From Curtobacterium sp. ZW137 (GTDB taxonomy: Bacteria > Actinomycetota > Actinomycetes > Actinomycetales > Microbacteriaceae), in assembly GCF_003762905.1 (NCBI RefSeq), contig NZ_RJKS01000001.1:434001-498000 (forward strand): a stretch of DNA of 64,000 nucleotides, written 5' to 3'. Positions 1 to 64,000 of the stretch are shown in pieces. Each line of letters opens with the position of its first letter. Positions within the stretch are counted from its first letter, which is position 1. The position numbers and the translations under genes were made by a program. Under the pieces are notes generated by a model. The model worked only from the letters and a program-made list of their open reading frames with translations. It searched no databases and was not told the DNA's origin.

Positions 1-755
1 ACGACGAGCCGCGGCGGGCGGACCGACCCGACACCGACGCCGAGGATGCCGCCGAAGCCCTGCTCCTCGAGCGCGGTCTCGTCGAGGACCTCGACGGTGA
101 GGGGGAGCCCCTCGGTGAAGCCGGACGCGACCTCGGCGACGTCGGACGGGCCGAGGTCGCCCGCGGCGGTGTTCACCAGGTCGCGGACGAGCGCGGTGGC
201 GTCGGCGACGGCAGCCGGCCGAGCCGTGACGTCGGCGCCGGACGCGCCGGCGACGGCGGCGGACGGCGCGAGGACGGTGATCGTCTGCGCGCCGCGGGTC
301 GGGCCGGTGGTGCCGGCGCCCTTGTGCCGGGTGAAGGCGTACGCACCGAGCGCAGCGCCCTCGAGCGCGGCGTCGACGAGCTCGGTCGAGTCGGTCGGCA
401 GTGCGAGCACGATCGACGCGGCCTGGGGGAGCTGCCGGACGGCGCTGCCGGCGGCGGAGCGCACGGCGGCGACGTCGGACGACGAAGCCGAAGCAGACGA
501 CGAAGACCCGAGCCCGATCAGGGCGATGCTCGATGCCGACACGTCGGTCGCGGGGAGCCGGACGAGCTGGTCCTTCGCACCGGTCACGCCGATGGCGGCG
601 AGGTCGAGTCCCTCGAGCGCGGGGACGGCACCGGTCGCGCCGGCGACCACGGTCGCGGGGGCGTCGCCGGCACCCGGCCGGACACCGAGCACGAGCACGT
701 CGGCGGAGATCGAGGAGGGGGATGAACTGTCGGTGGAGAGCGTCGGTCGGACCAT
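1..755 (-). CDS. pepA: Leucyl aminopeptidase (M17), 5' part only
   Basis: Read on the minus strand, an uninterrupted frame from ATG at 755 to the window edge gives about 251 residues starting MVRPTLSTDSSS. It is Ala/Ser-rich early on, followed by VLVLGVRPGAG, ALIGLGSSS, ALEGAALGAYAF and RDLVNTAAGDLGPSDVA. It ends at EEQGFGGILGVGVGSVRPPR. These match the macro-like N-terminal domain and the linker to the catalytic domain of M17 cytosol aminopeptidases, which release N-terminal residues with two bound metal ions. The metal-ligand motifs lie beyond the window edge, so activity cannot be judged. It is divergent from the PAC2 gene, leaving a 75-base shared promoter region. Confidence 0.85.
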   Translation of the reverse strand, partial: MVRPTLSTDSSSPSSISADVLVLGVRPGAGDAPATVVAGATGAVPALEGLDLAAIGVTGAKDQLVRLPATDVSASSIALIGLGSSSSASASSSDVAAVRSAAGSAVRQLPQAASIVLALPTDSTELVDAALEGAALGAYAFTRHKGAGTTGPTRGAQTITVLAPSAAVAGASGADVTARPAAVADATALVRDLVNTAAGDLGPSDVAEVASGFTEGLPLTVEVLDETALEEQGFGGILGVGVGSVRPPRLV

Positions 756-830
756 GCTCCAACCCTATCCACGCGGTGTTCGCTGTCGGCGTGGGCTGCG
801 CGGCAGGTGTGGGAGAACCGCCCGCCTAGC

Positions 831-1763
831 ATGGTGACGGTGAACCACCCCGAGGAGCTCTACACGTTCGACGAGTCCGCCCCGACGGTGCCGGCCGGCC
901 TGCACCTGGTCGCCGGGCTGACCGGGTTCGCGGACGCGGGGTCCGCGGTGGCGCAGGTCACGACCTCGATCCTCGAGCGGCTCGAGACCCGTCTCGTCGC
1001 CGAGTTCGACCCCGACGTCCTGTTGGACTGGCGCGCCCGCCGCCCGGTGATCACCTTCGAGCACGACCACATCACGGACATCGAGCCGCCGCGCCTCGCG
1101 CTGCACCTGGTCCGCGACGAGATCGGTCAGCCCTTCCTCTTCCTCTCCGGGTACGAGCCGGACTTCCAGTGGAACCGCTTCGTCCGCGCCGTCACCGACC
1201 TCGCGGCGCAGCTGCAGGTCGTCGACACCACGTGGGTGCAGTCGATCCCGATGCCCGTCCCGCACACCCGCCCGATCAGCCTGACCGTGTCGGGGACCCG
1301 CGCGGACCTCGTCGAGTCGATGAGCGTCTGGAAGCCGGAGACCCAGGCGCCCGCGAACGTGCTGCACCTGGTCGAGCACCGGCTCAGCGAGCTCGACCAG
1401 CAGGTCACGGGCCTGGTGCTCCTCGTCCCGCACTACCTCTCCGACACCGAGTTCCCGGACGCCGCGGTCGCCGCGCTCTCCGGCATCTCCGCGTCCACCG
1501 GCCTGATCTTCCCGACCGACGCCCTCCGTGAAGAGGGGCGCGAGTTCATCGCCCGCGTCGACGAGCAGGTGGCGGGCAACGGCGAGCTGCAGCGGCTGGT
1601 GTCCGCGCTCGAGGAGCGCCACGACACCTACATGGAGGGCAACCCGATCGCGTCGCCGCTCACGGGGGTGGACGGCGAGGTGCCGACCGCCGACGCGATC
1701 GCCGACGAACTCGAGCGCTTCCTGGCAGACCGTCGCGTCGACGGCGACGCAACCGACGACTGA
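831..1763 (+). CDS. PAC2 family (proteasome assembly chaperone-like) protein
   Basis: A 310-residue protein starting MVTVNHPEELYTF. The N-terminal half has the PAC2 pattern (GLHLVAGLTGFADAGS, then VAEFDPDVLLDWRARRP and FLFLSGYEPDFQW), and the C-terminal part is helical and acidic. Actinobacteria carry several such proteins related to eukaryotic PAC2; their function is not settled. I prefer ATG 831 over GTG 807 because the conserved fold begins just after it. CCTAGC directly before the ATG suggests a leaderless or very short leader. It lies between pepA (divergent) and an MFS gene. Confidence 0.85.
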   Translation: MVTVNHPEELYTFDESAPTVPAGLHLVAGLTGFADAGSAVAQVTTSILERLETRLVAEFDPDVLLDWRARRPVITFEHDHITDIEPPRLALHLVRDEIGQPFLFLSGYEPDFQWNRFVRAVTDLAAQLQVVDTTWVQSIPMPVPHTRPISLTVSGTRADLVESMSVWKPETQAPANVLHLVEHRLSELDQQVTGLVLLVPHYLSDTEFPDAAVAALSGISASTGLIFPTDALREEGREFIARVDEQVAGNGELQRLVSALEERHDTYMEGNPIASPLTGVDGEVPTADAIADELERFLADRRVDGDATDD

Positions 1764-1908
1764 GACCGGAGCACCTCCGGTCCGCACCGGACGTCGCGGT
1801 CACGCACCGGACCTCCAGATCGGTCTGGAGGCTGTGCACACGGCCGCGCGCACCTCGCGTTCTCCACAGCCCGTCCTGGCGGCGGGGCCGCGCCGATAGC
1901 CTTTCCGG

Positions 1909-3234
1909 ATGAACTCCCGCCGTGCCGTCGTCGTGTGGGGCGTCGCGGTCCTCGCGTACGTCCTGGCGGTCGTGCAGCGGTCCTCGCTCGGCGTCTCCGG
2001 TGTCGACGCGCAGGACCGCTTCGCGGTCTCCGCCGCCGTCCTGTCCACCCTCGCGGTCGTGCAGATCGCCGTCTACGCGGGCCTGCAGATCCCCGTCGGC
2101 ATCGCCCTCGACCGGATCGGCCCGCGCCGGCTCGTGCTGCTCGGCGCGCTCCTGCTGACCGTCGGACAGGCCGTCGTCGCGGTGTCACCGACGATCGGAC
2201 CTGCCATCGTCGGACGCATCCTCGTCGGGGCGGGCGACGCGATGACGTTCATCTCGGTGATCCGGCTGCTGCCGATGTGGTTCAGCGGGCGGATCCTGCC
2301 GCAGATCTCGCAGTGGACCGGCAACCTCGGCCAGATCGGCCAGATCGCCTCGGCGTTCCCGTTCGCCCTGCTGCTGCACACCGCCGGCTGGTCGGTCGCG
2401 TACTCGGTCGCCGCCGGGGCGAGTGCCGTCGGTCTCGCCCTGGCGTTCGTGTTCGTCCGGAACGGTCCGGTGCCGGTGCGCACGGACACCATCCCGCTGC
2501 CGCTCCCGCACACGTGGTCGGGCGCGTTCCACACCTTCGGGCACGCGCTCCGGCGTCCGGGGACGCAGCTCGGCTTCTGGTCGCACTACGTCACGCAGTC
2601 CTCCGGCACCGTGTTCAGCCTGCTCTGGGGTGTGCCGATGCTCCGCGGGCTCGGCTACTCCGCGACCGAAGCGGCGGGCTTCCTCACCGTGATCGTCGTC
2701 GTGGGCTTCGTCGCCGGGCCGCTCCTCGGGATCCTCTGCGCCCGGTTCCCGCTCCGCCGGTCGAACCTGGTGCTCGGCGTCGTCGTGCTGCTCGGCGTGG
2801 TGTGGACGGCGGTGCTGCTCTGGCCGGACCACCCGCCGACCTGGCTGCTCGTGCTGCTCGTCGTCGCGATGGGCATCGGCGGTCCGGGCTCGCTGATCGG
2901 GTTCGACTTCGCCCGCTCCTTCAACCCGATGGGGTCGCTGGGGTCCGCGAACGGCGTCGTGAACGTCGGCGGGTTCCTCGCGGCGTTCGTGATGATGTAC
3001 TGCATCGGCGTCCTGCTCGACGTCGTCTCGCGGGCGACGGGCGACACGGTCTTCGCGTGGTCGAACTTCCGGATCGCCCTCACCGTGCAGTACCTCGTCA
3101 TCGGGTTCGGGGTGGCGATGCTCCTGCACGCGCGCCGCCGGACCCGCGCCCTGATGCAGGTGCAGGACGGAATACGGGTGGCCCCGCTCTGGGTTGCACT
3201 CGTTGCACGCCTACGGAAGCAGAGCGTGCAATAA
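1909..3234 (+). CDS. MFS transporter
   Basis: A 441-residue membrane protein with about 12 hydrophobic segments. The first is VVVWGVAVLAYVLAVV, and the loop 2/3 signature GIALDRIGPRRLVLLGALLL (residues about 64-83) is typical of the major facilitator superfamily. The central loop around residues 180-205 splits two six-helix halves. Substrate cannot be told from sequence. The start ATG sits about 8 bases after GATAGCCT, a -10-like box, so it may be leaderless. The last codons overlap a TTGCAC repeat cluster that may belong to the rpoD promoter. Confidence 0.85.
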   Translation: MNSRRAVVVWGVAVLAYVLAVVQRSSLGVSGVDAQDRFAVSAAVLSTLAVVQIAVYAGLQIPVGIALDRIGPRRLVLLGALLLTVGQAVVAVSPTIGPAIVGRILVGAGDAMTFISVIRLLPMWFSGRILPQISQWTGNLGQIGQIASAFPFALLLHTAGWSVAYSVAAGASAVGLALAFVFVRNGPVPVRTDTIPLPLPHTWSGAFHTFGHALRRPGTQLGFWSHYVTQSSGTVFSLLWGVPMLRGLGYSATEAAGFLTVIVVVGFVAGPLLGILCARFPLRRSNLVLGVVVLLGVVWTAVLLWPDHPPTWLLVLLVVAMGIGGPGSLIGFDFARSFNPMGSLGSANGVVNVGGFLAAFVMMYCIGVLLDVVSRATGDTVFAWSNFRIALTVQYLVIGFGVAMLLHARRRTRALMQVQDGIRVAPLWVALVARLRKQSVQ

Positions 3235-3240
3235 TGAGAG
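3194..3240 (+). promoter_or_regulatory. TTGCAC repeats before rpoD
   Basis: TTGCAC occurs at 3194-3199 and 3203-3208, and its inverse GTGCAA at 3226-3231, directly followed by TAATGA. The cluster straddles the stop codon of the MFS gene and lies about 200 bases before the rpoD start. A second -35-like TTGACA lies at 3304-3309 but has no convincing -10. The direct-plus-inverted arrangement could be a promoter with an operator. This is inference only. Confidence 0.35.
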
Positions 3241-3429
3241 CCGGACCCGTTCGGGTTCCCCGTGTTCAGGTGCTCCTCAAGTGCGCCGGATTCAGTGGGG
3301 GACTTGACATGGGTCCTAGTGCTGCCCGGACAACGAGGACCAGCGACGCGGGGGAACTGCGGCGCGGGCCCTGGGCGGCGAGGGAAGGCCACGACCCCAG
3401 GAACGTGGCACGACGAGAGAGGTGATCGC

Positions 3430-4710
<1,281 letters not shown>

Positions 4711-4719
4711 GCCGCCGCG

Positions 4720-5979
4720 GTGCGCTTCTTCATCCCGATCCTCATCGGGCGGATCCTCCGTGCCCTCGCTCGCGCGCGGGGCGGCGGGTCCGCCTACCCG
4801 GGCTACATCGTCCTGAAGCTCGTGCCGGACTTCCTCCAGCACGTGACGAAGCAGTTCCCGAACGGCGTCGTGTTCGTGCTCGGCTCGAACGGCAAGTCCA
4901 CGACGACGCACATGATCTCCGAGATCGTCCGTGCGCACGGGCTCCGCGTGTTCACGAACCCCTCCGGCGCGAACCTGCCGCAGGGCATCGCGTCGGCGCT
5001 GCTGTCCGAGGTCTCCCTCGGCGGCCGACTCAAGGCGGACATCGGCATCCTCGAGGTCGACGAGGCCTTCGCCGTCGAGCTCGCGGGGATCCTGTCGCCC
5101 TCCACGGTGACGATGCTCAACGTGCAGGTCGACCAGCTCTACCGGTTCTTCGAGACCGAGCGCGTCGCGGCCATGATGCTCGACACGGCGGCACTGTCCA
5201 CCGCGAACGTGATCACGAACCACGACGACCAGTTCCTCGACGCCTACGTCGGTGTCGACGGGCAGCGCGTGCTCCGCTTCGGTGCGAGCGCCGAGATCGT
5301 CGCGGCCGCCCCGAACGGCCTGCAGAACGCGGACGACTTCGGTCGGGCAGCCGGTTCGGAGACGGCTGCGGACTCCGTGGTCATCGAGAACCGCGGCGAT
5401 GCCGCCACCATCGCCTTCGACGGCGCGGACATCCCGGTGCGCCTGCCCGCCCGTGGGCTGCACTACGCGGTCGACGCCGCAGCGGCCACGGCGACGGCCA
5501 GCGCCGCGCTCGGGGCCCAGTTCCGTGCGTCCTCCGTGACCGCCGCGTTCGCGAAGATGAAGCCGGCGTACGGTCGCGGTGAGCGGCTGCCCATCGCCGG
5601 CGAGTCCGCCGAGTTCACGATGTTCAAGAACGCCGCGAGCCTCCAGCTCAACCTCGACGCGCTGCCGGACCACCCCGAACAGGTGCTCATGGCGATCGAC
5701 GAGGGCACGCCGGACATCTCGTGGATCTACGACATCGACTTCTCCAAGCTCGACCACGTTGACGTCGTCTCCGGGGACAAGGCCTGGCAGATCGCGATCG
5801 CCCTCGAGCACGCCGGCGTCCGGATCGGCCGCGTGGAGCCCGACGTCGAAGCCGCGATCAAGCACATGCAGGGCCTCGGTGCGACCACCAGCGGGACGAA
5901 GAACTTCATCGTCAACTACGAGATCATGATGATCGCCCGGAAGGCCCTCGGCCACCCGGACCTGGAGAAGACCGCATGA
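4720..5979 (+). CDS. murT: MurT-like Mur ligase, cysteine-free (divergent lipid II isoglutaminyl synthase subunit)
   Basis: A 419-residue Mur-ligase-family protein with a C-terminal MurT domain (DUF1727). An N-terminal hydrophobic stretch (FFIPILIGRIL) is followed by the P-loop GSNGKSTTT (55-63). The middle domain holds LNVQVDQLYRFFETERV. The C-terminal domain keeps PAYGRGE (about 283-289) and DISWIYDIDF (332-341), equivalent to the MurT segment that donates the Asp of the MurT/GatD triad. Two things are odd. There is no Cys in the whole protein, so the Cys4 zinc ribbon of canonical MurT (expected near residues 185-225) is absent. The usual KNPAG motif reads KNAAS (303-307). The GTG start follows rpoD by 9 bases without a clear RBS. 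It overlaps the GatD-like gene by 4 bases, so the two are surely co-translated. The substrate may differ from ammonia; see findings. Confidence 0.85.
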   Translation: MRFFIPILIGRILRALARARGGGSAYPGYIVLKLVPDFLQHVTKQFPNGVVFVLGSNGKSTTTHMISEIVRAHGLRVFTNPSGANLPQGIASALLSEVSLGGRLKADIGILEVDEAFAVELAGILSPSTVTMLNVQVDQLYRFFETERVAAMMLDTAALSTANVITNHDDQFLDAYVGVDGQRVLRFGASAEIVAAAPNGLQNADDFGRAAGSETAADSVVIENRGDAATIAFDGADIPVRLPARGLHYAVDAAAATATASAALGAQFRASSVTAAFAKMKPAYGRGERLPIAGESAEFTMFKNAASLQLNLDALPDHPEQVLMAIDEGTPDISWIYDIDFSKLDHVDVVSGDKAWQIAIALEHAGVRIGRVEPDVEAAIKHMQGLGATTSGTKNFIVNYEIMMIARKALGHPDLEKTA

Positions 5980-6749
5980 CGGCCGAACGCCTGAGGATCC
6001 TGCACGTCTACCCGCGGCAGATGGGTGTGTCGGGGGACCGCGGCAACGTGGTGGCCCTGACGCGCCGCGCGGACGCCGCCGACATCCCCACAGAGGTGCT
6101 CGAGTACGCCCCCGGCGACGAGCTCCCCACCGCCGCTGACGTCGTCGTGGTGGGCAACGGCCCGCTCAGCGCGATGCGGTCCCTCGGTGCCGACGTGGCC
6201 CGGATCGCCGCACCCCTCCGGTCGTTCGCGGCCGACGGCGTCCCGATCGTGGCCGTCGGTGGCGGGTTCGACCTCGCGACGACCGAGATCGTCCCGACCG
6301 ACGGTGCGCCGCTCGCCGGCTTCGGCGTGTTCGACGCCCGAGCCGTCCGCGGAGCCGAGCGCCGGGTGAACTACTTCGTCCTCGAGACGCGGTACCCGCT
6401 GCTCCCCGGCGCGTCCAAGCGGCTCGCGGGCTTCGAGGACCACGCCACGAAGATCGAGCTCGGCGCCGGGGTGACCCCGTTCGCGGACGTCGTCTCGGGT
6501 GGCGGCAACCAGGCCGGTTCCGCGGTCGAGGGTGCGATCAGCGGGACCTCGTTCGGCACCCACACCCAGGGGCCGCTCCTGCCGCTGAACCCCGCGCTCA
6601 CCGACGCGGTCCTCGCGGCCGCGACGGCACGTCTCGGCCGCGAGTACGCGCCGGACCCGGAGCGCACGGCGTCGATCGACCGGTACGCGCGCGAAGCGCG
6701 AGCCACCGTCGACCGTTACGTCGACAAGGCGTTCAAGCGCATCGCCTGA
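5976..6749 (+). CDS. gatD: GatD-like class I glutamine amidotransferase without the catalytic Cys
   Basis: A 257-residue CobB/CobQ-like amidotransferase-fold protein, partner of the upstream MurT-like gene (ATGA overlap). The family's nucleophile elbow (ICGGYQ in canonical GatD, Cys about 94) reads VAVGGGFDL here: Gly95 stands where Cys should be, confirmed at codon 6258-6260 (ggt). The protein contains no Cys anywhere. The His-bearing motif is kept as GTHTQGPLLPLNP (His196). The early MGVSGDRGNVVAL segment, the GNGPLSAM loop and the ETRYPLLPG segment are otherwise in place, so this is not a decaying gene. Glutaminase activity is predicted to be lost, leaving a structural or regulatory role, or a binding role for another amine donor. 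Confidence 0.85.
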   Translation: MTAERLRILHVYPRQMGVSGDRGNVVALTRRADAADIPTEVLEYAPGDELPTAADVVVVGNGPLSAMRSLGADVARIAAPLRSFAADGVPIVAVGGGFDLATTEIVPTDGAPLAGFGVFDARAVRGAERRVNYFVLETRYPLLPGASKRLAGFEDHATKIELGAGVTPFADVVSGGGNQAGSAVEGAISGTSFGTHTQGPLLPLNPALTDAVLAAATARLGREYAPDPERTASIDRYAREARATVDRYVDKAFKRIA

Positions 6750-6770
6750 GCGCGACCGAACGAACGAACG

Positions 6771-6808
6771 ACGGGAGGCACGGTGCCAGCTGGCACCGTG
6801 CCTCCCGT
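6771..6808. terminator. Bidirectional hairpin terminator (family T)
   Basis: A perfect inverted repeat ACGGGAGGCACGGTGCC / rc, centred on AGCT, lies between the convergent gatD-like and DUF7455 genes. It is one of four near-identical hairpins in this window (also 14883, 29216 and 34662), all between convergent genes. Confidence 0.75.
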
Positions 6809-6843
6809 TCGTTCTGGGTTGCGTCGCGTCGCGTCGGGCGCGA

Positions 6844-7068
6844 CTACTTCGACTCGTAGAGTCGGCTGCTCTCGTCGTGCCACTCGATGGCGGTGGCGGC
6901 GAGCTTGTCCTTGAACTCCGCGCCGTGGTGGGCGCAGAAGAACAGTTCACCGCTCGCCATGGTGGCTCGGATGTACGCCTGCGCGCCGCAGCTGTCGCAA
7001 CGGTCAGCAGCGGTGAGCTGGTGGCTGCCGAGTTCGTCGATGGAGAGGTCCTGCACGGTCTGGGTCAT
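6844..7068 (-). CDS. DUF7455 small zinc-ribbon protein
   Basis: A 74-residue protein starting MTQTVQDLSIDELGSHQ. It carries CDSCGAQAY and a second metal-ligand group FFCAHHG, fitting a small zinc-binding fold. Such proteins are conserved beside rpoD/parE in actinobacteria and have no established role. The longer upstream frame is rejected: ATG at 7068 has GAGGAG 7 bases upstream. It is convergent with gatD-like and divergent from parE. Confidence 0.85.
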   Translation of the reverse strand: MTQTVQDLSIDELGSHQLTAADRCDSCGAQAYIRATMASGELFFCAHHGAEFKDKLAATAIEWHDESSRLYESK

Positions 7069-7262
7069 TGCTGTGCTCCTCACGGATCGCAGGTGGTGCG
7101 GGTCGGCCCATCCGCACGGGGTGCGGTCGGGTCCACCCATTTCAACACGTGCTGCCTGAATACGTCGCATTGTGGGACCCCCATTTCGCTGAGCGCGGAT
7201 CGGCGGCCCCCAGTGCGAGTGTCAGCGCGGGGAGTGTCGGTGGTGCTCGGTATTCTCGGGAG

Positions 7263-9389
7263 GTGAGCTCCGACTACTCCGCACGCCATCTCTCCGTCCT
7301 CGAAGGACTCGAGGCCGTTCGGAAGCGTCCCGGCATGTACATCGGCTCGACGGACTCCCGCGGCCTCATGCACTGCCTGTGGGAGATCATCGACAACTCC
7401 GTCGACGAAGCCCTCGCCGGCCACGGTGACGAGATCGGCGTGCGGCTGTTCCCGGACGGCTCCGTCCAGGTCACCGACACCGCGCGTGGCATCCCGGTCG
7501 ACGTGGAACCGAAGACCGGCCTCACCGGGGTCGAGGTCGTGTTCACCAAGCTGCACGCCGGCGGCAAGTTCGGCTCGGGGTCGTACGCGGCCTCCGGTGG
7601 TCTGCACGGCGTCGGCGCCTCGGTCGTGAACGCGCTGTCGGAGCGCCTCGACGTCGAGGTCGACCGCGGCGGCAAGACCTACGCGATGTCCTTCCACCGC
7701 GGCGAGCCCGGCACCTTCGACGACGCGAAGGGCATCGGCCCGGACGCGCCGTTCAGCCCGTTCACCTCGGGGAGCGAGCTCCGTGTCGTGGGCAAGGTCA
7801 AGAAGGGTGTCACCGGCTCGCGGATCCGCTACTGGGCCGACCGTCAGATCTTCACGAAGGACGCTGCCTTCAGCATGTCCGACCTGGTCAACCGGGCGCG
7901 CCAGACCGCGTTCCTGGTCCCCGGACTCGGCCTGACCATCACCGACGAGCGTCCGGCCGCGATCGAAGCGGCAGCCGCCCGGGCCGAAGCCACCGGCACC
8001 GCGGTCGACACCGGTCCGGTCATCGAACGCTTCCGGTACGAAGGCGGGATCGGCGAGTTCGTCGAGCACCTCGCCCCGGACACCGCGCTGACCGACGTCT
8101 GGCGCGTCCAGGGCACCGGGACCTTCACCGAGACCGTGCCGATGCTCGACGACAAGGGCCACATGGTGTCCACCGACGTCGAGCGCTCGTGCGAGGTGGA
8201 CCTGGCGCTCCGCTGGGGCGGCGGCTACGAGACCGTGTTCCGCAGCTTCGTCAACATCATCGCGACGCCGAAGGGCGGCACGCACCAGGCCGGCTTCGAG
8301 AGCGGCGTGATGAAGGCCGTCCGCACCCAGGTGGAAGCGAACGCCCGCAAGCTCAAGGTCGGCCAGGACAAGCTCGACAAGGACGACGTCCTCGCCGGCA
8401 TGACCGCCGTGCTGACGGTCCGGCTGCCCGAGCCGCAGTTCGAAGGCCAGACGAAGGAAGTGCTCGGCACCCCGGCGGTCCGGAAGATCGTCGACCAGGT
8501 CGTGTCCAAGCGCCTGACCGAGATCCTCACCTCGACGCAGCGCACCGAGAAGGCCCAGGCGGCGGCCCTGCTCGAGAAGGTCGTCTCCGAGATGAAGTCC
8601 CGGATCTCGGCCCGCGCCCACAAGGAGACCCAGCGCCGGAAGAACGCGCTGGAGAACTCGTCGTTGCCGACGAAGCTCGCGGACTGCCGCTCGAACGACG
8701 TCGAGGGCACGGAGCTCTTCATCGTCGAAGGGGACTCCGCCCTCGGCACCGCCAAGCTCGCGCGCAACAGCGAGTACCAGGCGCTGCTGCCGATCCGCGG
8801 CAAGATCCTGAACGTGCAGAAGGCCTCGGTCTCCGACATGCTCAGCAACGCCGAGTGCGCGTCGATCATCCAGGTCATCGGTGCCGGCTCGGGTCGCACG
8901 TTCGAACTCGACCAGGCTCGCTACGGCAAGGTCATCATCATGTCCGACGCCGACGTCGACGGCGCCCACATCCGGACGCTGCTCCTGACCCTGTTCTTCC
9001 GGTACATGCGCCCGATGATCGAGCAGGGTCGGGTCTTCGCCGCCGTGCCGCCGCTGCACCGGGTCGTCGTGGTGAACCGCGGCAAGCCGAACGACACGAT
9101 CTACACCTACTCCGAGCAGGAACTGCAGACGCTCCTGAAGAAGCTCGAGAAGTCCGGCAAGAAGTACCAGGAGCCGATCCAGCGGTACAAGGGCCTCGGC
9201 GAGATGGACGCGGACCAGCTGGCGGAGACCACGATGGACCGTGCGCACCGCACACTGCGCCGGGTGAACGTCAACGACGCCGAGGGTGCCGCGAAGGTCT
9301 TCGAGCTGCTCATGGGCAACGACGTGGCCCCGCGCAAGGAGTTCATCCTCGCCGGCGAGGGCCTGGACCGCGACCGCATCGACGTCTGA
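7263..9389 (+). CDS. parE: DNA topoisomerase IV subunit B
   Basis: A 708-residue type IIA topoisomerase ATPase subunit. The GHKL ATPase begins VLEGLEAVRKRPGMYIGST (12-30), with EIIDNSVDEA and GGLHGVGASVVNALS. The TOPRIM domain has FIVEGDSALGTAK (about residue 488) and MSDADVDGAHIRT (about 559). The C-terminus is the GyrB/ParE tail (RYKGLGEMDADQLAETTMD). I call it ParE rather than GyrB from the position after rpoD and the neighbouring ParC-type subunit; gyrBA is normally near dnaA. GTG 7263 fits the conserved N-terminus; the upstream extension is not conserved. TATTCT 8-13 bases before suggests a leaderless transcript. Confidence 0.9.
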   Translation: MSSDYSARHLSVLEGLEAVRKRPGMYIGSTDSRGLMHCLWEIIDNSVDEALAGHGDEIGVRLFPDGSVQVTDTARGIPVDVEPKTGLTGVEVVFTKLHAGGKFGSGSYAASGGLHGVGASVVNALSERLDVEVDRGGKTYAMSFHRGEPGTFDDAKGIGPDAPFSPFTSGSELRVVGKVKKGVTGSRIRYWADRQIFTKDAAFSMSDLVNRARQTAFLVPGLGLTITDERPAAIEAAAARAEATGTAVDTGPVIERFRYEGGIGEFVEHLAPDTALTDVWRVQGTGTFTETVPMLDDKGHMVSTDVERSCEVDLALRWGGGYETVFRSFVNIIATPKGGTHQAGFESGVMKAVRTQVEANARKLKVGQDKLDKDDVLAGMTAVLTVRLPEPQFEGQTKEVLGTPAVRKIVDQVVSKRLTEILTSTQRTEKAQAAALLEKVVSEMKSRISARAHKETQRRKNALENSSLPTKLADCRSNDVEGTELFIVEGDSALGTAKLARNSEYQALLPIRGKILNVQKASVSDMLSNAECASIIQVIGAGSGRTFELDQARYGKVIIMSDADVDGAHIRTLLLTLFFRYMRPMIEQGRVFAAVPPLHRVVVVNRGKPNDTIYTYSEQELQTLLKKLEKSGKKYQEPIQRYKGLGEMDADQLAETTMDRAHRTLRRVNVNDAEGAAKVFELLMGNDVAPRKEFILAGEGLDRDRIDV

Positions 9390-9433
9390 CGCGCAGGCGC
9401 CCGGCGGGCGGGCGTGCGCGCGAAGTGGTGGCG

Positions 9434-9480
9434 GAAAGCGACAGTGGTCGGCCGGAGACCGGCCGACCACTGTCGCTTTC
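9434..9480. terminator. Long bidirectional hairpin between parE and parC
   Basis: Arms of about 22 bases (GAAAGCGACAGTGGTCGG.. and its inverse) flank a 3-base loop AGA between the convergent parE and parC genes. It is likely a shared terminator. Confidence 0.75.
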
Positions 9481-9526
9481 GCGCACCAGAAGCGCGGCGC
9501 GGCGCGCGCCGGCGCGCGCGCGGCGC

Positions 9527-12013
9527 CTACGCCTCGCCGCGCGTGCCGTCGAGCGCCGCGGCGCTGCCGCCGATCGACCCGATGACCGCCTCGAGCGGGC
9601 TGCCCGAGCCGTCCCGCTTCGACAGCCAGTCGGGCAGGGTCCGTGCGGCCCCGTCGGCCCCGACCGCGTGCGGCGGCGCGATGCCCGCCCACGCCACGGT
9701 GAGCCCGTCCTCGCCCTTGAGGAACGCGTGCGCCCGGACACCCTGGGTGGCACGGCCCTTCGCCGGGAACTCCGACAACGAGGACACCTTCGCGCGCCCG
9801 GTGTCGGTCCCCGGCAGCGCCGAGGAGGACGCGGACACGGTGGCGACGACGGCGTCCTCGGAGGGGGCGACCGCGCCGAACCAGATCACCGACGCGCCCG
9901 CAGCCAGTGCGACACCGGCGACGCCACCGGCGGGGAGCCCCTGCGCGCGGACGGCCGACGCCGGGAACCGCAGCAGCTGCGCGTTCGAGGTGATGAACAC
10001 GAGGTCGTCCGTCTCCGGCGACTGCGTCGCGCCGACGACCGAGTCGCCCGGCTTCAGGCCGATCGCGACGAAGTCCGGCTTGTCCGGCCAGGCTCCGGGG
10101 ACGACCCGCTTCACGACGCCCTGCGCCGTGCCGATCGCGACCGAGAGATCCGAAGCGGCACTCAGGTCCACGATCGCGACCACGGACTCCGACCGGGGGA
10201 TGCCGATGTAGTCGTTGATCCGGACGCCGGCGTCGAGCCGGACCGCGGCGGGCGGCACGGCGGGGACGTCGACGGGGGAGAACCGGACGATGCGCCCCGT
10301 GGAGGTCAGGGCACCGACCTGTCCGCGGACGGTGCTGATCACGGAGCCGAGGACGGCGTCGTGCTTGGAGCGCTTGGGCACCCGGACGACGTCGAGCTCG
10401 GACGACGGGATGTCGACGCGGATGATCCTCCCGGTGGTGGAGAGCAGCACGCGGCACGGTGCGTCCGCGACCTGCAGGTCCTCGGGGTTCACGACGGCCT
10501 TCTTGCCGCCGCGGACCGGTGCGTCGGCCTCGGTCAGCAGGGTGCGGCGCGGCGTGGCGAACTTGTCCGAGACCTCGGTGAGCTCGAGCGCGACCTGGGC
10601 GCGGAGCCGTTCGTCGGACGCCAGCAGCTCTTCGAGGGCGGCGATGTCGGCGAGGAGCTGGTCACGCTCGCCCTCGAGCTCGAGGCGGGAGAACTTCGTC
10701 AGGCGACGGAGCCGCAGTTCGAGGATGTACTCGGCCTGCACCTCGGACAGGTCGAAGACGTCCTGCAGGCGGGATCGTGCGGCTTCGGAGTCGTCCGAGG
10801 AGCGGATGACCTCGATGACCTCGTCGATGTCGAGGATCGCGACGAGCAGGCCCTCGACGAGGTGCAGGCGCTCACGGCGACGTGCCAGCCGGTACTCGGA
10901 GCGGCGCGTCACGACCGCGAGCCGGTGCTGCACGTAGACGTCGAGCAGCTCACGCAGCCCGAGGGTCTTCGGGGACCCGCCCACGAGCGCGACGTTGTTG
11001 ATCCCGAAGCCCTCTTCGAGCGGCGTGTGCTTGTACAGCTGCTCGAGCACGGCGGTGGCGTTGAAGCCGGACTTGATGCCGATCACGAGCCGCAGGCCGT
11101 GGTTCCGGTCCGTGAGGTCGTTGACGTCCGAGATGCCGACGAGCTTCTTGGACTGGACGCCGTCCTTGATCTTCTCGATCACCCGTTCCGGGCCGACGAG
11201 GTAGGGGAGCTCGGTGACGACGAGCCCGGTCTTCCGGGGCGTCAGGTTCTCGACGGAGACCTTCGACCGGGTGCGGAACGTGCCGCGGCCGGTGGCGTAC
11301 GCGTCGCGCACGCCGGAGAGCCCGACGATCGTGCCGCCGGAGGGCAGGTCCGGCCCCGGCACGTACTCCATCAGCTCTTCGAGGGTGGCTCGGGGGTTCA
11401 TCAGCAGGTGCTTCGCCGCCTCGACCACCTCGCCGAGGTTGTGCGGCGCCATGTTCGTCGCCATGCCGACCGCGATTCCCGACGCCCCGTTCACCAGGAG
11501 GTTCGGGAACGCCGCCGGCAGCACGCCCGGCTGCATGATCTGGTTGTCGTAGTTCGGGACGAAGTCGACGACGTCCTCGCCGAGCCCCTCGGTCATCGCC
11601 ATCGACGGCTCGGCCAGGCGCGCCTCGGTGTACCGGGCGGCGGCGGGGCCGTCGTCGAGCGAGCCGAAGTTGCCGTGGCCGTCGACCAGCGGGACGCGCA
11701 TCGTGAACGGCTGCGCCATCCGGACGAGGGCGTCGTAGATCGCACCGTCACCGTGCGGGTGCAGCTTGCCCATCACCTCACCGGTGACACGGGCACTCTT
11801 GACGTGGCCGCGATCGGGCCGGAGGCCCATCTCGGACATCTGGTACAGGATGCGGCGCTGCACCGGCTTGAGGCCGTCCCGCGCGTCCGGGAGCGCGCGC
11901 GAGTAGATGACGGAGTACGCGTACTCGAGGAAGGAGCCCTGCATCTCCTCGGAGACGTCGACGTCCTCGATGCGCTCACCGTCGGGCAGACCGACTGCGT
12001 CCGTGCGTGCCAT
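9527..12013 (-). CDS. parC: DNA topoisomerase IV subunit A
   Basis: An 828-residue type IIA topoisomerase breakage-reunion subunit. [20 protein letters not shown] opens the conserved region. [12 protein letters not shown] (about 85-96) is the quinolone-region helix, with AARYTEARL containing the active-site Tyr128. The C-terminal beta-pinwheel repeats are degenerate ([24 protein letters not shown]), with no GyrA box seen, which supports ParC over GyrA. ATG 12013 has GGAAGG upstream; a longer frame exists but is unlikely. It is convergent with parE and divergent from the phosphatase gene by 59 bases. It resolves replicated chromosomes with ParE. Confidence 0.9.
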
Positions 12014-12072
12014 GGCACCTTCCTGCAGGCCCAGAACGATCCGGCCCAGCGTGATCTGGGAGACTTCTGGGG

Positions 12073-13224
12073 ATGGCAACCAGCGTACCGACCACCCCCG
12101 ACGACACCGCGAACCTCGCCGACGTGCTCCCGAGTTGCCTGGTGGCGCTCGGCGCCGCGGACGACGCGTGGGTGCGATCACACGGCCTGGAGGCACGGAT
12201 CGCCCTCCGTCCCGCACGTTCCGTCGTCGTCGTCCTGGTCGACGGCCTCGGTGCGGGCTCCCTCGCAGCGCGCGCCGGGCACGCGCGGTTCCTGGCGGCC
12301 TCCCGGAAGCGCCTGCGCAGCGGGTTCCCCACGACGACGGCAGCGGCGCTCTCCACCCTGACGACCGGCCGCTCGCCCGGGACGCACGGCGTGGTCGGGT
12401 ACACCGGCTGGAACCCGGACACGGGCACGGTGATGAACCTGCTCGGCGGGTGGGACTCCGAGGTCCCGGCCGGGTGGCTCCTCGCCCCGACGCTGTTCAC
12501 CGAGGCCGCCGCGCTCGGCATCGACCCCGTGGTTGTGGGTCCGGCCCGCTACCGCACGTCGGGCATGACCGCGAACGTCCTCGGCGGCGCCCGGTACGTC
12601 GCCGCCGACGCGATCGCCGAGCGTGTCGACGCGGCCCTGGCGGAGACCGCCACGGGTCACTCGCTCGTGTACCTCTACGTCCCGGAGCTCGACTCGATCG
12701 GGCACAAGTCCGGGTGGCAGTCCGAGAAGTGGACCGCGGCGCTCGAACTCCTCGACGGCGAACTGGCCCGGCTCGACGCCCGCGTGGCGCCGGACGTCGG
12801 GGTGCTGGTCACGGCCGACCACGGGATGCTCGACGTCCCGCCCGAGGCGAACATCGCGATCGACCCCGACCTGCTGGCCGACGTCGTCGGGGTCGCCGGG
12901 GACCCGCGCTGCCGCCAGCTGAGCGTCGCGCCGGGGACCGACGTCCCCGCGCTGGTCGAGGCGTGGCGCACGCGGTACGGCAAGCGGGCGTACGTCGCCA
13001 GCCGCGACGACGCGGTCGCGGCCGGGTGGTTCGGCACGGTGTCCGACGCGGTGCTGCCCCGGATCGGGGACGTCGTCGTCGTGGCGCGGGGCTCGTGGGC
13101 GTTCAACGACGACCGGGAGCTCGACCCGCGCAAGGACCCGAAGCGGATGGTCGGGCAGCACGGTGCCCTCACCGACGACGAGGTGGGCGTGCCACTGCGG
13201 CTCGCCGGCGCCTTCGCCAACTGA
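12073..13224 (+). CDS. Alkaline phosphatase superfamily (nucleotide pyrophosphatase/phosphodiesterase-like) protein
   Basis: A 383-residue protein with the type I phosphodiesterase/pyrophosphatase fold. Metal site one is [13 protein letters not shown], the nucleophile segment is [20 protein letters not shown] with candidate Thr, and later ligands are in [13 protein letters not shown] and [11 protein letters not shown]. There is no signal peptide, so it is probably cytosolic. It is typical of the actinobacterial parC-sepH neighbourhood. The substrate is unknown. Confidence 0.8.
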
Positions 13225-13262
13225 ACCACCCCGGTCACGCGAGGTGCGTGACCGGGGTGGTT
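13224..13262. terminator. Bidirectional hairpin between phosphatase gene and sepH
   Basis: AACCACCCCGGTCACG and its inverse flank a 7-base loop, directly at the stop of the plus-strand gene and 20 bases past the sepH stop. Confidence 0.7.
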
Positions 13263-13281
13263 CGAGCCTCCAGGGCCGCTC

Positions 13282-14304
13282 TCAGGCCATGTCGTCGTCG
13301 GGACGCGTCCCGAAGACGATCTCGTCCCAGCTCGGCATGGAGCGCCGGTTGCGCTTCTTGCGCTCCTGACGCGCCTCCGGTTCCGGAGCCGATGCCGGAC
13401 GGCCGTCCGGCTGCGGTGCGGTGTCGTTCGTGTCGTCGAAGCCCTGCAGCGGGATGTCCACCACGCTGACGGAGCCGCGCGGCTCGTCGCGCTGGTCGGC
13501 GAAGGACACCGACTCGCGTTCGCCACGGCGACGCCGGAGCGCCTCGAGCAGGTCGGCGGTCTCGTTGCCCGGGGCGCGTTCCTCGATCTGCGCCGTGCCG
13601 ATGCGGGGGAGCGGCGGACGGAGCGGTGCGCGGTCGGTGACCTCGGGGTTCGTGACGTCCTCGTCCGGCTCGTCGACGCGGAAGGCGCCGGAGTCGAAGC
13701 GGGTGCCGTCGGTGTCCTCGGGGTCGAGCTCGACGGCGCGGAGCCGCGGTGCGAGCCCCTCGTCCTCGGTGTGCGACAGGCGGTGCGCGTCGCCGTTGTC
13801 CGGCGTCAGCGTCGACGTCTTCGGGTCGAAGTGCCACTGGGCGTCGTGCTCGACCTCGGCGGCGGTGTAGCGGACCTGCACCATCCAGCCGTTCTCGACG
13901 TGCTTCCAGCTCGACCACGCGACACCGGTGGCGTCGCCGGTGTCGAGCCGGGCGGTGATCGCCTCGCCGAAGGTGTCCGGCGTGCTGTCGTCGACGGGGG
14001 TGACGGCGACGCGGTGCGCGGCGTCGAGGATGAAGGCACGCTCAGCGAGGACGGGGCCCTCGAAGCGACGGACGTACTCGACGTCGACGTCCAGCGCGGC
14101 CGCGACGTCGGTGGCGTCGGCACCGCCCCGGATGCGCGCCTGCACGTCCTTGGGGGACACCCGCTTCTGCGGCGTGCCGTCGGGGTTCGCCTGCCGGACC
14201 TGCCCCGGCAGCGCCGAGGTGACGGGCAACCGGAACTCGCTGCCGCCGTCGGTCGCGAGCAGGAGCGCCCCGGATTCCACTCCGATGACTCTCACGTCTT
14301 GCAT
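13282..14304 (-). CDS. sepH: Septation protein SepH (DUF3071)
   Basis: A 340-residue cytosolic protein starting MQDVRVIGVESGALLL. Residues 1-165 are the conserved DUF3071 domain with a helix-turn-helix-like segment (RVSPKDVQARIRGGADATD) and VAAALDVDVEYVRRFEGPVLAERA. The C-terminal half is disordered and charged and ends in RKKRNRRSMPSWDEIVFG, the conserved tail. In Streptomyces and mycobacteria SepH stimulates FtsZ assembly. ATG 14304 has GGAAGGCGG upstream. It is monocistronic by position, with convergent and divergent neighbours. Confidence 0.9.
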   Translation of the reverse strand: MQDVRVIGVESGALLLATDGGSEFRLPVTSALPGQVRQANPDGTPQKRVSPKDVQARIRGGADATDVAAALDVDVEYVRRFEGPVLAERAFILDAAHRVAVTPVDDSTPDTFGEAITARLDTGDATGVAWSSWKHVENGWMVQVRYTAAEVEHDAQWHFDPKTSTLTPDNGDAHRLSHTEDEGLAPRLRAVELDPEDTDGTRFDSGAFRVDEPDEDVTNPEVTDRAPLRPPLPRIGTAQIEERAPGNETADLLEALRRRRGERESVSFADQRDEPRGSVSVVDIPLQGFDDTNDTAPQPDGRPASAPEPEARQERKKRNRRSMPSWDEIVFGTRPDDDMA

Positions 14305-14488
14305 GGTTCCGCCTTCCGATGCGTGCGTACGGTCGTGCGTCGTACCCGGGAAGTATGCAGCGGGAGGGAGCGGAATCCGGGGAGGCGCACGGGCGTGCCG
14401 CGTGCTCGTCCGCATCGTTTCCCGGACCCCGGGAATGGACGGGCGCGGTGACGGGTTGCAGCGCCAGACGAGCCACCCGACGTTCAGT

Positions 14489-14517
14489 TTGCATCTGGGC
14501 GGCGCGTGTTGGATACT
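14489..14517 (+). promoter_or_regulatory. Probable housekeeping promoter of the DUF4193 gene
   Basis: TTGCAT (14489-14494), a 17-base spacer and GATACT (14512-14517) lie about 52 bases before the start. This is the best -35/-10 pair in the 264-base divergent gap with sepH. Confidence 0.45.
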
Positions 14518-14568
14518 GTCGCCGCCGATCTCCGGCGACGACCCTCTCGATACGAGAAATGGATGGGC

Positions 14569-14868
14569 ATGGCCACCGATTACGACGCCCCCCGGAAGAC
14601 CGACGACAACTCCGATTCGGAGTCGATCGAGGCCCTCAAGGAGCGCGTGCCCGACAAGATGTCGGGGGTCGTCGATGATGATTCCGACAACCCGGGCAGC
14701 TTCGAGCTGGCCGGGCAGGACCTCAGCGACGTCGACCTGGACGTCGTCGTGCTCCCCCCGCAGGTCGACGAGTTCACCTGTGTCGAGTGCTTCCTCGTGA
14801 AGCACCGCTCACAGCTCGACCACGAGTCGAAGCTCGGCCCGGTCTGCGCGGAGTGCGCGGCGCTCTAG
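14569..14868 (+). CDS. DUF4193 small zinc-ribbon protein
   Basis: A 99-residue acidic protein starting MATDYDAPRKTDDNSDS. The C-terminal CVEC (about 66-69) and CAEC pairs form a likely zinc site. DUF4193 is conserved across actinobacteria between sepH and dut; its function is unknown. ATG 14569 matches the family's invariant MATDYDAPR start; in-frame ATG 14563 is the alternative. Confidence 0.85.
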   Translation: MATDYDAPRKTDDNSDSESIEALKERVPDKMSGVVDDDSDNPGSFELAGQDLSDVDLDVVVLPPQVDEFTCVECFLVKHRSQLDHESKLGPVCAECAAL

Positions 14869-14882
14869 GGCACGCATGTGAC

Positions 14883-14922
14883 GACGGGAGGCCCGGTGCC
14901 AGCTGGCACCGGGCCTCCCGTC
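14883..14922. terminator. Bidirectional hairpin terminator (family T)
   Basis: A perfect palindrome with GACGGGAGGCCCGGTGCC arms centred on AGCT, between convergent DUF4193 and DUF3093. It is identical over its length to the hairpin at 29216. Confidence 0.75.
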
Positions 14923-14956
14923 ATGCGTTTGCCGACCGACGTGCGGTCGGGACGGC

Positions 14957-15388
14957 TCAGGACCGGAGGGCCGCCGCGACCTTCTCCGGGTCGCGCACGC
15001 TGACCAGCCAGTAGGGGGTGGGGTCGGCGTCGTCGTGCACCTCGACGCGCACGACGCCCTTGACGTAGCCGCGGAAGAGCGTCCACGCACGGGCGTCGAG
15101 CTTCGGCCCGCGCTGGGTCGTCGCCTCCGCGCCGGTGAAGCCGGCGACGTCGCCCACCAGCGTCCGGGGGAGATGGGCACGGCCGGCGCGGAACTCGGTC
15201 TCCGTCACCTCGATGACGGGGGCCATCACCCACAGGAGCACCAGGACGGCGAGCTCCATGCAGACGGCGACGACGATCCCCGTCGTGATGTTGATCGGGA
15301 GGAACACGAGGAGGCTCGCGGGGATGACGAGCGCCGTCGCCAGGTACAGGCTCGGCGGCGCCCAGAGGCGTTCGCGGTACAGGGTCAC
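14957..15388 (-). CDS. DUF3093 membrane protein
   Basis: A 143-residue protein from GTG 15388 (MTLYRERLWAPPSLYL). Two adjacent hydrophobic segments (residues about 14-35 and 37-60) are followed by a soluble domain with EFRAGRAHLPRTLVGDV and LFRGYVKGVVRVEV, the DUF3093 pattern. Its function is unknown; it is a near-invariant neighbour of dut in actinobacteria. A longer frame up to 15421 exists but only adds an unconserved leader. It is divergent from dut. Confidence 0.8.
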   Translation of the reverse strand: MTLYRERLWAPPSLYLATALVIPASLLVFLPINITTGIVVAVCMELAVLVLLWVMAPVIEVTETEFRAGRAHLPRTLVGDVAGFTGAEATTQRGPKLDARAWTLFRGYVKGVVRVEVHDDADPTPYWLVSVRDPEKVAAALRS

Positions 15389-15453
15389 GAGACCATTCGA
15401 CCACGAGTCGGGGCAGGTCACGGAACGGTCACGGTCTGCACTACCCTCGACAC

Positions 15454-15918
15454 GTGACCGAACCAGTCGACGTCCTCTGGACCGGGGAGAACGCTCCCGG
15501 CTACGCCCACCCCGGTGATGCCGGTGCCGACCTCGTCTCGACCGAGGCCTTCGTCCTCGCTCCCGGTGAGCGTCGGCTCGTCGGCACGGGGCTCTCGATC
15601 GCGCTCCCGGACGGCCACGCCGCCTTCGTCGTGCCGCGCAGCGGTCTCGCCGCGAAGCACGGCATCACCATCGTGAACGCCCCCGGCACGGTCGACGCCG
15701 GGTACCGCGGCGAGATCAAGGTCGCGCTGCTGAACACCGACGCCACCGAGCCGTACGCGGTGCAGGTCGGCGACCGGATCGCGCAGATGATCGTGATGCC
15801 GGTGACCCAGGCGGTCTTCACCCGCGTCGACGCGCTCCCGGACAGCGTCCGCGGCCAGGGCGGCTTCGGATCATCGGGCTACGGTGTCACGAACGAGCAG
15901 GAAGGGACCAAGCGATGA
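15454..15918 (+). CDS. dut: Deoxyuridine 5'-triphosphate nucleotidohydrolase (dUTPase)
   Basis: A 154-residue trimeric-type dUTPase with all five motifs: GDAGADLVS, VPRSGLAAKHGI, NAPGTVDAGYRGEI, RIAQMIV and GQGGFGSSGY near the C-terminus. It converts dUTP to dUMP and pyrophosphate, keeping uracil out of DNA. TACCCT ends 8 bases before the GTG start, so the mRNA is probably leaderless. It overlaps DUF3710 by 4 bases. Confidence 0.95.
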   Translation: MTEPVDVLWTGENAPGYAHPGDAGADLVSTEAFVLAPGERRLVGTGLSIALPDGHAAFVVPRSGLAAKHGITIVNAPGTVDAGYRGEIKVALLNTDATEPYAVQVGDRIAQMIVMPVTQAVFTRVDALPDSVRGQGGFGSSGYGVTNEQEGTKR

Positions 15919-16637
15919 GGATCGGGCGACGCAAGCGTGACGAGGTCGAGGTGGCCGAAGCGGTCGCCGGCGACGTCGAGGTGGCGGAGACGACCCCCGA
16001 GGTCGAGCTCGCCGACGAGGCCGACGCCGGCCTCGACGAGGTCGTGGCGGTGGCCCCGACGGACAAGTCCGCACCGGAGGACCGTGAGGACAACGGGCCG
16101 CTCGACGAGACCGAGGCGAACCCGGTCCGGCCGTACGTGGACCTCGGCGGCGTGAAGATCCTGCCGCGCGAGGGCCTGCACCTGCGGCTCGAGGTCGAGG
16201 AGGGCTCGCAGCGCGTCGTCGCCGTCGGGCTCGACTACGACGAGTCCACGCTGCAGGTCCAGCCCTTCGCAGCACCCCGCTCCACCGGGCTCTGGCACGA
16301 GATCCGCGCGCAGATCGCCGAGCAGATCGAGCGGCAGGGCGGCTCCGTGACCGAGGTCGACGGTCCGTTCGGTCCCGAGCTCCGCGCCACCGTCCCCGTC
16401 GTCGTCGACGGGGAGGGCGGCACCGGCGGTGCTCGTCCCGCGCGCTTCATCGGCGTCGACGGTCCCCGCTGGTTCCTCCGCGGCGTGATCGCGGGCAAGG
16501 CGGCGGAGGACCCGGAGTCCGCCGAGGAGATCGAGGAGCTGTTCCGCAGCGTCGTGGTCGTCCGTGGTGGCACGCCGATGCCGCCGCGCGACCTGATCCC
16601 GCTGCACATGCCGAAGTCGACGCAGTCGGCGATCTGA
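15915..16637 (+). CDS. DUF3710 protein
   Basis: A 240-residue soluble protein. Residues 1-70 are acidic and probably disordered. The DUF3710 domain follows, with GPLDETEANP, YVDLGGVKILP, LQVQPFAAPRSTGLWHEIR and RFIGVDGPRWFLRGVI. This order beside dut and DUF3159 is conserved in actinobacteria. No function is established. It is translationally coupled to dut (ATGA). Confidence 0.85.
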   Translation: MRIGRRKRDEVEVAEAVAGDVEVAETTPEVELADEADAGLDEVVAVAPTDKSAPEDREDNGPLDETEANPVRPYVDLGGVKILPREGLHLRLEVEEGSQRVVAVGLDYDESTLQVQPFAAPRSTGLWHEIRAQIAEQIERQGGSVTEVDGPFGPELRATVPVVVDGEGGTGGARPARFIGVDGPRWFLRGVIAGKAAEDPESAEEIEELFRSVVVVRGGTPMPPRDLIPLHMPKSTQSAI

Positions 16638-16644
16638 GGCTGGT

Positions 16645-17421
16645 GTGCCGGTGCCCGAGCAGGACGACGACCGTGACGACCGTGTCGCGGACGACCGCTT
16701 CGCGGACGAGCGGGAGCAGCCGCTCTCGCTGAACGCGCAGCTCCGCGACGCCGTCCGGAACGCCGGCATCGGCCAGGTGGCACCAGGGGAAGCCCCGTCG
16801 GGCAAGGCCCTCGTGACCGCGATCGGCGGTGCCCGCGGCCTCGCCGAGTCGGTCCTGCCCGGGTTCGCGTTCCTGATCGTGTACGCGGTCACGAAGGAAC
16901 TCGTGCCGAGCGTCGTGATCCCCGTGGTCGTCGGACTCGTGTTCGTCGTGCTCCGACTGCTGCAGCGCCAGTCGCTCGCGATGTCCTTCGCCGGCATCCT
17001 CGGCGTGGCGATCTCGGCGGGCCTCGCGCTCATCACGGGCAAAGCGGAGAGCAACTTCATCCCGGGCATCGTGATCAACCTGGTCTGCCTCCTCGGGCTC
17101 CTCGTGACCCTGGCGATCCGTCGTCCGCTCATCGGGCTCATCGTCGGGCTGCTGGCACAGGGCGAGGACGGCGGCCCGATGGACTGGCGTGCCGACCCCG
17201 CGAAGCGCCGGGTCCTCACCGTGGCCACGTGGATGTGGGTGGGGCTGTTCGCGCTCCGCCTGGTCATCGAGATCCCGCTCTACCTCACGGCGCAGGTCGA
17301 ACTCCTCGCCGGCATCAAGCTCATCACCGGTGTCCCGCTGTACGCGGCGCTGCTCTGGGTGACGTGGCTCCTGGTCCGCACGGTCTTCAAGCGCGACGAG
17401 GGCGACGCCCGCGCGGTGTAG
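16645..17421 (+). CDS. DUF3159 membrane protein
   Basis: A 258-residue integral membrane protein starting MPVPEQDDDRDDR. After an acidic N-terminus there are about six hydrophobic segments from GFAFLIVYAVTKELVPSVV onward. ITGKAESNFIPGIVIN and RPLIGLIVG are family-like. It is the third gene of the dut operon (7-base gap). Its function is unknown. GTG 16651 is an alternative start. Confidence 0.8.
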   Translation: MPVPEQDDDRDDRVADDRFADEREQPLSLNAQLRDAVRNAGIGQVAPGEAPSGKALVTAIGGARGLAESVLPGFAFLIVYAVTKELVPSVVIPVVVGLVFVVLRLLQRQSLAMSFAGILGVAISAGLALITGKAESNFIPGIVINLVCLLGLLVTLAIRRPLIGLIVGLLAQGEDGGPMDWRADPAKRRVLTVATWMWVGLFALRLVIEIPLYLTAQVELLAGIKLITGVPLYAALLWVTWLLVRTVFKRDEGDARAV

Positions 17422-17424
17422 AGT

Positions 17425-17490
17425 TATCTCGACATCAAGACATCTCCCGCCGGGCGCACCACAGCCGGCGGGTTTAGGTTTGCCTTGCTG
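17425..17490 (+). promoter_or_regulatory. Candidate operators upstream of acnA
   Basis: TCTCGACATCAAGA (17427-17440) is a 14-base imperfect dyad (5 of 6 arm bases pair). Further down, TTAGGTTTGCCTTGC (from 17474) matches the left half of a DtxR/IdeR iron box (about 12 of 19 consensus positions by eye). Both lie in the 128-base gap before the aconitase gene. An iron or carbon regulator would make sense for a 4Fe-4S TCA enzyme, but no regulator is proven. Confidence 0.4.
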
Positions 17491-17549
17491 GTGGGACGAT
17501 CCGCGGCCCGCGAAGATGAGGGCAAACCGATCAGTAGGGAGGCGGCACG

Positions 17550-20366
<2,817 letters not shown>

Positions 20367-20402
20367 GCGCGGTGACCACGGTCTGCTGACGCTGACCGGA
20401 TC

Positions 20403-20444
20403 GGACTGGAGGCCCGTGGCGAACCCGCCACGGGCCTCCAGTCC
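20403..20444 (+). terminator. Hairpin terminator after acnA
   Basis: 19-base arms (GGACTGGAGGCCCGTGGCG / inverse) with a 4-base loop, 37 bases past the acnA stop and before dxs. Confidence 0.8.
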
Positions 20445-20497
20445 GTCTGCTGGTCACGCGCATAGAGTGGGGCATTCGCAGCATGGAAGGAGCGCCC

Positions 20498-22492
20498 GTG
20501 AGCTTGCTCGCCAGCATCACGTCGCCGCGCGACCTGAAGCGTCTCAGTGACGCGCAGATGACGGAACTGTCCGCGGAGATCCGGCGGTTCCTCGTCGCGG
20601 AGGTCGCCAAGACCGGCGGGCACCTCGGGCCCAACCTCGGCGTCGTCGAGCTGACGCTCGCGATGCACCGGGTGTTCGACTCCCCGAACGACCCGTTCGT
20701 CTTCGACACCGGGCACCAGTCGTACGTGCACAAGCTCGTCACCGGGCGGCAGGACTTCTCGCACCTGCGGGAGCGCGGCGGCATCGCCGGGTACCCGCAG
20801 CGGAGCGAGTCCGAGCACGACATCGTCGAGTCCTCGCACGCGTCCTCATCGCTGTCCTGGGCGGACGGGATCTCCCGGGCCTTCCGGCAGACCGGCCAGT
20901 CCGGACGCACCGTCGTCGCGGTCGTCGGCGACGGCGCGCTCACCGGCGGGATGACGTGGGAGGCGCTCAACAACATCTCCGACGACAACGACCGTCGCCT
21001 CGTGATCGTCGTCAACGACAACGGGCGCTCGTACGCCCCGACGATCGGCGGGATGGCCCGGTACCTCAACTCGGTGCGGACGCGCCGTGAGTACCGCGCC
21101 CTGTTCGAGAAGACGCAGGCGGTCGCCGCACGGTTCGGTGCACCCGGCCGGGCCGTCTACCGGGGGATGCGCGGCGGGATGCACGGGTTCCTGTCCCGGT
21201 TCACGAACAACGAGGCGCTGTACTCGAACCTCGACGTCAAGTACATCGGCCCGGTGAACGGCCACGACCAGCAGGCGATGGAAGCCGCGCTCCGACAGGC
21301 CAAGGCCTACGGCGCGCCGGTCATCGTGCACGCCATCACGGAGAAGGGCCACGGCTTCGAGCCGGCGCTCCGCGACCAGGCGGACCAGTTCCACGCCGTC
21401 GGGCACATCGACCCCGAGACCGGGGAGTCGCTCGAGACCGCCTCGGGCCCGTCGTGGACCTCGGTGTTCGCGAACTCGCTGGCGGAGCTCGGCGACGAGG
21501 ACCCCAGGATCGTCGCGATCACGGCTGCGATGCTCCGGCCGACCGGGCTGCACCTGTTCCAGCAGCAGCACCCCGAACGCGTCTACGACGTCGGCATCGC
21601 GGAGCAGCACGCCGTGACCACCGCCGCCGGACTCGCCTACGGGGGACTGCACCCCGTCGTCGCGCTGTACGCCACGTTCATCAACCGGGCGTTCGACCAG
21701 GTGCTGATGGACGTGGCGCTGCACCGCGCCGGCGTGACGTTCGTGCTCGACCGCGCCGGGGTGACCGGTCCCGACGGCCCCTCGCACCACGGCATGTGGG
21801 ACCTCGCACTGCTGCAGGTCGTGCCGGGCATCCGGATCGCCGCGCCCCGTGACGCCCCCACGCTGCGGGAGGAGTTCCGCGAAGCCGTGGCGATCGACGA
21901 CGCGCCCACCGTGCTCCGGTGGTCGAAGGGGCAGGTCGGGCCGGACATCCCCGCGCTCCGGCGTCTGTCGGACGGCGTGGACGTGCTGCACGAGTCGGAC
22001 TCGTCCGACGAGGACGTGCTGATCGTGGCCGTCGGGTCCATGGTGCCCGTCGCGCTCGAGGCGGCGGCGCTGCTGGAGTCGCAGGGGATCGGCGTCACCG
22101 TCGTCGACCCGCGGTGGGTGGTGCCGATCCCGGCGTCGCTCATCGAGCTGTCGCGGTCGCACCGGCTCGTGATCACGGTCGAGGACGGCGTGCGCGTCGG
22201 CGGCGTCGGGACGCGGCTGCGGCAGGACCTGCGCGCAGCGGGCGTCGACACCGGGGTGAACGAGCTCGGGCTGCCGGACGAGTTCATCGACCATGCGACG
22301 CGCTCCCAGATCCTCACCGACGTGGGGCTCACGGCGCAGACGATCGCGCGCGACGTCATCGACCAGGTGGTCGGGACGAAGTTGCCGCAGGCGAAGCCCG
22401 CGCGGGCGCGGTCGTCCGCGGGGTCGGCGGGCGCGGGGTCGTCCGCGTCGCCGTCGTCGTCGCCGTCGTCGTCGTCGTCGTCCGAGCGCTAG
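20498..22492 (+). CDS. dxs: 1-deoxy-D-xylulose-5-phosphate synthase
   Basis: A 664-residue thiamine-diphosphate enzyme making DXP from pyruvate and glyceraldehyde-3-phosphate, the first step of the MEP isoprenoid pathway. Motifs are GHQSYVHKLVTGR, the ThDP site GDGALTGGMTWEALNN, ERVYDVGIAEQHAV and DRAGVTGPDGPSHHG. The C-terminal about 25 residues are a Ser-rich low-complexity tail encoded by TCG/CCG repeats, absent from most Dxs. GTG 20498 is chosen because GGAAGGAG precedes it by 6 bases; the in-frame ATG 20483 lacks an RBS. Confidence 0.95.
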   Translation: MSLLASITSPRDLKRLSDAQMTELSAEIRRFLVAEVAKTGGHLGPNLGVVELTLAMHRVFDSPNDPFVFDTGHQSYVHKLVTGRQDFSHLRERGGIAGYPQRSESEHDIVESSHASSSLSWADGISRAFRQTGQSGRTVVAVVGDGALTGGMTWEALNNISDDNDRRLVIVVNDNGRSYAPTIGGMARYLNSVRTRREYRALFEKTQAVAARFGAPGRAVYRGMRGGMHGFLSRFTNNEALYSNLDVKYIGPVNGHDQQAMEAALRQAKAYGAPVIVHAITEKGHGFEPALRDQADQFHAVGHIDPETGESLETASGPSWTSVFANSLAELGDEDPRIVAITAAMLRPTGLHLFQQQHPERVYDVGIAEQHAVTTAAGLAYGGLHPVVALYATFINRAFDQVLMDVALHRAGVTFVLDRAGVTGPDGPSHHGMWDLALLQVVPGIRIAAPRDAPTLREEFREAVAIDDAPTVLRWSKGQVGPDIPALRRLSDGVDVLHESDSSDEDVLIVAVGSMVPVALEAAALLESQGIGVTVVDPRWVVPIPASLIELSRSHRLVITVEDGVRVGGVGTRLRQDLRAAGVDTGVNELGLPDEFIDHATRSQILTDVGLTAQTIARDVIDQVVGTKLPQAKPARARSSAGSAGAGSSASPSSSPSSSSSSER

Positions 22493-22506
22493 CGCGGTTC
22501 GGCGCC

Positions 22507-22566
22507 GCACAACCGAAACCGCCTCGAACCACGGACGTCCGTGGTGCGAGGCGGTTTCGGTTGTGC
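22507..22566. repeat. 60-base palindromic repeat (family P, copy 1)
   Basis: A near-perfect 30+30 palindrome with one mismatch. The outer arms are GCACAACCG/CGGTTGTGC and the core is CCACGGAC/GTCCGTGG. It lies between dxs and fadJ (convergent) and could double as a terminator. Copies 2 and 3 are at 58486 and 58816. Confidence 0.85.
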
Positions 22567-22610
22567 GATGCCAGTCCGCACCAGCGGCGGCGCGGGACCG
22601 GGTGCAGTGA

Positions 22611-24749
22611 TCAGCGGGAGGCGGGGCCGACGATCGCCGGGTCGTGGAACGTGCCGCCGAAGACGCGTTCCGAGGCTCCGGAGCGGTCGAGGTACGGGCT
22701 GATGCCACCGGCCTGGAACGGGTAGCCCGCGCCGAGGATCAGCCCGAGGTCGATCTCCTCCACGTGCTCGACGACGCCGTCCCCGAGCATCCGGTGCAGT
22801 TCGTCCGCGAGGGCGTCCTCGAAGCGCTGCTGCATCGCGGCCGCGTCGACCGGGGAGGCATCGCGGCGCGACGGTGCGACGAGCTTCACGGCAGCGGGGT
22901 CGTACCCGGTCGCGTTGCCCTTCTTGTCGCGCGTCAGGATGTGCCCGAACTCGGCGATCTTCTTCAGCCCGTCGCCGGGGTAGAAGCGCTCCGGCCATGC
23001 GGCGTGGTGCGAGTCGAGCACGTGCGCGCCGACCGGGAGGCCGACGAGCTCGAGCAGCTCGAACGGGGACATCGGCAGCCCGAGGGGCTGTGCGCCGGCG
23101 GCGACGACGTCGAACGGGGTGCCCTCCTCGACGCCGCGCATCGCCTCGCCGAGCACGCGGGCGAGGACCCGGTTCACGACGAAGCCCGGCTGGTCGGCGG
23201 TCACGATCGCCGTCTTCTTCAGGGTCTTCGCGACGGACAGCGCCGTGGCGACGGCCTCGTCGGAGGTCTCGGCGGCGCGGACGACCTCGACGAGGGGCAT
23301 CACGGCGACCGGGTTGAAGAAGTGGAACCCGACGAGTCGTGACGGGTGCTCGAGCACGCTCGCCATCGCTCCCACGGACAAGGACGAGGTGTTCGTCGCG
23401 AGGATCGCGTCCGGCGCGATCACCTTCTCGATGGCCGCGAGGACCGACTGCTTGACGGACATCTCCTCGAACACGGCCTCGATGACCCAGTCGGCGTCGG
23501 CGAAGGCGTCGTACGACACCGAGCCACTGACCAGTGCGGTGATGCGGTTCGCGTCGTCCGGGGACACGCGGCCCTTCTCGAGCAGCTTCGCGACCTCTCC
23601 GTGGATGCGCGCGACACCGGCATCGACGCGGGCCTGGTCCACGTCGGTGATGACGACCGGGACGCCGAGCCGACGGGCGAACAGCAGCGCGAACTGCGAC
23701 GCCATCAGCCCCGCGCCGAGCACGCCGACCTTCGTGATCTTCTTCCCCTCGACGCCCTCCGGTGCACCGACCGGACGCTTCGCGCGCTTCTGCACGAGGT
23801 CGAAGGCGTACATCGACGCCGCGAACTGGTCGCCGGACAGCAGGTCGGCGAGGGCGTCGTCCTCACCGGCGAACCGCTCGTCGAGGGAGCCCGACTTCGC
23901 GGCCGCCACCAGGTCGAGCGCACGGAACGGCGACTTCGGGACGGTACCGATCTTCGATGCGACCTGCGAGCGGGCGACCTTGACGACCGTGCCCCACGCG
24001 GCCTTCTCGAGCATGCCGGGCTCGTTCTTCCGGACGACCTTGGTCCGTCCGGCCACGACGCCGTCGGCCCACGCGACCGCGGACGGCAGGAACGTCACCG
24101 AGGGGATGAGTGCGTCGCCGATGCCCAGCTCGACCGCTGCCGCGCCGTCCATCAGACGGTTGTTCTTGAGCGGGTTCTCGACGATGACCCGGAGCGCCTT
24201 CTCCGGGCCGATGAGGCGGGGGAGCAGGGTCGCACCACCCCAGCCGGGGATGATGCCGAGGAAGACCTCGGGCAGCCCGATGCCCTGCGCGGCGGACGAG
24301 AACACCCGGTAGTCGCAGTGCAGCCCGATCTCGAGGCCGCCGCCGAGCGCGATCCCGTTGATGAACGCGAACGACGGGACACCCAGGTCGCTGAACTTCC
24401 GGAGCGTCGCGTGCCCGAGGGCCGCGAGGTCGTGGGCGACCTCGCGCGACGGTACGGACGCAGCCTGGGACAGGTCGGCCCCGGCGGCGAAGCAGTACTC
24501 CTTGCCGGTGACCGCGACGGCCTGGACGGTGCCGTTCGCCGCTTCGGTCCCCAGGGTGTCGAGCACCCCGGAGAGCTCGATGAGCGTGCGCGGGCCGAGG
24601 GTCGAGGGGCGCTTGTAGTCCTTGCCGTTGTCGAGCGTGATGAGCGCGAGGGTGCCGCCCGAGGGTAGCGCGACGTGCTTGACGTAGGAGTGGGTGACGA
24701 CCTCGTCCTCGGAGAGTGCGAGCAGCTGGTCGTTGTCGACGAGGGTCAT
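22611..24749 (-). CDS. fadJ: 3-hydroxyacyl-CoA dehydrogenase / enoyl-CoA hydratase (fatty acid oxidation alpha subunit)
   Basis: A 712-residue fused beta-oxidation enzyme. Residues about 20-200 are the crotonase domain (CFAAGADLSQA, FINGIALGGGLEIGLHCDYR, GLPEVFLGIIPGWGG). The NAD-binding dehydrogenase starts at KVGVLGAGLMASQFALLFAR and has LATNTSSLSVGAMAS, GFHFFNPVAVMPLVEVV and QPGFVVNRVL. The C-terminal helical domain follows. It hydrates trans-2-enoyl-CoA and oxidises the 3-hydroxyacyl-CoA. ATG 24749 lies 2 bases after the thiolase stop, with GGAAGGCGG inside the thiolase end, so the two form one operon and a trifunctional-type complex. Confidence 0.93.
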   Translation of the reverse strand: MTLVDNDQLLALSEDEVVTHSYVKHVALPSGGTLALITLDNGKDYKRPSTLGPRTLIELSGVLDTLGTEAANGTVQAVAVTGKEYCFAAGADLSQAASVPSREVAHDLAALGHATLRKFSDLGVPSFAFINGIALGGGLEIGLHCDYRVFSSAAQGIGLPEVFLGIIPGWGGATLLPRLIGPEKALRVIVENPLKNNRLMDGAAAVELGIGDALIPSVTFLPSAVAWADGVVAGRTKVVRKNEPGMLEKAAWGTVVKVARSQVASKIGTVPKSPFRALDLVAAAKSGSLDERFAGEDDALADLLSGDQFAASMYAFDLVQKRAKRPVGAPEGVEGKKITKVGVLGAGLMASQFALLFARRLGVPVVITDVDQARVDAGVARIHGEVAKLLEKGRVSPDDANRITALVSGSVSYDAFADADWVIEAVFEEMSVKQSVLAAIEKVIAPDAILATNTSSLSVGAMASVLEHPSRLVGFHFFNPVAVMPLVEVVRAAETSDEAVATALSVAKTLKKTAIVTADQPGFVVNRVLARVLGEAMRGVEEGTPFDVVAAGAQPLGLPMSPFELLELVGLPVGAHVLDSHHAAWPERFYPGDGLKKIAEFGHILTRDKKGNATGYDPAAVKLVAPSRRDASPVDAAAMQQRFEDALADELHRMLGDGVVEHVEEIDLGLILGAGYPFQAGGISPYLDRSGASERVFGGTFHDPAIVGPASR

Positions 24750-24751
24750 GG

Positions 24752-25963
24752 TCAGGCCGCCTTCCGAGCCGCGGACTTGCTGTACGAGGGGTTCTCCCAG
24801 ATGACGGTGCCGCCCTGGCCCAGGCCGATGCACATCGTGGTGATGCCGTACTTGACGTCGGGCCGCTCGGCGAACTGCGCCGCGAGCTGGTTCATCAGGC
24901 GGACGCCACTCGAGGCCAGCGGGTGCCCGACGGCGATCGCACCGCCCCAGGCGTTGACGTTCGGGGAGTCCTGCGCGATGCCGTAGTTGTCCAGGAAGGC
25001 GAGCACCTGCACGGCGAACGCCTCGTTGATCTCGAACAGGCCGATGTCGTCGATCGACAGGCCGGCCTTCGACAGCGCCTTGTCCGTGGCGGGGACCGGG
25101 CCCACGCCCATCACCTCGGGCTCGACGCCGGCGAAGGCGAACGAGACCATGCGCATCTTCGTCGGCAGGCCGTGCTCCGCCGCGCCGGCCGACGACGCCA
25201 GCAGGCTCATCGTCGCGCCGTCGTTGAGTCCGGCGGCGTTGCCGGCGGTGACCCGTCCGTGGGGGCGGAACGGCGTCTTCAACGCGGCCAGGGCCTCCAG
25301 GGTGGTGCCGGGACGCGGCGGCTCGTCGGCCGACACGATGTCCCAGCCTGCTCCGGTGTTGACCTCGACCGGGACGACGTCCGGCTGCAGCTTGCCGGCG
25401 CCCCAGGCGGCGGCGTACCGCTGCTGGGACTGCACGGCGAAGGCGTCGGTGCGGTCCTTCGTGATCGCGGGGAAACGGTCGTGCAGGCGCTCGGCGGTGT
25501 TGCCCATCACGAGCGCGTCGGGAGCGACCATGCGCTCCGCGACGAAGCGCGGGTTGGGGTCGGCGTTGAAGCCCATCGGGTGGCGGCCCATGTGTTCGAC
25601 GCCACCGGCGATGGCGATGTCGGCCGCGCCGAACGCGATCGCACCCGCGAGGGTCGTCACGCTCGTCATGGCGCCGGCGCACATCCGGTCGATGGCGTAC
25701 CCGGGGACGGACTTCGGCAGGCCGGCGAGCATCCCGACGGTGCGGCCGAGGGTGAGGCCCTGGTCGCCCTGCTGCGTGGTGGCCGCCACCGCGACGTCAT
25801 CGACCGCGGCACCGTCGAGCGAGCTGTTCCGGTCGAGCAGGCCACGCATCGCGTGCACGGCGAGGTCGTCGGCGCGGGTCCGCCAGAACACCCCCTTCTC
25901 CCCGGCACGTCCGAACGGTGTCCGCACGCCGTCGACGAAGACGACGTCTGATGGCTTTGGCAA
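24752..25963 (-). CDS. fadA: Acetyl-CoA acyltransferase (thiolase)
   Basis: A thiolase of about 403 residues, the last step of beta-oxidation. The nucleophile Cys is in DRMCAGAMTSVTTLAGAI. The substrate loop is AAGLNDGATMS, NEAFAVQVLAF follows, the catalytic His is in AVGHPLASSGVR and the second Cys in TTMCIGLGQGG. TTG 25963 (MPKPSDVVFVDG) is preceded by GGAGG at 6 bases, so I prefer it; GTG 25984 would add 7 residues. It is the first gene of the thiolase-fadJ operon. Confidence 0.9.
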   Translation of the reverse strand: MPKPSDVVFVDGVRTPFGRAGEKGVFWRTRADDLAVHAMRGLLDRNSSLDGAAVDDVAVAATTQQGDQGLTLGRTVGMLAGLPKSVPGYAIDRMCAGAMTSVTTLAGAIAFGAADIAIAGGVEHMGRHPMGFNADPNPRFVAERMVAPDALVMGNTAERLHDRFPAITKDRTDAFAVQSQQRYAAAWGAGKLQPDVVPVEVNTGAGWDIVSADEPPRPGTTLEALAALKTPFRPHGRVTAGNAAGLNDGATMSLLASSAGAAEHGLPTKMRMVSFAFAGVEPEVMGVGPVPATDKALSKAGLSIDDIGLFEINEAFAVQVLAFLDNYGIAQDSPNVNAWGGAIAVGHPLASSGVRLMNQLAAQFAERPDVKYGITTMCIGLGQGGTVIWENPSYSKSAARKAA

Positions 25964-26096
25964 AGCTGGCCTCCACAGATCCACATCGATCGAGCCGGGC
26001 GATCGGTCCGCCCTGGCCCTGTGTCGGGGCGTACCCCGACGTCCCTCCCGACGCTATGCCCCGCGCCTGGGCGGCAGCACCTCGGTTGGTCGGTTC

Positions 26097-27347
26097 CTAC
26101 GAGACCGCCGGGTCCTCCGCGGAGGAGTCCTGTGCAGCAGCGACAACGGCGGGCGCGGTGAAGGCGGATGCGATGAGGGACGCGGTCGCCTCGACCTGCC
26201 AGGGCCGGGCGTCGAGCGCGACGAGCGCCGCCGCCACGGACTCGTCCGACACGGTCGCCGGGGGCTCCCACGAGATGGTCCGGAGCGTGTCCGGCGTGAG
26301 GAGGTTCTCGAGCGGGATGTCGAGCTCCTCGGCGCGCGCCGTGACCGCGGCTCGTGCGGCCTTGTACCGACGGTCGGCGGCGGGGTTCCGGTCCGCCCAC
26401 GCGCGGGGCGGCGGCAGCGTCGGCTCGCCCTTGCCCCGGAGACGCGGCAGGTCCTCGGTGGTCCGCCCCTCGTCGACGGCGGCCCACCAGCGGTCGAGCT
26501 CGGACCGGCTGGCCCGGCCCGTGAACGCCTTCACCGCGGCGAGGTCCTTGCGGGACTCCGGAGCGGCGGCGGCAGCGGCGACGATGGCCGAGTCCGGGAT
26601 GATCCTGCCCGGAGCGATGTCGGTCTCCTGCGCGAAGGCGTCCCGCGCGGTCCACAGCGATCGGGCGATCGCGAGCGCACGGGTGCCGCGGAGCGCGTGC
26701 ATCCCGGAGAGCCGACGCCAGGGCTCGGCACGAGCGGGCTTCGGGGCGCGGTGCAGCACGGCGTCGAACTCCTGCCGGGCGATCTCGGTCTTGCCCGCCT
26801 CGTCGAGCACGGCGGCGAGGGCGTCGCGGAGGTCCGGCAGCAGCTCGACGTCGAGCGCGGCGTAGACGAGCCAGGACTGCGGCAGCGGTCGGGTCGACCA
26901 GTCCGCCGCGGAGTGCGCCTTCGCGAGCGTGATCCCGAGGAGCTGCTCGACGACGGCGCCGAGGCCCACGCGGGGGAACCCGGCGATCCGCGCGCCGAGC
27001 TCGGTGTCGAAGATCCGAGTTGGGACGAGCCCGACCTCGCGGAGGCAGGGGAGGTCCTGCGACGCGGCGTGGAAGAGCCACTCCTCGTCGACGATCGCGT
27101 CCTGCAGCTCCTGGAACGAGCCGATCGCGATGGGGTCGAACAGGAAGGCGCCGGCGTCGCGCCGGAACACCTGGATCAGGTAGGCGCGCTGCGAGTACCG
27201 GTAGCCGCTGGCGCGCTCGGCGTCGACGGCGACGGGGCCGTGCCCGGCGGCGATCGCCGCGACGGCCTCGAGGTAGTCGTCGCGCGACTCGATCACCTTG
27301 ACCGCGTCGTGCCCTTCTTCGAACGGAACAGTCAGGGCATCAGTCAC
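26097..27347 (-). CDS. RNase D family 3'-5' exonuclease with HRDC domain
   Basis: A 416-residue protein. Exo I is VAVDAERASGYRYSQ (DxE), Exo II is FHAASQDLPCLRE and Exo III is YAALDVELLPDL, so the DEDDy catalytic set is complete. The HRDC domain follows (MHALRGTRALAIARSLWTAR, about 210-285), and the Ala-rich C-terminal region is actinobacterium-specific. It probably trims 3' ends of structured RNAs. The GTG start overlaps the DUF3000 stop by 8 bases. The gap to the thiolase gene holds no gene. Confidence 0.88.
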   Translation of the reverse strand: MTDALTVPFEEGHDAVKVIESRDDYLEAVAAIAAGHGPVAVDAERASGYRYSQRAYLIQVFRRDAGAFLFDPIAIGSFQELQDAIVDEEWLFHAASQDLPCLREVGLVPTRIFDTELGARIAGFPRVGLGAVVEQLLGITLAKAHSAADWSTRPLPQSWLVYAALDVELLPDLRDALAAVLDEAGKTEIARQEFDAVLHRAPKPARAEPWRRLSGMHALRGTRALAIARSLWTARDAFAQETDIAPGRIIPDSAIVAAAAAAPESRKDLAAVKAFTGRASRSELDRWWAAVDEGRTTEDLPRLRGKGEPTLPPPRAWADRNPAADRRYKAARAAVTARAEELDIPLENLLTPDTLRTISWEPPATVSDESVAAALVALDARPWQVEATASLIASAFTAPAVVAAAQDSSAEDPAVS

Positions 27348-27954
27348 GGGCGAGCCTCCTCGGGCCGAGGAGCGTCACACCGTCCGACGACGGCGGCAGT
27401 CCTGCGAGCATGGCGACGATCTCCTCCCACGCCTCGACGTGCGCGACGAGGTCGGCGGCGCCGAGACCGGCGCCGTCCAGGTCGACGACGCGCGGCGTCC
27501 ACGACGCCCGGAGCTCCAGCTGTGCGCCGTCGCCCTGGGCGGCGAGTTCGCCGTAGCCGCGGGAGATGATCTTGGTTGCGGTGCCCGAAGCGTGGTCGTA
27601 CTCGGCGCCGTGCGCGTCGAGCGCGTCCACGAGCCAGCTCCACGTGACGTCGGCGACGAACTCGTCGACCCCGATCTCGGGTTCGAGCGGCGCCTGCGCG
27701 AAGGTCACGATGCGGAACGCCCCGTGCCAGCCCTCGGGCTCGGCGGGGTCGTACAGGGCGATGAACCGGCCGGTCCCCAGGTCCGAGTCGACCCCGTGCT
27801 CCACACCCGACACGTCCGCCGCGAGGGCGATCGAGAAGGGTGCCATGCGGCTCGGGGACGGGATCTCGGTGACCGTCGTCTCGGCGCGGGTCCCGCCCGC
27901 CGCGACGAACGCGCGGAGCTGCGCGAAGGCGTCGGGCTCTCGGGTTTCGGACAC
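27340..27954 (-). CDS. DUF3000 protein
   Basis: A 204-residue soluble protein, starting GTG at 27954. DUF3000 features are PSPSRMAPFSIALAADV, GRFIALYDPAEPEGWHG, VTWSWLVDALDAHGA and the RGYGELAAQGDG..LELRASW region. It is a conserved actinobacterial partner of the RNase D gene; its function is unknown. It is co-transcribed with RNase D (8-base overlap) and divergent from an alpha/beta hydrolase. Confidence 0.85.
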   Translation of the reverse strand: MSETREPDAFAQLRAFVAAGGTRAETTVTEIPSPSRMAPFSIALAADVSGVEHGVDSDLGTGRFIALYDPAEPEGWHGAFRIVTFAQAPLEPEIGVDEFVADVTWSWLVDALDAHGAEYDHASGTATKIISRGYGELAAQGDGAQLELRASWTPRVVDLDGAGLGAADLVAHVEAWEEIVAMLAGLPPSSDGVTLLGPRRLARD

Positions 27955-27977
27955 GAATGCAGACTAGGCTCCGGACC

Positions 27978-29201
27978 ATGTCCCGTTCCGCGCGACCCGC
28001 CGGTGAGCCGGTGCAGGACACCGCACGCTCCGCTGGACTCGTCGCCCTCGGCACCGGGATCGCGGCCGCCGCGGTCGGCACCGCGGTGATCGGTGGCTTC
28101 GTCGCCGCGATCGCCCGGATGGTCGTCACACCGGACCGCAAGCGCACCGAGCGCGTCCCGATCGTGGCCGTCGACACCGGTCGCGGCACCGTCACGCTCG
28201 AGCGGTCGCCGGACACCGAGCTGCAGGGTCGCTACAGCCTCTGGTTCGGCAGCGGCACGGGCCACATGCGCGTCGGCGACGTGATCGGCACCACCGCGAC
28301 GACCGTCACGCGACGCATCATCGCGGTCGACGCCGGCGACCCGACGAACGCCCGCCGTGGCCGTTGGGGTGGCTGGTTCTACCTGACGCCCGGCGAACTC
28401 GACGTCCCGGTCGAGGACGTCGACGTCCCGACCCCGAACGGTCCGGCACCCGCGTGGGTCGTCCGTGCCGACGACCCGGCAGCCCCGTGGGCCGTCCTCG
28501 TCCACGGCCGCGGCGTCACCCGCGCGGAGACCATCCGCGCCGTCCCGGTGTTCCGTGCCGCCGGCTACTCCGTGCTCCTCGCCTCGTGGCGGAACGACGG
28601 CGTCGCGCCGAAGAGTGTCGACGGCCGGTACGGGCTCGGCTCGACCGAGTGGGAAGACGTGGACGCCGCACTCCGCTGGGTCGACGGCCAGGGCGCGACG
28701 AGCGTCGTGCTGATGGGCTGGTCGATGGGCGGCGCGGTGGTGCTCCAGACGCTGTTGCGCTCGGCCTCCGCCCACCTCGTCGACGGCGTGGTGCTGGAGT
28801 CGCCCGTGGTCGACTGGCACGCGGTGCTGAAGTCCCAGGGGCAGGCGCTGAAGCTGCCGAAGATCGTCCGGAAGGTCGCCCAGCGCGTCCTCCGCACCCC
28901 GGTGCTCCACCGGTTCGCCGGCCTGCACCGGCCCGTCGACCTCCGCGAGCTCGACATGGTCGCCCGCGCCGACGAGCTCGACGTGCCGATCCTGCTCCTG
29001 CACAGCGACGACGACGGGTTCGTCCCGTCCGCCGCCTCGCACGACCTGGCGGCCGCCCGCCCGGACCTCGTCCGGCTCGAGGTCGCGCACGGCGCCCGCC
29101 ACACCAAGCTCTGGAACCACGACGCCGACTGGTTCGACGCCCGGATCCTCGCGTGGCTCACCGAGGTGGTCCGGCCGCAGGACCGCGCCGGGGCCCGGTA
29201 G
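27978..29201 (+). CDS. Alpha/beta hydrolase with N-terminal membrane anchor
   Basis: A 407-residue protein. Residues about 15-45 are a hydrophobic anchor (LVALGTGIAAAAVGTAVIGG), then a beta-rich domain. The hydrolase domain has the oxyanion segment VLVHGRGVTRAE, nucleophile elbow GWSMGGAVVL (Ser), acid in LLLHSDDDGFVP and His in AHGARHTKLWNHD. It is probably an esterase facing the envelope; the substrate is unknown. ATG 27978 follows TAGGCTCCGGACC, consistent with leaderless initiation. Confidence 0.8.
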   Translation: MSRSARPAGEPVQDTARSAGLVALGTGIAAAAVGTAVIGGFVAAIARMVVTPDRKRTERVPIVAVDTGRGTVTLERSPDTELQGRYSLWFGSGTGHMRVGDVIGTTATTVTRRIIAVDAGDPTNARRGRWGGWFYLTPGELDVPVEDVDVPTPNGPAPAWVVRADDPAAPWAVLVHGRGVTRAETIRAVPVFRAAGYSVLLASWRNDGVAPKSVDGRYGLGSTEWEDVDAALRWVDGQGATSVVLMGWSMGGAVVLQTLLRSASAHLVDGVVLESPVVDWHAVLKSQGQALKLPKIVRKVAQRVLRTPVLHRFAGLHRPVDLRELDMVARADELDVPILLLHSDDDGFVPSAASHDLAAARPDLVRLEVAHGARHTKLWNHDADWFDARILAWLTEVVRPQDRAGAR

Positions 29202-29215
29202 TCCACCACACGACC

Positions 29216-29255
29216 GACGGGAGGCCCGGTGCCAGCTGGCACCGGGCCTCCCGTC
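29216..29255. terminator. Bidirectional hairpin terminator (family T)
   Basis: The same palindrome as at 14883, between the convergent alpha/beta hydrolase and sufE genes. Confidence 0.75.
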
Positions 29256-29270
29256 GATCTGCCGGTGCGT

Positions 29271-29747
29271 CTACCGCACCGCCACCAGCGCGTGCACCTG
29301 TCGCTGCACGCGACCGAGCATGCCGACCATCCCGCGGATCCGCAGGGGGCTGACCGCCTCGGACAGGCCGAGCGTCAGCGGGTAGTCGGACGGCACCGCG
29401 AGCACCTGGTCGGCGGTCAGACCGGACAGGCCCTGCGCCAGGATCGAGGCGAAGCCGCGGGTGGTCGGCGCCTCGCGCGGGGCCGTTGCGTGCATCCGGA
29501 CCACGTCCGGGGCGTCGCCGTCCGCGCCGAGCGTCACCGTGATGAAGACGGGGGACTGGCACTCCTCGACGCGTTCGAGTTCGTCCTCGTGTCCACGGAG
29601 CCGCTCCGGCAGCGCCGGGAGCTCGTTCGAGAACTCGAGGAGCAGCTGCAGACGGTCGGGGTGGGACAGCTCGAGGAAGTCGTCGCGGATCTCCGCGAGG
29701 GCCCGGGGGAGGGTCGTCGCGTCGTGCTGGGAGGTCGTGTCGCTCAT
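29271..29747 (-). CDS. sufE: SufE family sulfur acceptor protein
   Basis: A 158-residue SufE-like protein. The persulfide-accepting Cys63 is in [12 protein letters not shown]. The fold signatures [41 protein letters not shown] and [12 protein letters not shown] are present. It would take sulfur from a cysteine desulfurase for Fe-S assembly. It is coupled to the preceding sulfurtransferase gene by a 4-base overlap, an arrangement common in actinobacteria. Confidence 0.9.
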
Positions 29748-30670
29748 CGGTTCGGCAGCGTACCCGGCTCTGATCCCTGCACGATGGGGACGCGGACGGC
29801 GCTGCCCCACTCGGTCCAGGAGCCGTCGTAGTTCCGCACGTTCTCGTAGCCGAGCAGGTGCTGGAGCACGAACCAGGTGTGGCTCGACCGCTCGCCGATG
29901 CGGCAGTAGGCGATGACCTCGTCCGCGTCGCCGATGCCGGCACCGTCCCGGTACACGGCGTCGAGTTCCGCCCGGGACTTGAAGGTGCCGTCGGGGGCGG
30001 CCGCCGTCGCCCACGGGATGTTCACCGCGGTCGGGATGTGGCCGCCGCGGAGGGCGCCCTCTTCCGGGTAGTCCGGCGCCGTCGTGCGGTCGCCGCTGTA
30101 CTCCGGGGCGCTCCGCACGTCGATGAGCGGCTTGCCGAGGTGGGCGAGCACGTCCTCCTTGAAGGCGCGGACCAGGGTGTCGGTGCGCTCGACGACCGGG
30201 TACTCGACCGGGCTGACCTCGGTGCGGTCGGTCGTCAGGGCGCGGTCCTCGGCGATCCACTTCGCGCGGCCGCCGTCGAGGAGCCGGACGTCCTCGTGAC
30301 CGAAGAGCGTGAAGACCCAGAGGGCGTACGCGGCCCACCAGTTGTTCTTGTCGCCGTAGATCACGACGGTGGTGTCGCGGCCGATGCCCTTGCCGCCGAC
30401 CAGGGCGGCGAAGGCCTCCCCGTCGATGTAGTCGCGCTGCACCGGGTCGTTGAGGTCCGTGTGCCAGTCGATCTTCACGGCGCCGGGGATGTGTCCGGTC
30501 TCGTAGAGGAGGACGTCCTCGTCGGACTCGACGACCACGAGGTCCCTCGCCCCGCTGCCAGCTCCGGCTCGTGCGGCGTCCAGCTGTTCCTGCAGCCACT
30601 CGGTCGAGACGAGTCGCTCGGGGTGGGCGTAGGCGCGGAACTTGTCGGACGGGTCGACCGGTGCGGTCAT
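29744..30670 (-). CDS. Rhodanese-type sulfurtransferase
   Basis: A 308-residue tandem-rhodanese protein from ATG 30670 (GGAGG upstream). The inactive first domain ([42 protein letters not shown]) is followed by an active domain with [24 protein letters not shown] and the active-site loop [13 protein letters not shown] (Cys). It transfers sulfane sulfur from thiosulfate or mercaptopyruvate. It precedes sufE in one operon and may feed it. Confidence 0.9.
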
Positions 30671-30730
30671 CGAGGTGCCTCCTTGTGGGTCGTGGCGCCG
30701 GACTAGGATCGGTGCTCGGCGTCGGGAGCA

Positions 30731-30750
30731 ACGGTACGCGGACGTACCGT
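30731..30750. promoter_or_regulatory. Dyad between sulfurtransferase and zapE
   Basis: ACGGTACG-CGGA-CGTACCGT, perfect 8-base arms, sits mid-way in the 131-base divergent region. It is a plausible operator for either direction; no cognate regulator is identifiable. Confidence 0.4.
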
Positions 30751-30801
30751 CTGCCCGATGCAACGTGACACCCCACGACACGCTTCCCGGAAGGCGGCCC
30801 C

Positions 30802-31824
30802 TTGCCCCAGCACCTCGTCGACCGCGACCCGCAGGTTTCCCCCCAGCAGATGGCCGCGTCGCTGGTGCCGCCGCCCCAGTTCACCGAGGCGTCCTTCGAC
30901 TCGTACCGGCCGGACGGGGACTACCCGTCCCAGGCCGCGGTGCGCGACGCGGTGTCGGCGTTCGTGGCGACGCGGCCGGAGCCCGTGAAACGCGGGCTGT
31001 TCGGACGCAAGCGTTCGGCCGGTGCCGCGGCGGGGTCGTCCGCCTCCGCCGGGAAGTCCGGCGTCTACCTGGACGGCGGGTTCGGCGTCGGCAAGACCCA
31101 CCTGCTCGCCGCGGCGTACCACGCGGAGCCCGGGCGCAAGACCTTCGGCACGTTCATCGAGTACACCGCGCTCGTCGGGGCGCTCGGGTTCCAGGGGATC
31201 GTCGACCTGCTCCGCGGGACCGCCCTGGTCTGCATCGACGAGTTCGAGCTGGACGACCCGGGCGACACGATGATGATGACGCGGCTCATCAAGGAGCTCA
31301 GCGACACGGGCACCCGGTTCGCCGCCACGTCGAACACCCCGCCGGGGGCCCTCGGCGAAGGGCGCTTCGCGGCGCAGGACTTCCTCCGCGAGATCCAGGC
31401 GATGTCCGACCGGTTCGAGACCATGCGGATCGACGGGCTCGACTACCGCCGCCGTGCCGTCGACGAGTCGGCCGCGGTGGTGTCGGATGTCTCGGCGTCG
31501 TTGCCGGGGTCCGGCGCGGTCACGCTCGACGACTTCCGGTCCGTCGTCGCGCACCTCGCGTCCGTGCACCCGTCGAAGTACGTCGCGCTCGTCGACGGGC
31601 TCGATGCGGTCGGGCTCACCGACGTCGCTCCGTTCACGGACCAGACCGACGCGCTGCGCTGGGTCGCGCTCGTGGACCGGCTGTACGACGCGCAGGTGCG
31701 GATCATCGCGTCAGGCACTCCGCTCGACGAGGTCTACCCGGCCACGATGCTCGACGGCGGGTACCGGAAGAAGTACCTGCGCGCTGCGAGCCGCGTGGTC
31801 GCCCTCACCCGCGTCCCGGACTGA
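30802..31824 (+). CDS. zapE: Cell division protein ZapE (AFG1-like ATPase)
   Basis: A 340-residue AFG1/ZapE ATPase. Walker A is [11 protein letters not shown], Walker B is [13 protein letters not shown], and sensor regions are [16 protein letters not shown] and [13 protein letters not shown]. In E. coli ZapE interacts with FtsZ; the actinobacterial role is untested. TTG 30802 is chosen because GGAAGG lies 8 bases upstream. A Ser/Ala insert near residues 70-85 precedes the P-loop. Confidence 0.88.
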
Positions 31825-31845
31825 GCCGACCGCGGTCCGGGCCGG

Positions 31846-32007
31846 TCCTGCCGGGCCGGTGTCGCGCCTCCCGTCCGGGGTCGATCGCGGATCGTGCCCT
31901 CCTGCCGGGCCGGTGTCGCGCCTCCCGTCCGGGGTCGATCGCGGATCGCGCCGGTCCTGCCGGGCCGGTGTCGCGCCTCCCGTCCGGGCACATCTTGCGG
32001 GGCGCCC
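31846..32007. repeat. Three tandem 54-55 base repeats
   Basis: Units begin TCCTGCCGGGCCGGTGTCGC at 31846, 31900 and 31955; the third diverges after CCGTCCGGG. They lie in the 458-base gap between zapE and amt, with no gene inside. Confidence 0.8.
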
Positions 32008-32140
32008 GGGCGTCGGGCCACATCGTGACCGTTGTGCGACGCGTGTCGGGCACCGTCCGGACGGACTGCGGGAACTCCTGGCCCCCGTCCAGGGGGCCGC
32101 GAGGCTCCGGAAACACGACGTTTACAAAGCGGCCCGTCGC

Positions 32141-32178
32141 GTTACACCCGCGAAACACATCGTGCTCCCTCACGAAAC
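32141..32178 (+). promoter_or_regulatory. GlnR-type box upstream of amt
   Basis: GTTAC (32141)-N6-GAAAC (32152)-N6-TGCTC (32163)-N6-GAAAC (32174) reproduces the actinobacterial GlnR layout gTnAc-n6-GaAAc repeated twice; only the third element is poor. It is 105-142 bases upstream of the ammonium transporter start, as expected for nitrogen-limitation control. Confidence 0.7.
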
Positions 32179-32282
32179 GTCACCTCGCCAGACTCTGTCC
32201 TACCCGAGGCGGACACGTCGGTGCCCCGATGCACAGCAAGCACCGCCGACGTGGTGACCGCACTGCAATCGAGAGGTGAGAC

Positions 32283-33557
32283 ATGCTTGATCAAGGCAAC
32301 ACGACCTTCGTGTTGGTGATGGCAGCCCTGGTGTTGTTCATGACACCCGGCCTGGCGTTCTTCTACGGCGGACTGGTGAAGGCCAAGTCCGTCATCAGCA
32401 TGATGATGATGTCCTTCGGGGCGATCGCGCTGGTGAGCGTCCTCTGGGTCGTCTACGGCTACGCGATCGCCTTCGCCAACCACGGCGACGGGACGGCCGT
32501 CTCCGGCGCCGTCGGCTTCTTCAGCATCGACTGGAACCAGATCGGCCTCGGCCAGGCGTTCGAGGAGGCCAAGGCCTCCACGATCAACGCCGCGTACCCG
32601 TCGATGGCGTTCGTCGGCTTCCAGGCGACCTTCGCGATCATCACGGTCGCCCTCATCTCCGGCGCCATCGCCGACCGCGCCAAGTTCGGCGCCTGGATGG
32701 TCTTCGCCGGCGTCTGGGTCACGGTCGTCTACTTCCCCGTCGCCTCGTGGGTCTTCAACCTCACCTCCGGTTGGGCAGCCACCTGGGGCGTGATCGACTT
32801 CGCCGGCGGCACCGCGGTGCACATCAACGCCGGTGCAGCGGGCCTCGCACTGGCGATCGTCCTCGGCAAGCGCGTCGGGTTCGCCAAGGGCGCCCACAAG
32901 CCGCACAACCCGCCCTTCGTCCTCCTCGGTGCCGCGATCCTCTGGTTCGGCTGGTTCGGCTTCAACGCCGGGTCCGAGGGTGCTGCTGACGGCATCGCCG
33001 CGATCGCCTGGGTGAACACCCTCGCCGCCCCGGCCGCCGCCATCCTCGGCTGGCTCCTCGTCGAGAAGCTCAAGGACGGCAAGGCCACCTCCATCGGTGC
33101 CGCATCGGGCGCCGTCACCGGCCTCGTCGCGATCACCCCGGCATGTGCCAACCTCACCCCGGGCTGGGGCATCCTGCTCGGCTTCATGGCGGGCATCATC
33201 TGCTGCTTCGCGATCGACTGGAAGTACCGCCTCGGCTTCGACGACTCGCTCGACGTCGTCGGCGTCCACCTGGTCGGCGGCATCGTCGGCACGCTGTACC
33301 TGGGCTTCTTCGCCAACGACACCGGCCTGATCTACTCGGGCTCGTTCGCGCAGCTCGGCAAGCAGGCCGCCGCCGCCGGTGCGGTCGGTGCGTACTCCTT
33401 CGTGCTGGCCTTCATCATCGGCTGGATCATCGAGAAGACGATGGGCTTCCGCGTCACGACCGAGGACGAGGTCGCCGGCATCGACACCGCGGTCCACGGC
33501 GAAGAGGGCTACGTCCTCTACGAGGACCGCGACGAGACGCCGGTCGGCGTCCGGTAG
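32283..33557 (+). CDS. amt: Ammonium transporter (Amt/MEP/Rh)
   Basis: A 424-residue protein with 11 membrane segments. MTPGLAFFYGGLVKAKS is the family entry motif. The twin pore His residues are in GGTAVHINAGAAG and DVVGVHLVGGIVGT, and WFGWFGFNAGSE is conserved. The acidic C-terminal tail contains TTEDEVAGIDTAVHGEEGY, the site PII proteins act on. No glnK or glnD follows, unlike most amt operons. GAGAGGTGAGAC lies immediately before ATG 32283. A GlnR-type box lies upstream. Confidence 0.95.
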   Translation: MLDQGNTTFVLVMAALVLFMTPGLAFFYGGLVKAKSVISMMMMSFGAIALVSVLWVVYGYAIAFANHGDGTAVSGAVGFFSIDWNQIGLGQAFEEAKASTINAAYPSMAFVGFQATFAIITVALISGAIADRAKFGAWMVFAGVWVTVVYFPVASWVFNLTSGWAATWGVIDFAGGTAVHINAGAAGLALAIVLGKRVGFAKGAHKPHNPPFVLLGAAILWFGWFGFNAGSEGAADGIAAIAWVNTLAAPAAAILGWLLVEKLKDGKATSIGAASGAVTGLVAITPACANLTPGWGILLGFMAGIICCFAIDWKYRLGFDDSLDVVGVHLVGGIVGTLYLGFFANDTGLIYSGSFAQLGKQAAAAGAVGAYSFVLAFIIGWIIEKTMGFRVTTEDEVAGIDTAVHGEEGYVLYEDRDETPVGVR

Positions 33558-33572
33558 CTGCTGCCCCCTGAT

Positions 33573-33690
<118 letters not shown>

Positions 33691-33710
33691 GTGCGGCTGG
33701 GTCGACGGGG

Positions 33711-33809
33711 AACGACAGGGTCGCTGTCGTATGACACCCACGCTGTCGCTTGCGCCCGTCCGCGGATGTCCGCGCGTGCAACGAACGACGGGGTCGCTGT
33801 CGTACGACA
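33711..33809. repeat. Two 26-base direct repeats with inner dyads
   Basis: AACGACAGGGTCGCTGTCGT.. at 33711-33736 and AACGACGGGGTCGCTGTCGT.. at 33784-33809 differ at two positions. Each holds a CGACA..TGTCG type dyad and the pair ends about 80 bases before the phosphatase start, so they are candidate regulatory sites. Confidence 0.6.
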
Positions 33810-33887
33810 ACGTTCTCGTCGTCGCGGGTCGGCCGCATCGAAGCGGTCCGGGAGCGCCGTCGCTCCCGGCCGTGGCAGGGTGGGAGC

Positions 33888-34538
33888 ATGACGACGACGT
33901 CGATGCTGACCAACCTGCGCCCGGTCGGGGGACCCGGACTGCAGGACGGCCGACCCCGCACCGTGTACCGCGCGAACACGGAGGAGTCCGTTGCCCCTTC
34001 GGCCTACCCGGCGCTGGCCGGGGTGGTCGACCTCCGCCGGGACGACGAGATCGAACGGGTCCCACACCCGCTCGGCAGCGCGGACGGGTACCGCGGAGTG
34101 CCCTTGTTCGACCCGTCGAAGACCGAGGCCAACGCGGCAGCGGTGCAGCTCGAGGAGCAGTACGTCGACTGGCTCACCCGGCACCGCAGCGGGATCGCCG
34201 CCGCGCTCCGGGCGATCGCCGAGACCGAGGGGGACGTGCTCGTCTGCTGCTCCGCCGGCAAGGACCGCACCGGGGTGATCAGCGCGCTGCTCGCCCGGCA
34301 CTGGGGCGCGTCGATGGCCCTCGTCGGGGACGACTACGCGGCGAGTGCGGACGGGCTGGCGGAGCGGTTCGCCCGCGAGCGTGCCGTGAGCACGGACCTC
34401 GATGCGACCGCGGTCGCGCAACGGTGCGTGCCGGAGATCATGACGACGGTGATCGCACACGTGGAGGCGCGCTGGGGGAGCGTCGAGGGCTACCTGCGCT
34501 GGATCGGCCTGACGGACGCGGAGATCGGCGCGCTCTGA
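33888..34538 (+). CDS. Tyrosine-protein phosphatase-like protein (DSP/PTP fold)
   Basis: A 216-residue protein from ATG 33888 (GGGTGGGAGC upstream). The CX5R loop is VCCSAGKDRTGVISALL, giving catalytic Cys and Arg; VVDLRRDDEIER is the usual early motif of the bacterial Y-phosphatase/inositol phosphatase-like group. The C-terminus (EARWGSVEGYLRWIGLTDAEI) is also typical. The substrate (phosphotyrosine or phosphoinositide) is not determinable. The longer in-frame ORF reading into the upstream repeats is rejected. Confidence 0.8.
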   Translation: MTTTSMLTNLRPVGGPGLQDGRPRTVYRANTEESVAPSAYPALAGVVDLRRDDEIERVPHPLGSADGYRGVPLFDPSKTEANAAAVQLEEQYVDWLTRHRSGIAAALRAIAETEGDVLVCCSAGKDRTGVISALLARHWGASMALVGDDYAASADGLAERFARERAVSTDLDATAVAQRCVPEIMTTVIAHVEARWGSVEGYLRWIGLTDAEIGAL

Positions 34539-34560
34539 ACAGCGGGACCTACGCCACCGG

Positions 34561-34642
34561 CCCGCGCGACGTGCCCTGCCCGCCCGGGCGACGTGCCCCG
34601 CGCGCCCGCGCAACGTGTCCTGCCGGTCCGCACCACGTGCTG
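34561..34642. repeat. 22-base tandem repeats
   Basis: Units at 34561, 34583, 34605 and a partial at 34627 share CCCGCGCGACGTGCCCYG-like sequence. They lie in the gap between the phosphatase and the downstream hairpin. Confidence 0.65.
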
Positions 34643-34661
34643 TGGACGCGACCACACGACG

Positions 34662-34698
34662 GGAGGCCCGGTGCGCGTCCGACGCGCACCGGGCCTCC
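34662..34698. terminator. Bidirectional hairpin terminator (variant of family T)
   Basis: GGAGGCCCGGTGCGCGTC / inverse lies between the convergent phosphatase and aldo/keto reductase genes. The outer arm matches the other family T hairpins; the loop-proximal part (GCGCGTC) is different. Confidence 0.75.
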
Positions 34699-34715
34699 AG
34701 GCCGTTGTCCCTAGC

Positions 34716-35687
34716 TCACCAGGCGTAGTCCTCAGGTGAGGTCTTGTGGCCCGGGAACAGCTCGTCGAGGCGCGCGAGCGCGGCGTCGTCGAGCCGGATG
34801 TCGACGGCGCGGACCGCGGACTCCCACTGCTCCATCGTGCGGGGTCCGGTGATGGGTGCGGTGACGCCCGGCTGGTGCAGCAGCCACGCGAGAGCGAGCT
34901 CGCCCGGGGTGTGGCCGAGCTCCTTCGCGAAGGCCTCGTACCCGGTCAGCTGGTCGCGGTGACCCTCGACGTACTCGGCGCTGCGGCCGGACAGACGGCG
35001 CGAGCCCTGCTCGGTCTTCTCGATGATGCCGCCGAGGAGGCCGCCCTGCAGCGGCGACCACGGGATGACACCCAGACCGTAGTGGCGGGCTGCGGGCAGG
35101 ACCTCGCGCTCGACGTCGCGGACGACGAGGTTGTAGATCGACTGCTCGCTGACGAGGCCGAGGAAGTTGCGGTGCTTCGCGGCTTCCTGGGCCTGCGCGA
35201 TGTGCCAGCCGGCGAAGTTCGACGAACCGACGTAGAGCACCTTGCCCTGCTGCACAGCGAGTTCCATGGCCTGCCAGATCTCGTCCCAGGGGGTGTCCCG
35301 GTCGACGTGGTGCATCTGGTAGAGGTCGATGTGGTCGGTCTGCAGGCGTCGGAGGCTGGCGTCCAGCGCCTGACGGATGTTGTACGCGGAGAGCTTCCCA
35401 CCGTTCGGCCAGTCGATCATCTCGCCGTAGACCTTCGTGGCGAGGACCGTCTTCTCGCGACGGCCGCCGCCCTTCGCGAACCAGCGGCCGATGATCTCCT
35501 CGGTGGCACCCTTGCCCACCGAGCCGCCGTAGCCGTTCGCGGTGTCGAAGAAGTTCACGCCGAGCTCGTGGGCCCGGTCCATGATCGCGTGGGAGTCGTC
35601 TTCGCTGGTCTCCGGCCCGAAGTTCATCGTGCCGAGCACTGCTCGCGAGACCGACAGCCCTGTCCGTCCGAGATGTGTGTAGTCCAT
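34716..35687 (-). CDS. Aldo/keto reductase
   Basis: A 323-residue NADPH-dependent reductase of the AKR (beta/alpha)8 family. Catalytic tetrad candidates are NFFDTANGYG (Asp, Tyr), VLATKVYG (Lys) and YQMHHVDRDTP (His). Cofactor motifs are WSPLQGGLLGG and APITGPRTMEQWESAV. It resembles the YajO/Tas-like group; the carbonyl substrate is unknown. ATG 35687 is well placed. It is divergent from the ChaB gene. Confidence 0.9.
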   Translation of the reverse strand: MDYTHLGRTGLSVSRAVLGTMNFGPETSEDDSHAIMDRAHELGVNFFDTANGYGGSVGKGATEEIIGRWFAKGGGRREKTVLATKVYGEMIDWPNGGKLSAYNIRQALDASLRRLQTDHIDLYQMHHVDRDTPWDEIWQAMELAVQQGKVLYVGSSNFAGWHIAQAQEAAKHRNFLGLVSEQSIYNLVVRDVEREVLPAARHYGLGVIPWSPLQGGLLGGIIEKTEQGSRRLSGRSAEYVEGHRDQLTGYEAFAKELGHTPGELALAWLLHQPGVTAPITGPRTMEQWESAVRAVDIRLDDAALARLDELFPGHKTSPEDYAW

Positions 35688-35796
35688 GGGTCGTGTCTAC
35701 CGCGCGGCTCGGAGTCCTGCCAGGCCCTGCGAGTACCGGTGATGGGGAACCGGAGGGTGTCCTGCCCACGCCGGTCGTCTCAGGAAGGAGCACCTC

Positions 35797-36189
35797 ATGC
35801 CAGCCAAGGACGAGATCCCGAGCACCCTGCAGCGGTCGCCGAAGCACGCGCAGGAGACCTTCGTCGCCGCCCTCGACTCCGCTGAGGAGGAGTACGGCGA
35901 CGGCGAACGTGCGCACCGCACCGCGTACGCAGCCGTCAAGCACGAGTACGAGAAGGTCGGCGACCACTGGGAGGAGAAGGAGTCCTCCGGGCCGTCGGAC
36001 TCCGCGGCCGCGGGATCGCGTGGATCGGGCACGACGGAGGAGGGCGTCGACGCGAACGCCTCGAAGGCGCACCTGATGGACGTCGCGAAGAAGCTCGACA
36101 TCAGCGGGCGGTCGTCGATGAAGAAGGACGAGCTCGTCGACGCGATCAAGAAGGCGAACAACCGGGAGAGCGCGAAGTCGCGTCGATGA
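35797..36189 (+). CDS. ChaB family protein with C-terminal Rho-N/SAP-like segment
   Basis: A 130-residue protein. Residues 1-60 are the ChaB fold (IPSTLQRSPKHAQETFVAAL, YGDGERAHRTAYAAVKHEYEKVGDHWEEK). A Ser/Gly-rich linker follows, then KAHLMDVAKKLDISGRSSMK with DELVDAIKKAN, like the Rho N-terminal helical extension or SAP domain that can bind nucleic acid. Despite its name, ChaB has no proven cation-transport role. ATG 35797 has AGGAAGGAG upstream. Confidence 0.85.
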   Translation: MPAKDEIPSTLQRSPKHAQETFVAALDSAEEEYGDGERAHRTAYAAVKHEYEKVGDHWEEKESSGPSDSAAAGSRGSGTTEEGVDANASKAHLMDVAKKLDISGRSSMKKDELVDAIKKANNRESAKSRR

Positions 36190-36222
36190 GCTGTCGTGCG
36201 GCTGTGACGGGCGCGGGCGGTC

Positions 36223-36276
36223 GTGTGGCCGTGGCGTGTGTGCGTTGCTGTGCGGCCGTGGCGTGTGTGCGCTGCT
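36223..36276. repeat. Two 27-base tandem repeats
   Basis: GTGTGGCCGTGGCGTGTGTG.. at 36223 and GTGCGGCCGTGGCGTGTGTG.. at 36250 differ at two positions. They lie in the 138-base gap between chaB-like and the KAS III gene. Confidence 0.75.
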
Positions 36277-36327
36277 GTATTCCGGTTCGAGCATGGGCGG
36301 GTCAGCGGGCGGAGTAACGTGCGGCGG

Positions 36328-37296
36328 ATGGACATCCCAGCACTCCGCGGCAGCCGGATCCTCGGGTTCGGGCACCACCAGCCCTCCCGCATCCTGACCA
36401 ACGACGAGCTCTCGACGATGGTCGACACGAACGACGAGTGGATCGTCACCCGCACCGGCATCTCCTCGCGACACATCGCGGGGCCCGACGACACCGTGAC
36501 GTCGATGGCCACCGCGGCGGGCGCCGCAGCCCTCGCCGACGCGGGCAAGTCGCCGTCGGACGTCGACCTGGTCATCGTGGCCTCGACCACGCACCGCGAC
36601 CGGGCGCCCTACACGGCAGGCCGGGTCGCGGCAGCGCTCGGGATGACGAACGGCCCCGCGCCGATCGACATCAACACCGCGTGCAGCGGCTTCGAGTACG
36701 CGATGGCCCTCGCCGACCAGGCGATCCGCACCGGTTCGGCCGACACCGCACTCGTCATCGGGTCGGAGCTGCTCTCCGGGATCGTCGACTGGACCGACCG
36801 CTCCACGTGCGTCCTGGTCGGGGACGGTGCGGGCGCAGCCGTGCTCGGCGTGTCGGCGGCCCCCGAGATCGGGCCGGTCTCGTGGGGGAGCGTGCCGCAC
36901 CTCGAGCGCGCCGTGGTGGTCGACGGAGACCCCGAGCGGTTCTCGCAGGAGGGCCGTTCGATCTACCGCTGGGCGATCACGGAAGCCGAGGGACACGCCC
37001 GTCGAGTCGTCGAGGCCGCCGGGCTGACCATGGACGACATCCAGGTGTTCGCGTTCCACCAGGCGAACCTGCGGATCATCGAGCCCCTCGTCGCGGCGCT
37101 CGGCGGGGAGTCCAAGTTCGTGATCCGGGACGTCGTGGAGTCGGGCAACACCTCGGCGGCCAGCGTTCCGCTCGGCCTGTCCAAGGCCTGGGCGCGGGGC
37201 GACCTGCCCGAGGGGGTCCCAGCGTTGCTGTTCGGGTTCGGCGGTGGGTTCGCCCACGCCGGGCAGGTCGTGACGACGCCGGTCAGGGCGTTCTAG
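36328..37296 (+). CDS. 3-oxoacyl-[acyl-carrier-protein] synthase III (orphan)
   Basis: A 322-residue KAS III-type enzyme with a complete triad: Cys in NTACSGFEYAMALA, His in AFHQANLRIIEPL and Asn in ESGNTSAASVPLGLSKA. GTGISSRHIAGPDDT and LVGDGAGAAVLG are family landmarks. KAS III condenses acyl-CoA with malonyl-ACP. It stands alone, with no fabD, acpP or fabF nearby, so it may serve a side pathway rather than bulk fatty acid synthesis. ATG 36328 is preferred over the upstream frame that reads through tandem repeats. Confidence 0.88.
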   Translation: MDIPALRGSRILGFGHHQPSRILTNDELSTMVDTNDEWIVTRTGISSRHIAGPDDTVTSMATAAGAAALADAGKSPSDVDLVIVASTTHRDRAPYTAGRVAAALGMTNGPAPIDINTACSGFEYAMALADQAIRTGSADTALVIGSELLSGIVDWTDRSTCVLVGDGAGAAVLGVSAAPEIGPVSWGSVPHLERAVVVDGDPERFSQEGRSIYRWAITEAEGHARRVVEAAGLTMDDIQVFAFHQANLRIIEPLVAALGGESKFVIRDVVESGNTSAASVPLGLSKAWARGDLPEGVPALLFGFGGGFAHAGQVVTTPVRAF

Positions 37297-37310
37297 CGCT
37301 CCCGCACCGC

Positions 37311-38228
37311 TCAGAGTGCGGTGTCGGGGCGCTTGCTCGTCCGGTCGTGCGTGCTCGTCGTGCTCCTCGTGATCGTCGTGTTCGCCTCTGGGTCGTCCTT
37401 GCCGCGGCGGCGCCACGGCAGTTGACGCTGCCGCGGGGACTTCGGGGCCTTCGGATCCAGCAAGAAGGGGAAGTGCGCCGGCGGCAGGCCGAAGCCCGTC
37501 CGTGATGCCTGGATCACCTTGCGCCCCAACGCGTGGTTCCCGAGTCCACCGACCGCGGCACCGATCCCGAACGGCAGCGCGCGGCCGAGCATCGACGTCC
37601 CCTGTCGCGCGGCGAACCGCTTGACGAACGAGTCCCGGACCTGCTTGCCGATCCCCGTCACCGCCTGCTGCGGGAGCGAAGAGGTGACCATCTCTCCCCA
37701 GAAGGCGGTTCGCACCTGCCCACCGGCTGCCTGGCCCGCGAGCTGCTTGATGAGCTGGGTACCTGGCGTGCCGAGGATCATCGCCATGACCAGCGTGCGA
37801 GAGCGCTCCGGGTCGTCCAGGGCGATGCCGTGCACCTCGGTCACGGACTGCGCGAAGAGCGCCGTCGTCTCGAGGAAGCCGACCGTCTCCGCCCCGCTCA
37901 GTCCGAAGCTCGCCGCGATGCCGATGCCGGGGACCACCGCACTCGCACCCACTGCTGCGCCGCCCGTCGTCACCGCCGTCAGGTAGTGGCGTTCGAGGAT
38001 CTGGATCACCTCTGCCGGGGAGGCGTTCGGGTTCCGCCGCCGGATGCCGTTGACATGCGCGACGACGACCGGTCGCTGCACGTCGAGGACGCGGTCGAGC
38101 CACTTGGCCCAGCCCTTCGCCGTCGTCGGGAGTGCGGTGTCCGGGGCCGTCTGGTCGACGGGGGCGAGCGGCAGCGGAACGATCGCCTGGTCCCGCTGGT
38201 CCGACCGGTTGTTCTGCTTCGGGGCCAT
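37311..38228 (-). CDS. EcsC-like protein
   Basis: A 305-residue protein. The centre (about 85-165) is hydrophobic and Gly/Ala-rich (GGAAVGASAVVPGIGIAASFG) followed by FAQSVTEVHGIALDDPERSR, which resembles the EcsC family (PF12787) pattern. The N- and C-termini are basic and probably disordered. EcsC function is unknown. It is convergent with KAS III (14-base gap) and divergent from the beta-helix gene. Confidence 0.6.
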   Translation of the reverse strand: MAPKQNNRSDQRDQAIVPLPLAPVDQTAPDTALPTTAKGWAKWLDRVLDVQRPVVVAHVNGIRRRNPNASPAEVIQILERHYLTAVTTGGAAVGASAVVPGIGIAASFGLSGAETVGFLETTALFAQSVTEVHGIALDDPERSRTLVMAMILGTPGTQLIKQLAGQAAGGQVRTAFWGEMVTSSLPQQAVTGIGKQVRDSFVKRFAARQGTSMLGRALPFGIGAAVGGLGNHALGRKVIQASRTGFGLPPAHFPFLLDPKAPKSPRQRQLPWRRRGKDDPEANTTITRSTTSTHDRTSKRPDTAL

Positions 38229-38266
38229 GCCGCCACGCTACGCCGGGCATGTGGGAGGCTCGCTGG

Positions 38267-38881
38267 GTGGCTCCAGAACACGCACTCGACGCTGTCCGCC
38301 GCGCAGCGGGCTTCCGAACGGTCACCGAGGTCGCAGCGCTCGCGCCCGGTGTCCTCGTGCTCGACCCGGGGTCGGTGCTGATCGGGCTCGGCGTCTCGCT
38401 CGGCACCGGTGTCGTGCTGTACCCGGGAGCGGTGCTCGAGACGCGCGACACCGGCACGATCGAAGTGGCGGCAGGCGTGCGGGTCGGACCCGGACCGGTG
38501 ACCATCGTGGCGGACGGCGCATCGGTGTCGGTGGGCGCGGACGCGGAGCTCGGGCCGGGCGGAGTCACAGTCAGCGCCGTGTCGGCGGACGTCGTGGTCG
38601 GTGCCGGTGCTCGTCTGCGCGGTGGTGCCGTCGTCGAGGGACCGGCACACCTCGGGCCGGGCGCGCAGGTGCTCGGCACCGTCGCCGCTCGGGACGTCGT
38701 CCTGGAGGGTGGTGGGACCTTCACCGAGCCGGATCCGGACCGGCGCGCGGCCGTGCTCAAGGGCGCGGGGCGGGTCCACGGCGTGCGTGTCGCGGCCGGT
38801 GAGGTCATCGCCGCCGGTACCGTCCCGCACACCGTCGAGCGGCAACGCAAGTACCACCCCGCGGCGCCGTCGCTGCCCTGA
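38267..38881 (+). CDS. Left-handed beta-helix (hexapeptide-repeat-like) protein
   Basis: About 204 residues from GTG 38267 (MAPEHALDAVRRAAG), with GGGAGG 8 bases upstream; ATG 38249 is the alternative. From residue 30 the sequence is a regular series of short Val/Gly/Ala turns (GVSLGTGVVLYPGAVLETRD, VSVGADAELGPGGVTV, VVVGAGARLRGGAVVEG), as in GlmU C-terminal or hexapeptide acyltransferases. VERQRKYHP near the end resembles the GlmU tail. There is no uridylyltransferase domain or recognisable catalytic His, so its role is unclear. Confidence 0.65.
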   Translation: MAPEHALDAVRRAAGFRTVTEVAALAPGVLVLDPGSVLIGLGVSLGTGVVLYPGAVLETRDTGTIEVAAGVRVGPGPVTIVADGASVSVGADAELGPGGVTVSAVSADVVVGAGARLRGGAVVEGPAHLGPGAQVLGTVAARDVVLEGGGTFTEPDPDRRAAVLKGAGRVHGVRVAAGEVIAAGTVPHTVERQRKYHPAAPSLP

Positions 38882-38938
38882 GCGCAACCCGGGAACGGGG
38901 CACCAGCGCGGCTCTGACCGCCCGCGTCGCTCCGGGGT

Positions 38939-39868
38939 TCAGCGGCACGGGATGCCGGCGCGGGCGAGCTTCGCACGGACCACCTCCGGGTCCATCAGGT
39001 CGGCCCACGTCAGTCGCACGAAACCCCGGACACCGTCGAACGAGCGGACGAAGTCCTCGCGTTGCTTCTCACGCCAGTGGGCGTCGGCGGTCGAAGCGCC
39101 AGCGAGCATCGCCGTGTCTTCGTACTTCGCGCGCCCGTCCACCTCGACGACGACACCCTGGTCCGGGAACCAGAAGTCGACGACCGCTCGCCTGTCCCCG
39201 GGGCGGGCGAACTCGTGCTGTTGGACCGGCTCGGGTGCTCCGACCTGCCGGAACCGCACCCGGCAGATCGACTCCGCGGGCGACCCCGACAGTGCCGACC
39301 CCATCTCGACGGCCGTCCGTGCTCGTGCATGCGCCTTCGGCCCCACCGTGTCGACCGCCGCGATCAGGACCGAACGATCGATCACCCGGTCCCGGAGAAC
39401 GTGATCGACTGCCGGCAGGGCGTTGAGCAACGGTCGGGTCGCGGCAACGTCGACGACCGTGCGCACGAGGTCCGTGACGGGGATCCCGCAGACCTCGGTC
39501 GGTGTCCCGAACGGGTGGCGTGCCACACCGTGTCGGACGAACCACGCAGTGACCGTGGTCATCGCCGTCGTGGGATCGAGCAGGTGCACCTTCGCGGGCC
39601 ATGCGCCGAAGCTCGGGAGCCCGTGGACGCTGCTCGCGGACAACCAGCCGACGACGGAGCCCTGTGTCACTCGCGGCAGCGACGCACGAACGAGCAGGAG
39701 GTGGCGATCCGCCGGCCGGAGCCCATCGAGCGCACGCGGCCGGACGAGCACCCCGGATCGCACACGGAGGAGCTGGCCACGCTGTGCCGCGCGCTCAGCC
39801 GCACGGCGCTCTGCACCGAAGAGGGTGCTCGTCCTGATGAGCTCGACGTCGAAGGCTGGCGATCGCAT
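38939..39868 (-). CDS. AbiEi-like / DUF559 endonuclease-like protein
   Basis: A 309-residue protein from ATG 39868. The N-terminal part resembles AbiEi-type antitoxin/transcriptional regulators (AERAAQRGQLLRVRSGVLVRP, WLSASSVHGLP, VHLLDPTT, RHPFGTPTEVCGIPVTDLVR). The C-terminal domain looks like a vestigial or active very-short-patch/DUF559 fold (VVDFWFPDQGVVVEVDGRAKYED, REKQREDFVRS). Such actinobacterial proteins are common and uncharacterised; no AbiEii toxin partner is adjacent. The longer upstream frame overlaps repeat elements and is rejected. Confidence 0.65.
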   Translation of the reverse strand: MRSPAFDVELIRTSTLFGAERRAAERAAQRGQLLRVRSGVLVRPRALDGLRPADRHLLLVRASLPRVTQGSVVGWLSASSVHGLPSFGAWPAKVHLLDPTTAMTTVTAWFVRHGVARHPFGTPTEVCGIPVTDLVRTVVDVAATRPLLNALPAVDHVLRDRVIDRSVLIAAVDTVGPKAHARARTAVEMGSALSGSPAESICRVRFRQVGAPEPVQQHEFARPGDRRAVVDFWFPDQGVVVEVDGRAKYEDTAMLAGASTADAHWREKQREDFVRSFDGVRGFVRLTWADLMDPEVVRAKLARAGIPCR

Positions 39869-39971
39869 GACCAGAGCTTCCGGGATGCTGCCGCCCGGGT
39901 CGGTCTTCGGTGGAGATCTGTGGACGGACCACTCGGAAGCGCGGCCTGTGGAGGGCTGATGCGCGTGCAGG

Positions 39972-40084
39972 TTTCGACATCGCAGAAGTCGAACGACTCG
40001 TGCCGTGTCGAACCATGCGCGCGCAACCTGTGCGTTCGCAAGCTTCGACACCGCAGAACGCGATCGACTTCTGCCGTGTCGAAA
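39972..40084. repeat. Two 42-base dyad elements
   Basis: TTTCGACATCGCAGAA.. (39972-40013) and CTTCGACACCGCAGAA.. (40043-40084) are related copies 71 bases apart. Copy 2 has 15-base arms (14 pair) around a 10-base spacer; copy 1 is less perfect. They lie in the 283-base gap between the AbiEi-like start and the fliW stop; a GCGCAGC-rich stretch (40110-40150) follows. Confidence 0.65.
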
Positions 40085-40151
40085 GTGTGGCGCGAAGCGG
40101 AACCGGGAGGAGCAGCGCGCAGCGCGCTGCGCAGCGCGCAGCGCAGCGCAG

Positions 40152-40547
40152 CTAGCGCCGCGCGAGCTCCGCGCGCAGCGGCAGGTCCTGGTCCTCCAGG
40201 ATGAACTGGGCGCCGACGCCCGTGCGGGCGTTCACCACGACGGGGGCGAGCAGGTTCACCGTGGTGCCCGCCGCACCGGGGTTCGCCACGACGAGCAGCA
40301 TCGCGTCAGCAGGATCGGCGAGCCCGATGGACGCGGCCTGCGCGTCGGAGAGCGACGGCGCGTACGAGGGCAGGTGCGACGCCGCGTCGAGCAGGAACAG
40401 CCGCGGGTCGGTGACGCCGGACGCCGTGACCCCGGCGCCGACCAGCGTGAAGAGCCCGTCCGCCCCGGCGACCGGGACGAGCGTGAACGACACCAGCGGC
40501 TCGAGGCCGAAGGGCGCGACGGTGAAGGTCAGGGGGATGTTGCTCAT
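40152..40547 (-). CDS. fliW: Flagellar assembly factor FliW
   Basis: A 131-residue FliW (MSNIPLTFTVAPFGLEPL). Family marks are the Phe/Leu-rich N-terminus, DPRLFLLDAASHLPSY and LLVVANPGAAGTTVNLLAPVVVNARTGVGAQ. FliW binds flagellin and antagonises CsrA, coupling flagellin export to its translation. It is last in the flgN-flgK-flgL-fliW operon and overlaps flgL by 4 bases. No csrA is in the window. Confidence 0.9.
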   Translation of the reverse strand: MSNIPLTFTVAPFGLEPLVSFTLVPVAGADGLFTLVGAGVTASGVTDPRLFLLDAASHLPSYAPSLSDAQAASIGLADPADAMLLVVANPGAAGTTVNLLAPVVVNARTGVGAQFILEDQDLPLRAELARR

Positions 40548-41449
40548 GAGAGGTAGTCCATCAGGGTCGGCTGGAGCACCTTCGCGGTGACGGCGAGGGC
40601 TGCCTGGTAGTTGGTCTGCTGCACCTGCAGGTCGAGGACGGCCTTCGCGAGGTCCTTGTCCTCGATCGAGGACCGCCGGGACTCCAGCGAGACCGCACCG
40701 GACGCCAGCGACGACTGCGCCGTGAGTGCCGCGGCGTGCCGGACACCGACGTCGGCCTGGACGCCGCGCACGGTGGCGATGTGCGCGTCGACGTCGTTGA
40801 GTCGGGGGTTCACGTTCACGCCGTTCTGCAGGTCGGAGACGATCGAGTCGATCATCGAGAACACCGACGAGGACCCCGATCCGAACACGTCGGTGCCGGG
40901 CGTGTCGACCCGCAGCGTGGTGCCGTCCCCGATGCGCCGGTCGACCGGCGCCGTGGCCGACGCCCACCCGGAGCCGGGAGCCGACGGGGTGCCCGCGTCG
41001 TAGGCGACTGCTGCGGTGGAGGACCCGGCGAACACCGAGCGGGTGCCGTACGTGGCGTTCGCGCTCGTCGCGAGGTCGGCGGCCAGCGCCTGGAACTGCG
41101 TGACGTAGGCGTCCCGGTCGGTGTCGCTCATGGTGCCGGTGTTCGCCGCCTGCACGGTGAGGTCGCGGACCTTGGACAGCACCGAGTAGACATCGCCGAG
41201 CGCGCTGTCGGTGTTCGCGAGCCACCCGACGGCGTCGTCCGCGTTGCGGGTGTACTGCGCGTTCGCAGCCTGCTCCTTGCGGACCTGCATCGCCGACGCG
41301 GTGCCGACGGGGTCGTCGGAGGGCTTGCCGATGTTCTTCAGCGTGGTGGCCTGGTCGGTGAGCTGCGCGAGCTTCGCCGCACCGGCCTGCAGCCGCGCGG
41401 TCGCGGCCGCCATGGACATCTGGGTGGTGACCCGGGTGATCATCGTCAT
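40544..41449 (-). CDS. flgL: Flagellar hook-associated protein 3
   Basis: A 301-residue FlgL, the hook-filament junction protein. The N-terminal D0/D1 helix is MSMAAATARLQAGAAKLAQL with the conserved NIGKPSDDPVGTASAM. The C-terminal D0 is VQQTNYQAALAVTAKVLQPTLMDYL. ATG 41449 has GGGAGG upstream and overlaps the flgK stop by 4 bases. It is secreted without a signal peptide through the flagellar export gate. Confidence 0.93.
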   Translation of the reverse strand: MTMITRVTTQMSMAAATARLQAGAAKLAQLTDQATTLKNIGKPSDDPVGTASAMQVRKEQAANAQYTRNADDAVGWLANTDSALGDVYSVLSKVRDLTVQAANTGTMSDTDRDAYVTQFQALAADLATSANATYGTRSVFAGSSTAAVAYDAGTPSAPGSGWASATAPVDRRIGDGTTLRVDTPGTDVFGSGSSSVFSMIDSIVSDLQNGVNVNPRLNDVDAHIATVRGVQADVGVRHAAALTAQSSLASGAVSLESRRSSIEDKDLAKAVLDLQVQQTNYQAALAVTAKVLQPTLMDYLS

Positions 41450-42867
41450 CCCCTCCCGACGAGGCCGACGCGGTTGATGAGAGTGTCGAGCATCTCGTCG
41501 ACGGCCGTCAGGACGCGCGCCGCGCCCTGGTAGGCGTGCTGGTAGCTCAGCAGGTTGACGTTCTCCTCGTCGAGGTCGACGCCGGCGCTCGACTGCTGCT
41601 GCGTGCGGGCGTTGGTGAGCGCGAGTCCGGTGAGCGTCGATTCCGACGTCGCCGACCGGGAGGCGGTGCCCACCCCCGCCACGAAGGTCGCCCACGCGCG
41701 GTCGGGTGCGTCCAGGGCCGCGCCGAGCTGCCCGATGGCGTCCGCGACCGAACCGTCGTGGTCGCCCGCCGCGTTCCGTGTCGCGATGCCGCTCGCGTCG
41801 GTGGGGACGACGGTGAGGCCCTGCGCTGCGGAGACGCCGGCGGTGAGGGTGAAGAAGTCGACGCCGGTGGTGCCGGCCGGGGTCGTGCCGGCGTGGTGCG
41901 CGGCGTTCACCTGCGCGGCGATCGTGGTCGCGACGGCGTCGTAGGCGGCGGACGCCTGGGCGAGCGCGCCGCCGGTGCCGTTCGTGTTCGCCGGGGCGAG
42001 CAGCGAGACGTTGCCGGCGATCGAGCCGCCGTCGAGGGCGACCGCGGAGCCGGAGCCGGACGCCCAGGTGAGCGTCACGGCCGAGCCGTCCCCGAGCCGG
42101 GTGCCGCCGCCGAGGGCGACGGCGCGGGCGTCGGTGCCCTGCACGAGTGGGTTGCCCCCGATGAGCACGTCGACGGTGCCGTCGGCGTTCGTCCGGGTGG
42201 TGCCGCCGGCGAGCGAGGCGATCTGCTCGGTGAGCTGGTCACGCTGGTCGATGAGCTCGTTGGCGTTCCCGCCGCCGGCGAGCGTGGCGCGGATCGTCCC
42301 GTTGAGGTCGGCGACCTGCTTCGCGGCGTCGTTGAGCTGCGAGACCTGCCCGGCGACGGTGTTCCGGACGCTCGTCCACTGGGCGTCGACGGCCTTCGAG
42401 CCGCTCGCGAGCGCCGCGGCGACGGTGTTCGCGGCGCCGATGAGCGCGGTCGCCGCACCGGGGTCGTCGGTGTGCGTTGCGAGGTCGCTCCAGGCGGACC
42501 AGAAGCCGTCGAGCTTCGCGGAGACGCCGTCCGATCCGGGCTCGTTGAGGCCGGTCTCGAGCTGGTCGAGCGCGGTTGCCCTGGCCGTGGCGTAGGCGGA
42601 GGACCCGGCCGCGGCGCGGACGCCGGCGTCGAGGGTCAGGGACCCGAGCCGGGCGATGCCGTCGACGGAGACGCCCTGTCCCGCGAGCGCTGCGGTGCCC
42701 CGCATGAACCCGGTCTGGACGGTGGGGACGGAGGTCTGGGTGACGCGCTGCCGCGTGTAGCCGGTGGTGCCGGCGTTCGCCATGTTCTGGCCGGTGACGT
42801 CGATGCCGGCGCGGGCGGCGGTGAGGCCGGAGTACGCGGTCGCGAGGGAGCCGAAGGTGCTGACCAC
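41446..42867 (-). CDS. flgK: Flagellar hook-associated protein 1
   Basis: A 473-residue FlgK. The N-terminal rod/hook motif is AYSGLTAARAGIDVTGQNMANAGTTGYTRQRV. The centre has ANELIDQRDQLTEQIASLAG and a variable domain, and the C-terminus ends VNLLSYQHAYQGAARVLTAVDEMLDTLIN. GTG 42867 lies just after the FlgN stop codon. It polymerises between hook and filament, capped by FlgL. Confidence 0.93.
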   Translation of the reverse strand: MVSTFGSLATAYSGLTAARAGIDVTGQNMANAGTTGYTRQRVTQTSVPTVQTGFMRGTAALAGQGVSVDGIARLGSLTLDAGVRAAAGSSAYATARATALDQLETGLNEPGSDGVSAKLDGFWSAWSDLATHTDDPGAATALIGAANTVAAALASGSKAVDAQWTSVRNTVAGQVSQLNDAAKQVADLNGTIRATLAGGGNANELIDQRDQLTEQIASLAGGTTRTNADGTVDVLIGGNPLVQGTDARAVALGGGTRLGDGSAVTLTWASGSGSAVALDGGSIAGNVSLLAPANTNGTGGALAQASAAYDAVATTIAAQVNAAHHAGTTPAGTTGVDFFTLTAGVSAAQGLTVVPTDASGIATRNAAGDHDGSVADAIGQLGAALDAPDRAWATFVAGVGTASRSATSESTLTGLALTNARTQQQSSAGVDLDEENVNLLSYQHAYQGAARVLTAVDEMLDTLINRVGLVGRG

Positions 42868-42871
42868 GGTG

Positions 42872-43357
42872 CTACAGGCTCCCGTCGAAGAGGCGCGCTT
42901 CGCCGGCGGCACGGCCGGAGGACCCGGTCGCGTCGTAGGTCGCCGCGTCGCCGACGGTCCCGGCGAGGGTCTCCTCGGTCGCCTGTGCCGCGGTGCGGAG
43001 GAAGCGGTCGTTCTCGTCCCGGAGGGCGCCGATCTGCGTGGTGAGTTCGAGCATGGCCTGCAGGTGGGCGGCGAGGATCTCACCCCATGGGCCGTTCGGC
43101 GCCGCTGCGACGACGTCACGCAGGGGAGCTGCGGGGTCCACGCCCCACTCCTCGGCGACGGCGGCGCTCTGTGCGCTGCGCTCGAGGCCGGTGGTGCGGA
43201 GCCGTTCGAGCACCTGCTCGACCTCGCGGCTGGCGTGCGACACCCAGCGGGAGCGGCCCGCGGCGAGCAGGAGCTGCTCCTCCTCGAGCTTGAACGTGAG
43301 CAGTTCGAGCAGTTCTCGTTCGCGCCAGAGCACGGCGGACAGGTCGTTCACGCTCAT
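42872..43357 (-). CDS. flgN: Flagellar export chaperone FlgN
   Basis: A 161-residue helical protein starting MSVNDLSAVLWRERELLELL. The long amphipathic helix LTFKLEEEQLLLAAGR and C-terminal helices AHLQAMLELTTQIGAL match FlgN, the chaperone of FlgK/FlgL. ATG 43357 has GGGAGG at a normal distance; ATG 43360 is the alternative. It is first in its operon, with a sigma-28-like promoter upstream. Confidence 0.85.
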   Translation of the reverse strand: MSVNDLSAVLWRERELLELLTFKLEEEQLLLAAGRSRWVSHASREVEQVLERLRTTGLERSAQSAAVAEEWGVDPAAPLRDVVAAAPNGPWGEILAAHLQAMLELTTQIGALRDENDRFLRTAAQATEETLAGTVGDAATYDATGSSGRAAGEARLFDGSL

Positions 43358-43397
43358 CATCTCCTCCCGGTGTCGGTCATCCTGTGGACACCGAGGA

Positions 43398-43425
43398 CTA
43401 TCGGCCGGGTCGGGAGCACCGTAAG
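43398..43425 (-). promoter_or_regulatory. Sigma-28 (FliA) type promoter of flgN-flgK-flgL-fliW
   Basis: On the minus strand: CTTA (43425-43422), a 16-base spacer and GCCGATAG (43405-43398). Spacing and boxes match the fliC promoter and the general FliA pattern TAAA-N15-GCCGATAA. Confidence 0.7.
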
Positions 43426-43768
43426 CGCGGCGGTCCGCCCGCAGGCCGTGACCCCTCCTCAACGGGGGTCAGGAACGAGCGTTCTCCGGCTCGTGTCCTC
43501 CCAAATGCCGACCGGGATTGCCCCGTCGTCCCCCCGCACTGGGGACGCCTGCGGGGCTGCTCAGGGGATTGCCAGCCGATACATTCAGAACCGCACCCCG
43601 GGGGACAATCCGGAGCGCGTCACAGGGGCGCAGGTGCACCGCTCGGAGGGACCCGGGCGGTTCTTCGGCGTACCACCCGGCCTCCACGCGGCCGGTGATC
43701 GTCGTGCCCACGCACAGGGTGGGCCCCAGGGACGGGGTCAGTCACAGCGAGACGACCAGGGGAAGCGC

Positions 43769-44587
43769 ATGGACCGCACCGAACGCAACGCGATGATCAC
43801 CGAGCACCTCCCGCTCGTGGGGTACATCGTGTCCGACGTCCGTGCCCGTGCCACCCACCTCGACCGCGACGACCTCGCCGCCGTCGGTTCGCTCGCACTC
43901 GTCACCGCCGCCGACGCGTTCGACCCCACCCTCGGCGTCCCGTTCGGCGCCTACGCCCGAACCCGGATCACCGGTGCGATCGCCGACGACATGCGCTCGG
44001 CGGACTGGGCGAGCCGCGGCACCCGGAAGCGCATCCGCGAGGCGCTCGCCACGCAGGAAGCGCTGTCCTCCCGGCTCGGTCGCAGCGTCTCCGTGCAGGA
44101 GATCGCGGACGCGATGGGCGTCGACCGCCAGACGGCCGCCGACGCGATGAGCGACGCCGGTCGCACCGTGACCCCGATCGACGAGACCGTGCACGACACC
44201 GTCGCGGCCGAGATCCCGATGCCGGGCGACGACCTCGTCGAGACCGAACGCCGTCGCTACCTCCGCGCCGCCGTCGAGGCGCTGCCCGAGCGGATGCGCT
44301 TCATCGTCGAGGCCGTGTACTTCGGCGACCGCTCGGTCACCGAGGTCGCCGCCGAGCTCGGGATCACGCACTCCGCCGTGTCGCAGCAGCGCTCCGAGGC
44401 GATGCGCCTGCTCCGCGACGGTCTCGCCACGCACCACGGCGACGGGGGAGCCGTTCCCGAGCCGGCCTCGCGCACCACGGCCGCGCGCCGGAGCGCCTAC
44501 CTCGCCAAGGTCGCTGCGAACGCCGCGGTCGGGGTCGCCCGCGCCGTGCAGGACGTGGCGTCCGGCCACCAGGTGGTCGCGAGCTGA
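43769..44587 (+). CDS. fliA: Flagellar RNA polymerase sigma factor (sigma-28)
   Basis: A 272-residue sigma-70-family factor of the FliA/WhiG group. Region 2 spans about 8-80 (TEHLPLVGYIVSDVRARATH, DRDDLAAVGSLALVTAADAFDP, FGAYARTRITGAIADDMR, SADWASRGTRKRIRE). Region 3 contains LGRSVSVQEIADAMGVD and region 4 ELGITHSAVSQQRSEAMRLL. The C-terminal 35 residues (SAYLAKVAANAAVGVARAV) are an extra Ala-rich extension. ATG 43769 has CAGGGGAAG upstream. No flgM anti-sigma gene is recognisable nearby. It drives the CTNA/GCCGAYA promoters in this cluster. Confidence 0.9.
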   Translation: MDRTERNAMITEHLPLVGYIVSDVRARATHLDRDDLAAVGSLALVTAADAFDPTLGVPFGAYARTRITGAIADDMRSADWASRGTRKRIREALATQEALSSRLGRSVSVQEIADAMGVDRQTAADAMSDAGRTVTPIDETVHDTVAAEIPMPGDDLVETERRRYLRAAVEALPERMRFIVEAVYFGDRSVTEVAAELGITHSAVSQQRSEAMRLLRDGLATHHGDGGAVPEPASRTTAARRSAYLAKVAANAAVGVARAVQDVASGHQVVAS

Positions 44588-44629
44588 GACGTGAGTACCG
44601 TCGCGGACGAGATTTCCGCGGCGGTTCTC

Positions 44630-44657
44630 CTAACGCCTCCGGCCGACCGGCCGACAG
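44630..44657 (+). promoter_or_regulatory. Sigma-28 (FliA) type promoter of fliC
   Basis: CTAA (44630-44633), a 16-base spacer and GCCGACAG (44650-44657), 60 bases before the flagellin start. Confidence 0.75.
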
Positions 44658-44717
44658 GCACCGTTGCCAGCCCACGGACGGGCCGGCGAAGACCCACACT
44701 TCACGGAGGAAATCACC

Positions 44718-45569
44718 ATGGGTATGTCCATCAACACCAACCTCTCGGCACTCAACACGTACCGGAACCTCAACTCGACGCAGAACGACCTGTCGAAGTC
44801 CCTCGAGAAGCTCTCGTCGGGTCTCCGCATCAACCGTGCTGCCGACGACGCGGCCGGTCTGTCGATCTCCGAGGGGCTGAAGTCCCAGGTCGGTGGCCTC
44901 ACGGTCGCCGCCCGCAACGCACAGGACGGCATCTCCGTCGTGCAGACCGCTGAAGGTGGCCTCACCGAGACCCACTCGATCCTCCAGCGCATGCGCGACC
45001 TGGCGGTGCAGGCCGGCAACGACTCGAACAACGACGACTCGCGTACGGCGATCACCACCGAGGTCGGCGAGCTCTCCAAGGAGCTCACCCGCATCTCGCA
45101 GTCGACCAACTTCAACGGCATCAAGCTGCTGGACGGTACTGCGAGCACCGAGGACACCGGCACCGGTTCGCTGACCTTCCAGGTCGGCGCGAACGGTGAC
45201 GCTGCGAGCCAGATCTCGATCGACCTGTCCGGCGCCAACGTCGGCACGATCGTGGAGAACCTGAAGGACATCGATCTGACGAGCGGTGACGGCGCTCGGA
45301 CTGCGATCACCACGATCGACGCGCAGATCAAGACGGTGTCCGAGGCGCGTTCGAACATCGGTGCCGTGCAGAACCGTCTTGACCACGCGATCAACGTGAC
45401 GAACGTGGCCAAGGAGAACCTCACCGCGGCGTCCTCGCGCATCACCGACGTCGACATGGCGGAGGAGATGGTCAAGTACACGCGCGACAACATCCTCAGC
45501 CAGGCCGGCACGTCGATGCTCGCGCAGGCGAACCAGAGCACGCAGAACGTCCTCTCGCTGCTCCGCTAG
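44718..45569 (+). CDS. fliC: Flagellin
   Basis: A 283-residue flagellin. The N-terminal D0/D1 contains SINTNLSALNTYRNLN and LEKLSSGLRINRAADDAAGL; the C-terminal D1/D0 contains ITDVDMAEEMVKYTRDNIL and SMLAQANQSTQNVLSLL. The middle is short, so the outer D2/D3 domains are nearly absent. ATG 44718 is preceded by GGAGG. Codon use is stronger and more uniform than in neighbours, as expected for a highly expressed gene. Confidence 0.96.
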   Translation: MGMSINTNLSALNTYRNLNSTQNDLSKSLEKLSSGLRINRAADDAAGLSISEGLKSQVGGLTVAARNAQDGISVVQTAEGGLTETHSILQRMRDLAVQAGNDSNNDDSRTAITTEVGELSKELTRISQSTNFNGIKLLDGTASTEDTGTGSLTFQVGANGDAASQISIDLSGANVGTIVENLKDIDLTSGDGARTAITTIDAQIKTVSEARSNIGAVQNRLDHAINVTNVAKENLTAASSRITDVDMAEEMVKYTRDNILSQAGTSMLAQANQSTQNVLSLLR

Positions 45570-45681
45570 TCGCGTCGTGCCGCTCTCCGGGACAGTTCAG
45601 GCGTCCCGGGGAGCGGCACACCGCACCGCTCGTGCGGCACGCCCACCGGCGTCGCCCTGACCGTGACCCCAAGGAGCCACG

Positions 45682-47088
45682 ATGACCACGTCGTCCGTGT
45701 CGTCGACCAGCGGCAACTTCGCCATCGACGGACTCGTCTCCGGACTCGACACCACGAGCCTGATCAACTCGCTCATGTCGATCGAGTCGGTGCCGCAGAC
45801 GCTCCTGAAGAACAAGGTCACGACGACCAACTCGTTCATCTCGTCGCTGCAGACGATCAACTCGTTGGTCCAGACCCTCGCGACCAAGGCCACGGCCGCC
45901 GCGAAAGCCACCTCGCTCGACGTGTTCAGCGCCACGAGCTCGAACGCCGCGGTCACCGTGGCGACGGGGGCGAACGCCAGCGCCGGGTCGCTGAGCTTCA
46001 CCGTCGCGTCCACCGCCGCCGCGCAGGTCGGGGTCACCGCGGCGACGTCCACCTGGTCCGCCGACGCCCAGCCGATCACCATCACGAAGGCCGACGGCAC
46101 CACGACGACGGTGACGCCGAAGTCGGGCTCGCTCGACGACGTCGCCTCCGCGATCACGAAGTCCGGCGCCGGGGTCACCGCCACGAAGGTCGCGGCCGGC
46201 ACGGACACGGACGGCACGAAGCTCTACCGCCTGCAGCTCACGTCCACCACGACGGGTGCCGCCGGCGCGTTCACGATCTCCCGCGGCACGGCCGACGACG
46301 TCGCCGCCGGGACCGCGACGAACGTCCTCACCGAGATCGGTGCCGCCGTCGTCACGCAGGCGTCGGACGCCTCGGTGACGCTGTGGGCCGGCACCGCCGC
46401 CGCACAGACGGTGACGAGCGCGTCGAACACGTTCACGGACCTGGTCCCCGGCCTCACCGTCACGGTGACGAAGCCGACGACGGATCCGGTGACGGTGACG
46501 GTCGCCCAGGACACGACGCAGGCCCAGGCCGTCGCGTCCGGGCTGGTCGACGCGATGAACGCGATCACGTCGTACTACAACTCGAACACCAGCCTGACGA
46601 GCACCACGAGCGCGACGACCGGCACCACGACGACCACGGCGGGCGTGCTCCTCGGCGACGCCACCACGCGCGACGCCGTGCAGCGCCTCACGAGCACGAT
46701 GTCCGCGCCGGTGAACGGCAAGTCCCCGTCCTCGATCGGCATCTCGATCACGAAGGACGGCGACTTCACCTTCGACGCCGACGCGTTCCAGAAGGCCCTC
46801 GCCACCGACCCCCAGGGCACCCAGGACATCCTCTCCGGGCTCGCGACGACGGTCGGGTCCGCGGCGACCGCCATCTCGGACAAGTACACCGGCTCCATCA
46901 CCACCGCGATCACCGGACAGCAGTCGGTGGTCAAGGACCTCAACGACCAGATCGACCGCTGGACCGACCGCCTCGCATCCCGCAAGTCGGCACTGCAGAC
47001 GCAGTACGCGGCGCTCGAGACCAGCCTCAGCAAGCTCCAGTCGCAGTCGAGCTGGCTCACCAGCCAGCTCGCGAGCACCTCGAGCTGA
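45682..47088 (+). CDS. fliD: Flagellar filament cap protein
   Basis: A 468-residue FliD. The N-terminal SGNFAIDGLVSGLDTTSLIN and the C-terminal coiled coil (QQSVVKDLNDQIDRWTDRL, RKSALQTQYAALETSLSKLQ) are diagnostic; the centre is Thr/Ala/Val-rich and variable. It caps the growing filament. AAGGAG lies 6 bases before ATG 45682. It starts a fliD-fliS-fliT unit. Confidence 0.93.
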   Translation: MTTSSVSSTSGNFAIDGLVSGLDTTSLINSLMSIESVPQTLLKNKVTTTNSFISSLQTINSLVQTLATKATAAAKATSLDVFSATSSNAAVTVATGANASAGSLSFTVASTAAAQVGVTAATSTWSADAQPITITKADGTTTTVTPKSGSLDDVASAITKSGAGVTATKVAAGTDTDGTKLYRLQLTSTTTGAAGAFTISRGTADDVAAGTATNVLTEIGAAVVTQASDASVTLWAGTAAAQTVTSASNTFTDLVPGLTVTVTKPTTDPVTVTVAQDTTQAQAVASGLVDAMNAITSYYNSNTSLTSTTSATTGTTTTTAGVLLGDATTRDAVQRLTSTMSAPVNGKSPSSIGISITKDGDFTFDADAFQKALATDPQGTQDILSGLATTVGSAATAISDKYTGSITTAITGQQSVVKDLNDQIDRWTDRLASRKSALQTQYAALETSLSKLQSQSSWLTSQLASTSS

Positions 47089-47099
47089 TCGGGAACCCC

Positions 47100-47537
47100 A
47101 TGACCTACGACAACCTGGCCCAGCGCCGCCGCGCGCAGTACACGAACGAGGCCGTCCTCTCCGCGACGCCCGCCCAGCTCGTCACGCTGCTCTACGACCG
47201 GCTGCTCCTCGACCTGCACCGTGCCGAGGCCGCGCAGGTCGCGAGCAACTGGGACGGCGCCCGCGAGCAGCTCCTGCACGCACAGGCAATCGTCGGTGAG
47301 CTCTCCGCCACCCTGCGCATCGACGCGTGGGACGGCGGCGAGGGCCTCCTCGCGATCTACAACTACGCCTCGACCTCGCTCATCACCGCGAACGTGCACC
47401 GCGACGTGCAGGCCACCCGGGACTGCATCCGCATCCTCGACCCGCTGCGCCAGGCCTGGCGCGACGCGGCCGCCGCGATGCCGGCGACGCCGGCCCCGGT
47501 GCAGCAGACTACGGGTGGGGCCCTCGGTGTCGCCTGA
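47100..47537 (+). CDS. fliS: Flagellin export chaperone FliS
   Basis: A 145-residue helical FliS: RRRAQYTNEAVLSATPAQLV, LLYDRLLLDLHRAEAAQVAS, then the conserved IVGELSATLRIDAWDGGEGLL and PLRQAWRDAAAAM. It binds the flagellin C-terminus to keep it unpolymerised. It is 11 bases downstream of fliD and overlaps the fliT-like gene by 11 bases. Confidence 0.92.
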   Translation: MTYDNLAQRRRAQYTNEAVLSATPAQLVTLLYDRLLLDLHRAEAAQVASNWDGAREQLLHAQAIVGELSATLRIDAWDGGEGLLAIYNYASTSLITANVHRDVQATRDCIRILDPLRQAWRDAAAAMPATPAPVQQTTGGALGVA

Positions 47538-47817
47538 GCAGGACCACGAGCTGACCACCGCTTGGGAGGCCGTGCTCACGTCCCTGGAACAGGCGGCCGT
47601 CGGCGACGACCCGCCCCCCTGGCACGAGCCGGCCGGGCTGGGTCGGATCCCGCGGGAACTGGTGGGTCGGGCCTCCCGGCTGCTCGCCGCACAGCGGGAC
47701 CGCATCGCGGTCCTGGAGCAGGACCGGCGCGCGACGCTCGACCACCTCGGCGCACTGCGCCAGGTCGACGCGACCCGTGAGCCGCAGCGCGCGGTATACC
47801 TCGACGCTTCCGCCTAG
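47527..47817 (+). CDS. FliT-like small helical protein
   Basis: A 96-residue protein starting MSPEQDHELTTAWEAVLTSL, all predicted helix, with LLAAQRDRIAVLEQDRRATL. Its position directly after fliD-fliS (GTG start inside fliS) fits FliT, the FliD chaperone, but sequence support is weak. Confidence 0.6.
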   Translation: MSPEQDHELTTAWEAVLTSLEQAAVGDDPPPWHEPAGLGRIPRELVGRASRLLAAQRDRIAVLEQDRRATLDHLGALRQVDATREPQRAVYLDASA

Positions 47818-47835
47818 CCCCGCGCGCCCCCGCCC

Positions 47836-47918
47836 GTCGAACCGCGCGCAGGAAGTCGAATCGCGCGTAGGTGGTCGAATCGCGCGTAGGAAGTCGAATC
47901 GCGCGTAGGCAGTCGAAA
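47836..47918. repeat. 19-base minisatellite A (4+ units)
   Basis: Four GTCGAATCGCGCGTAGGAA-like units plus a partial one, followed by an inverted half-unit (TCCTACGCGCGAAACGACC), so a hairpin can form. It lies between fliT-like and flgB; the gap holds no gene. Confidence 0.85.
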
Positions 47919-47964
47919 GTTCCCACCTCCTACGCGCGAAACGACCACCCTCGCGCGGGGCGGG

Positions 47965-48039
47965 GAGTGGGAACGCGCGTGGCGAGTGGGAACGCGCGTG
48001 GGGAGTGGGAGCGCGCGTGGGGAGCGGGAACGCCGCGTA
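47965..48039. repeat. 19-base minisatellite B (4 units)
   Basis: Four units of GAGTGGGAACGCGCGTGGG, the last one degenerate. It shares CGCGCGTRGG and the 19-base period with array A just upstream. Confidence 0.85.
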
Positions 48040-48058
48040 CCCCCGTTCGGGGCAAGCA

Positions 48059-48087
48059 CTAACGGCACCGGAGCAGCGCTCCGATAG
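48059..48087 (+). promoter_or_regulatory. Sigma-28 (FliA) type promoter of the flgB operon
   Basis: CTAA (48059-48062), a 17-base spacer and TCCGATAG (48080-48087), about 103 bases before flgB. It probably drives the whole flgB-flgE run of tightly overlapping genes. Confidence 0.65.
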
Positions 48088-48189
48088 CCACATCCGAGCA
48101 CGGATCGCTCGACCACCCGGCCACGGATCGGCCACCACCGCACGGTGACATCGCACAGGGACGATGCCGCCATGACGAGGGGACCCTCC

Positions 48190-48534
48190 GTGTTCGATTC
48201 CGTGACGTCGGCGGCGCTGCAGAGCGCGCTCGACGGCCTCTCGATGCGCCAGCGCGTGATCGCGAACAACATCGCGAACATCAACACGCCGAACTACCAC
48301 GCCGAGAAGGTGCAGTTCGAGGACGCCCTCGCGAAGTCGATCGTCGACGGGAGCGGCAGCACCACGCCGACCGTCGCCCGCAGCCTCGAGCCGACGAACA
48401 CGAACGGCAACAACGTCGACCTCGACGAGGAGACGCTCTCCAACGTCGACACGGTCCTCCGCTACCAGTTCGCCACCCAGGCGATGAACTCCGAGCTGAC
48501 CAGCGTCCGTGCGGCGATGCGGACCACCTCGTGA
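48190..48534 (+). CDS. flgB: Flagellar basal-body rod protein FlgB
   Basis: A 114-residue proximal rod protein from GTG 48190 (MFDSVTSAALQSALDG), with GAGGGG upstream; ATG 48172 and GTG 48145 are longer options. The rod motif is LSMRQRVIANNIANINTPNYH, and the C-terminal helix is VDTVLRYQFATQAMNSELTS. It overlaps flgC by 4 bases. Confidence 0.92.
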   Translation: MFDSVTSAALQSALDGLSMRQRVIANNIANINTPNYHAEKVQFEDALAKSIVDGSGSTTPTVARSLEPTNTNGNNVDLDEETLSNVDTVLRYQFATQAMNSELTSVRAAMRTTS

Positions 48535-48926
48535 CCACGTTCGACGCGATCGGGATCGCGAGCACCGGCCTCACCGTGCACCGGAAGTGGCTCGACGCGA
48601 TCTCCGACAACATCGCCAACGTCAACACGGTCAAGTCGATGGACGACTCCGCCTTCCAGGCCCGCTACGTCGAGGTGCAGGAGGGCAACGGCGTCTCCGG
48701 CGCCTACGTCAAGGGCGCCGCGTTCGGCAGCGCCGCCGGCCGCGTGACCTACGACCCGGACAACCCGCTCGCGAACGAGGAGGGGTACGTCCGGATGCCG
48801 GACATCGACCTCGGCACGCAGATGGCGGACCTCATCATGGCCCAGCGCGGCTACCAGGCGAACGCCGCCGTGGTCGACCGTGCCAAGACCGCCTACGAGG
48901 CGGCACTGCAGATCGGGAAGAACTGA
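48531..48926 (+). CDS. flgC: Flagellar basal-body rod protein FlgC
   Basis: A 131-residue FlgC: IGIASTGLTVHRKWLDAISD NIANVNT at the N-terminus, VTYDPDNPLANEEGYVRMPDI in the middle, and LIMAQRGYQANAAVVDRAKT at the C-terminus. It forms the proximal rod with FlgB. GTGA overlap with flgB and TGATG contact with fliE. Confidence 0.95.
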   Translation: MTTFDAIGIASTGLTVHRKWLDAISDNIANVNTVKSMDDSAFQARYVEVQEGNGVSGAYVKGAAFGSAAGRVTYDPDNPLANEEGYVRMPDIDLGTQMADLIMAQRGYQANAAVVDRAKTAYEAALQIGKN

Positions 48927-49258
48927 TGCCCATCGACGGCGTGAACGGTGTGACCACCAACGCGATGACGAACGCGATGACGTCCGTCACCGGGACGAGC
49001 AGCGACACTGCGACGACCGGGACGACCGGCACCGACGGCAGCGGGTTCGCCGCGTCCCTCGGCAACGCGGTCGACGGGCTCCAGCAGCTGCAGAGCGACT
49101 CCAAGACGCTCGCGCTCAAGGCCGTCACCGGCAACCTCGACGACATCCACGACGCCACCATCGCGTCCACCCGCGCGCAGGTGACCCTTGAACTCGTCGC
49201 CGCCGTCCGCAACAAGGGCGTCGACGCGTTCAACGAGATCATGAGGATGCAGGCCTGA
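48926..49258 (+). CDS. fliE: Flagellar hook-basal body complex protein FliE
   Basis: A 110-residue FliE. After a Thr/Ser-rich N-terminus come GFAASLGNAVDGLQQLQSDS and the conserved C-terminal DDIHDATIASTRAQVTLELV with RNKGVDAFNEIMRMQ. It links the MS ring to the rod. Its stop overlaps the fliF start. Confidence 0.93.
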   Translation: MPIDGVNGVTTNAMTNAMTSVTGTSSDTATTGTTGTDGSGFAASLGNAVDGLQQLQSDSKTLALKAVTGNLDDIHDATIASTRAQVTLELVAAVRNKGVDAFNEIMRMQA

Positions 49259-50934
49259 TGCCCGCCGCACTGCAGAACGTCTTCGGCCGCCTCGGCGCCT
49301 ACGTCAAGGGCTTCTCCGCCGCACAGCGCACCATCGCGATCCTCGTGGTCGCGGCGCTCGTGCTCGGCGGCTTCGCGCTGGTGTCCTGGCTCGGCAAGCC
49401 GTCCTACGCGCCGCTGTTCACCGGTCTGGCCGCCGCGGACGCGAGCTCGGTCACCGACCAGCTCACCACCGACGGGGTGCCGTTCCAGCTCACCGACGGC
49501 GGCGCGACGATCCTCGTCCCGCAGTCGTCCGTGTACACCGAGCGACTCAAGGCCGCGTCGAACGGGCTGCCGTCGTCGAACGAGGGCGGGTACTCGCTGC
49601 TCGACAAGATGGGCGTGACGAGCTCCGAGTTCCAGCAGGACGTCACGTACAAGCGGGCGATCGAGGGCGAGCTCGCGAAGACGATCTCCGCGATGGACGG
49701 CGTGCAGACCGCGACCGTGCAGCTCGCGATCCCGGAGAAGTCCGTGTTCGTCTCCGAGGAGAAGGACCCGACGGCGTCGGTGTTCATCGCCACGAAGAAC
49801 GGCACGCAGCTCACCACCGACCAGGTCCAGGCGATCGTGCACCTGACCAGCGCCGCGGTCGAGGGCATGCAGACGACCGACGTCTCCGTCGTCGACGCGA
49901 AGGGCCAGACCCTCTCCGCCGTGGGCACCGGCGCCACCGGGACGGGCTCCGACCAGGCCGCCGACTACGACGCCTCCACGTCGAAGAAGATCCAGGACCT
50001 GCTCGACACCACGCTCGGCACGGGGAACGCCAGCGTCGTGGTGTCGGCGACGATGAACCAGAACACCGCGACCCGCACGGCGGAGTCCTACGCGACCCCG
50101 ACGTCCGGTCCGGTGGCCCTCAACGAGTCCTCCACGACCGAGCAGTACGGCTCCGGATCGGGCGCGGCCAGCGGCGCGACGGGCGTTCTCGGCCCGGACA
50201 ACATCGCCGTGCCGAACGGCACCGCCACCTCCGGCACCGGCGACGACGGGTACGTCAACGAGTCCGCGACGAAGAACAACGCCGTCGACCACACCACCGA
50301 GACCACGCAGATCCCGGCCGGCTCCCTCGACCGTCAGACGATCTCCGTCGCGCTGAACTCGAAGGCCGACTCGGTCGCGAACGCGAACCTGCAGAGCATC
50401 AACGACCTCGTGGCCGCCGCCGCCGGTGTCGACACGGCACGCGGCGACCAGGTCAAGGTCGCGATGATGGACTTCGACTCCAGCGCCGCCGACGACGCCG
50501 CGAAGGCGCTCAAGGCGCAGCAGGCCGCCGACCAGCAGGAGGCGCTCTGGTCCTCGATCCGCACCGCCGGCATCGTCGTCGGGATCGCGCTGGCGCTCAT
50601 CGCGCTCATCGTCTTCCTGGTCCGCCGCGGCCGTCGCCAGGAGCGCGAGAGCGTCGACGTCGGCGAGCTCGACGCCTTCGGCAGCGCCTTCGAGCTGCCG
50701 CTCGCCGTCGACGCCGCCGATGCCCGCGCCGGTCTGCTCGCCGGTGGTGCCGGGGACGCCCCGACCGTCGCCCTGCCGACGCTGCCCCACGACGACGCCC
50801 CCACCGAGGTGCTCACCACCGACGAGATCACCGCCGAGCGTCGCCGCCAGGACATCTCGAACCTCGCCGAGCGCGACCCGAAGCGCACGGCCGAGCTCCT
50901 CCGCGGGCTCCTCGACGACCGGACGTCGGTGTGA
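49258..50934 (+). CDS. fliF: Flagellar MS-ring protein FliF
   Basis: A 558-residue MS-ring protein. TM1 is TIAILVVAALVLGGFALVSW (about 22-41). The ring-building domain has YAPLFTGLAAADASSVTDQL and VTYKRAIEGELAKTISAMDG. TM2 is IVVGIALALIALIVFLV (about 437-453). The C-terminal FliG-binding tail is RRRQDISNLAERDPKRTAEL. It is the membrane platform of the export gate and C-ring. Confidence 0.95.
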   Translation: MPAALQNVFGRLGAYVKGFSAAQRTIAILVVAALVLGGFALVSWLGKPSYAPLFTGLAAADASSVTDQLTTDGVPFQLTDGGATILVPQSSVYTERLKAASNGLPSSNEGGYSLLDKMGVTSSEFQQDVTYKRAIEGELAKTISAMDGVQTATVQLAIPEKSVFVSEEKDPTASVFIATKNGTQLTTDQVQAIVHLTSAAVEGMQTTDVSVVDAKGQTLSAVGTGATGTGSDQAADYDASTSKKIQDLLDTTLGTGNASVVVSATMNQNTATRTAESYATPTSGPVALNESSTTEQYGSGSGAASGATGVLGPDNIAVPNGTATSGTGDDGYVNESATKNNAVDHTTETTQIPAGSLDRQTISVALNSKADSVANANLQSINDLVAAAAGVDTARGDQVKVAMMDFDSSAADDAAKALKAQQAADQQEALWSSIRTAGIVVGIALALIALIVFLVRRGRRQERESVDVGELDAFGSAFELPLAVDAADARAGLLAGGAGDAPTVALPTLPHDDAPTEVLTTDEITAERRRQDISNLAERDPKRTAELLRGLLDDRTSV

Positions 50935-51965
50935 ACGCCCCCGCCGCCGGCCCCGCCGACCGTGCGCTGACCGGCGCCCAGAAGGTCGCGCTCATCCTCA
51001 TGCAGATGGAGACCGACCGCGCGGCCGAGGTGATGAAGCAGTTCTCCGAGCTGGAGGCCGAGGAGATCTCCGCCGAGATCGTCCGGATGCGCCGCGTCGA
51101 GGACGCCGTCGTCGACAAGACGCTCACCGAGTTCCACCGGATGACGCTCACCGGACGCACCCAGCGCCGCGGCGGCAAGGAGACCGCACTCGGGCTGCTC
51201 GAGGCGTCGTTCGGCGCCGAACGTGCCGCCGGCGTGATGGACCGCCTCGCGTCGAACCTCGCCGGGCAGTCCTTCGACTTCCTCGACGACGCCGAGCCCG
51301 GCCAGGTCATCACCCTCCTCGAGGGCGAGCTCCCGCAGACCATCGCCCTCGTCCTCGCGCACCTCAAGCCCGCACAGGCCAGCGCCGTGCTCGCCGGGGT
51401 CGACGAGCGCGCCCGCACCGACGTCGCGCAGGCCTTCGCCACGATGGGCACCGCCACCCCCGAGTCCGTCGGGATCGTCGCCGGAGTCCTCCGCCAGCGC
51501 GCCGGCGCCGTGGTGTCCCCGCGCGAGAGCGTCGAGGTCGTCGGTGGCATCGCGCCCCTCGTCGACATCATCAACCGCTCCGACGTCGCCACCGAGAAGG
51601 CCGTCCTCGACGGGCTCGAGGCACGCGACCCGGAACTCGCCGAGGACATCCGATCGCGGATGCTCACCTTCGAGGACATCGTCAAGCTCGAGTCGCGCGA
51701 CATCCAGCAGGTGCTCCGCGGCATCGACTCGAAGGTCCTCGCGACCGCCATGAAGGGCGCTGCCGGACCGGTCGTCGAGACCATCCGCGCGAACGTCTCC
51801 GAGCGCAACCGCGAGCTCCTCGACGACGAGCTGCAGGCGATGGGCCCGGTCCGTGTCTCGCAGGTCGAGGAGGCACGCGCCGAGGTCGTCCGCTCCGTCC
51901 GGGAGCTCGAGGCGCAGGGCGTCATCACCGTCCACCGCGCCGAGGAGGACGAGCTCGTTGAGTGA
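50931..51965 (+). CDS. fliG: Flagellar motor switch protein FliG
   Basis: A 344-residue FliG: ALTGAQKVALILMQMETDRA (N domain, FliF contact), the middle domain with HPQT-type ELPQTIALVLAHLKPAQAS, and the C-terminal torque domain FEDIVKLESRDIQQVLRGID and ALKGA-like MKGAAGPVVETI. GTG start within the fliF stop. FliM and FliN partners are not in the window. Confidence 0.95.
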   Translation: MNAPAAGPADRALTGAQKVALILMQMETDRAAEVMKQFSELEAEEISAEIVRMRRVEDAVVDKTLTEFHRMTLTGRTQRRGGKETALGLLEASFGAERAAGVMDRLASNLAGQSFDFLDDAEPGQVITLLEGELPQTIALVLAHLKPAQASAVLAGVDERARTDVAQAFATMGTATPESVGIVAGVLRQRAGAVVSPRESVEVVGGIAPLVDIINRSDVATEKAVLDGLEARDPELAEDIRSRMLTFEDIVKLESRDIQQVLRGIDSKVLATAMKGAAGPVVETIRANVSERNRELLDDELQAMGPVRVSQVEEARAEVVRSVRELEAQGVITVHRAEEDELVE

Positions 51966-52602
51966 CACCACGTTCGAGCGCCTGGCGTTCCCCGTCGTCG
52001 CCGACGCCGGGCTCCAGGACCGCGTCGCCAGCGCCGAGGTGCGCGGGCACGCCGCCGGGTACGCCGCGGGACTCCGCGCCGCGCACGCCGAGACCGCTGC
52101 GCTCCGCGCCGAGCTGGACGCCCTGCACGCGCACCGCACCGCGCAGCTCGAGGCCGAGTCCGCACGACGCCTCGCCGTCCTCGGCGCGATGACCGACGCA
52201 CTCGTCGCGCGCACCGTGCCGGTGCTGGAGTCGGCCGAGCGCTCGGTCGTGGAAGCCGCCGTGGAACTGGCCGAGGCCGCCGTCGGGTACGCGATCCGTG
52301 CCTCCCGTCCGGTGCTCGACGCGCCCACGACGACGACCGGTCTGGAGGCGCGGGTCGTCCCCGGCGCCGAGGCGACGGTCCGCCGCGCCCTCGCCGCCGT
52401 CGACCACACCGTCGCGATCGCCGTCCGGCTCAGCCCGGCCGACGCCGCCGCCGTCAGCGGGCTCGACCTGCCCGTGCCGGTGCGCGCCGACGCGTCGCTC
52501 CGCGACGGCGACGCCGTCGTCGACCTGCCGGACGGTGTCCTGGACGCCCGGATCGACGCCGCGTTGGCCCGCGCGAAGACCGCACTCGGGGTGACCGCAT
52601 GA
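51958..52602 (+). CDS. fliH: Flagellar export regulator FliH
   Basis: About 214 residues from TTG 51958 (MSDTTFERLAFPVVAD), preceded by GAGGAGGA. It shows the GlxxG-like helix (GHAAGYAAGLRAAHAETAAL), a coiled coil to residue 80, and a C-terminal globular domain (VELAEAAVGYAIR, VDLPDGVLDARIDAAL). It holds the FliI ATPase inactive and docks it. It overlaps fliG by 8 bases and fliI by 4. Confidence 0.85.
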   Translation: MSDTTFERLAFPVVADAGLQDRVASAEVRGHAAGYAAGLRAAHAETAALRAELDALHAHRTAQLEAESARRLAVLGAMTDALVARTVPVLESAERSVVEAAVELAEAAVGYAIRASRPVLDAPTTTTGLEARVVPGAEATVRRALAAVDHTVAIAVRLSPADAAAVSGLDLPVPVRADASLRDGDAVVDLPDGVLDARIDAALARAKTALGVTA

Positions 52603-53927
52603 CCGCCACGCTGCTCCGTCCCCGCGGACTCGACGCCGCCGTCGCCCTCGCCGCACCGCAGCGTGTCGGTGTCGTGACGAGCGCCGTCGGTCTCGGGCTG
52701 ACGATCGCCGGGCTCGACGCCCGGATCGGCGAGATCGTCGTCGTCGGGCGCGAGGACGGACCGCAGACCACCGTCGAGGTCGTCGCCACCGACGCCTCCG
52801 GGGTGCGCTGCATGCCGCTCGGCCGCCTGGCCGGGATCACCGCGGGCACGCCGGCCCGGCCCACCGGACGCCCGGTGCTCGTGCCGACCGGTCGCGGACT
52901 GTTCGGTCGCGTGCTCGACGGGCTCGGGCGGCCGATCGACGACCGCGGGCCGCTCGACGCCGACGCGTGGGTGGACCTCGACCACGCCACGCCGAACGCG
53001 ATGGCGCGCACCCGGATCGACACGCCGATGCAGCTCGGCGTCCGCGTGCTCGACACCCTGACCACCGTCGGCCGCGGGCAGCGCATGGGCCTCTTCGCCG
53101 GGTCCGGCGTCGGCAAGTCTTCGCTGCTGTCGATGATCGCCCGGGGGAGCGACGCCGCCGTGAACGTGATCGCCCTCGTCGGGGAGCGCGGCCGCGAGGT
53201 GCGCGAGTTCCTCGAGGACGACCTCGGACCCGAGGGTCTCGCCCGCTCCATCGTCGTCGTGTCGACCTCCGACGAACCCGCGCTGATGCGCCTGCGTGCC
53301 GCGTTCGTGGCCACCCGGATCGCGGAGTCCTTCCGCGACGCCGGCCAGGACGTCGTGCTCATGATGGACTCGCTCACGCGCGTCGCGATGGCGCAGCGGG
53401 AGATCGGGCTGTCCGTGGGCGAGCCGCCGGCGACCCGGGGCTACCCGCCGTCGACCTTCTCCGTGCTCGCCGGGCTGCTCGAGCGCGCCGGGACGGACCG
53501 GGTCGGGAGCATCACCGGGCTCTACACGGTGCTCGTCGACGGGGACGACCACAACGAGCCGATCGCGGACGCCGCGCGCAGCATCCTCGACGGGCACGTG
53601 GTGCTCGACCGGAAGCTCGCCGTCACCGGGCACTTCCCGTCCGTGGACGCCCTCGGGTCGATCTCCCGCGTGGCGTCAAAGGTCACCTCGCCCGCCGAAC
53701 GCGCCGCCGCGACCGGGCTGCGGAAGGTGATGGCCGCCAGGAAGGCCGCGCAGGACCTCCTCGACGTCGGCGCGTACCAGCGCGGCTCGAACCCGCTCGT
53801 GGACGCGGCCGTCGACCACCAGGACGCGATCGACGCGTTCCTCCGCCAGGGCATGGACGAGCGGGCCACCGCCGCCGACTCCTGGCAGCGCCTCGGCGCG
53901 CTCGTCGCCCGGCTCGGAGGTGTCTGA
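52599..53927 (+). CDS. fliI: Flagellum-specific ATPase FliI
   Basis: A 442-residue export ATPase, F1-beta-like. Walker A is LFAGSGVGKSSLLSMIARG. VIALVGERGREVREFLEDDL, the Walker B region VVLMMDSLTRVAMAQREIGL and the catalytic loop PPATRGYPPSTFSVLAGLLE are intact. It energises substrate loading at the export gate. Overlaps on both sides show tight coupling. Confidence 0.95.
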   Translation: MTATLLRPRGLDAAVALAAPQRVGVVTSAVGLGLTIAGLDARIGEIVVVGREDGPQTTVEVVATDASGVRCMPLGRLAGITAGTPARPTGRPVLVPTGRGLFGRVLDGLGRPIDDRGPLDADAWVDLDHATPNAMARTRIDTPMQLGVRVLDTLTTVGRGQRMGLFAGSGVGKSSLLSMIARGSDAAVNVIALVGERGREVREFLEDDLGPEGLARSIVVVSTSDEPALMRLRAAFVATRIAESFRDAGQDVVLMMDSLTRVAMAQREIGLSVGEPPATRGYPPSTFSVLAGLLERAGTDRVGSITGLYTVLVDGDDHNEPIADAARSILDGHVVLDRKLAVTGHFPSVDALGSISRVASKVTSPAERAAATGLRKVMAARKAAQDLLDVGAYQRGSNPLVDAAVDHQDAIDAFLRQGMDERATAADSWQRLGALVARLGGV

Positions 53928-54358
53928 TGGCACGCCGCTTCCCCCTCGCCGGGCTCCTCCGGCTCCGGCACGCCGAACAGGACCGTGCCGCCGCAGCACT
54001 CGCCGCCGCGAACGAGCGGATGCGCGACGCCGCCGACGCACGCACCGCCGCCCGCCGCACCCTCGACGACACCGCTTCGGCGATGCCCGTCGAGGACGCC
54101 GCGACCCTCAGCGCCGTCGCCGCCGCACGGGCAGCGACCCGCGGGATGCTCGAGGAGCTCGATGCCGTCGTCCGCACCCGCCGCGCCGACGCCGACCGGG
54201 CGCAGGGCGAGTACAACGCCGCACGCCGGTCAGCCCTCGGACTCGAGAAGCTCGAGGAGCAGCACACCGTGCAGGCCACCGCCGAGGAACTCCGCACCGA
54301 GCAGAACGCCCTCGACGAGATCGCGGCACGCAGCCGCGGGGAAGGCGGTGCGCGATGA
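53927..54358 (+). CDS. fliJ: FliJ-like flagellar export protein
   Basis: A 143-residue, almost wholly helical coiled-coil protein starting MARRFPLAGLLRLRHAEQDR, with EELDAVVRTRRADADRAQGE and LEKLEEQHTVQATAEELRTE. The pattern and slot after fliI identify FliJ, the stalk-like partner of the FliI hexamer. TGATG contact with fliI, ATGA overlap downstream. Confidence 0.85.
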   Translation: MARRFPLAGLLRLRHAEQDRAAAALAAANERMRDAADARTAARRTLDDTASAMPVEDAATLSAVAAARAATRGMLEELDAVVRTRRADADRAQGEYNAARRSALGLEKLEEQHTVQATAEELRTEQNALDEIAARSRGEGGAR

Positions 54359-55068
54359 GCCTCGACGCCGTGCTGAGCCGGATCTCCGAGATCCGCTCCC
54401 AGATCGACACGCTGCAGAGCGGCACCGCCACCACGAGCAGTGCCGCGACCGCCGCGTCCTCCGCCGACTCGTCGTCCGCGTTCGCCGCCGCCCTCGCCGC
54501 GACCGGCACCGGGACCACCGCGACGAGCACCGCCGCGCCGGCCACCTCCGTCGACGCCGGGCAGGGCACCGTCGCCACGGGCAGCGGCGCCACCGGGGAC
54601 GACGTCGTCGCGGACGCGAAGAAGTACCTCGGCGTCCCGTACGTGTTCGGCGGCACCACGACGTCGGGCATGGACTGCTCCGGGCTCGTGCAGACGGTGT
54701 TCAAGGACCTCGGGGTGACCATGCCCCGCGTCGTCCCGGACCAGGCGAAGATGGGAACAGAGGTGGGTTCGCTCGCCGACGCGCAGCCCGGCGACCTGAT
54801 CATCCCGAAGGGCGAGGGGCACGTCGTGATCTACGTCGGCGACGGCAAGGTGCTGCACGCGCCGCACCCCGGCAAGGACGTCCGGATCGTCGACAACTGG
54901 TACAAGGACTCGGACATCGCCACCATCCGGCGCATCGTGCCCTCGGCCCAGGACGCCGCCGCGACGAAGGCCACCGCCGCCACCGCCGCGACCTCCGCCG
55001 CCGGATCGGCGACGGACCTGCAGACCGCCGCCCTGATGTCCCTGCTGCAGTCCGGGAGTGCCGCATGA
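54355..55068 (+). CDS. NlpC/P60 (C40) peptidoglycan hydrolase in the flagellar operon
   Basis: A 237-residue protein. The N-terminal helix (LDAVLSRISEIRSQIDTLQS) is followed by a Thr/Ala/Ser linker to about residue 80 and the NlpC/P60 domain (82-180): YLGVPYVFGG, nucleophile Cys108 in GMDCSGLVQTVF, His156 in GEGHVVIYVGDG and a third polar residue at HAPHPGKD (His168 or His171). A C-terminal Ala-rich tail follows. There is no classical signal peptide, so it may be exported by the flagellar system to open the wall for the rod, replacing FlgJ. Both neighbours overlap by 4 bases. Confidence 0.88.
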   Translation: MSLDAVLSRISEIRSQIDTLQSGTATTSSAATAASSADSSSAFAAALAATGTGTTATSTAAPATSVDAGQGTVATGSGATGDDVVADAKKYLGVPYVFGGTTTSGMDCSGLVQTVFKDLGVTMPRVVPDQAKMGTEVGSLADAQPGDLIIPKGEGHVVIYVGDGKVLHAPHPGKDVRIVDNWYKDSDIATIRRIVPSAQDAAATKATAATAATSAAGSATDLQTAALMSLLQSGSAA

Positions 55069-56699
55069 GCATGACGATCGCCACCAGTACGCCCGCCGCA
55101 CCGAGCCGCGGTGCGTCGAGCAGCGCCGACGCCGCGGCGACGGGCTCCGGGTTCGACGCCGCGATGTCCGCGGTCGCCGGCGAGCAGCCGGGGCGCGGAC
55201 GTCCCGACGCTCGGCACGCCGCCGGCACCGGCACGGGCACGGACCGGCGGGCGACCGCTGGCCCGCACGCGGGCACCGCGCACGCGGCCGCCGCGGGTTC
55301 GGCATCGGACGACGACCGGACTCCGGCGGACTCGACGTCGGCTCCGAGCGCCGGTGACGGCACGGCCGCGACGCCGTCCGGGCTGACCGCGCTCCTCGGC
55401 CTCGCACCGGTGCCCGCTGCTGCCGCTGCCGCCGCTGTCGCCGCCCAGCCCGGTTCCGCGCTCGCGGCGACCACGGGGGACACGTCCACGGTTGCCCCGA
55501 CGGCGACCGACTCGGCTTCCGGCACGGGGACCGCGGCCGGCACCACGGCGGTCGGCACCCTCGACGCGGTCGCGGCCTCGGCAGGTGCCGCACCGACCGA
55601 CGCAGCCGTGACCGCCCTCGGCACCGCCGATCTCGCGCTCGCTCCCGCAGACACCGCGCGTCCTGCTTCGCCGGCGCTCCGCTCGGGAGGCCGTGGTCCG
55701 GCCAGCACCGCCGCGACCACCGCCGCCGCGACCACCGTCGCCGCGACCACCACCGCCACGGCGGACGCCGGAACAGCCTCGGCCGCCGTCGGGCGCGCCG
55801 GAGCCCCGGCCGGCAGCGACACCGCGACCGCGACCACGACCTCGGCCTCGGCCGCCGCCGCCGGCGGATCGGAGCACGCGGCCGCGGCCGCGCAGACGTC
55901 CGCTCCGGCGACCGCGACCGCGACCGAGCCCGCGACCGCGACCGCCACGTCGGCGACCGCGTCGACCGCGACCCCGGGCGGCACGCCCGTCCCAGCCGCG
56001 CCCGTTCCGACGACGACCGTCGCCGCGGCGACCGACGCCGCAGCGGTCGGACGCCAGGCCGCCACCACCGACGCGACGAGCGCGACCAGCGCGACCGGGG
56101 CCCGAGCAGCCGGCCGCCCGACGGACGTGGGTGCGCCCGCGCAGGGCGATCCGAGCCTCCCGGCCGGTGGGACCACCCGCGCACCGGACGTGCCGTTCGC
56201 GCTCCCGACCACGCCGACGACCGCCGCCCCGGCGACCGCCCCGACCGCCGCCGCGTCCCAGCCGGCCGCGCCCGCACCGCTCGCGCAGCAGCTCGCCCGA
56301 CCGGTGTTCACGCTCGCGCAGGCCGGGCCGGGGGAGCACATCGTCACCGTCCAGGTGGTGCCGGACACGCTCGGGCCGGTCACGGTCCGTGCACACGTCA
56401 CCGCGCAGGGGATGCACGTCGAGCTGTTCGCCGCCTCCGACGCCGGGCGGGACGCGGTGCGGCAGGTGCTGCCCGACCTCCGCCGCGAGGGCAGCGCCGT
56501 CTCCACGACCCTCGACCTCTCCTCCCAGAACCACCCTGGCCAGTCCGGGTCGGCCGGCCAGTCGACTGCTCGCGACGGGCGCCCGACCGGCGACCGTCTC
56601 GTGGTCGACGACCGCCGGGAGGCTCGACCCGGCACCGCGCACACCGCGCGGCCCGCCACCACCACCGTCCGCACCGCGGGACTCGACGTCCTCGCCTGA
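55065..56699 (+). CDS. fliK: Flagellar hook-length control protein FliK
   Basis: A 544-residue protein: a very long Ala/Thr/Pro-rich low-complexity N-terminus (about residues 1-400) and a C-terminal Flg_hook domain (HIVTVQVVPDTLGPVTVRAH, QGMHVELFAASDAGRDAV, VRQVLPDLRREG). It measures hook length and switches export specificity. The low-complexity part also opens long ORFs on the other strand, which are shadows. It overlaps the NlpC/P60 gene by 4 bases. Confidence 0.85.
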   Translation: MSMTIATSTPAAPSRGASSSADAAATGSGFDAAMSAVAGEQPGRGRPDARHAAGTGTGTDRRATAGPHAGTAHAAAAGSASDDDRTPADSTSAPSAGDGTAATPSGLTALLGLAPVPAAAAAAAVAAQPGSALAATTGDTSTVAPTATDSASGTGTAAGTTAVGTLDAVAASAGAAPTDAAVTALGTADLALAPADTARPASPALRSGGRGPASTAATTAAATTVAATTTATADAGTASAAVGRAGAPAGSDTATATTTSASAAAAGGSEHAAAAAQTSAPATATATEPATATATSATASTATPGGTPVPAAPVPTTTVAAATDAAAVGRQAATTDATSATSATGARAAGRPTDVGAPAQGDPSLPAGGTTRAPDVPFALPTTPTTAAPATAPTAAASQPAAPAPLAQQLARPVFTLAQAGPGEHIVTVQVVPDTLGPVTVRAHVTAQGMHVELFAASDAGRDAVRQVLPDLRREGSAVSTTLDLSSQNHPGQSGSAGQSTARDGRPTGDRLVVDDRREARPGTAHTARPATTTVRTAGLDVLA

Positions 56700-56723
56700 C
56701 CGGCTCACGACAAGGAACTCACC

Positions 56724-57155
56724 ATGCCCATCGACGGGATCACCGGCACCGTGGACCAGGCCGCGCAGGCCGCCGCCCTCGCCGCGAACAGCACCGCGCA
56801 GAAGTCCCAGACCATGGACTCCGAGGTGTTCATGAAGCTGCTCGTCACGCAGCTGCAGAACCAGGATCCGTCGTCGCCGATGGACACCAACCAGATGATC
56901 AGCCAGCAGACGCAGCTCGCGATGATGGAGCAGATCACCAACCAGACCACGACGGGGAACGAGAACTTCTCGCTGCAGATGCGCATCGCTGCGGCGAACC
57001 TCGTCGGCAAGCAGGTCAGCTACACGGACGCCACCACGGGGACCTCGGTCACCGGGACCGCGACGGCCGTGTCCTACGCGCAGAGCGTGCCGACCGTGAC
57101 CGTGAACGGGAAGGAGGTCGATCTCGACGTGATCTCCGGTATCAAGACCGCCTGA
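56724..57155 (+). CDS. flgD: Flagellar hook assembly scaffold FlgD
   Basis: A 143-residue short FlgD. The N-terminal signature is SEVFMKLLVTQLQNQDPSSP with MDTNQMISQQTQLAMMEQI; the remaining beta part (AANLVGKQVSYTDATTGTSV) is truncated relative to enteric FlgD (about 230 residues), as in other actinobacteria. AAGGAAC precedes ATG 56724. It caps the growing hook. Confidence 0.92.
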   Translation: MPIDGITGTVDQAAQAAALAANSTAQKSQTMDSEVFMKLLVTQLQNQDPSSPMDTNQMISQQTQLAMMEQITNQTTTGNENFSLQMRIAAANLVGKQVSYTDATTGTSVTGTATAVSYAQSVPTVTVNGKEVDLDVISGIKTA

Positions 57156-57176
57156 CACCCCTCGTTCTCCCTTCCC

Positions 57177-57254
57177 CGTTCTGACCTCCTCGTCCTGACT
57201 TCCTCGTTCTGACGTCTTCGTCCTGACGTCTTCGTCCTGACTTCCTCGTTCTGA
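57177..57254. repeat. 14-base tandem repeats between flgD and flgE
   Basis: Five full units of CGTYCTGACNTCYT plus a partial sixth (CGTTCTGA), ending just before the flgE ribosome binding site. Confidence 0.9.
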
Positions 57255-57266
57255 AAGGAACACGTC

Positions 57267-58442
57267 ATGCTCCGCTCGCTCTACTCCGGGATCTCCGGCC
57301 TCCGTTCCCACCAGGAGATGCTCGACGTCACCGGCAACAACATCGCCAACGTCAACACCGTCGGCTTCAAGGCGTCCTCGACCGTCTTCCAGGACACCCT
57401 GTCGCAGATGACCCAGGGCGCCGGCGGACCGCAGACCGGCGTCGGCGGCACCAACCCGGCCCAGATCGGCCTCGGCGTCCAGGTCGCCGGCGTCTCCACG
57501 AACTTCGCCCAGGGCTCGGCGCAGGCCACCGGCAAGGCGACCGACCTGATGATCTCCGGCGACGGCTTCTTCGTCACCCGACTCGGCAACGACACCGTGT
57601 ACACGCGTGCCGGTGCGTTCGACTTCGACGCGGACGGCCGCCTCGTCAGCTCCGACGGCAAGATCGTCCAGGGCTACCCGGCGACGAACGGCGTCGTCAA
57701 CGACGGCGGCCAGCTCACCGACATCGTCCTGCCGCTCGACGCCGCCACACCGGCCGTGAAGACCTCCGCCGCCGCCGTGACGGGCAACCTGCCGTCGGAG
57801 ACCGCCGTCGGCGACACGATCACCCGCGACGCCACCGTCTACGACGCGAACGGCGCCAAGCACACGCTGTCCCTCGCCTACACGCGCACCGCCGACGGCT
57901 GGAACGTCGAGGCCAAGGACGGGCAGGGCACGACCGCCACCTCGTCGATCTCGTTCGGCACCGACGGCGCGATCGCCTCCGGCGGCACCGTCGCGGTCGG
58001 CGGCATCACCGTCGACATGTCCGAGCTCACCGGGTTCGCCGCGCTGAACACCTCGTCCATCGCGTCGCAGAACGGGCACGAGGCCGGGTCGCTCCAGGGC
58101 TACTCGATCTCGAAGGACGGCACCGTCGTCGGGACCTTCTCCAACGGGGCGTCGCTCGCCATCGGGCGGATCGCCCTCGCGACGTTCGCCAACCCGGCGG
58201 GGCTCGAGAAGACCGGGGCCTCCGGCTACCGTGCCACGGGCAACTCGGGCCAGGCGTCGATCGGTGCGCCGGGGTCGGCGGGGGTCGGGCAGCTGGCGTC
58301 CGGGACGCTCGAGATGTCGAACGTCGACCTGTCGCAGGAGTTCACGAACCTGATCGTGGCGCAGCGCGGGTTCCAGGCGAACGCGCGCATCATCACCACG
58401 TCCGACGAGGTGCTGCAGGAGCTCACGAACCTGAAGCGGTAG
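57267..58442 (+). CDS. flgE: Flagellar hook protein FlgE
   Basis: A 391-residue hook protein of the FlgE/F/G family. The N-terminal SLYSGISGLRSHQEMLDVTG NNIANVNTVGFK and the C-terminal SNVDLSQEFTNLIVAQRGFQ with ITTSDEVLQELTNLKR bracket a variable middle. The motif RAGAFDFDADGRLVSSDGKI is typical. GAAAGGAAC precedes the ATG. It is the last flagellar gene here: no flgG, motA/B, fliL or fliM follows. Confidence 0.95.
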   Translation: MLRSLYSGISGLRSHQEMLDVTGNNIANVNTVGFKASSTVFQDTLSQMTQGAGGPQTGVGGTNPAQIGLGVQVAGVSTNFAQGSAQATGKATDLMISGDGFFVTRLGNDTVYTRAGAFDFDADGRLVSSDGKIVQGYPATNGVVNDGGQLTDIVLPLDAATPAVKTSAAAVTGNLPSETAVGDTITRDATVYDANGAKHTLSLAYTRTADGWNVEAKDGQGTTATSSISFGTDGAIASGGTVAVGGITVDMSELTGFAALNTSSIASQNGHEAGSLQGYSISKDGTVVGTFSNGASLAIGRIALATFANPAGLEKTGASGYRATGNSGQASIGAPGSAGVGQLASGTLEMSNVDLSQEFTNLIVAQRGFQANARIITTSDEVLQELTNLKR

Positions 58443-58485
58443 GGCGGGCGGCGCCGGCGCGCTGGCGCGCTTGTGTGGCTCGGCT

Positions 58486-58549
58486 TCGCACAACCGGGAA
58501 CAGTCCGCACCACGGGAGTCCGTGGTGCGGACTGTTCTCCGTTGTGCGA
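58486..58549. repeat. Palindromic repeat (family P, copy 2)
   Basis: A 64-base dyad: TCGCACAACCGG..ACCACGG core GAGT then the inverse. It shares the GCACAACCG outer arm and CCACGG/CCGTGG core with copies at 22507 and 58816. Confidence 0.85.
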
Positions 58550-58608
58550 CGGGAATGTCTCGTCCCCGCCGGACGTCGTACTCGTCACCACATGCGAAGG
58601 AGCAACCG

Positions 58609-58740
58609 ATGAGCCACGAACTCGACCGGACCACGACGACCCTCGACGACCGCGACTGCTGGCCGGCGCCGCGCGCTCTGCACGACGAACCGAAGCCGCG
58701 CTTCGGGCGGTACCTCGGGCTCATCAACGCGCAGGACTGA
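58609..58740 (+). CDS. 43-residue small protein between palindromes
   Basis: ATG 58609 has AAGGAG 6 bases upstream and opens a 43-residue frame: MSHELDRTTTTLDDRD, CWPAPRALHDEPKPRFGRY, ending LGLINAQD. It is charged, has one Cys and no membrane segment. It is flanked by two family P palindromes, isolated from other genes. I recognise no family; the strong RBS is the main support. Confidence 0.45.
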   Translation: MSHELDRTTTTLDDRDCWPAPRALHDEPKPRFGRYLGLINAQD

Positions 58741-58815
58741 GGCCGCACCCGCCCGGCGGCCGCGCGGCCGGGGGGTCCCGCAGCCCAGCCCGGCGGCACC
58801 TGCCCGCGGGATCTC

Positions 58816-58875
58816 GCACAACCGGAAGCAGCCCGCACCACGGAAGTCCGTGGTGCGGGCTGCTTTTGGTTGTGC
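58816..58875. repeat. Palindromic repeat (family P, copy 3)
   Basis: A 60-base dyad (GCACAACCGGAAGCAGCC.. and inverse, AAGT loop), 267 bases after copy 2. The two arms differ at two or three positions. Confidence 0.85.
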
Positions 58876-58952
58876 GGCGTACCGGGCAGTGCGCACTACC
58901 AGCACGCGGCGGCCGAGGTCAACCGTCTGCGCAAGTTGTCTATTACACCTAT

Positions 58953-58973
58953 GATCTCGGGGCAGCCGAGATC
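58953..58973. promoter_or_regulatory. Dyad in the GH16 gene leader
   Basis: GATCTCGG-GGCAG-CCGAGATC, perfect 8-base arms, 59 bases before the start codon and adjacent to ATTACACCTATGAT. It is either an operator or an mRNA hairpin. Confidence 0.4.
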
Positions 58974-59031
58974 CGGCTGGGCGCCCCAGGGAACGGGCGC
59001 CACCAGTCACGACAGGGAGTGACAGCTCATC

Positions 59032-59784
59032 ATGCGCAACAGCACCAAGAAGCGGGCGACACTCGCCGCCGCCGTCCTCAGCACCGCGCTCGTCGCGGTC
59101 TCGCTGGGTTCGGGCACCGCTGCCTACGCGGGGGTCACCGCCCCGGTCGGCAACGTCGGGAAGTTCAAGCAGTCGTTCGTCGAGAACTTCAGCACCACCG
59201 CAGCCGCGAACGGCGCGTTCGCGAAGACCTACAAGAACTCGTGGCAGCCCTACCCGGACGCCGGGCAGTACTCCTCGGGCTCGCAGATCAGCTCGCACGA
59301 CGGCCTCATGGACGTCAAGCTCGACGGGGCGAACGGCGCAGCCGGGACCTTCGGGACGCCGACCGGCGCCTGGAGCCACGTCGGCGGCAAGTTCACCGTC
59401 CGCGCCAAGGCGACCGGCGGCGACGGGAACGGCGCGGCGTTCATGCTGTGGCCGTCCTCGAACACCTGGTCGGACGGGGAGATCGACTTCCCCGAGGGCA
59501 ACTTCGAGGCGACGCCGATGGCGTTCCAGCACTCGATGACCCCTGGTCAGGAGGCGAACTCCACCATGATCTCCTCCGGCGTGAACTGGCGTGCCTGGCA
59601 CACCTACTCCGTCGAGTGGATCCCGGGCAAGTCGATGACCTACTCGGTCGACGGCAAGGTGATCCGGACGACCACCACGGACGTGCCGACCACCGCACAC
59701 CGCTACATGTTCCAGGTCGGGAACTGGGGCGCCTCCGGGCACCTGTTCGTCGACTGGGTCAGCACCTACGACTACGTGGGCTGA
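59032..59784 (+). CDS. Secreted glycoside hydrolase family 16 (beta-glucanase-like)
   Basis: A 250-residue protein. Residues 1-33 are a signal peptide (KKR, hydrophobic core, cleavage after AYA). The catalytic motif is WSDGEIDFPEGNFEA with Glu150, Asp152 and Glu155, the GH16 E-x-D-x-x-E pattern; the beta-sandwich strands around MFQVGNWGASGHLFVDWVS follow. It likely cuts plant or fungal beta-1,3/1,4-glucan. It has no carbohydrate-binding module. It has its own promoter region and a terminator at 59806. Confidence 0.88.
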   Translation: MRNSTKKRATLAAAVLSTALVAVSLGSGTAAYAGVTAPVGNVGKFKQSFVENFSTTAAANGAFAKTYKNSWQPYPDAGQYSSGSQISSHDGLMDVKLDGANGAAGTFGTPTGAWSHVGGKFTVRAKATGGDGNGAAFMLWPSSNTWSDGEIDFPEGNFEATPMAFQHSMTPGQEANSTMISSGVNWRAWHTYSVEWIPGKSMTYSVDGKVIRTTTTDVPTTAHRYMFQVGNWGASGHLFVDWVSTYDYVG

Positions 59785-59805
59785 TCCGCGCTCGTCGCAC
59801 TGAAC

Positions 59806-59840
59806 GGAGGCCCCCGGGATCGTTGATCCCGGGGGCTTCC
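59806..59840 (+). terminator. Hairpin terminator after the GH16 gene
   Basis: GGAGGCCCCCGGGATC / inverse with one G-T pair and a 3-base loop, 21 bases past the stop. Confidence 0.8.
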
Positions 59841-59857
59841 GGGCATACCGTGTGCCC

Positions 59858-60439
59858 ATGGCAGACCTCGTCCTGAAGATGTCGATCTCGATCGACGGGT
59901 TCGTCGCCGCGGCGCGACCCGACTCGGACTGGATGTTCCGGGGGAGCACCCCGGACTCCGCGGCCTGGGTCCGGGACGTCCTCGCGGGAGCCGGGACGCA
60001 CGTCGTCGGGCGCCGGCTGTTCGAGACGTGGATCGGCCTCTGGCCCACGTCGGAGAGTCCGATGGCGGCACCGATCAACGATGCGCCGAAGGTCGTCGTC
60101 ACCCGGCAGGCCGACTTCGACCTCGCCGGGCTGAGCGCCGGGATCTCGCCGTCGAGCGGGCCGGCGAGCTGGGCGGAGACCCGTGTGGTGACCGAGTTCG
60201 GCGAGATCGAACGGCTCAAGGCCGAACCGGGGGACTACCTCCTCGCGCAGGGCGGGGTGTCGTTCGCGCGGTCGCTCATCGCGGCAGGCCTCGTCGACGA
60301 GTACCGTTTCGCCGTGCTGCCCGTCGTGCTCGGGAGCGGGGAGGCGCTGTTCGCGGGGCTGCCGGACGAGCTCGACCTGCGGCTCGTCAGCTCCACCGTG
60401 TTCGCGGGTGGTGCGATGGGGAACGTGTACCGGCCGTAG
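59858..60439 (+). CDS. Dihydrofolate reductase-like family protein (RibD C-terminal type)
   Basis: A 193-residue protein starting MADLVLKMSISIDGFVAAAR. GAGTHVVGRRLFETWIGLWP, PKVVVTRQADFD, YLLAQGGVSFARSLIAAGLV and DEYRFAVLPVVLGSGEALFA follow the RibD C-terminal/DHFR-like fold that binds NADPH. Its substrate is unknown; it is not a classical folA. CATACC 8-13 bases before ATG suggests a leaderless mRNA. Confidence 0.85.
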   Translation: MADLVLKMSISIDGFVAAARPDSDWMFRGSTPDSAAWVRDVLAGAGTHVVGRRLFETWIGLWPTSESPMAAPINDAPKVVVTRQADFDLAGLSAGISPSSGPASWAETRVVTEFGEIERLKAEPGDYLLAQGGVSFARSLIAAGLVDEYRFAVLPVVLGSGEALFAGLPDELDLRLVSSTVFAGGAMGNVYRP

Positions 60440-60449
60440 GCTCTCCCGG

Positions 60450-60758
60450 GTGGAAGCACCGTTGCCCTCCGGTACGACGCGCCGACGCGTCGAACTCCGG
60501 CTCGTCCGCCCGTTCCTGACGTGGTTCGCCCGCCCGACCGTGACGATCGACGGTGTCGGGCACCCGGCGCAGTGGGGTGACGGCACCTGGGCCGTGCCCG
60601 ACGCCGGCGGCACCGTCATCGGCGTGTACCTCTACAACCGCCTCTGGCGGTTCGGCACCGCGACGGTCGTGGTCCCCGCGGACGGGGCCGCGGACGCCTT
60701 CGAGTACCGGGGTGGGCTCCTGCCGGTCGGTCCCGGACGGCTCCGCGTTCGCCGGTAG
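60450..60758 (+). CDS. Small hypothetical protein
   Basis: A 102-residue basic protein from GTG 60450 (MEAPLPSGTTRRRVELRLV). It has RPFLTWFARPTVTIDGVGHP, WGDGTWAVPDAGG and VYLYNRLWRFGTATVVV, a beta-rich pattern without membrane helices. TAGGCT 8-13 bases upstream of the start supports leaderless initiation. I recognise no family. Convergent with the next gene. Confidence 0.6.
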   Translation: MEAPLPSGTTRRRVELRLVRPFLTWFARPTVTIDGVGHPAQWGDGTWAVPDAGGTVIGVYLYNRLWRFGTATVVVPADGAADAFEYRGGLLPVGPGRLRVRR

Positions 60759-60788
60759 TGGGGTGCCGGCGCCGTCAGGGGACGGTGC

Positions 60789-61442
60789 TCACGTCGCCCG
60801 TGCGAAGGAGCGGAGCGCCTCCGCGTAGTCGTCCGTGGCGTCACGGGTCTCCGCGGTGACGAGGAGCGCGTGGTCGCCGATGCGCCGGGTGAACCGGCCA
60901 CGGCACGGGATGACGACGACGTTCCGGAGACCTGCTCGCCACGCCGGTACCAGGGCTTCGAGCGCGTCCCGTTCCGGCTCACGGCGCAGCCTCGACGGCG
61001 CCGTCTGCTCCTCGAAGCGTGCGGTCGTCCACGCGTCGTACGCGCTGGAGAAGGCGTCGTCCCCGAACGCATCCCGCCAGGAGGGGCCGAACAGCCCCGC
61101 GAGCAGCGCCTGCCGTTCGGGAGAACCGGGCGGCGTGCTGTCGAGCCGGTCGAACACGCGCGGGTCGCGCTCCTCGGCGACGTGCGCGAGGCAGGCGCGC
61201 CACATGTCCGGCCAGGCAGCGGACCAGGAACGGCGGTCGGTCGCATCCGCCGGTGGTTCGACTCCGGGGGTCGCGACGAGCCGTGGGGGCAGGTCGTCAC
61301 CCTCGACGTCCAGATCCCGTGCCTCCCGGATCCAGAGCAGCTCGAACAGCGAGTGCGAGCTGTCCTCGATGGTGATGACCATGTCGTGCGGCCAGGGGTC
61401 CCCGGGCATCGGTGTCGACGAGATCAACGTCTCCCCCCTCAT
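60789..61442 (-). CDS. Hypothetical protein
   Basis: A 217-residue soluble protein. It has TIEDSSHSLFELLWIREARD, LFGPSWRDAFGDDAFSSAYD and FEEQTAPSRLRREPERDALE segments and one Cys. I recognise no family with confidence. The start is uncertain: ATG 61442 has GAGGACG close by, TTG 61427 follows GGGGGGAG, and ATG 61409 lacks an RBS. Divergent from the MmyB-type regulator. Confidence 0.6.
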   Translation of the reverse strand: MRGETLISSTPMPGDPWPHDMVITIEDSSHSLFELLWIREARDLDVEGDDLPPRLVATPGVEPPADATDRRSWSAAWPDMWRACLAHVAEERDPRVFDRLDSTPPGSPERQALLAGLFGPSWRDAFGDDAFSSAYDAWTTARFEEQTAPSRLRREPERDALEALVPAWRAGLRNVVVIPCRGRFTRRIGDHALLVTAETRDATDDYAEALRSFARAT

Positions 61443-61544
61443 CGTCCTCGTTCAGGGAACCACGGGAAGGAGGGCCTGACAAGGCGTCCACCCGTCGTGC
61501 CTCGAGCCATGGCGCTGGTGGGCTCCCGATGGCTAGCATTCGGC

Positions 61545-62372
61545 ATGGCCACGCAGAGCCCGTTGGGTGCGTACCTCCGAGCACGTCGCAGCCTCACCGC
61601 GCCCGCCGACGTCGGGATCACGGTCGACGGTCAGGTGCGCCGGGTGGTCGGGCTGCGCCGGGAAGAAGTCGCCATCCTGGCCGGCATCAGCACGGAGTAC
61701 TACCTCCGGCTCGAGCAGGGGCGGGAAGCGCGACCGTCGGACCAGGTCCTCGACGCCCTGGCCAGAGCGCTCCTGCTGAACGACGCCGCCCAGGCGTACC
61801 TCCACGAACTCGCGCGTCCGGCGAAGACCACGGCGACGGACGCCGCGCGTCGAGACGACGTCGACGAGGACGTGCGCTGGCTGATCGAGTCGTGGCCCCG
61901 CACCGCCGCGGTGGTCCACAACCGGTACCTCGACGTCCTCGCGACGAACCGGCTCGCGCCGGCGCTCAACCCCAACTACCGGATCGGCGTGAACAACCTC
62001 ATCTCGCTGTTGACGGACCACGGCGAACGCGCGCTCCACGAGGGGTGGGAGGCGCTCTGCGCGCGGACGACCGCGCTCGTCCGGTCGATGTTCGGGCAGC
62101 GGCTCGGCGATGCCCGCCTCACCGCCCTCGTGGCGGAGCTCTCCGCGCGCAACACGCACTTCCGGGATGCGTGGCAGCGCAACGACGTGTCGACGTCGTC
62201 CAGCGGTGAGCACGTGCTGCGCCATCCGCAGACCGGGCGTCTCGTCCTGCACTACGCACGGCTCCCGCTCCCCGGGACGGACGGTCAGAGCATCTGGCTG
62301 TACCAGGCAGAACCCGGGACGCCCAGCGCTCTGGCGCTCGAGACCCTGGCGCTCGCGGCACCGGTCGTGTGA
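61545..62372 (+). CDS. Helix-turn-helix regulator with MmyB-like ligand domain
   Basis: A 275-residue protein starting MATQSPLGAYLRARRSL. The XRE-type HTH spans about 8-75 (GLRREEVAILAGISTEYYLR, LEQGREARPSDQVLDALARA). The MmyB-like domain follows (AYLHELARP, SWPRTAAVVHNRYLDVLATN, DAWQRNDVSTSSSGEHVLRH, LPLPGTDGQSIWLYQAEPGT). This class usually controls an adjacent oxidoreductase, here probably the SDR 66 bases downstream. TAGCAT 7-12 bases before ATG points to leaderless initiation. Confidence 0.88.
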   Translation: MATQSPLGAYLRARRSLTAPADVGITVDGQVRRVVGLRREEVAILAGISTEYYLRLEQGREARPSDQVLDALARALLLNDAAQAYLHELARPAKTTATDAARRDDVDEDVRWLIESWPRTAAVVHNRYLDVLATNRLAPALNPNYRIGVNNLISLLTDHGERALHEGWEALCARTTALVRSMFGQRLGDARLTALVAELSARNTHFRDAWQRNDVSTSSSGEHVLRHPQTGRLVLHYARLPLPGTDGQSIWLYQAEPGTPSALALETLALAAPVV

Positions 62373-62438
62373 TCCCGTGCGCTTCACTGGTAGGAGCGGG
62401 GACAGGCAGCGCCGCCCGGATCGCCCTACGGTCACGTC

Positions 62439-63233
62439 ATGGACCTCCACCTCACCGGCAAGGTCGCCGTCGTCACCGGGGCGAGCAAGGGCATCGGTCT
62501 CGCGATCACCGAGGCGCTCGTCGCCGAGGGAGCACGGGTCGTCGCGGGTGCCCGCAGCATCACCGACGAGCTCGTCGCACTCTCCGACTCCGGGCAGGTG
62601 CTCGCGGTCCCGGTCGACCTCTCCACCCCGGACGGCCCCGCTGAACTGGTCGCTCGCGCAGCGCACTTCGGCGGTCTCGACGTCCTCGTCAACAACGTCG
62701 GAGCCGTCACGCCCCGGACGGACGGGTTCCTCGCGGTCAGCGACGAGGACTGGTCGCGCACCCTCAACCTGAGCCTGCTCGCACCCGTGCGCACCACCCG
62801 AGCCGCCATCCCCCTGCTGCTCGAGCGCGGCGGCGGCAACGTCGTCACGATCGCCTCGGTGAACGCGTTCCTGCCGGACCCCGGTGTCATCGACTACTCG
62901 GCGACGAAGGCCGCCGTCTGGAACCTCTCGAAGTCCCTCTCCAAGGAGTACGGACCGCAGGGCATCCGGTTCAACACGATCAGCCCCGGACCGGTGTCGA
63001 CGCCGCTGTGGCTCGGCGACGGCGGCGTCGCGGCAACCGTGGCCGCGGCGATGGGCGTGACGCCCGAGGAGGCGCGGGAACGGATCATCGCGGAGGGCGG
63101 CGGGTTCTCGACCGGTCGCTTCACCGAGCCGGCCGAGGTCGCCGACCTCGTCCTCCTCCTCGCCAGCGATCGTGCCGGCAACGCGACCGGCGCCGACTTC
63201 CTCATCGACGGCGGACTGACCAAGGACCTGTGA
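62439..63233 (+). CDS. SDR family oxidoreductase
   Basis: A 264-residue classical short-chain dehydrogenase/reductase. The cofactor motif is VVTGASKGIGLAI (TGxxxGxG), NNVG follows, catalytic Ser is in VVTIASVNAFLP, and Tyr-Lys in YSATKAAVWNLSKSL. The C-terminus GADFLIDGGLTKDL is standard. The GARS segment after the second strand suggests NADP preference. It is a likely target of the upstream MmyB-type regulator; the substrate is unknown. Confidence 0.9.
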   Translation: MDLHLTGKVAVVTGASKGIGLAITEALVAEGARVVAGARSITDELVALSDSGQVLAVPVDLSTPDGPAELVARAAHFGGLDVLVNNVGAVTPRTDGFLAVSDEDWSRTLNLSLLAPVRTTRAAIPLLLERGGGNVVTIASVNAFLPDPGVIDYSATKAAVWNLSKSLSKEYGPQGIRFNTISPGPVSTPLWLGDGGVAATVAAAMGVTPEEARERIIAEGGGFSTGRFTEPAEVADLVLLLASDRAGNATGADFLIDGGLTKDL

Positions 63234-63279
63234 CCGCCCCGCGGACGTCGCCGGGCGCACCACTCTCGAAGGAGCAACC

Positions 63280-64000
63280 ATGTCGAAGACCCCGGTCGTG
63301 TTCATCCACGGCCTCTGGATCCACGCATCTGCCTGGCAACCGTGGATCGACCTGTTCGCCGAACACGGGTACGACGCGGTCGCGCCGGGGTGGCCCGGCG
63401 ACTCGGACACCGTCGACGCGACGCGCGAGGATCCCGACCGTCTCGACGACGTCGGGATCGAACAGATCTGCCGGCACTACGCCGAGATCATCGACACCCT
63501 GGACACGAAGCCCATCGTGATCGGCCACTCCTTCGGCGGTCTCATCGCCCAGGAGCTCCTCGCGAACGGGTTCGCCGTCGCCGGGGTGGCCATCGATCCG
63601 GCACCGATCAAGGGCGTCAAGATCCTGCCCTTCTCGCAGCTCCGGTCGGGCTTCCCCGCGCTCGGGAACCCGAAGAACAAGCACCGCACCGTCGCGCTGA
63701 CCGCGAAGCAGTTCCGCTACGCCTTCGGGAACGCCATCAGCGAGGAGGAGTCCGACGCGCTGCACGCCGCGTGGGCGATCCCCGGACCGGGTCGGCCGCT
63801 GTTCGAGGACGCGGCCGCGAACTTCTCACGCAACTCCCCGGCGACGGTCGACACCCACACTGCAGGGCGTGGGCCGCTGCTGCTGACGTCCGGAACCGAG
63901 GACCACACCGTCCCCGAGTCGGTCACGCGCGCCGTCGTCCGCCTCTACGGTGACAACCCCGACGTGGTCACCGAGTACCGGGAGTTCGAAGGCCGGGGGC
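63280..64000 (+). CDS. Alpha/beta hydrolase, 3' end beyond window
   Basis: About 240 residues are visible, starting MSKTPVVFIHGLWIHASAW. The HGxW oxyanion region, PGWPGDSDTVDATREDPDR, the nucleophile elbow IGHSFGGLIAQELL and the acid region LLTSGTEDHTVPESV are present. The catalytic His lies past the edge. AAGGAGCAACC precedes the ATG, 46 bases after the SDR stop, so the two form one unit. Confidence 0.88.
   Translation, partial: MSKTPVVFIHGLWIHASAWQPWIDLFAEHGYDAVAPGWPGDSDTVDATREDPDRLDDVGIEQICRHYAEIIDTLDTKPIVIGHSFGGLIAQELLANGFAVAGVAIDPAPIKGVKILPFSQLRSGFPALGNPKNKHRTVALTAKQFRYAFGNAISEEESDALHAAWAIPGPGRPLFEDAAANFSRNSPATVDTHTAGRGPLLLTSGTEDHTVPESVTRAVVRLYGDNPDVVTEYREFEGRG

Follow-up and report, generated by a model that had tools for sequence, protein, structure and literature searches.

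The closest described relatives of the gene pair considered here are the MurT/GatD isoglutaminyl synthases, in which an ATP-dependent ligase subunit, MurT, works with a glutaminase subunit, GatD, to amidate the D-Glu residue of lipid II. The same D-Glu α-carboxyl is used by the cross-links of group B peptidoglycan, and its amidation would remove the carboxyl on which these cross-links depend; among the actinobacterial families it is the Microbacteriaceae that have group B walls, and Erysipelothrix is another group B lineage. In Staphylococcus aureus, a Cys-to-Gly replacement of the GatD nucleophile (C94G) is reported to abolish glutamine-dependent amidation of lipid II, and the mutant is reported to support MurT with external NH3 at pH 8.5, as does the wild type; at pH 7.5, Table 2 of the same report has the C94G complex using neither NH3 nor NH4Cl (PMC3266927). 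For the Streptococcus pneumoniae enzyme, MurT Lys59 is described as essential and the N85A variant as inactive, and GatD Tyr30 is described as a plug of the ammonia channel and certain MurT residues as its gates (PMC6085368). The zinc finger of MurT is reported to be confined to a subset of bacteria (PMC6113224). In the open-licence literature, outside which most subscription papers lie, no paper was found that names an enzyme starting the group B cross-link by joining D-Glu to the bridge residue, and none that links MurT/GatD to the walls of Microbacteriaceae.

The stretch of DNA analysed, referred to here as the window, comprises 64,000 nucleotides of Curtobacterium sp. ZW137 and carries a MurT-like and a GatD-like gene (Table 1). 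As described in the initial annotation, both genes are intact, they overlap through a shared ATGA, and neither protein contains a single Cys. In profile searches the Pfam cut-offs of Mur_ligase_M, MurT_C and GATase_3 are all passed, and a Mur_ligase_M and MurT_C ligase subunit encoded together with a GATase_3 subunit is the architecture of isoglutaminyl synthase. The NCBIfam equivalog cut-offs are missed by far, at 93.9 of 800 bits and 76.4 of 450 bits. The predicted structures point in the direction of the known folds: the GatD-like model (pLDDT 89.6) is closest to S. aureus GatD (6gs2_A; TMq 0.77, E 1.4e-20), and the MurT-like model (pLDDT 73.3) is closest to the MurT chains of 9sq9, 9sqj and 6gs2, with solved chains of Mur ligases of the MurC-F kind ranking after them. 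The single MurT_C match in the Curtobacterium genome makes the pair single-copy. The genome holds six Mur_ligase_M matches, five of which have provisional assignments, made in part by position. A second GatD was also sought among the other three GATase_3 matches, which by eye resemble PdxT, PurQ and a gene of the HisH region. Searches with these three models found no second canonical murT/gatD pair in the genome, whose presence the initial annotation would have counted against its reading.

Table 1. Coordinates of the MurT-like and GatD-like genes and of their key sites in the window.
Feature	Coordinates	Strand	Remarks
MurT-like ATP-dependent ligase subunit	4720..5979	+	GTG start, 419 aa, Cys-free
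MurT P-loop GSNGKSTT	4882..4905	+	Lys59 kept
MurT Asn85 of GAN motif	4972..4974	+	Predicted acceptor-carboxylate residue, kept
MurT Val137-Tyr141	5128..5142	+	S. pneumoniae MurT gate Arg135 and Asp139 replaced
MurT K303-N-A-A-S307	5626..5640	+	KNPAG in many canonical MurTs
MurT D332-I-S-W-I-Y-D338	5713..5733	+	Equivalents of S. pneumoniae Asp355/Asp361 ("negative gate"), kept
GatD-like subunit, predicted glutaminase-dead	5976..6749	+	257 aa, Cys-free
GatD Ser19 codon	6030..6032	+	Ammonia-channel plug Tyr position (S. pneumoniae GatD Tyr30)
GatD Gly95 codon GGT	6258..6260	+	Nucleophile elbow, Cys in canonical GatD
GatD His196 codon	6561..6563	+	Aligned to Tyr of GTYxHGP, not the catalytic His
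GatD Gln198 codon CAG	6567..6569	+	Catalytic His position

The GatD-like subunit departs from the canonical enzyme at both catalytic residues. The placement of Gly95 at the nucleophile elbow of a GatD devoid of Cys is confirmed, and Gly likewise stands in place of Cys in 116 of the 120 GatD homologues listed. The accompanying statement that His196 is retained is mistaken: when G-T-H196-T-Q198-G-P is set against G-T-Y-x-H-G-P, H196 sits at the Tyr and Gln198 at the His. With Gly95 in place of the Cys and Gln198 in place of the catalytic His, the entire Cys/His dyad is gone. The initial suggestion that the pair may no longer amidate is accordingly narrowed to its glutamine-dependent part, which is well supported by the loss of both dyad residues and by analogy to the inactivity of S. 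aureus C94G with glutamine. The UniRef name "Lipid II isoglutaminyl synthase (glutamine-hydrolyzing)" is doubtful for some of the listed homologues, which lack the residues needed to hydrolyse glutamine.

The ATP and acceptor machinery of the MurT-like subunit is kept, with Lys59, Asn85, Glu112, Asp114/Glu115 and Arg286 all present in the alignment. These comprise the features of the Mur ligase superfamily, namely the P-loop Lys, the acidic Mg ligands, the acceptor Asn and the hinge Arg, and the catalytic residues are invariant across seven aligned sequences. The motifs GSNGKST, KNAAS and DISWIYDIDF are found as originally claimed, and the adenine-contact asparagines (Asn270/Asn273 of S. pneumoniae MurT) are replaced. 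The zinc-ribbon Cys residues are indeed absent, as had been pointed out, but this absence is uninformative, since a CxxC pair is likewise missing from 38 of the 49 MurT loci in other families of the order that are canonical, with Cys and His in place. Loss of the ribbon was therefore rejected as a marker.

Loci of the window's type in the Microbacteriaceae are termed class A, of which 85 were read, the window included. In every one of them the GatD nucleophile position is occupied by G, A, S, T or N and never by Cys, the plug position is not Tyr, and the MurT Arg135 position holds V, I, T, S, L, D or E, whereas nucleophile Cys, plug Tyr and gate Arg are all kept in 63 of 63 canonical loci (49 from other families and 14 from Microbacteriaceae). 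The GatD nucleophile, the GatD plug Tyr and the MurT gate Arg are thus lost jointly in class A. The Asp of the inter-subunit triad (S. aureus MurT D349, D332 in the window) is kept in 85/85 class A loci, and 52 of the 85 have a GatD with His and without Cys. By score, 97 family genomes are class A, including 16 not read at GatD, and 14 are canonical-only, including three (G209, G252 and G316) not read at GatD. In a class C profile search of genome contigs, no Microbacteriaceae locus was among the matches listed. The nucleophile Cys is present in 49/49 loci read from other families of the order, a control that is biased towards canonical pairs because the Pfam model with which it was drawn failed to detect 9 of 14 other family members sampled and passes over many class A members.

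Between the window and a locus of the same genus (L044), dN/dS is approximately 0.16 for GatD and 0.15 for MurT (the GatD comparison of L044 with L045 was disregarded owing to untrimmed ORFs), and for this reason neither gene looks decayed. Together with the invariant residues of MurT, these low values point to a working enzyme. It might be supposed that GatD is a relic in decay and that MurT, whether under relaxed constraint or acting as a regulator, carries out no wall step itself, and GatD does diverge the faster of the two, with 50% identity between Curtobacterium and Frigoribacterium compared to 64% for MurT. The low dN/dS of both genes, the invariance of the MurT catalytic residues and the position of GatD directly after MurT throughout the class A loci read make such decay very improbable.

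The window pair is best read as a MurT/GatD-type complex that has lost both glutaminase catalytic residues and is likely an ATP-dependent amino-acid ligase acting on the D-Glu α-carboxyl of a wall precursor, a tentative reading with a nearly even chance of being correct; in group B walls, this ligase probably forms the bridge. MurT would make the D-Glu α-acyl phosphate as before, and, in place of ammonia delivered by GatD, a cytosolic amino acid would enter MurT and act as the nucleophile. The amino acid predicted to be joined in Curtobacterium is D-ornithine. GatD would stay as a structural partner, as in S. aureus neither subunit is active alone. In group B walls the attached residue would constitute the bridge, to be joined later by a transpeptidase to the D-Ala of a neighbouring stem, and where a lineage has no such walls, a ligase of this type may supply a substituent that takes no part in cross-linking.

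Pairs without the GatD Cys also occur outside the window's clade. In a tree of 107 MurT rows built by a quick method, the GatD Cys state changes only twice, with the Cys lost in the window's clade (Microbacteriaceae) and in a Bacillota clade that includes Acetobacterium woodii (G439), Clostridia, Coriobacteriia-like families and some Microbacteriaceae. Seven Microbacteriaceae rows are nested within the latter, where starred branches force at least three changes, suggesting that the Bacillota form was transferred to the Microbacteriaceae at least three times. Like the window pair, the Bacillota clade has lost the Cys and kept MurT, and the His is lost in most members (the GatD of L337 has an alignment gap at this position). 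Unlike the window pair, its Cys loss is of independent origin in the tree, the zinc-ribbon cysteines are retained in most aligned members, and the MurT Asp355, whose equivalent the window keeps, is replaced in 11/11 Bacillota-type pairs of Microbacteriaceae. The wall of A. woodii is of group B, and the one MurT match in its genome is accompanied by a Cys-less GatD, making this its sole pair.

At two Bacillota loci the pair is associated with an ornithine-racemase-like gene, which in L213 overlaps the pair at its end (NF040742, E 2e-109, below the 480-bit cut-off) and has a homologue in the same position in L328, and at a third (L203) a diaminobutyrate transaminase (NF006733, 575 bits against a cut-off of 438) is situated 17 bases upstream. 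Such direct neighbour links are rare, at 3 of 48 Cys-less Bacillota loci versus 0 of 28 canonical ones. Across Clostridia genomes, ornithine racemase is found at E <= 1e-40 in 14 of 40 with Cys-less pairs, one of which (G681) also has a canonical pair, versus 1 of 37 with canonical pairs, these being the next-best scorers and not a random draw (Fisher p 0.0003, kinship ignored). The racemase is also found in the genomes of 13 of the 14 Bacillota rows of the A. woodii subclade. A role in adding a bridge amino acid would fit these links, the independent loss of Cys in Bacillota and the moves, at least three, into Microbacteriaceae. The racemase and transaminase neighbours belong to the Bacillota clade and not to that of the window; in the Curtobacterium genome no Orr-type ornithine racemase was found at E <= 1e-40, and three Alr-type genes are present instead.

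It is also conceivable that the pair has remained an isoglutaminyl synthase, with MurT amidating D-Glu from free ammonia and GatD acting only as a scaffold. The activity of S. aureus C94G with NH3 at pH 8.5 favours this, as does the frequency of Cys-less pairs in Clostridia (seen in 40 genomes that were read from among the highest-scoring of 341) and their presence in Atopobium parvulum, whose A4α wall needs no free α-carboxyl for cross-linking. This ammonia-dependent amidation is nonetheless unlikely: the C94G complex uses neither NH3 nor NH4Cl at pH 7.5, all class A loci read also lack the plug Tyr and gate Arg, the carboxyl required by group B cross-links would be removed, and the link to ornithine racemase would be left unexplained.

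A strict rule equating Cys-less pairs with group B walls was ruled out, and the evidence on the tracking that the initial annotation proposed to examine is mixed, with A. woodii in its favour. Leucobacter is reported to be B-type cross-linked (PMC4804768, PMC4511665), yet the two genomes read at GatD (G283 and G337) have only the canonical Cys/His pair, and the MurT of L. musarum scores with the canonical group. No MurT homologue was found at E <= 1e-12 in 27 of 149 Microbacteriaceae genomes (20 listed directly and seven inferred), and 23 of these 27 have only five Mur_ligase_M proteins; group B walls can thus be made without the pair. Additionally, although Cys-less pairs were seen in none of the 49 loci from other families, a control that favours canonical pairs, the A4α wall of A. 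parvulum shows that they do occur in group A. Two of these exceptions would be accounted for if the amino acid placed on the D-Glu α-carboxyl were a non-cross-linked side substituent such as Gly, with the bridge made by another enzyme; this reading covers both A. parvulum and the family genomes lacking the pair, and D-Glu is substituted with Gly in some group A cocci. That the substituent is not the bridge is, however, quite improbable, as the association with ornithine racemase and diaminobutyrate transaminase suggests the diamino acids of group B bridges, and the Curtobacterium genome shows no further Mur_ligase_M protein that lacks an assignment.

In Curtobacterium and most of its family the pair has thus lost its glutaminase residues. 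A whole amino acid is likely attached to D-Glu in place of the amide, and an unusual kind of wall cross-link would begin with this reaction. More broadly, it is possible, though somewhat less likely than not, that Cys-less MurT/GatD is the missing bridge ligase of group B walls, having arisen twice (in Actinomycetota and in Bacillota) with the glutaminase switched off and MurT taking a diamino acid or Gly and not ammonia, and that the Bacillota form entered the Microbacteriaceae on at least three occasions. If true, the gap at the first step of the group B cross-link could be closed, and an amidotransferase would be shown to become an amino-acid ligase through the loss of two catalytic residues. 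The proposed role resembles that of the ligases MurC-F, which work through an acyl phosphate and extend the stem by an amino acid or a dipeptide. MurT-type ligases differ from these in the presence of a GatD partner and are described as being without the UDP-binding N-terminal domain (PMC6113224, PMC6085368). With the isoglutaminyl synthases of S. aureus (6gs2/6h5e), S. pneumoniae (6fqb) and Streptococcus pyogenes (9sq9), the window pair shares its two-gene operon, its domains and folds, and the MurT P-loop, Asn85, acidic Mg residues, hinge Arg and inter-subunit Asp; it differs in that the catalytic Cys and His, the plug Tyr and the gate Arg are gone, and in scores far under the equivalog cut-offs.

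The MurT-like and GatD-like reading frames of the window are both intact, overlap by an ATGA and encode proteins with no cysteine at all, as the initial annotation had it. The MurT-like protein carries the Pfam domains Mur_ligase_M and MurT_C and the GatD-like protein GATase_3, all above curated cut-offs, and both match the NCBIfam isoglutaminyl-synthase equivalogs with scores far under their cut-offs. Their predicted folds are closest to solved MurT and GatD chains, with 6gs2_A as the top structure match of the GatD model (pLDDT 89.6; E 1.4e-20) and 9sq9_B that of the MurT model (pLDDT 73.3, built on only 7 sequences; E 4.7e-17). The closest named homologues of the pair are from Curtobacterium, and, measured against a locus of the same genus (L044), MurT and GatD show dN/dS values of 0.154 and 0.160, respectively.

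Coordinates of the pair and of the alanine-racemase-like genes discussed
Feature	Location	Strand	Basis
MurT-like ORF	window 4720-5979		
GatD-like ORF	window 5976-6749		
Two alanine-racemase-like ORFs after the Bacillota-type pair	L079 860-1816 and 6-860	-	
Three alanine-racemase-type genes of the window genome (L282, L284, L283)	G000:C3:51440-53196 and C3:385672-386328		

Residues characterised in Streptococcus pneumoniae (PMC6085368) and Staphylococcus aureus (PMC6113224) were mapped onto the pair. The catalytic His, first thought to be kept as His196, is not: His196 aligns to the Tyr of the canonical GatD motif G-T-Y-x-H-G-P, which reads G-T-H-T-Q-G-P in the window, and Gln198 occupies the catalytic position. 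Both dyad members, Cys and His, are therefore lost in the window. Across 85 loci of the same Microbacteriaceae type (class A, the window's own included), the nucleophile position holds Gly in 61, Ala in 16, Ser in four, Thr in two and Asn in two, and the His is kept without the Cys in 52. The plug Tyr of the GatD ammonia channel and the gate Arg of MurT are each present in 0/85, whereas nucleophile Cys, plug Tyr and gate Arg are all found in 49/49 canonical loci of other families and 14/14 of the same family; by this mapping, the three form one functional unit, removed in class A. The MurT Asp355 equivalent is retained in all 85, and Lys59, Asn85, Glu112, Asp114, Glu115 and Arg286, which serve ATP and acceptor binding, are invariant across 7 aligned sequences; two adenine-contact asparagines give way to Tyr249 and Asp252 in the window. 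The zinc ribbon is indeed absent from the window MurT, but this says little, as 38/49 canonical loci likewise lack the CxxC pair. One class A pair, L144 (G210:C1, a contig of 927,303 bp), has Ser at the nucleophile position of a GatD that contains nine Cys at other sites. Two residues that define a glutamine-hydrolysing isoglutaminyl synthase proved absent, so the pair should not be classified under that name.

Profile searches with MurT_C, Mur_ligase_M and GATase_3 found no second canonical pair in the window genome (100% complete), because MurT_C matches once and the other matches are taken for other enzymes. Six proteins match Mur_ligase_M: the window MurT, four from a single gene cluster that are taken for MurC, D, E and F, and a protein encoded elsewhere that is taken for FolC; three further GATase_3 matches resemble, by eye, PdxT, PurQ and a HisH-region gene.

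A MurT homologue at E <= 1e-12 occurs in 122 of 149 Microbacteriaceae genomes and is missing from the other 27 (a tally of 136 at E <= 1e-3 takes in weak matches to other Mur ligases). Class A, assigned by score and reading, occurs in 97 (GatD read in 81), a Bacillota-descended Cys-less type in 11 (all read), and the canonical Cys/His type alone in 14 (11 read); G247, G257 and G307 combine class A with a canonical pair. Two genomes carry two Cys-less pairs that differ from each other, G305 (L085/L086) and G338 (L089/L090), which suggests two acceptor or amine specificities. The canonical group takes in Leucobacter (G283, G337) and Canibacter, and the full Cys/His pair is seen in L132-L138, L142 and L143, from Leucobacter/Canibacter-type and a few other Microbacteriaceae. 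Only five Mur_ligase_M proteins occur in 23 of the 27 MurT-less genomes (G198, G214 and G215 are among the 27). Group B walls are reported for the entire family (PMC10978784), and a B-type cross-link containing diaminobutyrate for Leucobacter (PMC4804768, PMC4511665). Group B walls without a Cys-less pair, in Leucobacter and the 27 MurT-less genomes, speak against the initial proposal that the pair attaches the bridge amino acid to the D-Glu alpha-carboxyl.

A further point against that proposal is the bias of the control in other families. MurT_C matches 71 of 198 genomes of the order, 65 of them outside Microbacteriaceae; 50 of these 65 loci were read, and GatD, readable in 49, was canonical in every one. 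Of the 14 other Microbacteriaceae sampled in the order, Pfam MurT_C (PF08353) failed to detect 9, at least one of them class A (G051). Because this model detects class A poorly, Cys-less pairs could have been overlooked in other families, and, as it misses many Microbacteriaceae MurTs, Pfam-based surveys undercount the variant. Independently of Pfam, 116 of the 120 window GatD homologues listed lack Cys; their named sources are Microbacteriaceae genera except for one UniRef label, Neobacillus, and the sole named Cys-bearing homologue listed is a Gaiellales MAG.

On a MurT tree of 107 rows, built by a quick method with SH-aLRT support and without bootstrap, the GatD Cys state needs only two changes. 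One Cys-less clade joins the window to 23 other class A rows (support 100); the other (42 rows, support 99) unites 35 Cys-less Bacillota with seven Microbacteriaceae rows, which, given the starred branches, need no fewer than three changes, read here as three transfers into the family. The Bacillota Cys-less profile (E <= 1e-60) matches 118 of 396 Actinomycetota genomes, all outside the class of the window organism; the ten best matches are Cys-less, four of them from genus g302, and the ten loci that follow comprise nine canonical ones and one that lacks a readable GatD. In G1074 (g302, taken as Atopobium parvulum), the Cys-less pair is the single match. The A. parvulum wall is given as A4alpha (PMC3035223), and a Cys-less pair without a group B wall speaks against a bridge ligase; a ligase adding a non-cross-linked substituent remains a live rival. 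Two Clostridia GatDs show a single dyad change and are possible intermediates: L378 (G468) has Gly and keeps the His, and L373 (G437) keeps the Cys and has Asp in place of the His.

Diamino-acid links appear in the Bacillota clade. The gene overlapping the end of Cys-less gatD in L213 (Clostridia) scores 365.8 bits (E 2e-109) against ornithine racemase (Orr), under the model's cut-off of 480; L328 has a homologue at the same place, and in L203 a gene 17 bases upstream of murT is a diaminobutyrate--2-oxoglutarate transaminase that, with 575 bits, exceeds the cut-off of 438. Such adjacency is rare, at 3/48 Cys-less Bacillota loci vs 0/28 canonical. The signal is clearer when the whole genome is searched (E <= 1e-40): Orr occurs in 14/40 Cys-less vs 1/37 canonical Clostridia (Fisher p 0.0003, ignoring relatedness); all 77 were read at GatD, the canonical set being a non-random draw of next-best scorers, and G681, counted as Cys-less, also carries a canonical pair. 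Orr is present for 13 of the 14 Bacillota rows, taken by genome, of the Acetobacterium woodii subclade, which further includes two Microbacteriaceae rows and one Actinomycetota row, and is patchy or absent in the remaining Cys-less subclades. The A. woodii wall is of group B (Kandler and Schoberth 1979). B2alpha is among the Eubacterium wall types (PMC11382707). Of the two Microbacteriaceae genomes, G306 (L079) has two alanine-racemase-like ORFs after its pair, and none was seen at the G246 locus (L076). That these direct ornithine and diaminobutyrate links belong to the Bacillota clade and not to the window's speaks against the bridge proposal.

The window pair most likely works like a Mur-type ligase. 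MurT would keep its acyl-phosphate chemistry beside a dead GatD and, with plug and gate lost, accept the amine directly; the acidic MurT gate (Asp332, Asp338) could be the docking site of a cationic diamino acid. The Curtobacterium wall has D-ornithine as its group B bridge, and the predicted product would be D-Orn attached to the D-Glu alpha-carboxyl. Of the three alanine-racemase-type genes in the window genome, two are in tandem adjoining a glmS-like ORF and the third adjoins a D-Ala-D-Ala-ligase-like ORF (names assigned by eye); any one of the three might supply D-ornithine. Full-text literature searches listed no paper dealing with a Cys-less GatD or with a MurT/GatD pair in a group B wall, and one study with MurT/GatD trees (PMC11915815) does not mention Cys loss in the passages covered. 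An ammonia-dependent amidase is the other live rival. S. aureus MurT and GatD are each inactive alone, and with GatD C94G glutamine-dependent activity is lost, MurT using external NH3 at pH 8.5 and neither NH3 nor NH4Cl at pH 7.5 (PMC3266927); the window GatD carries this same Cys-to-Gly change.
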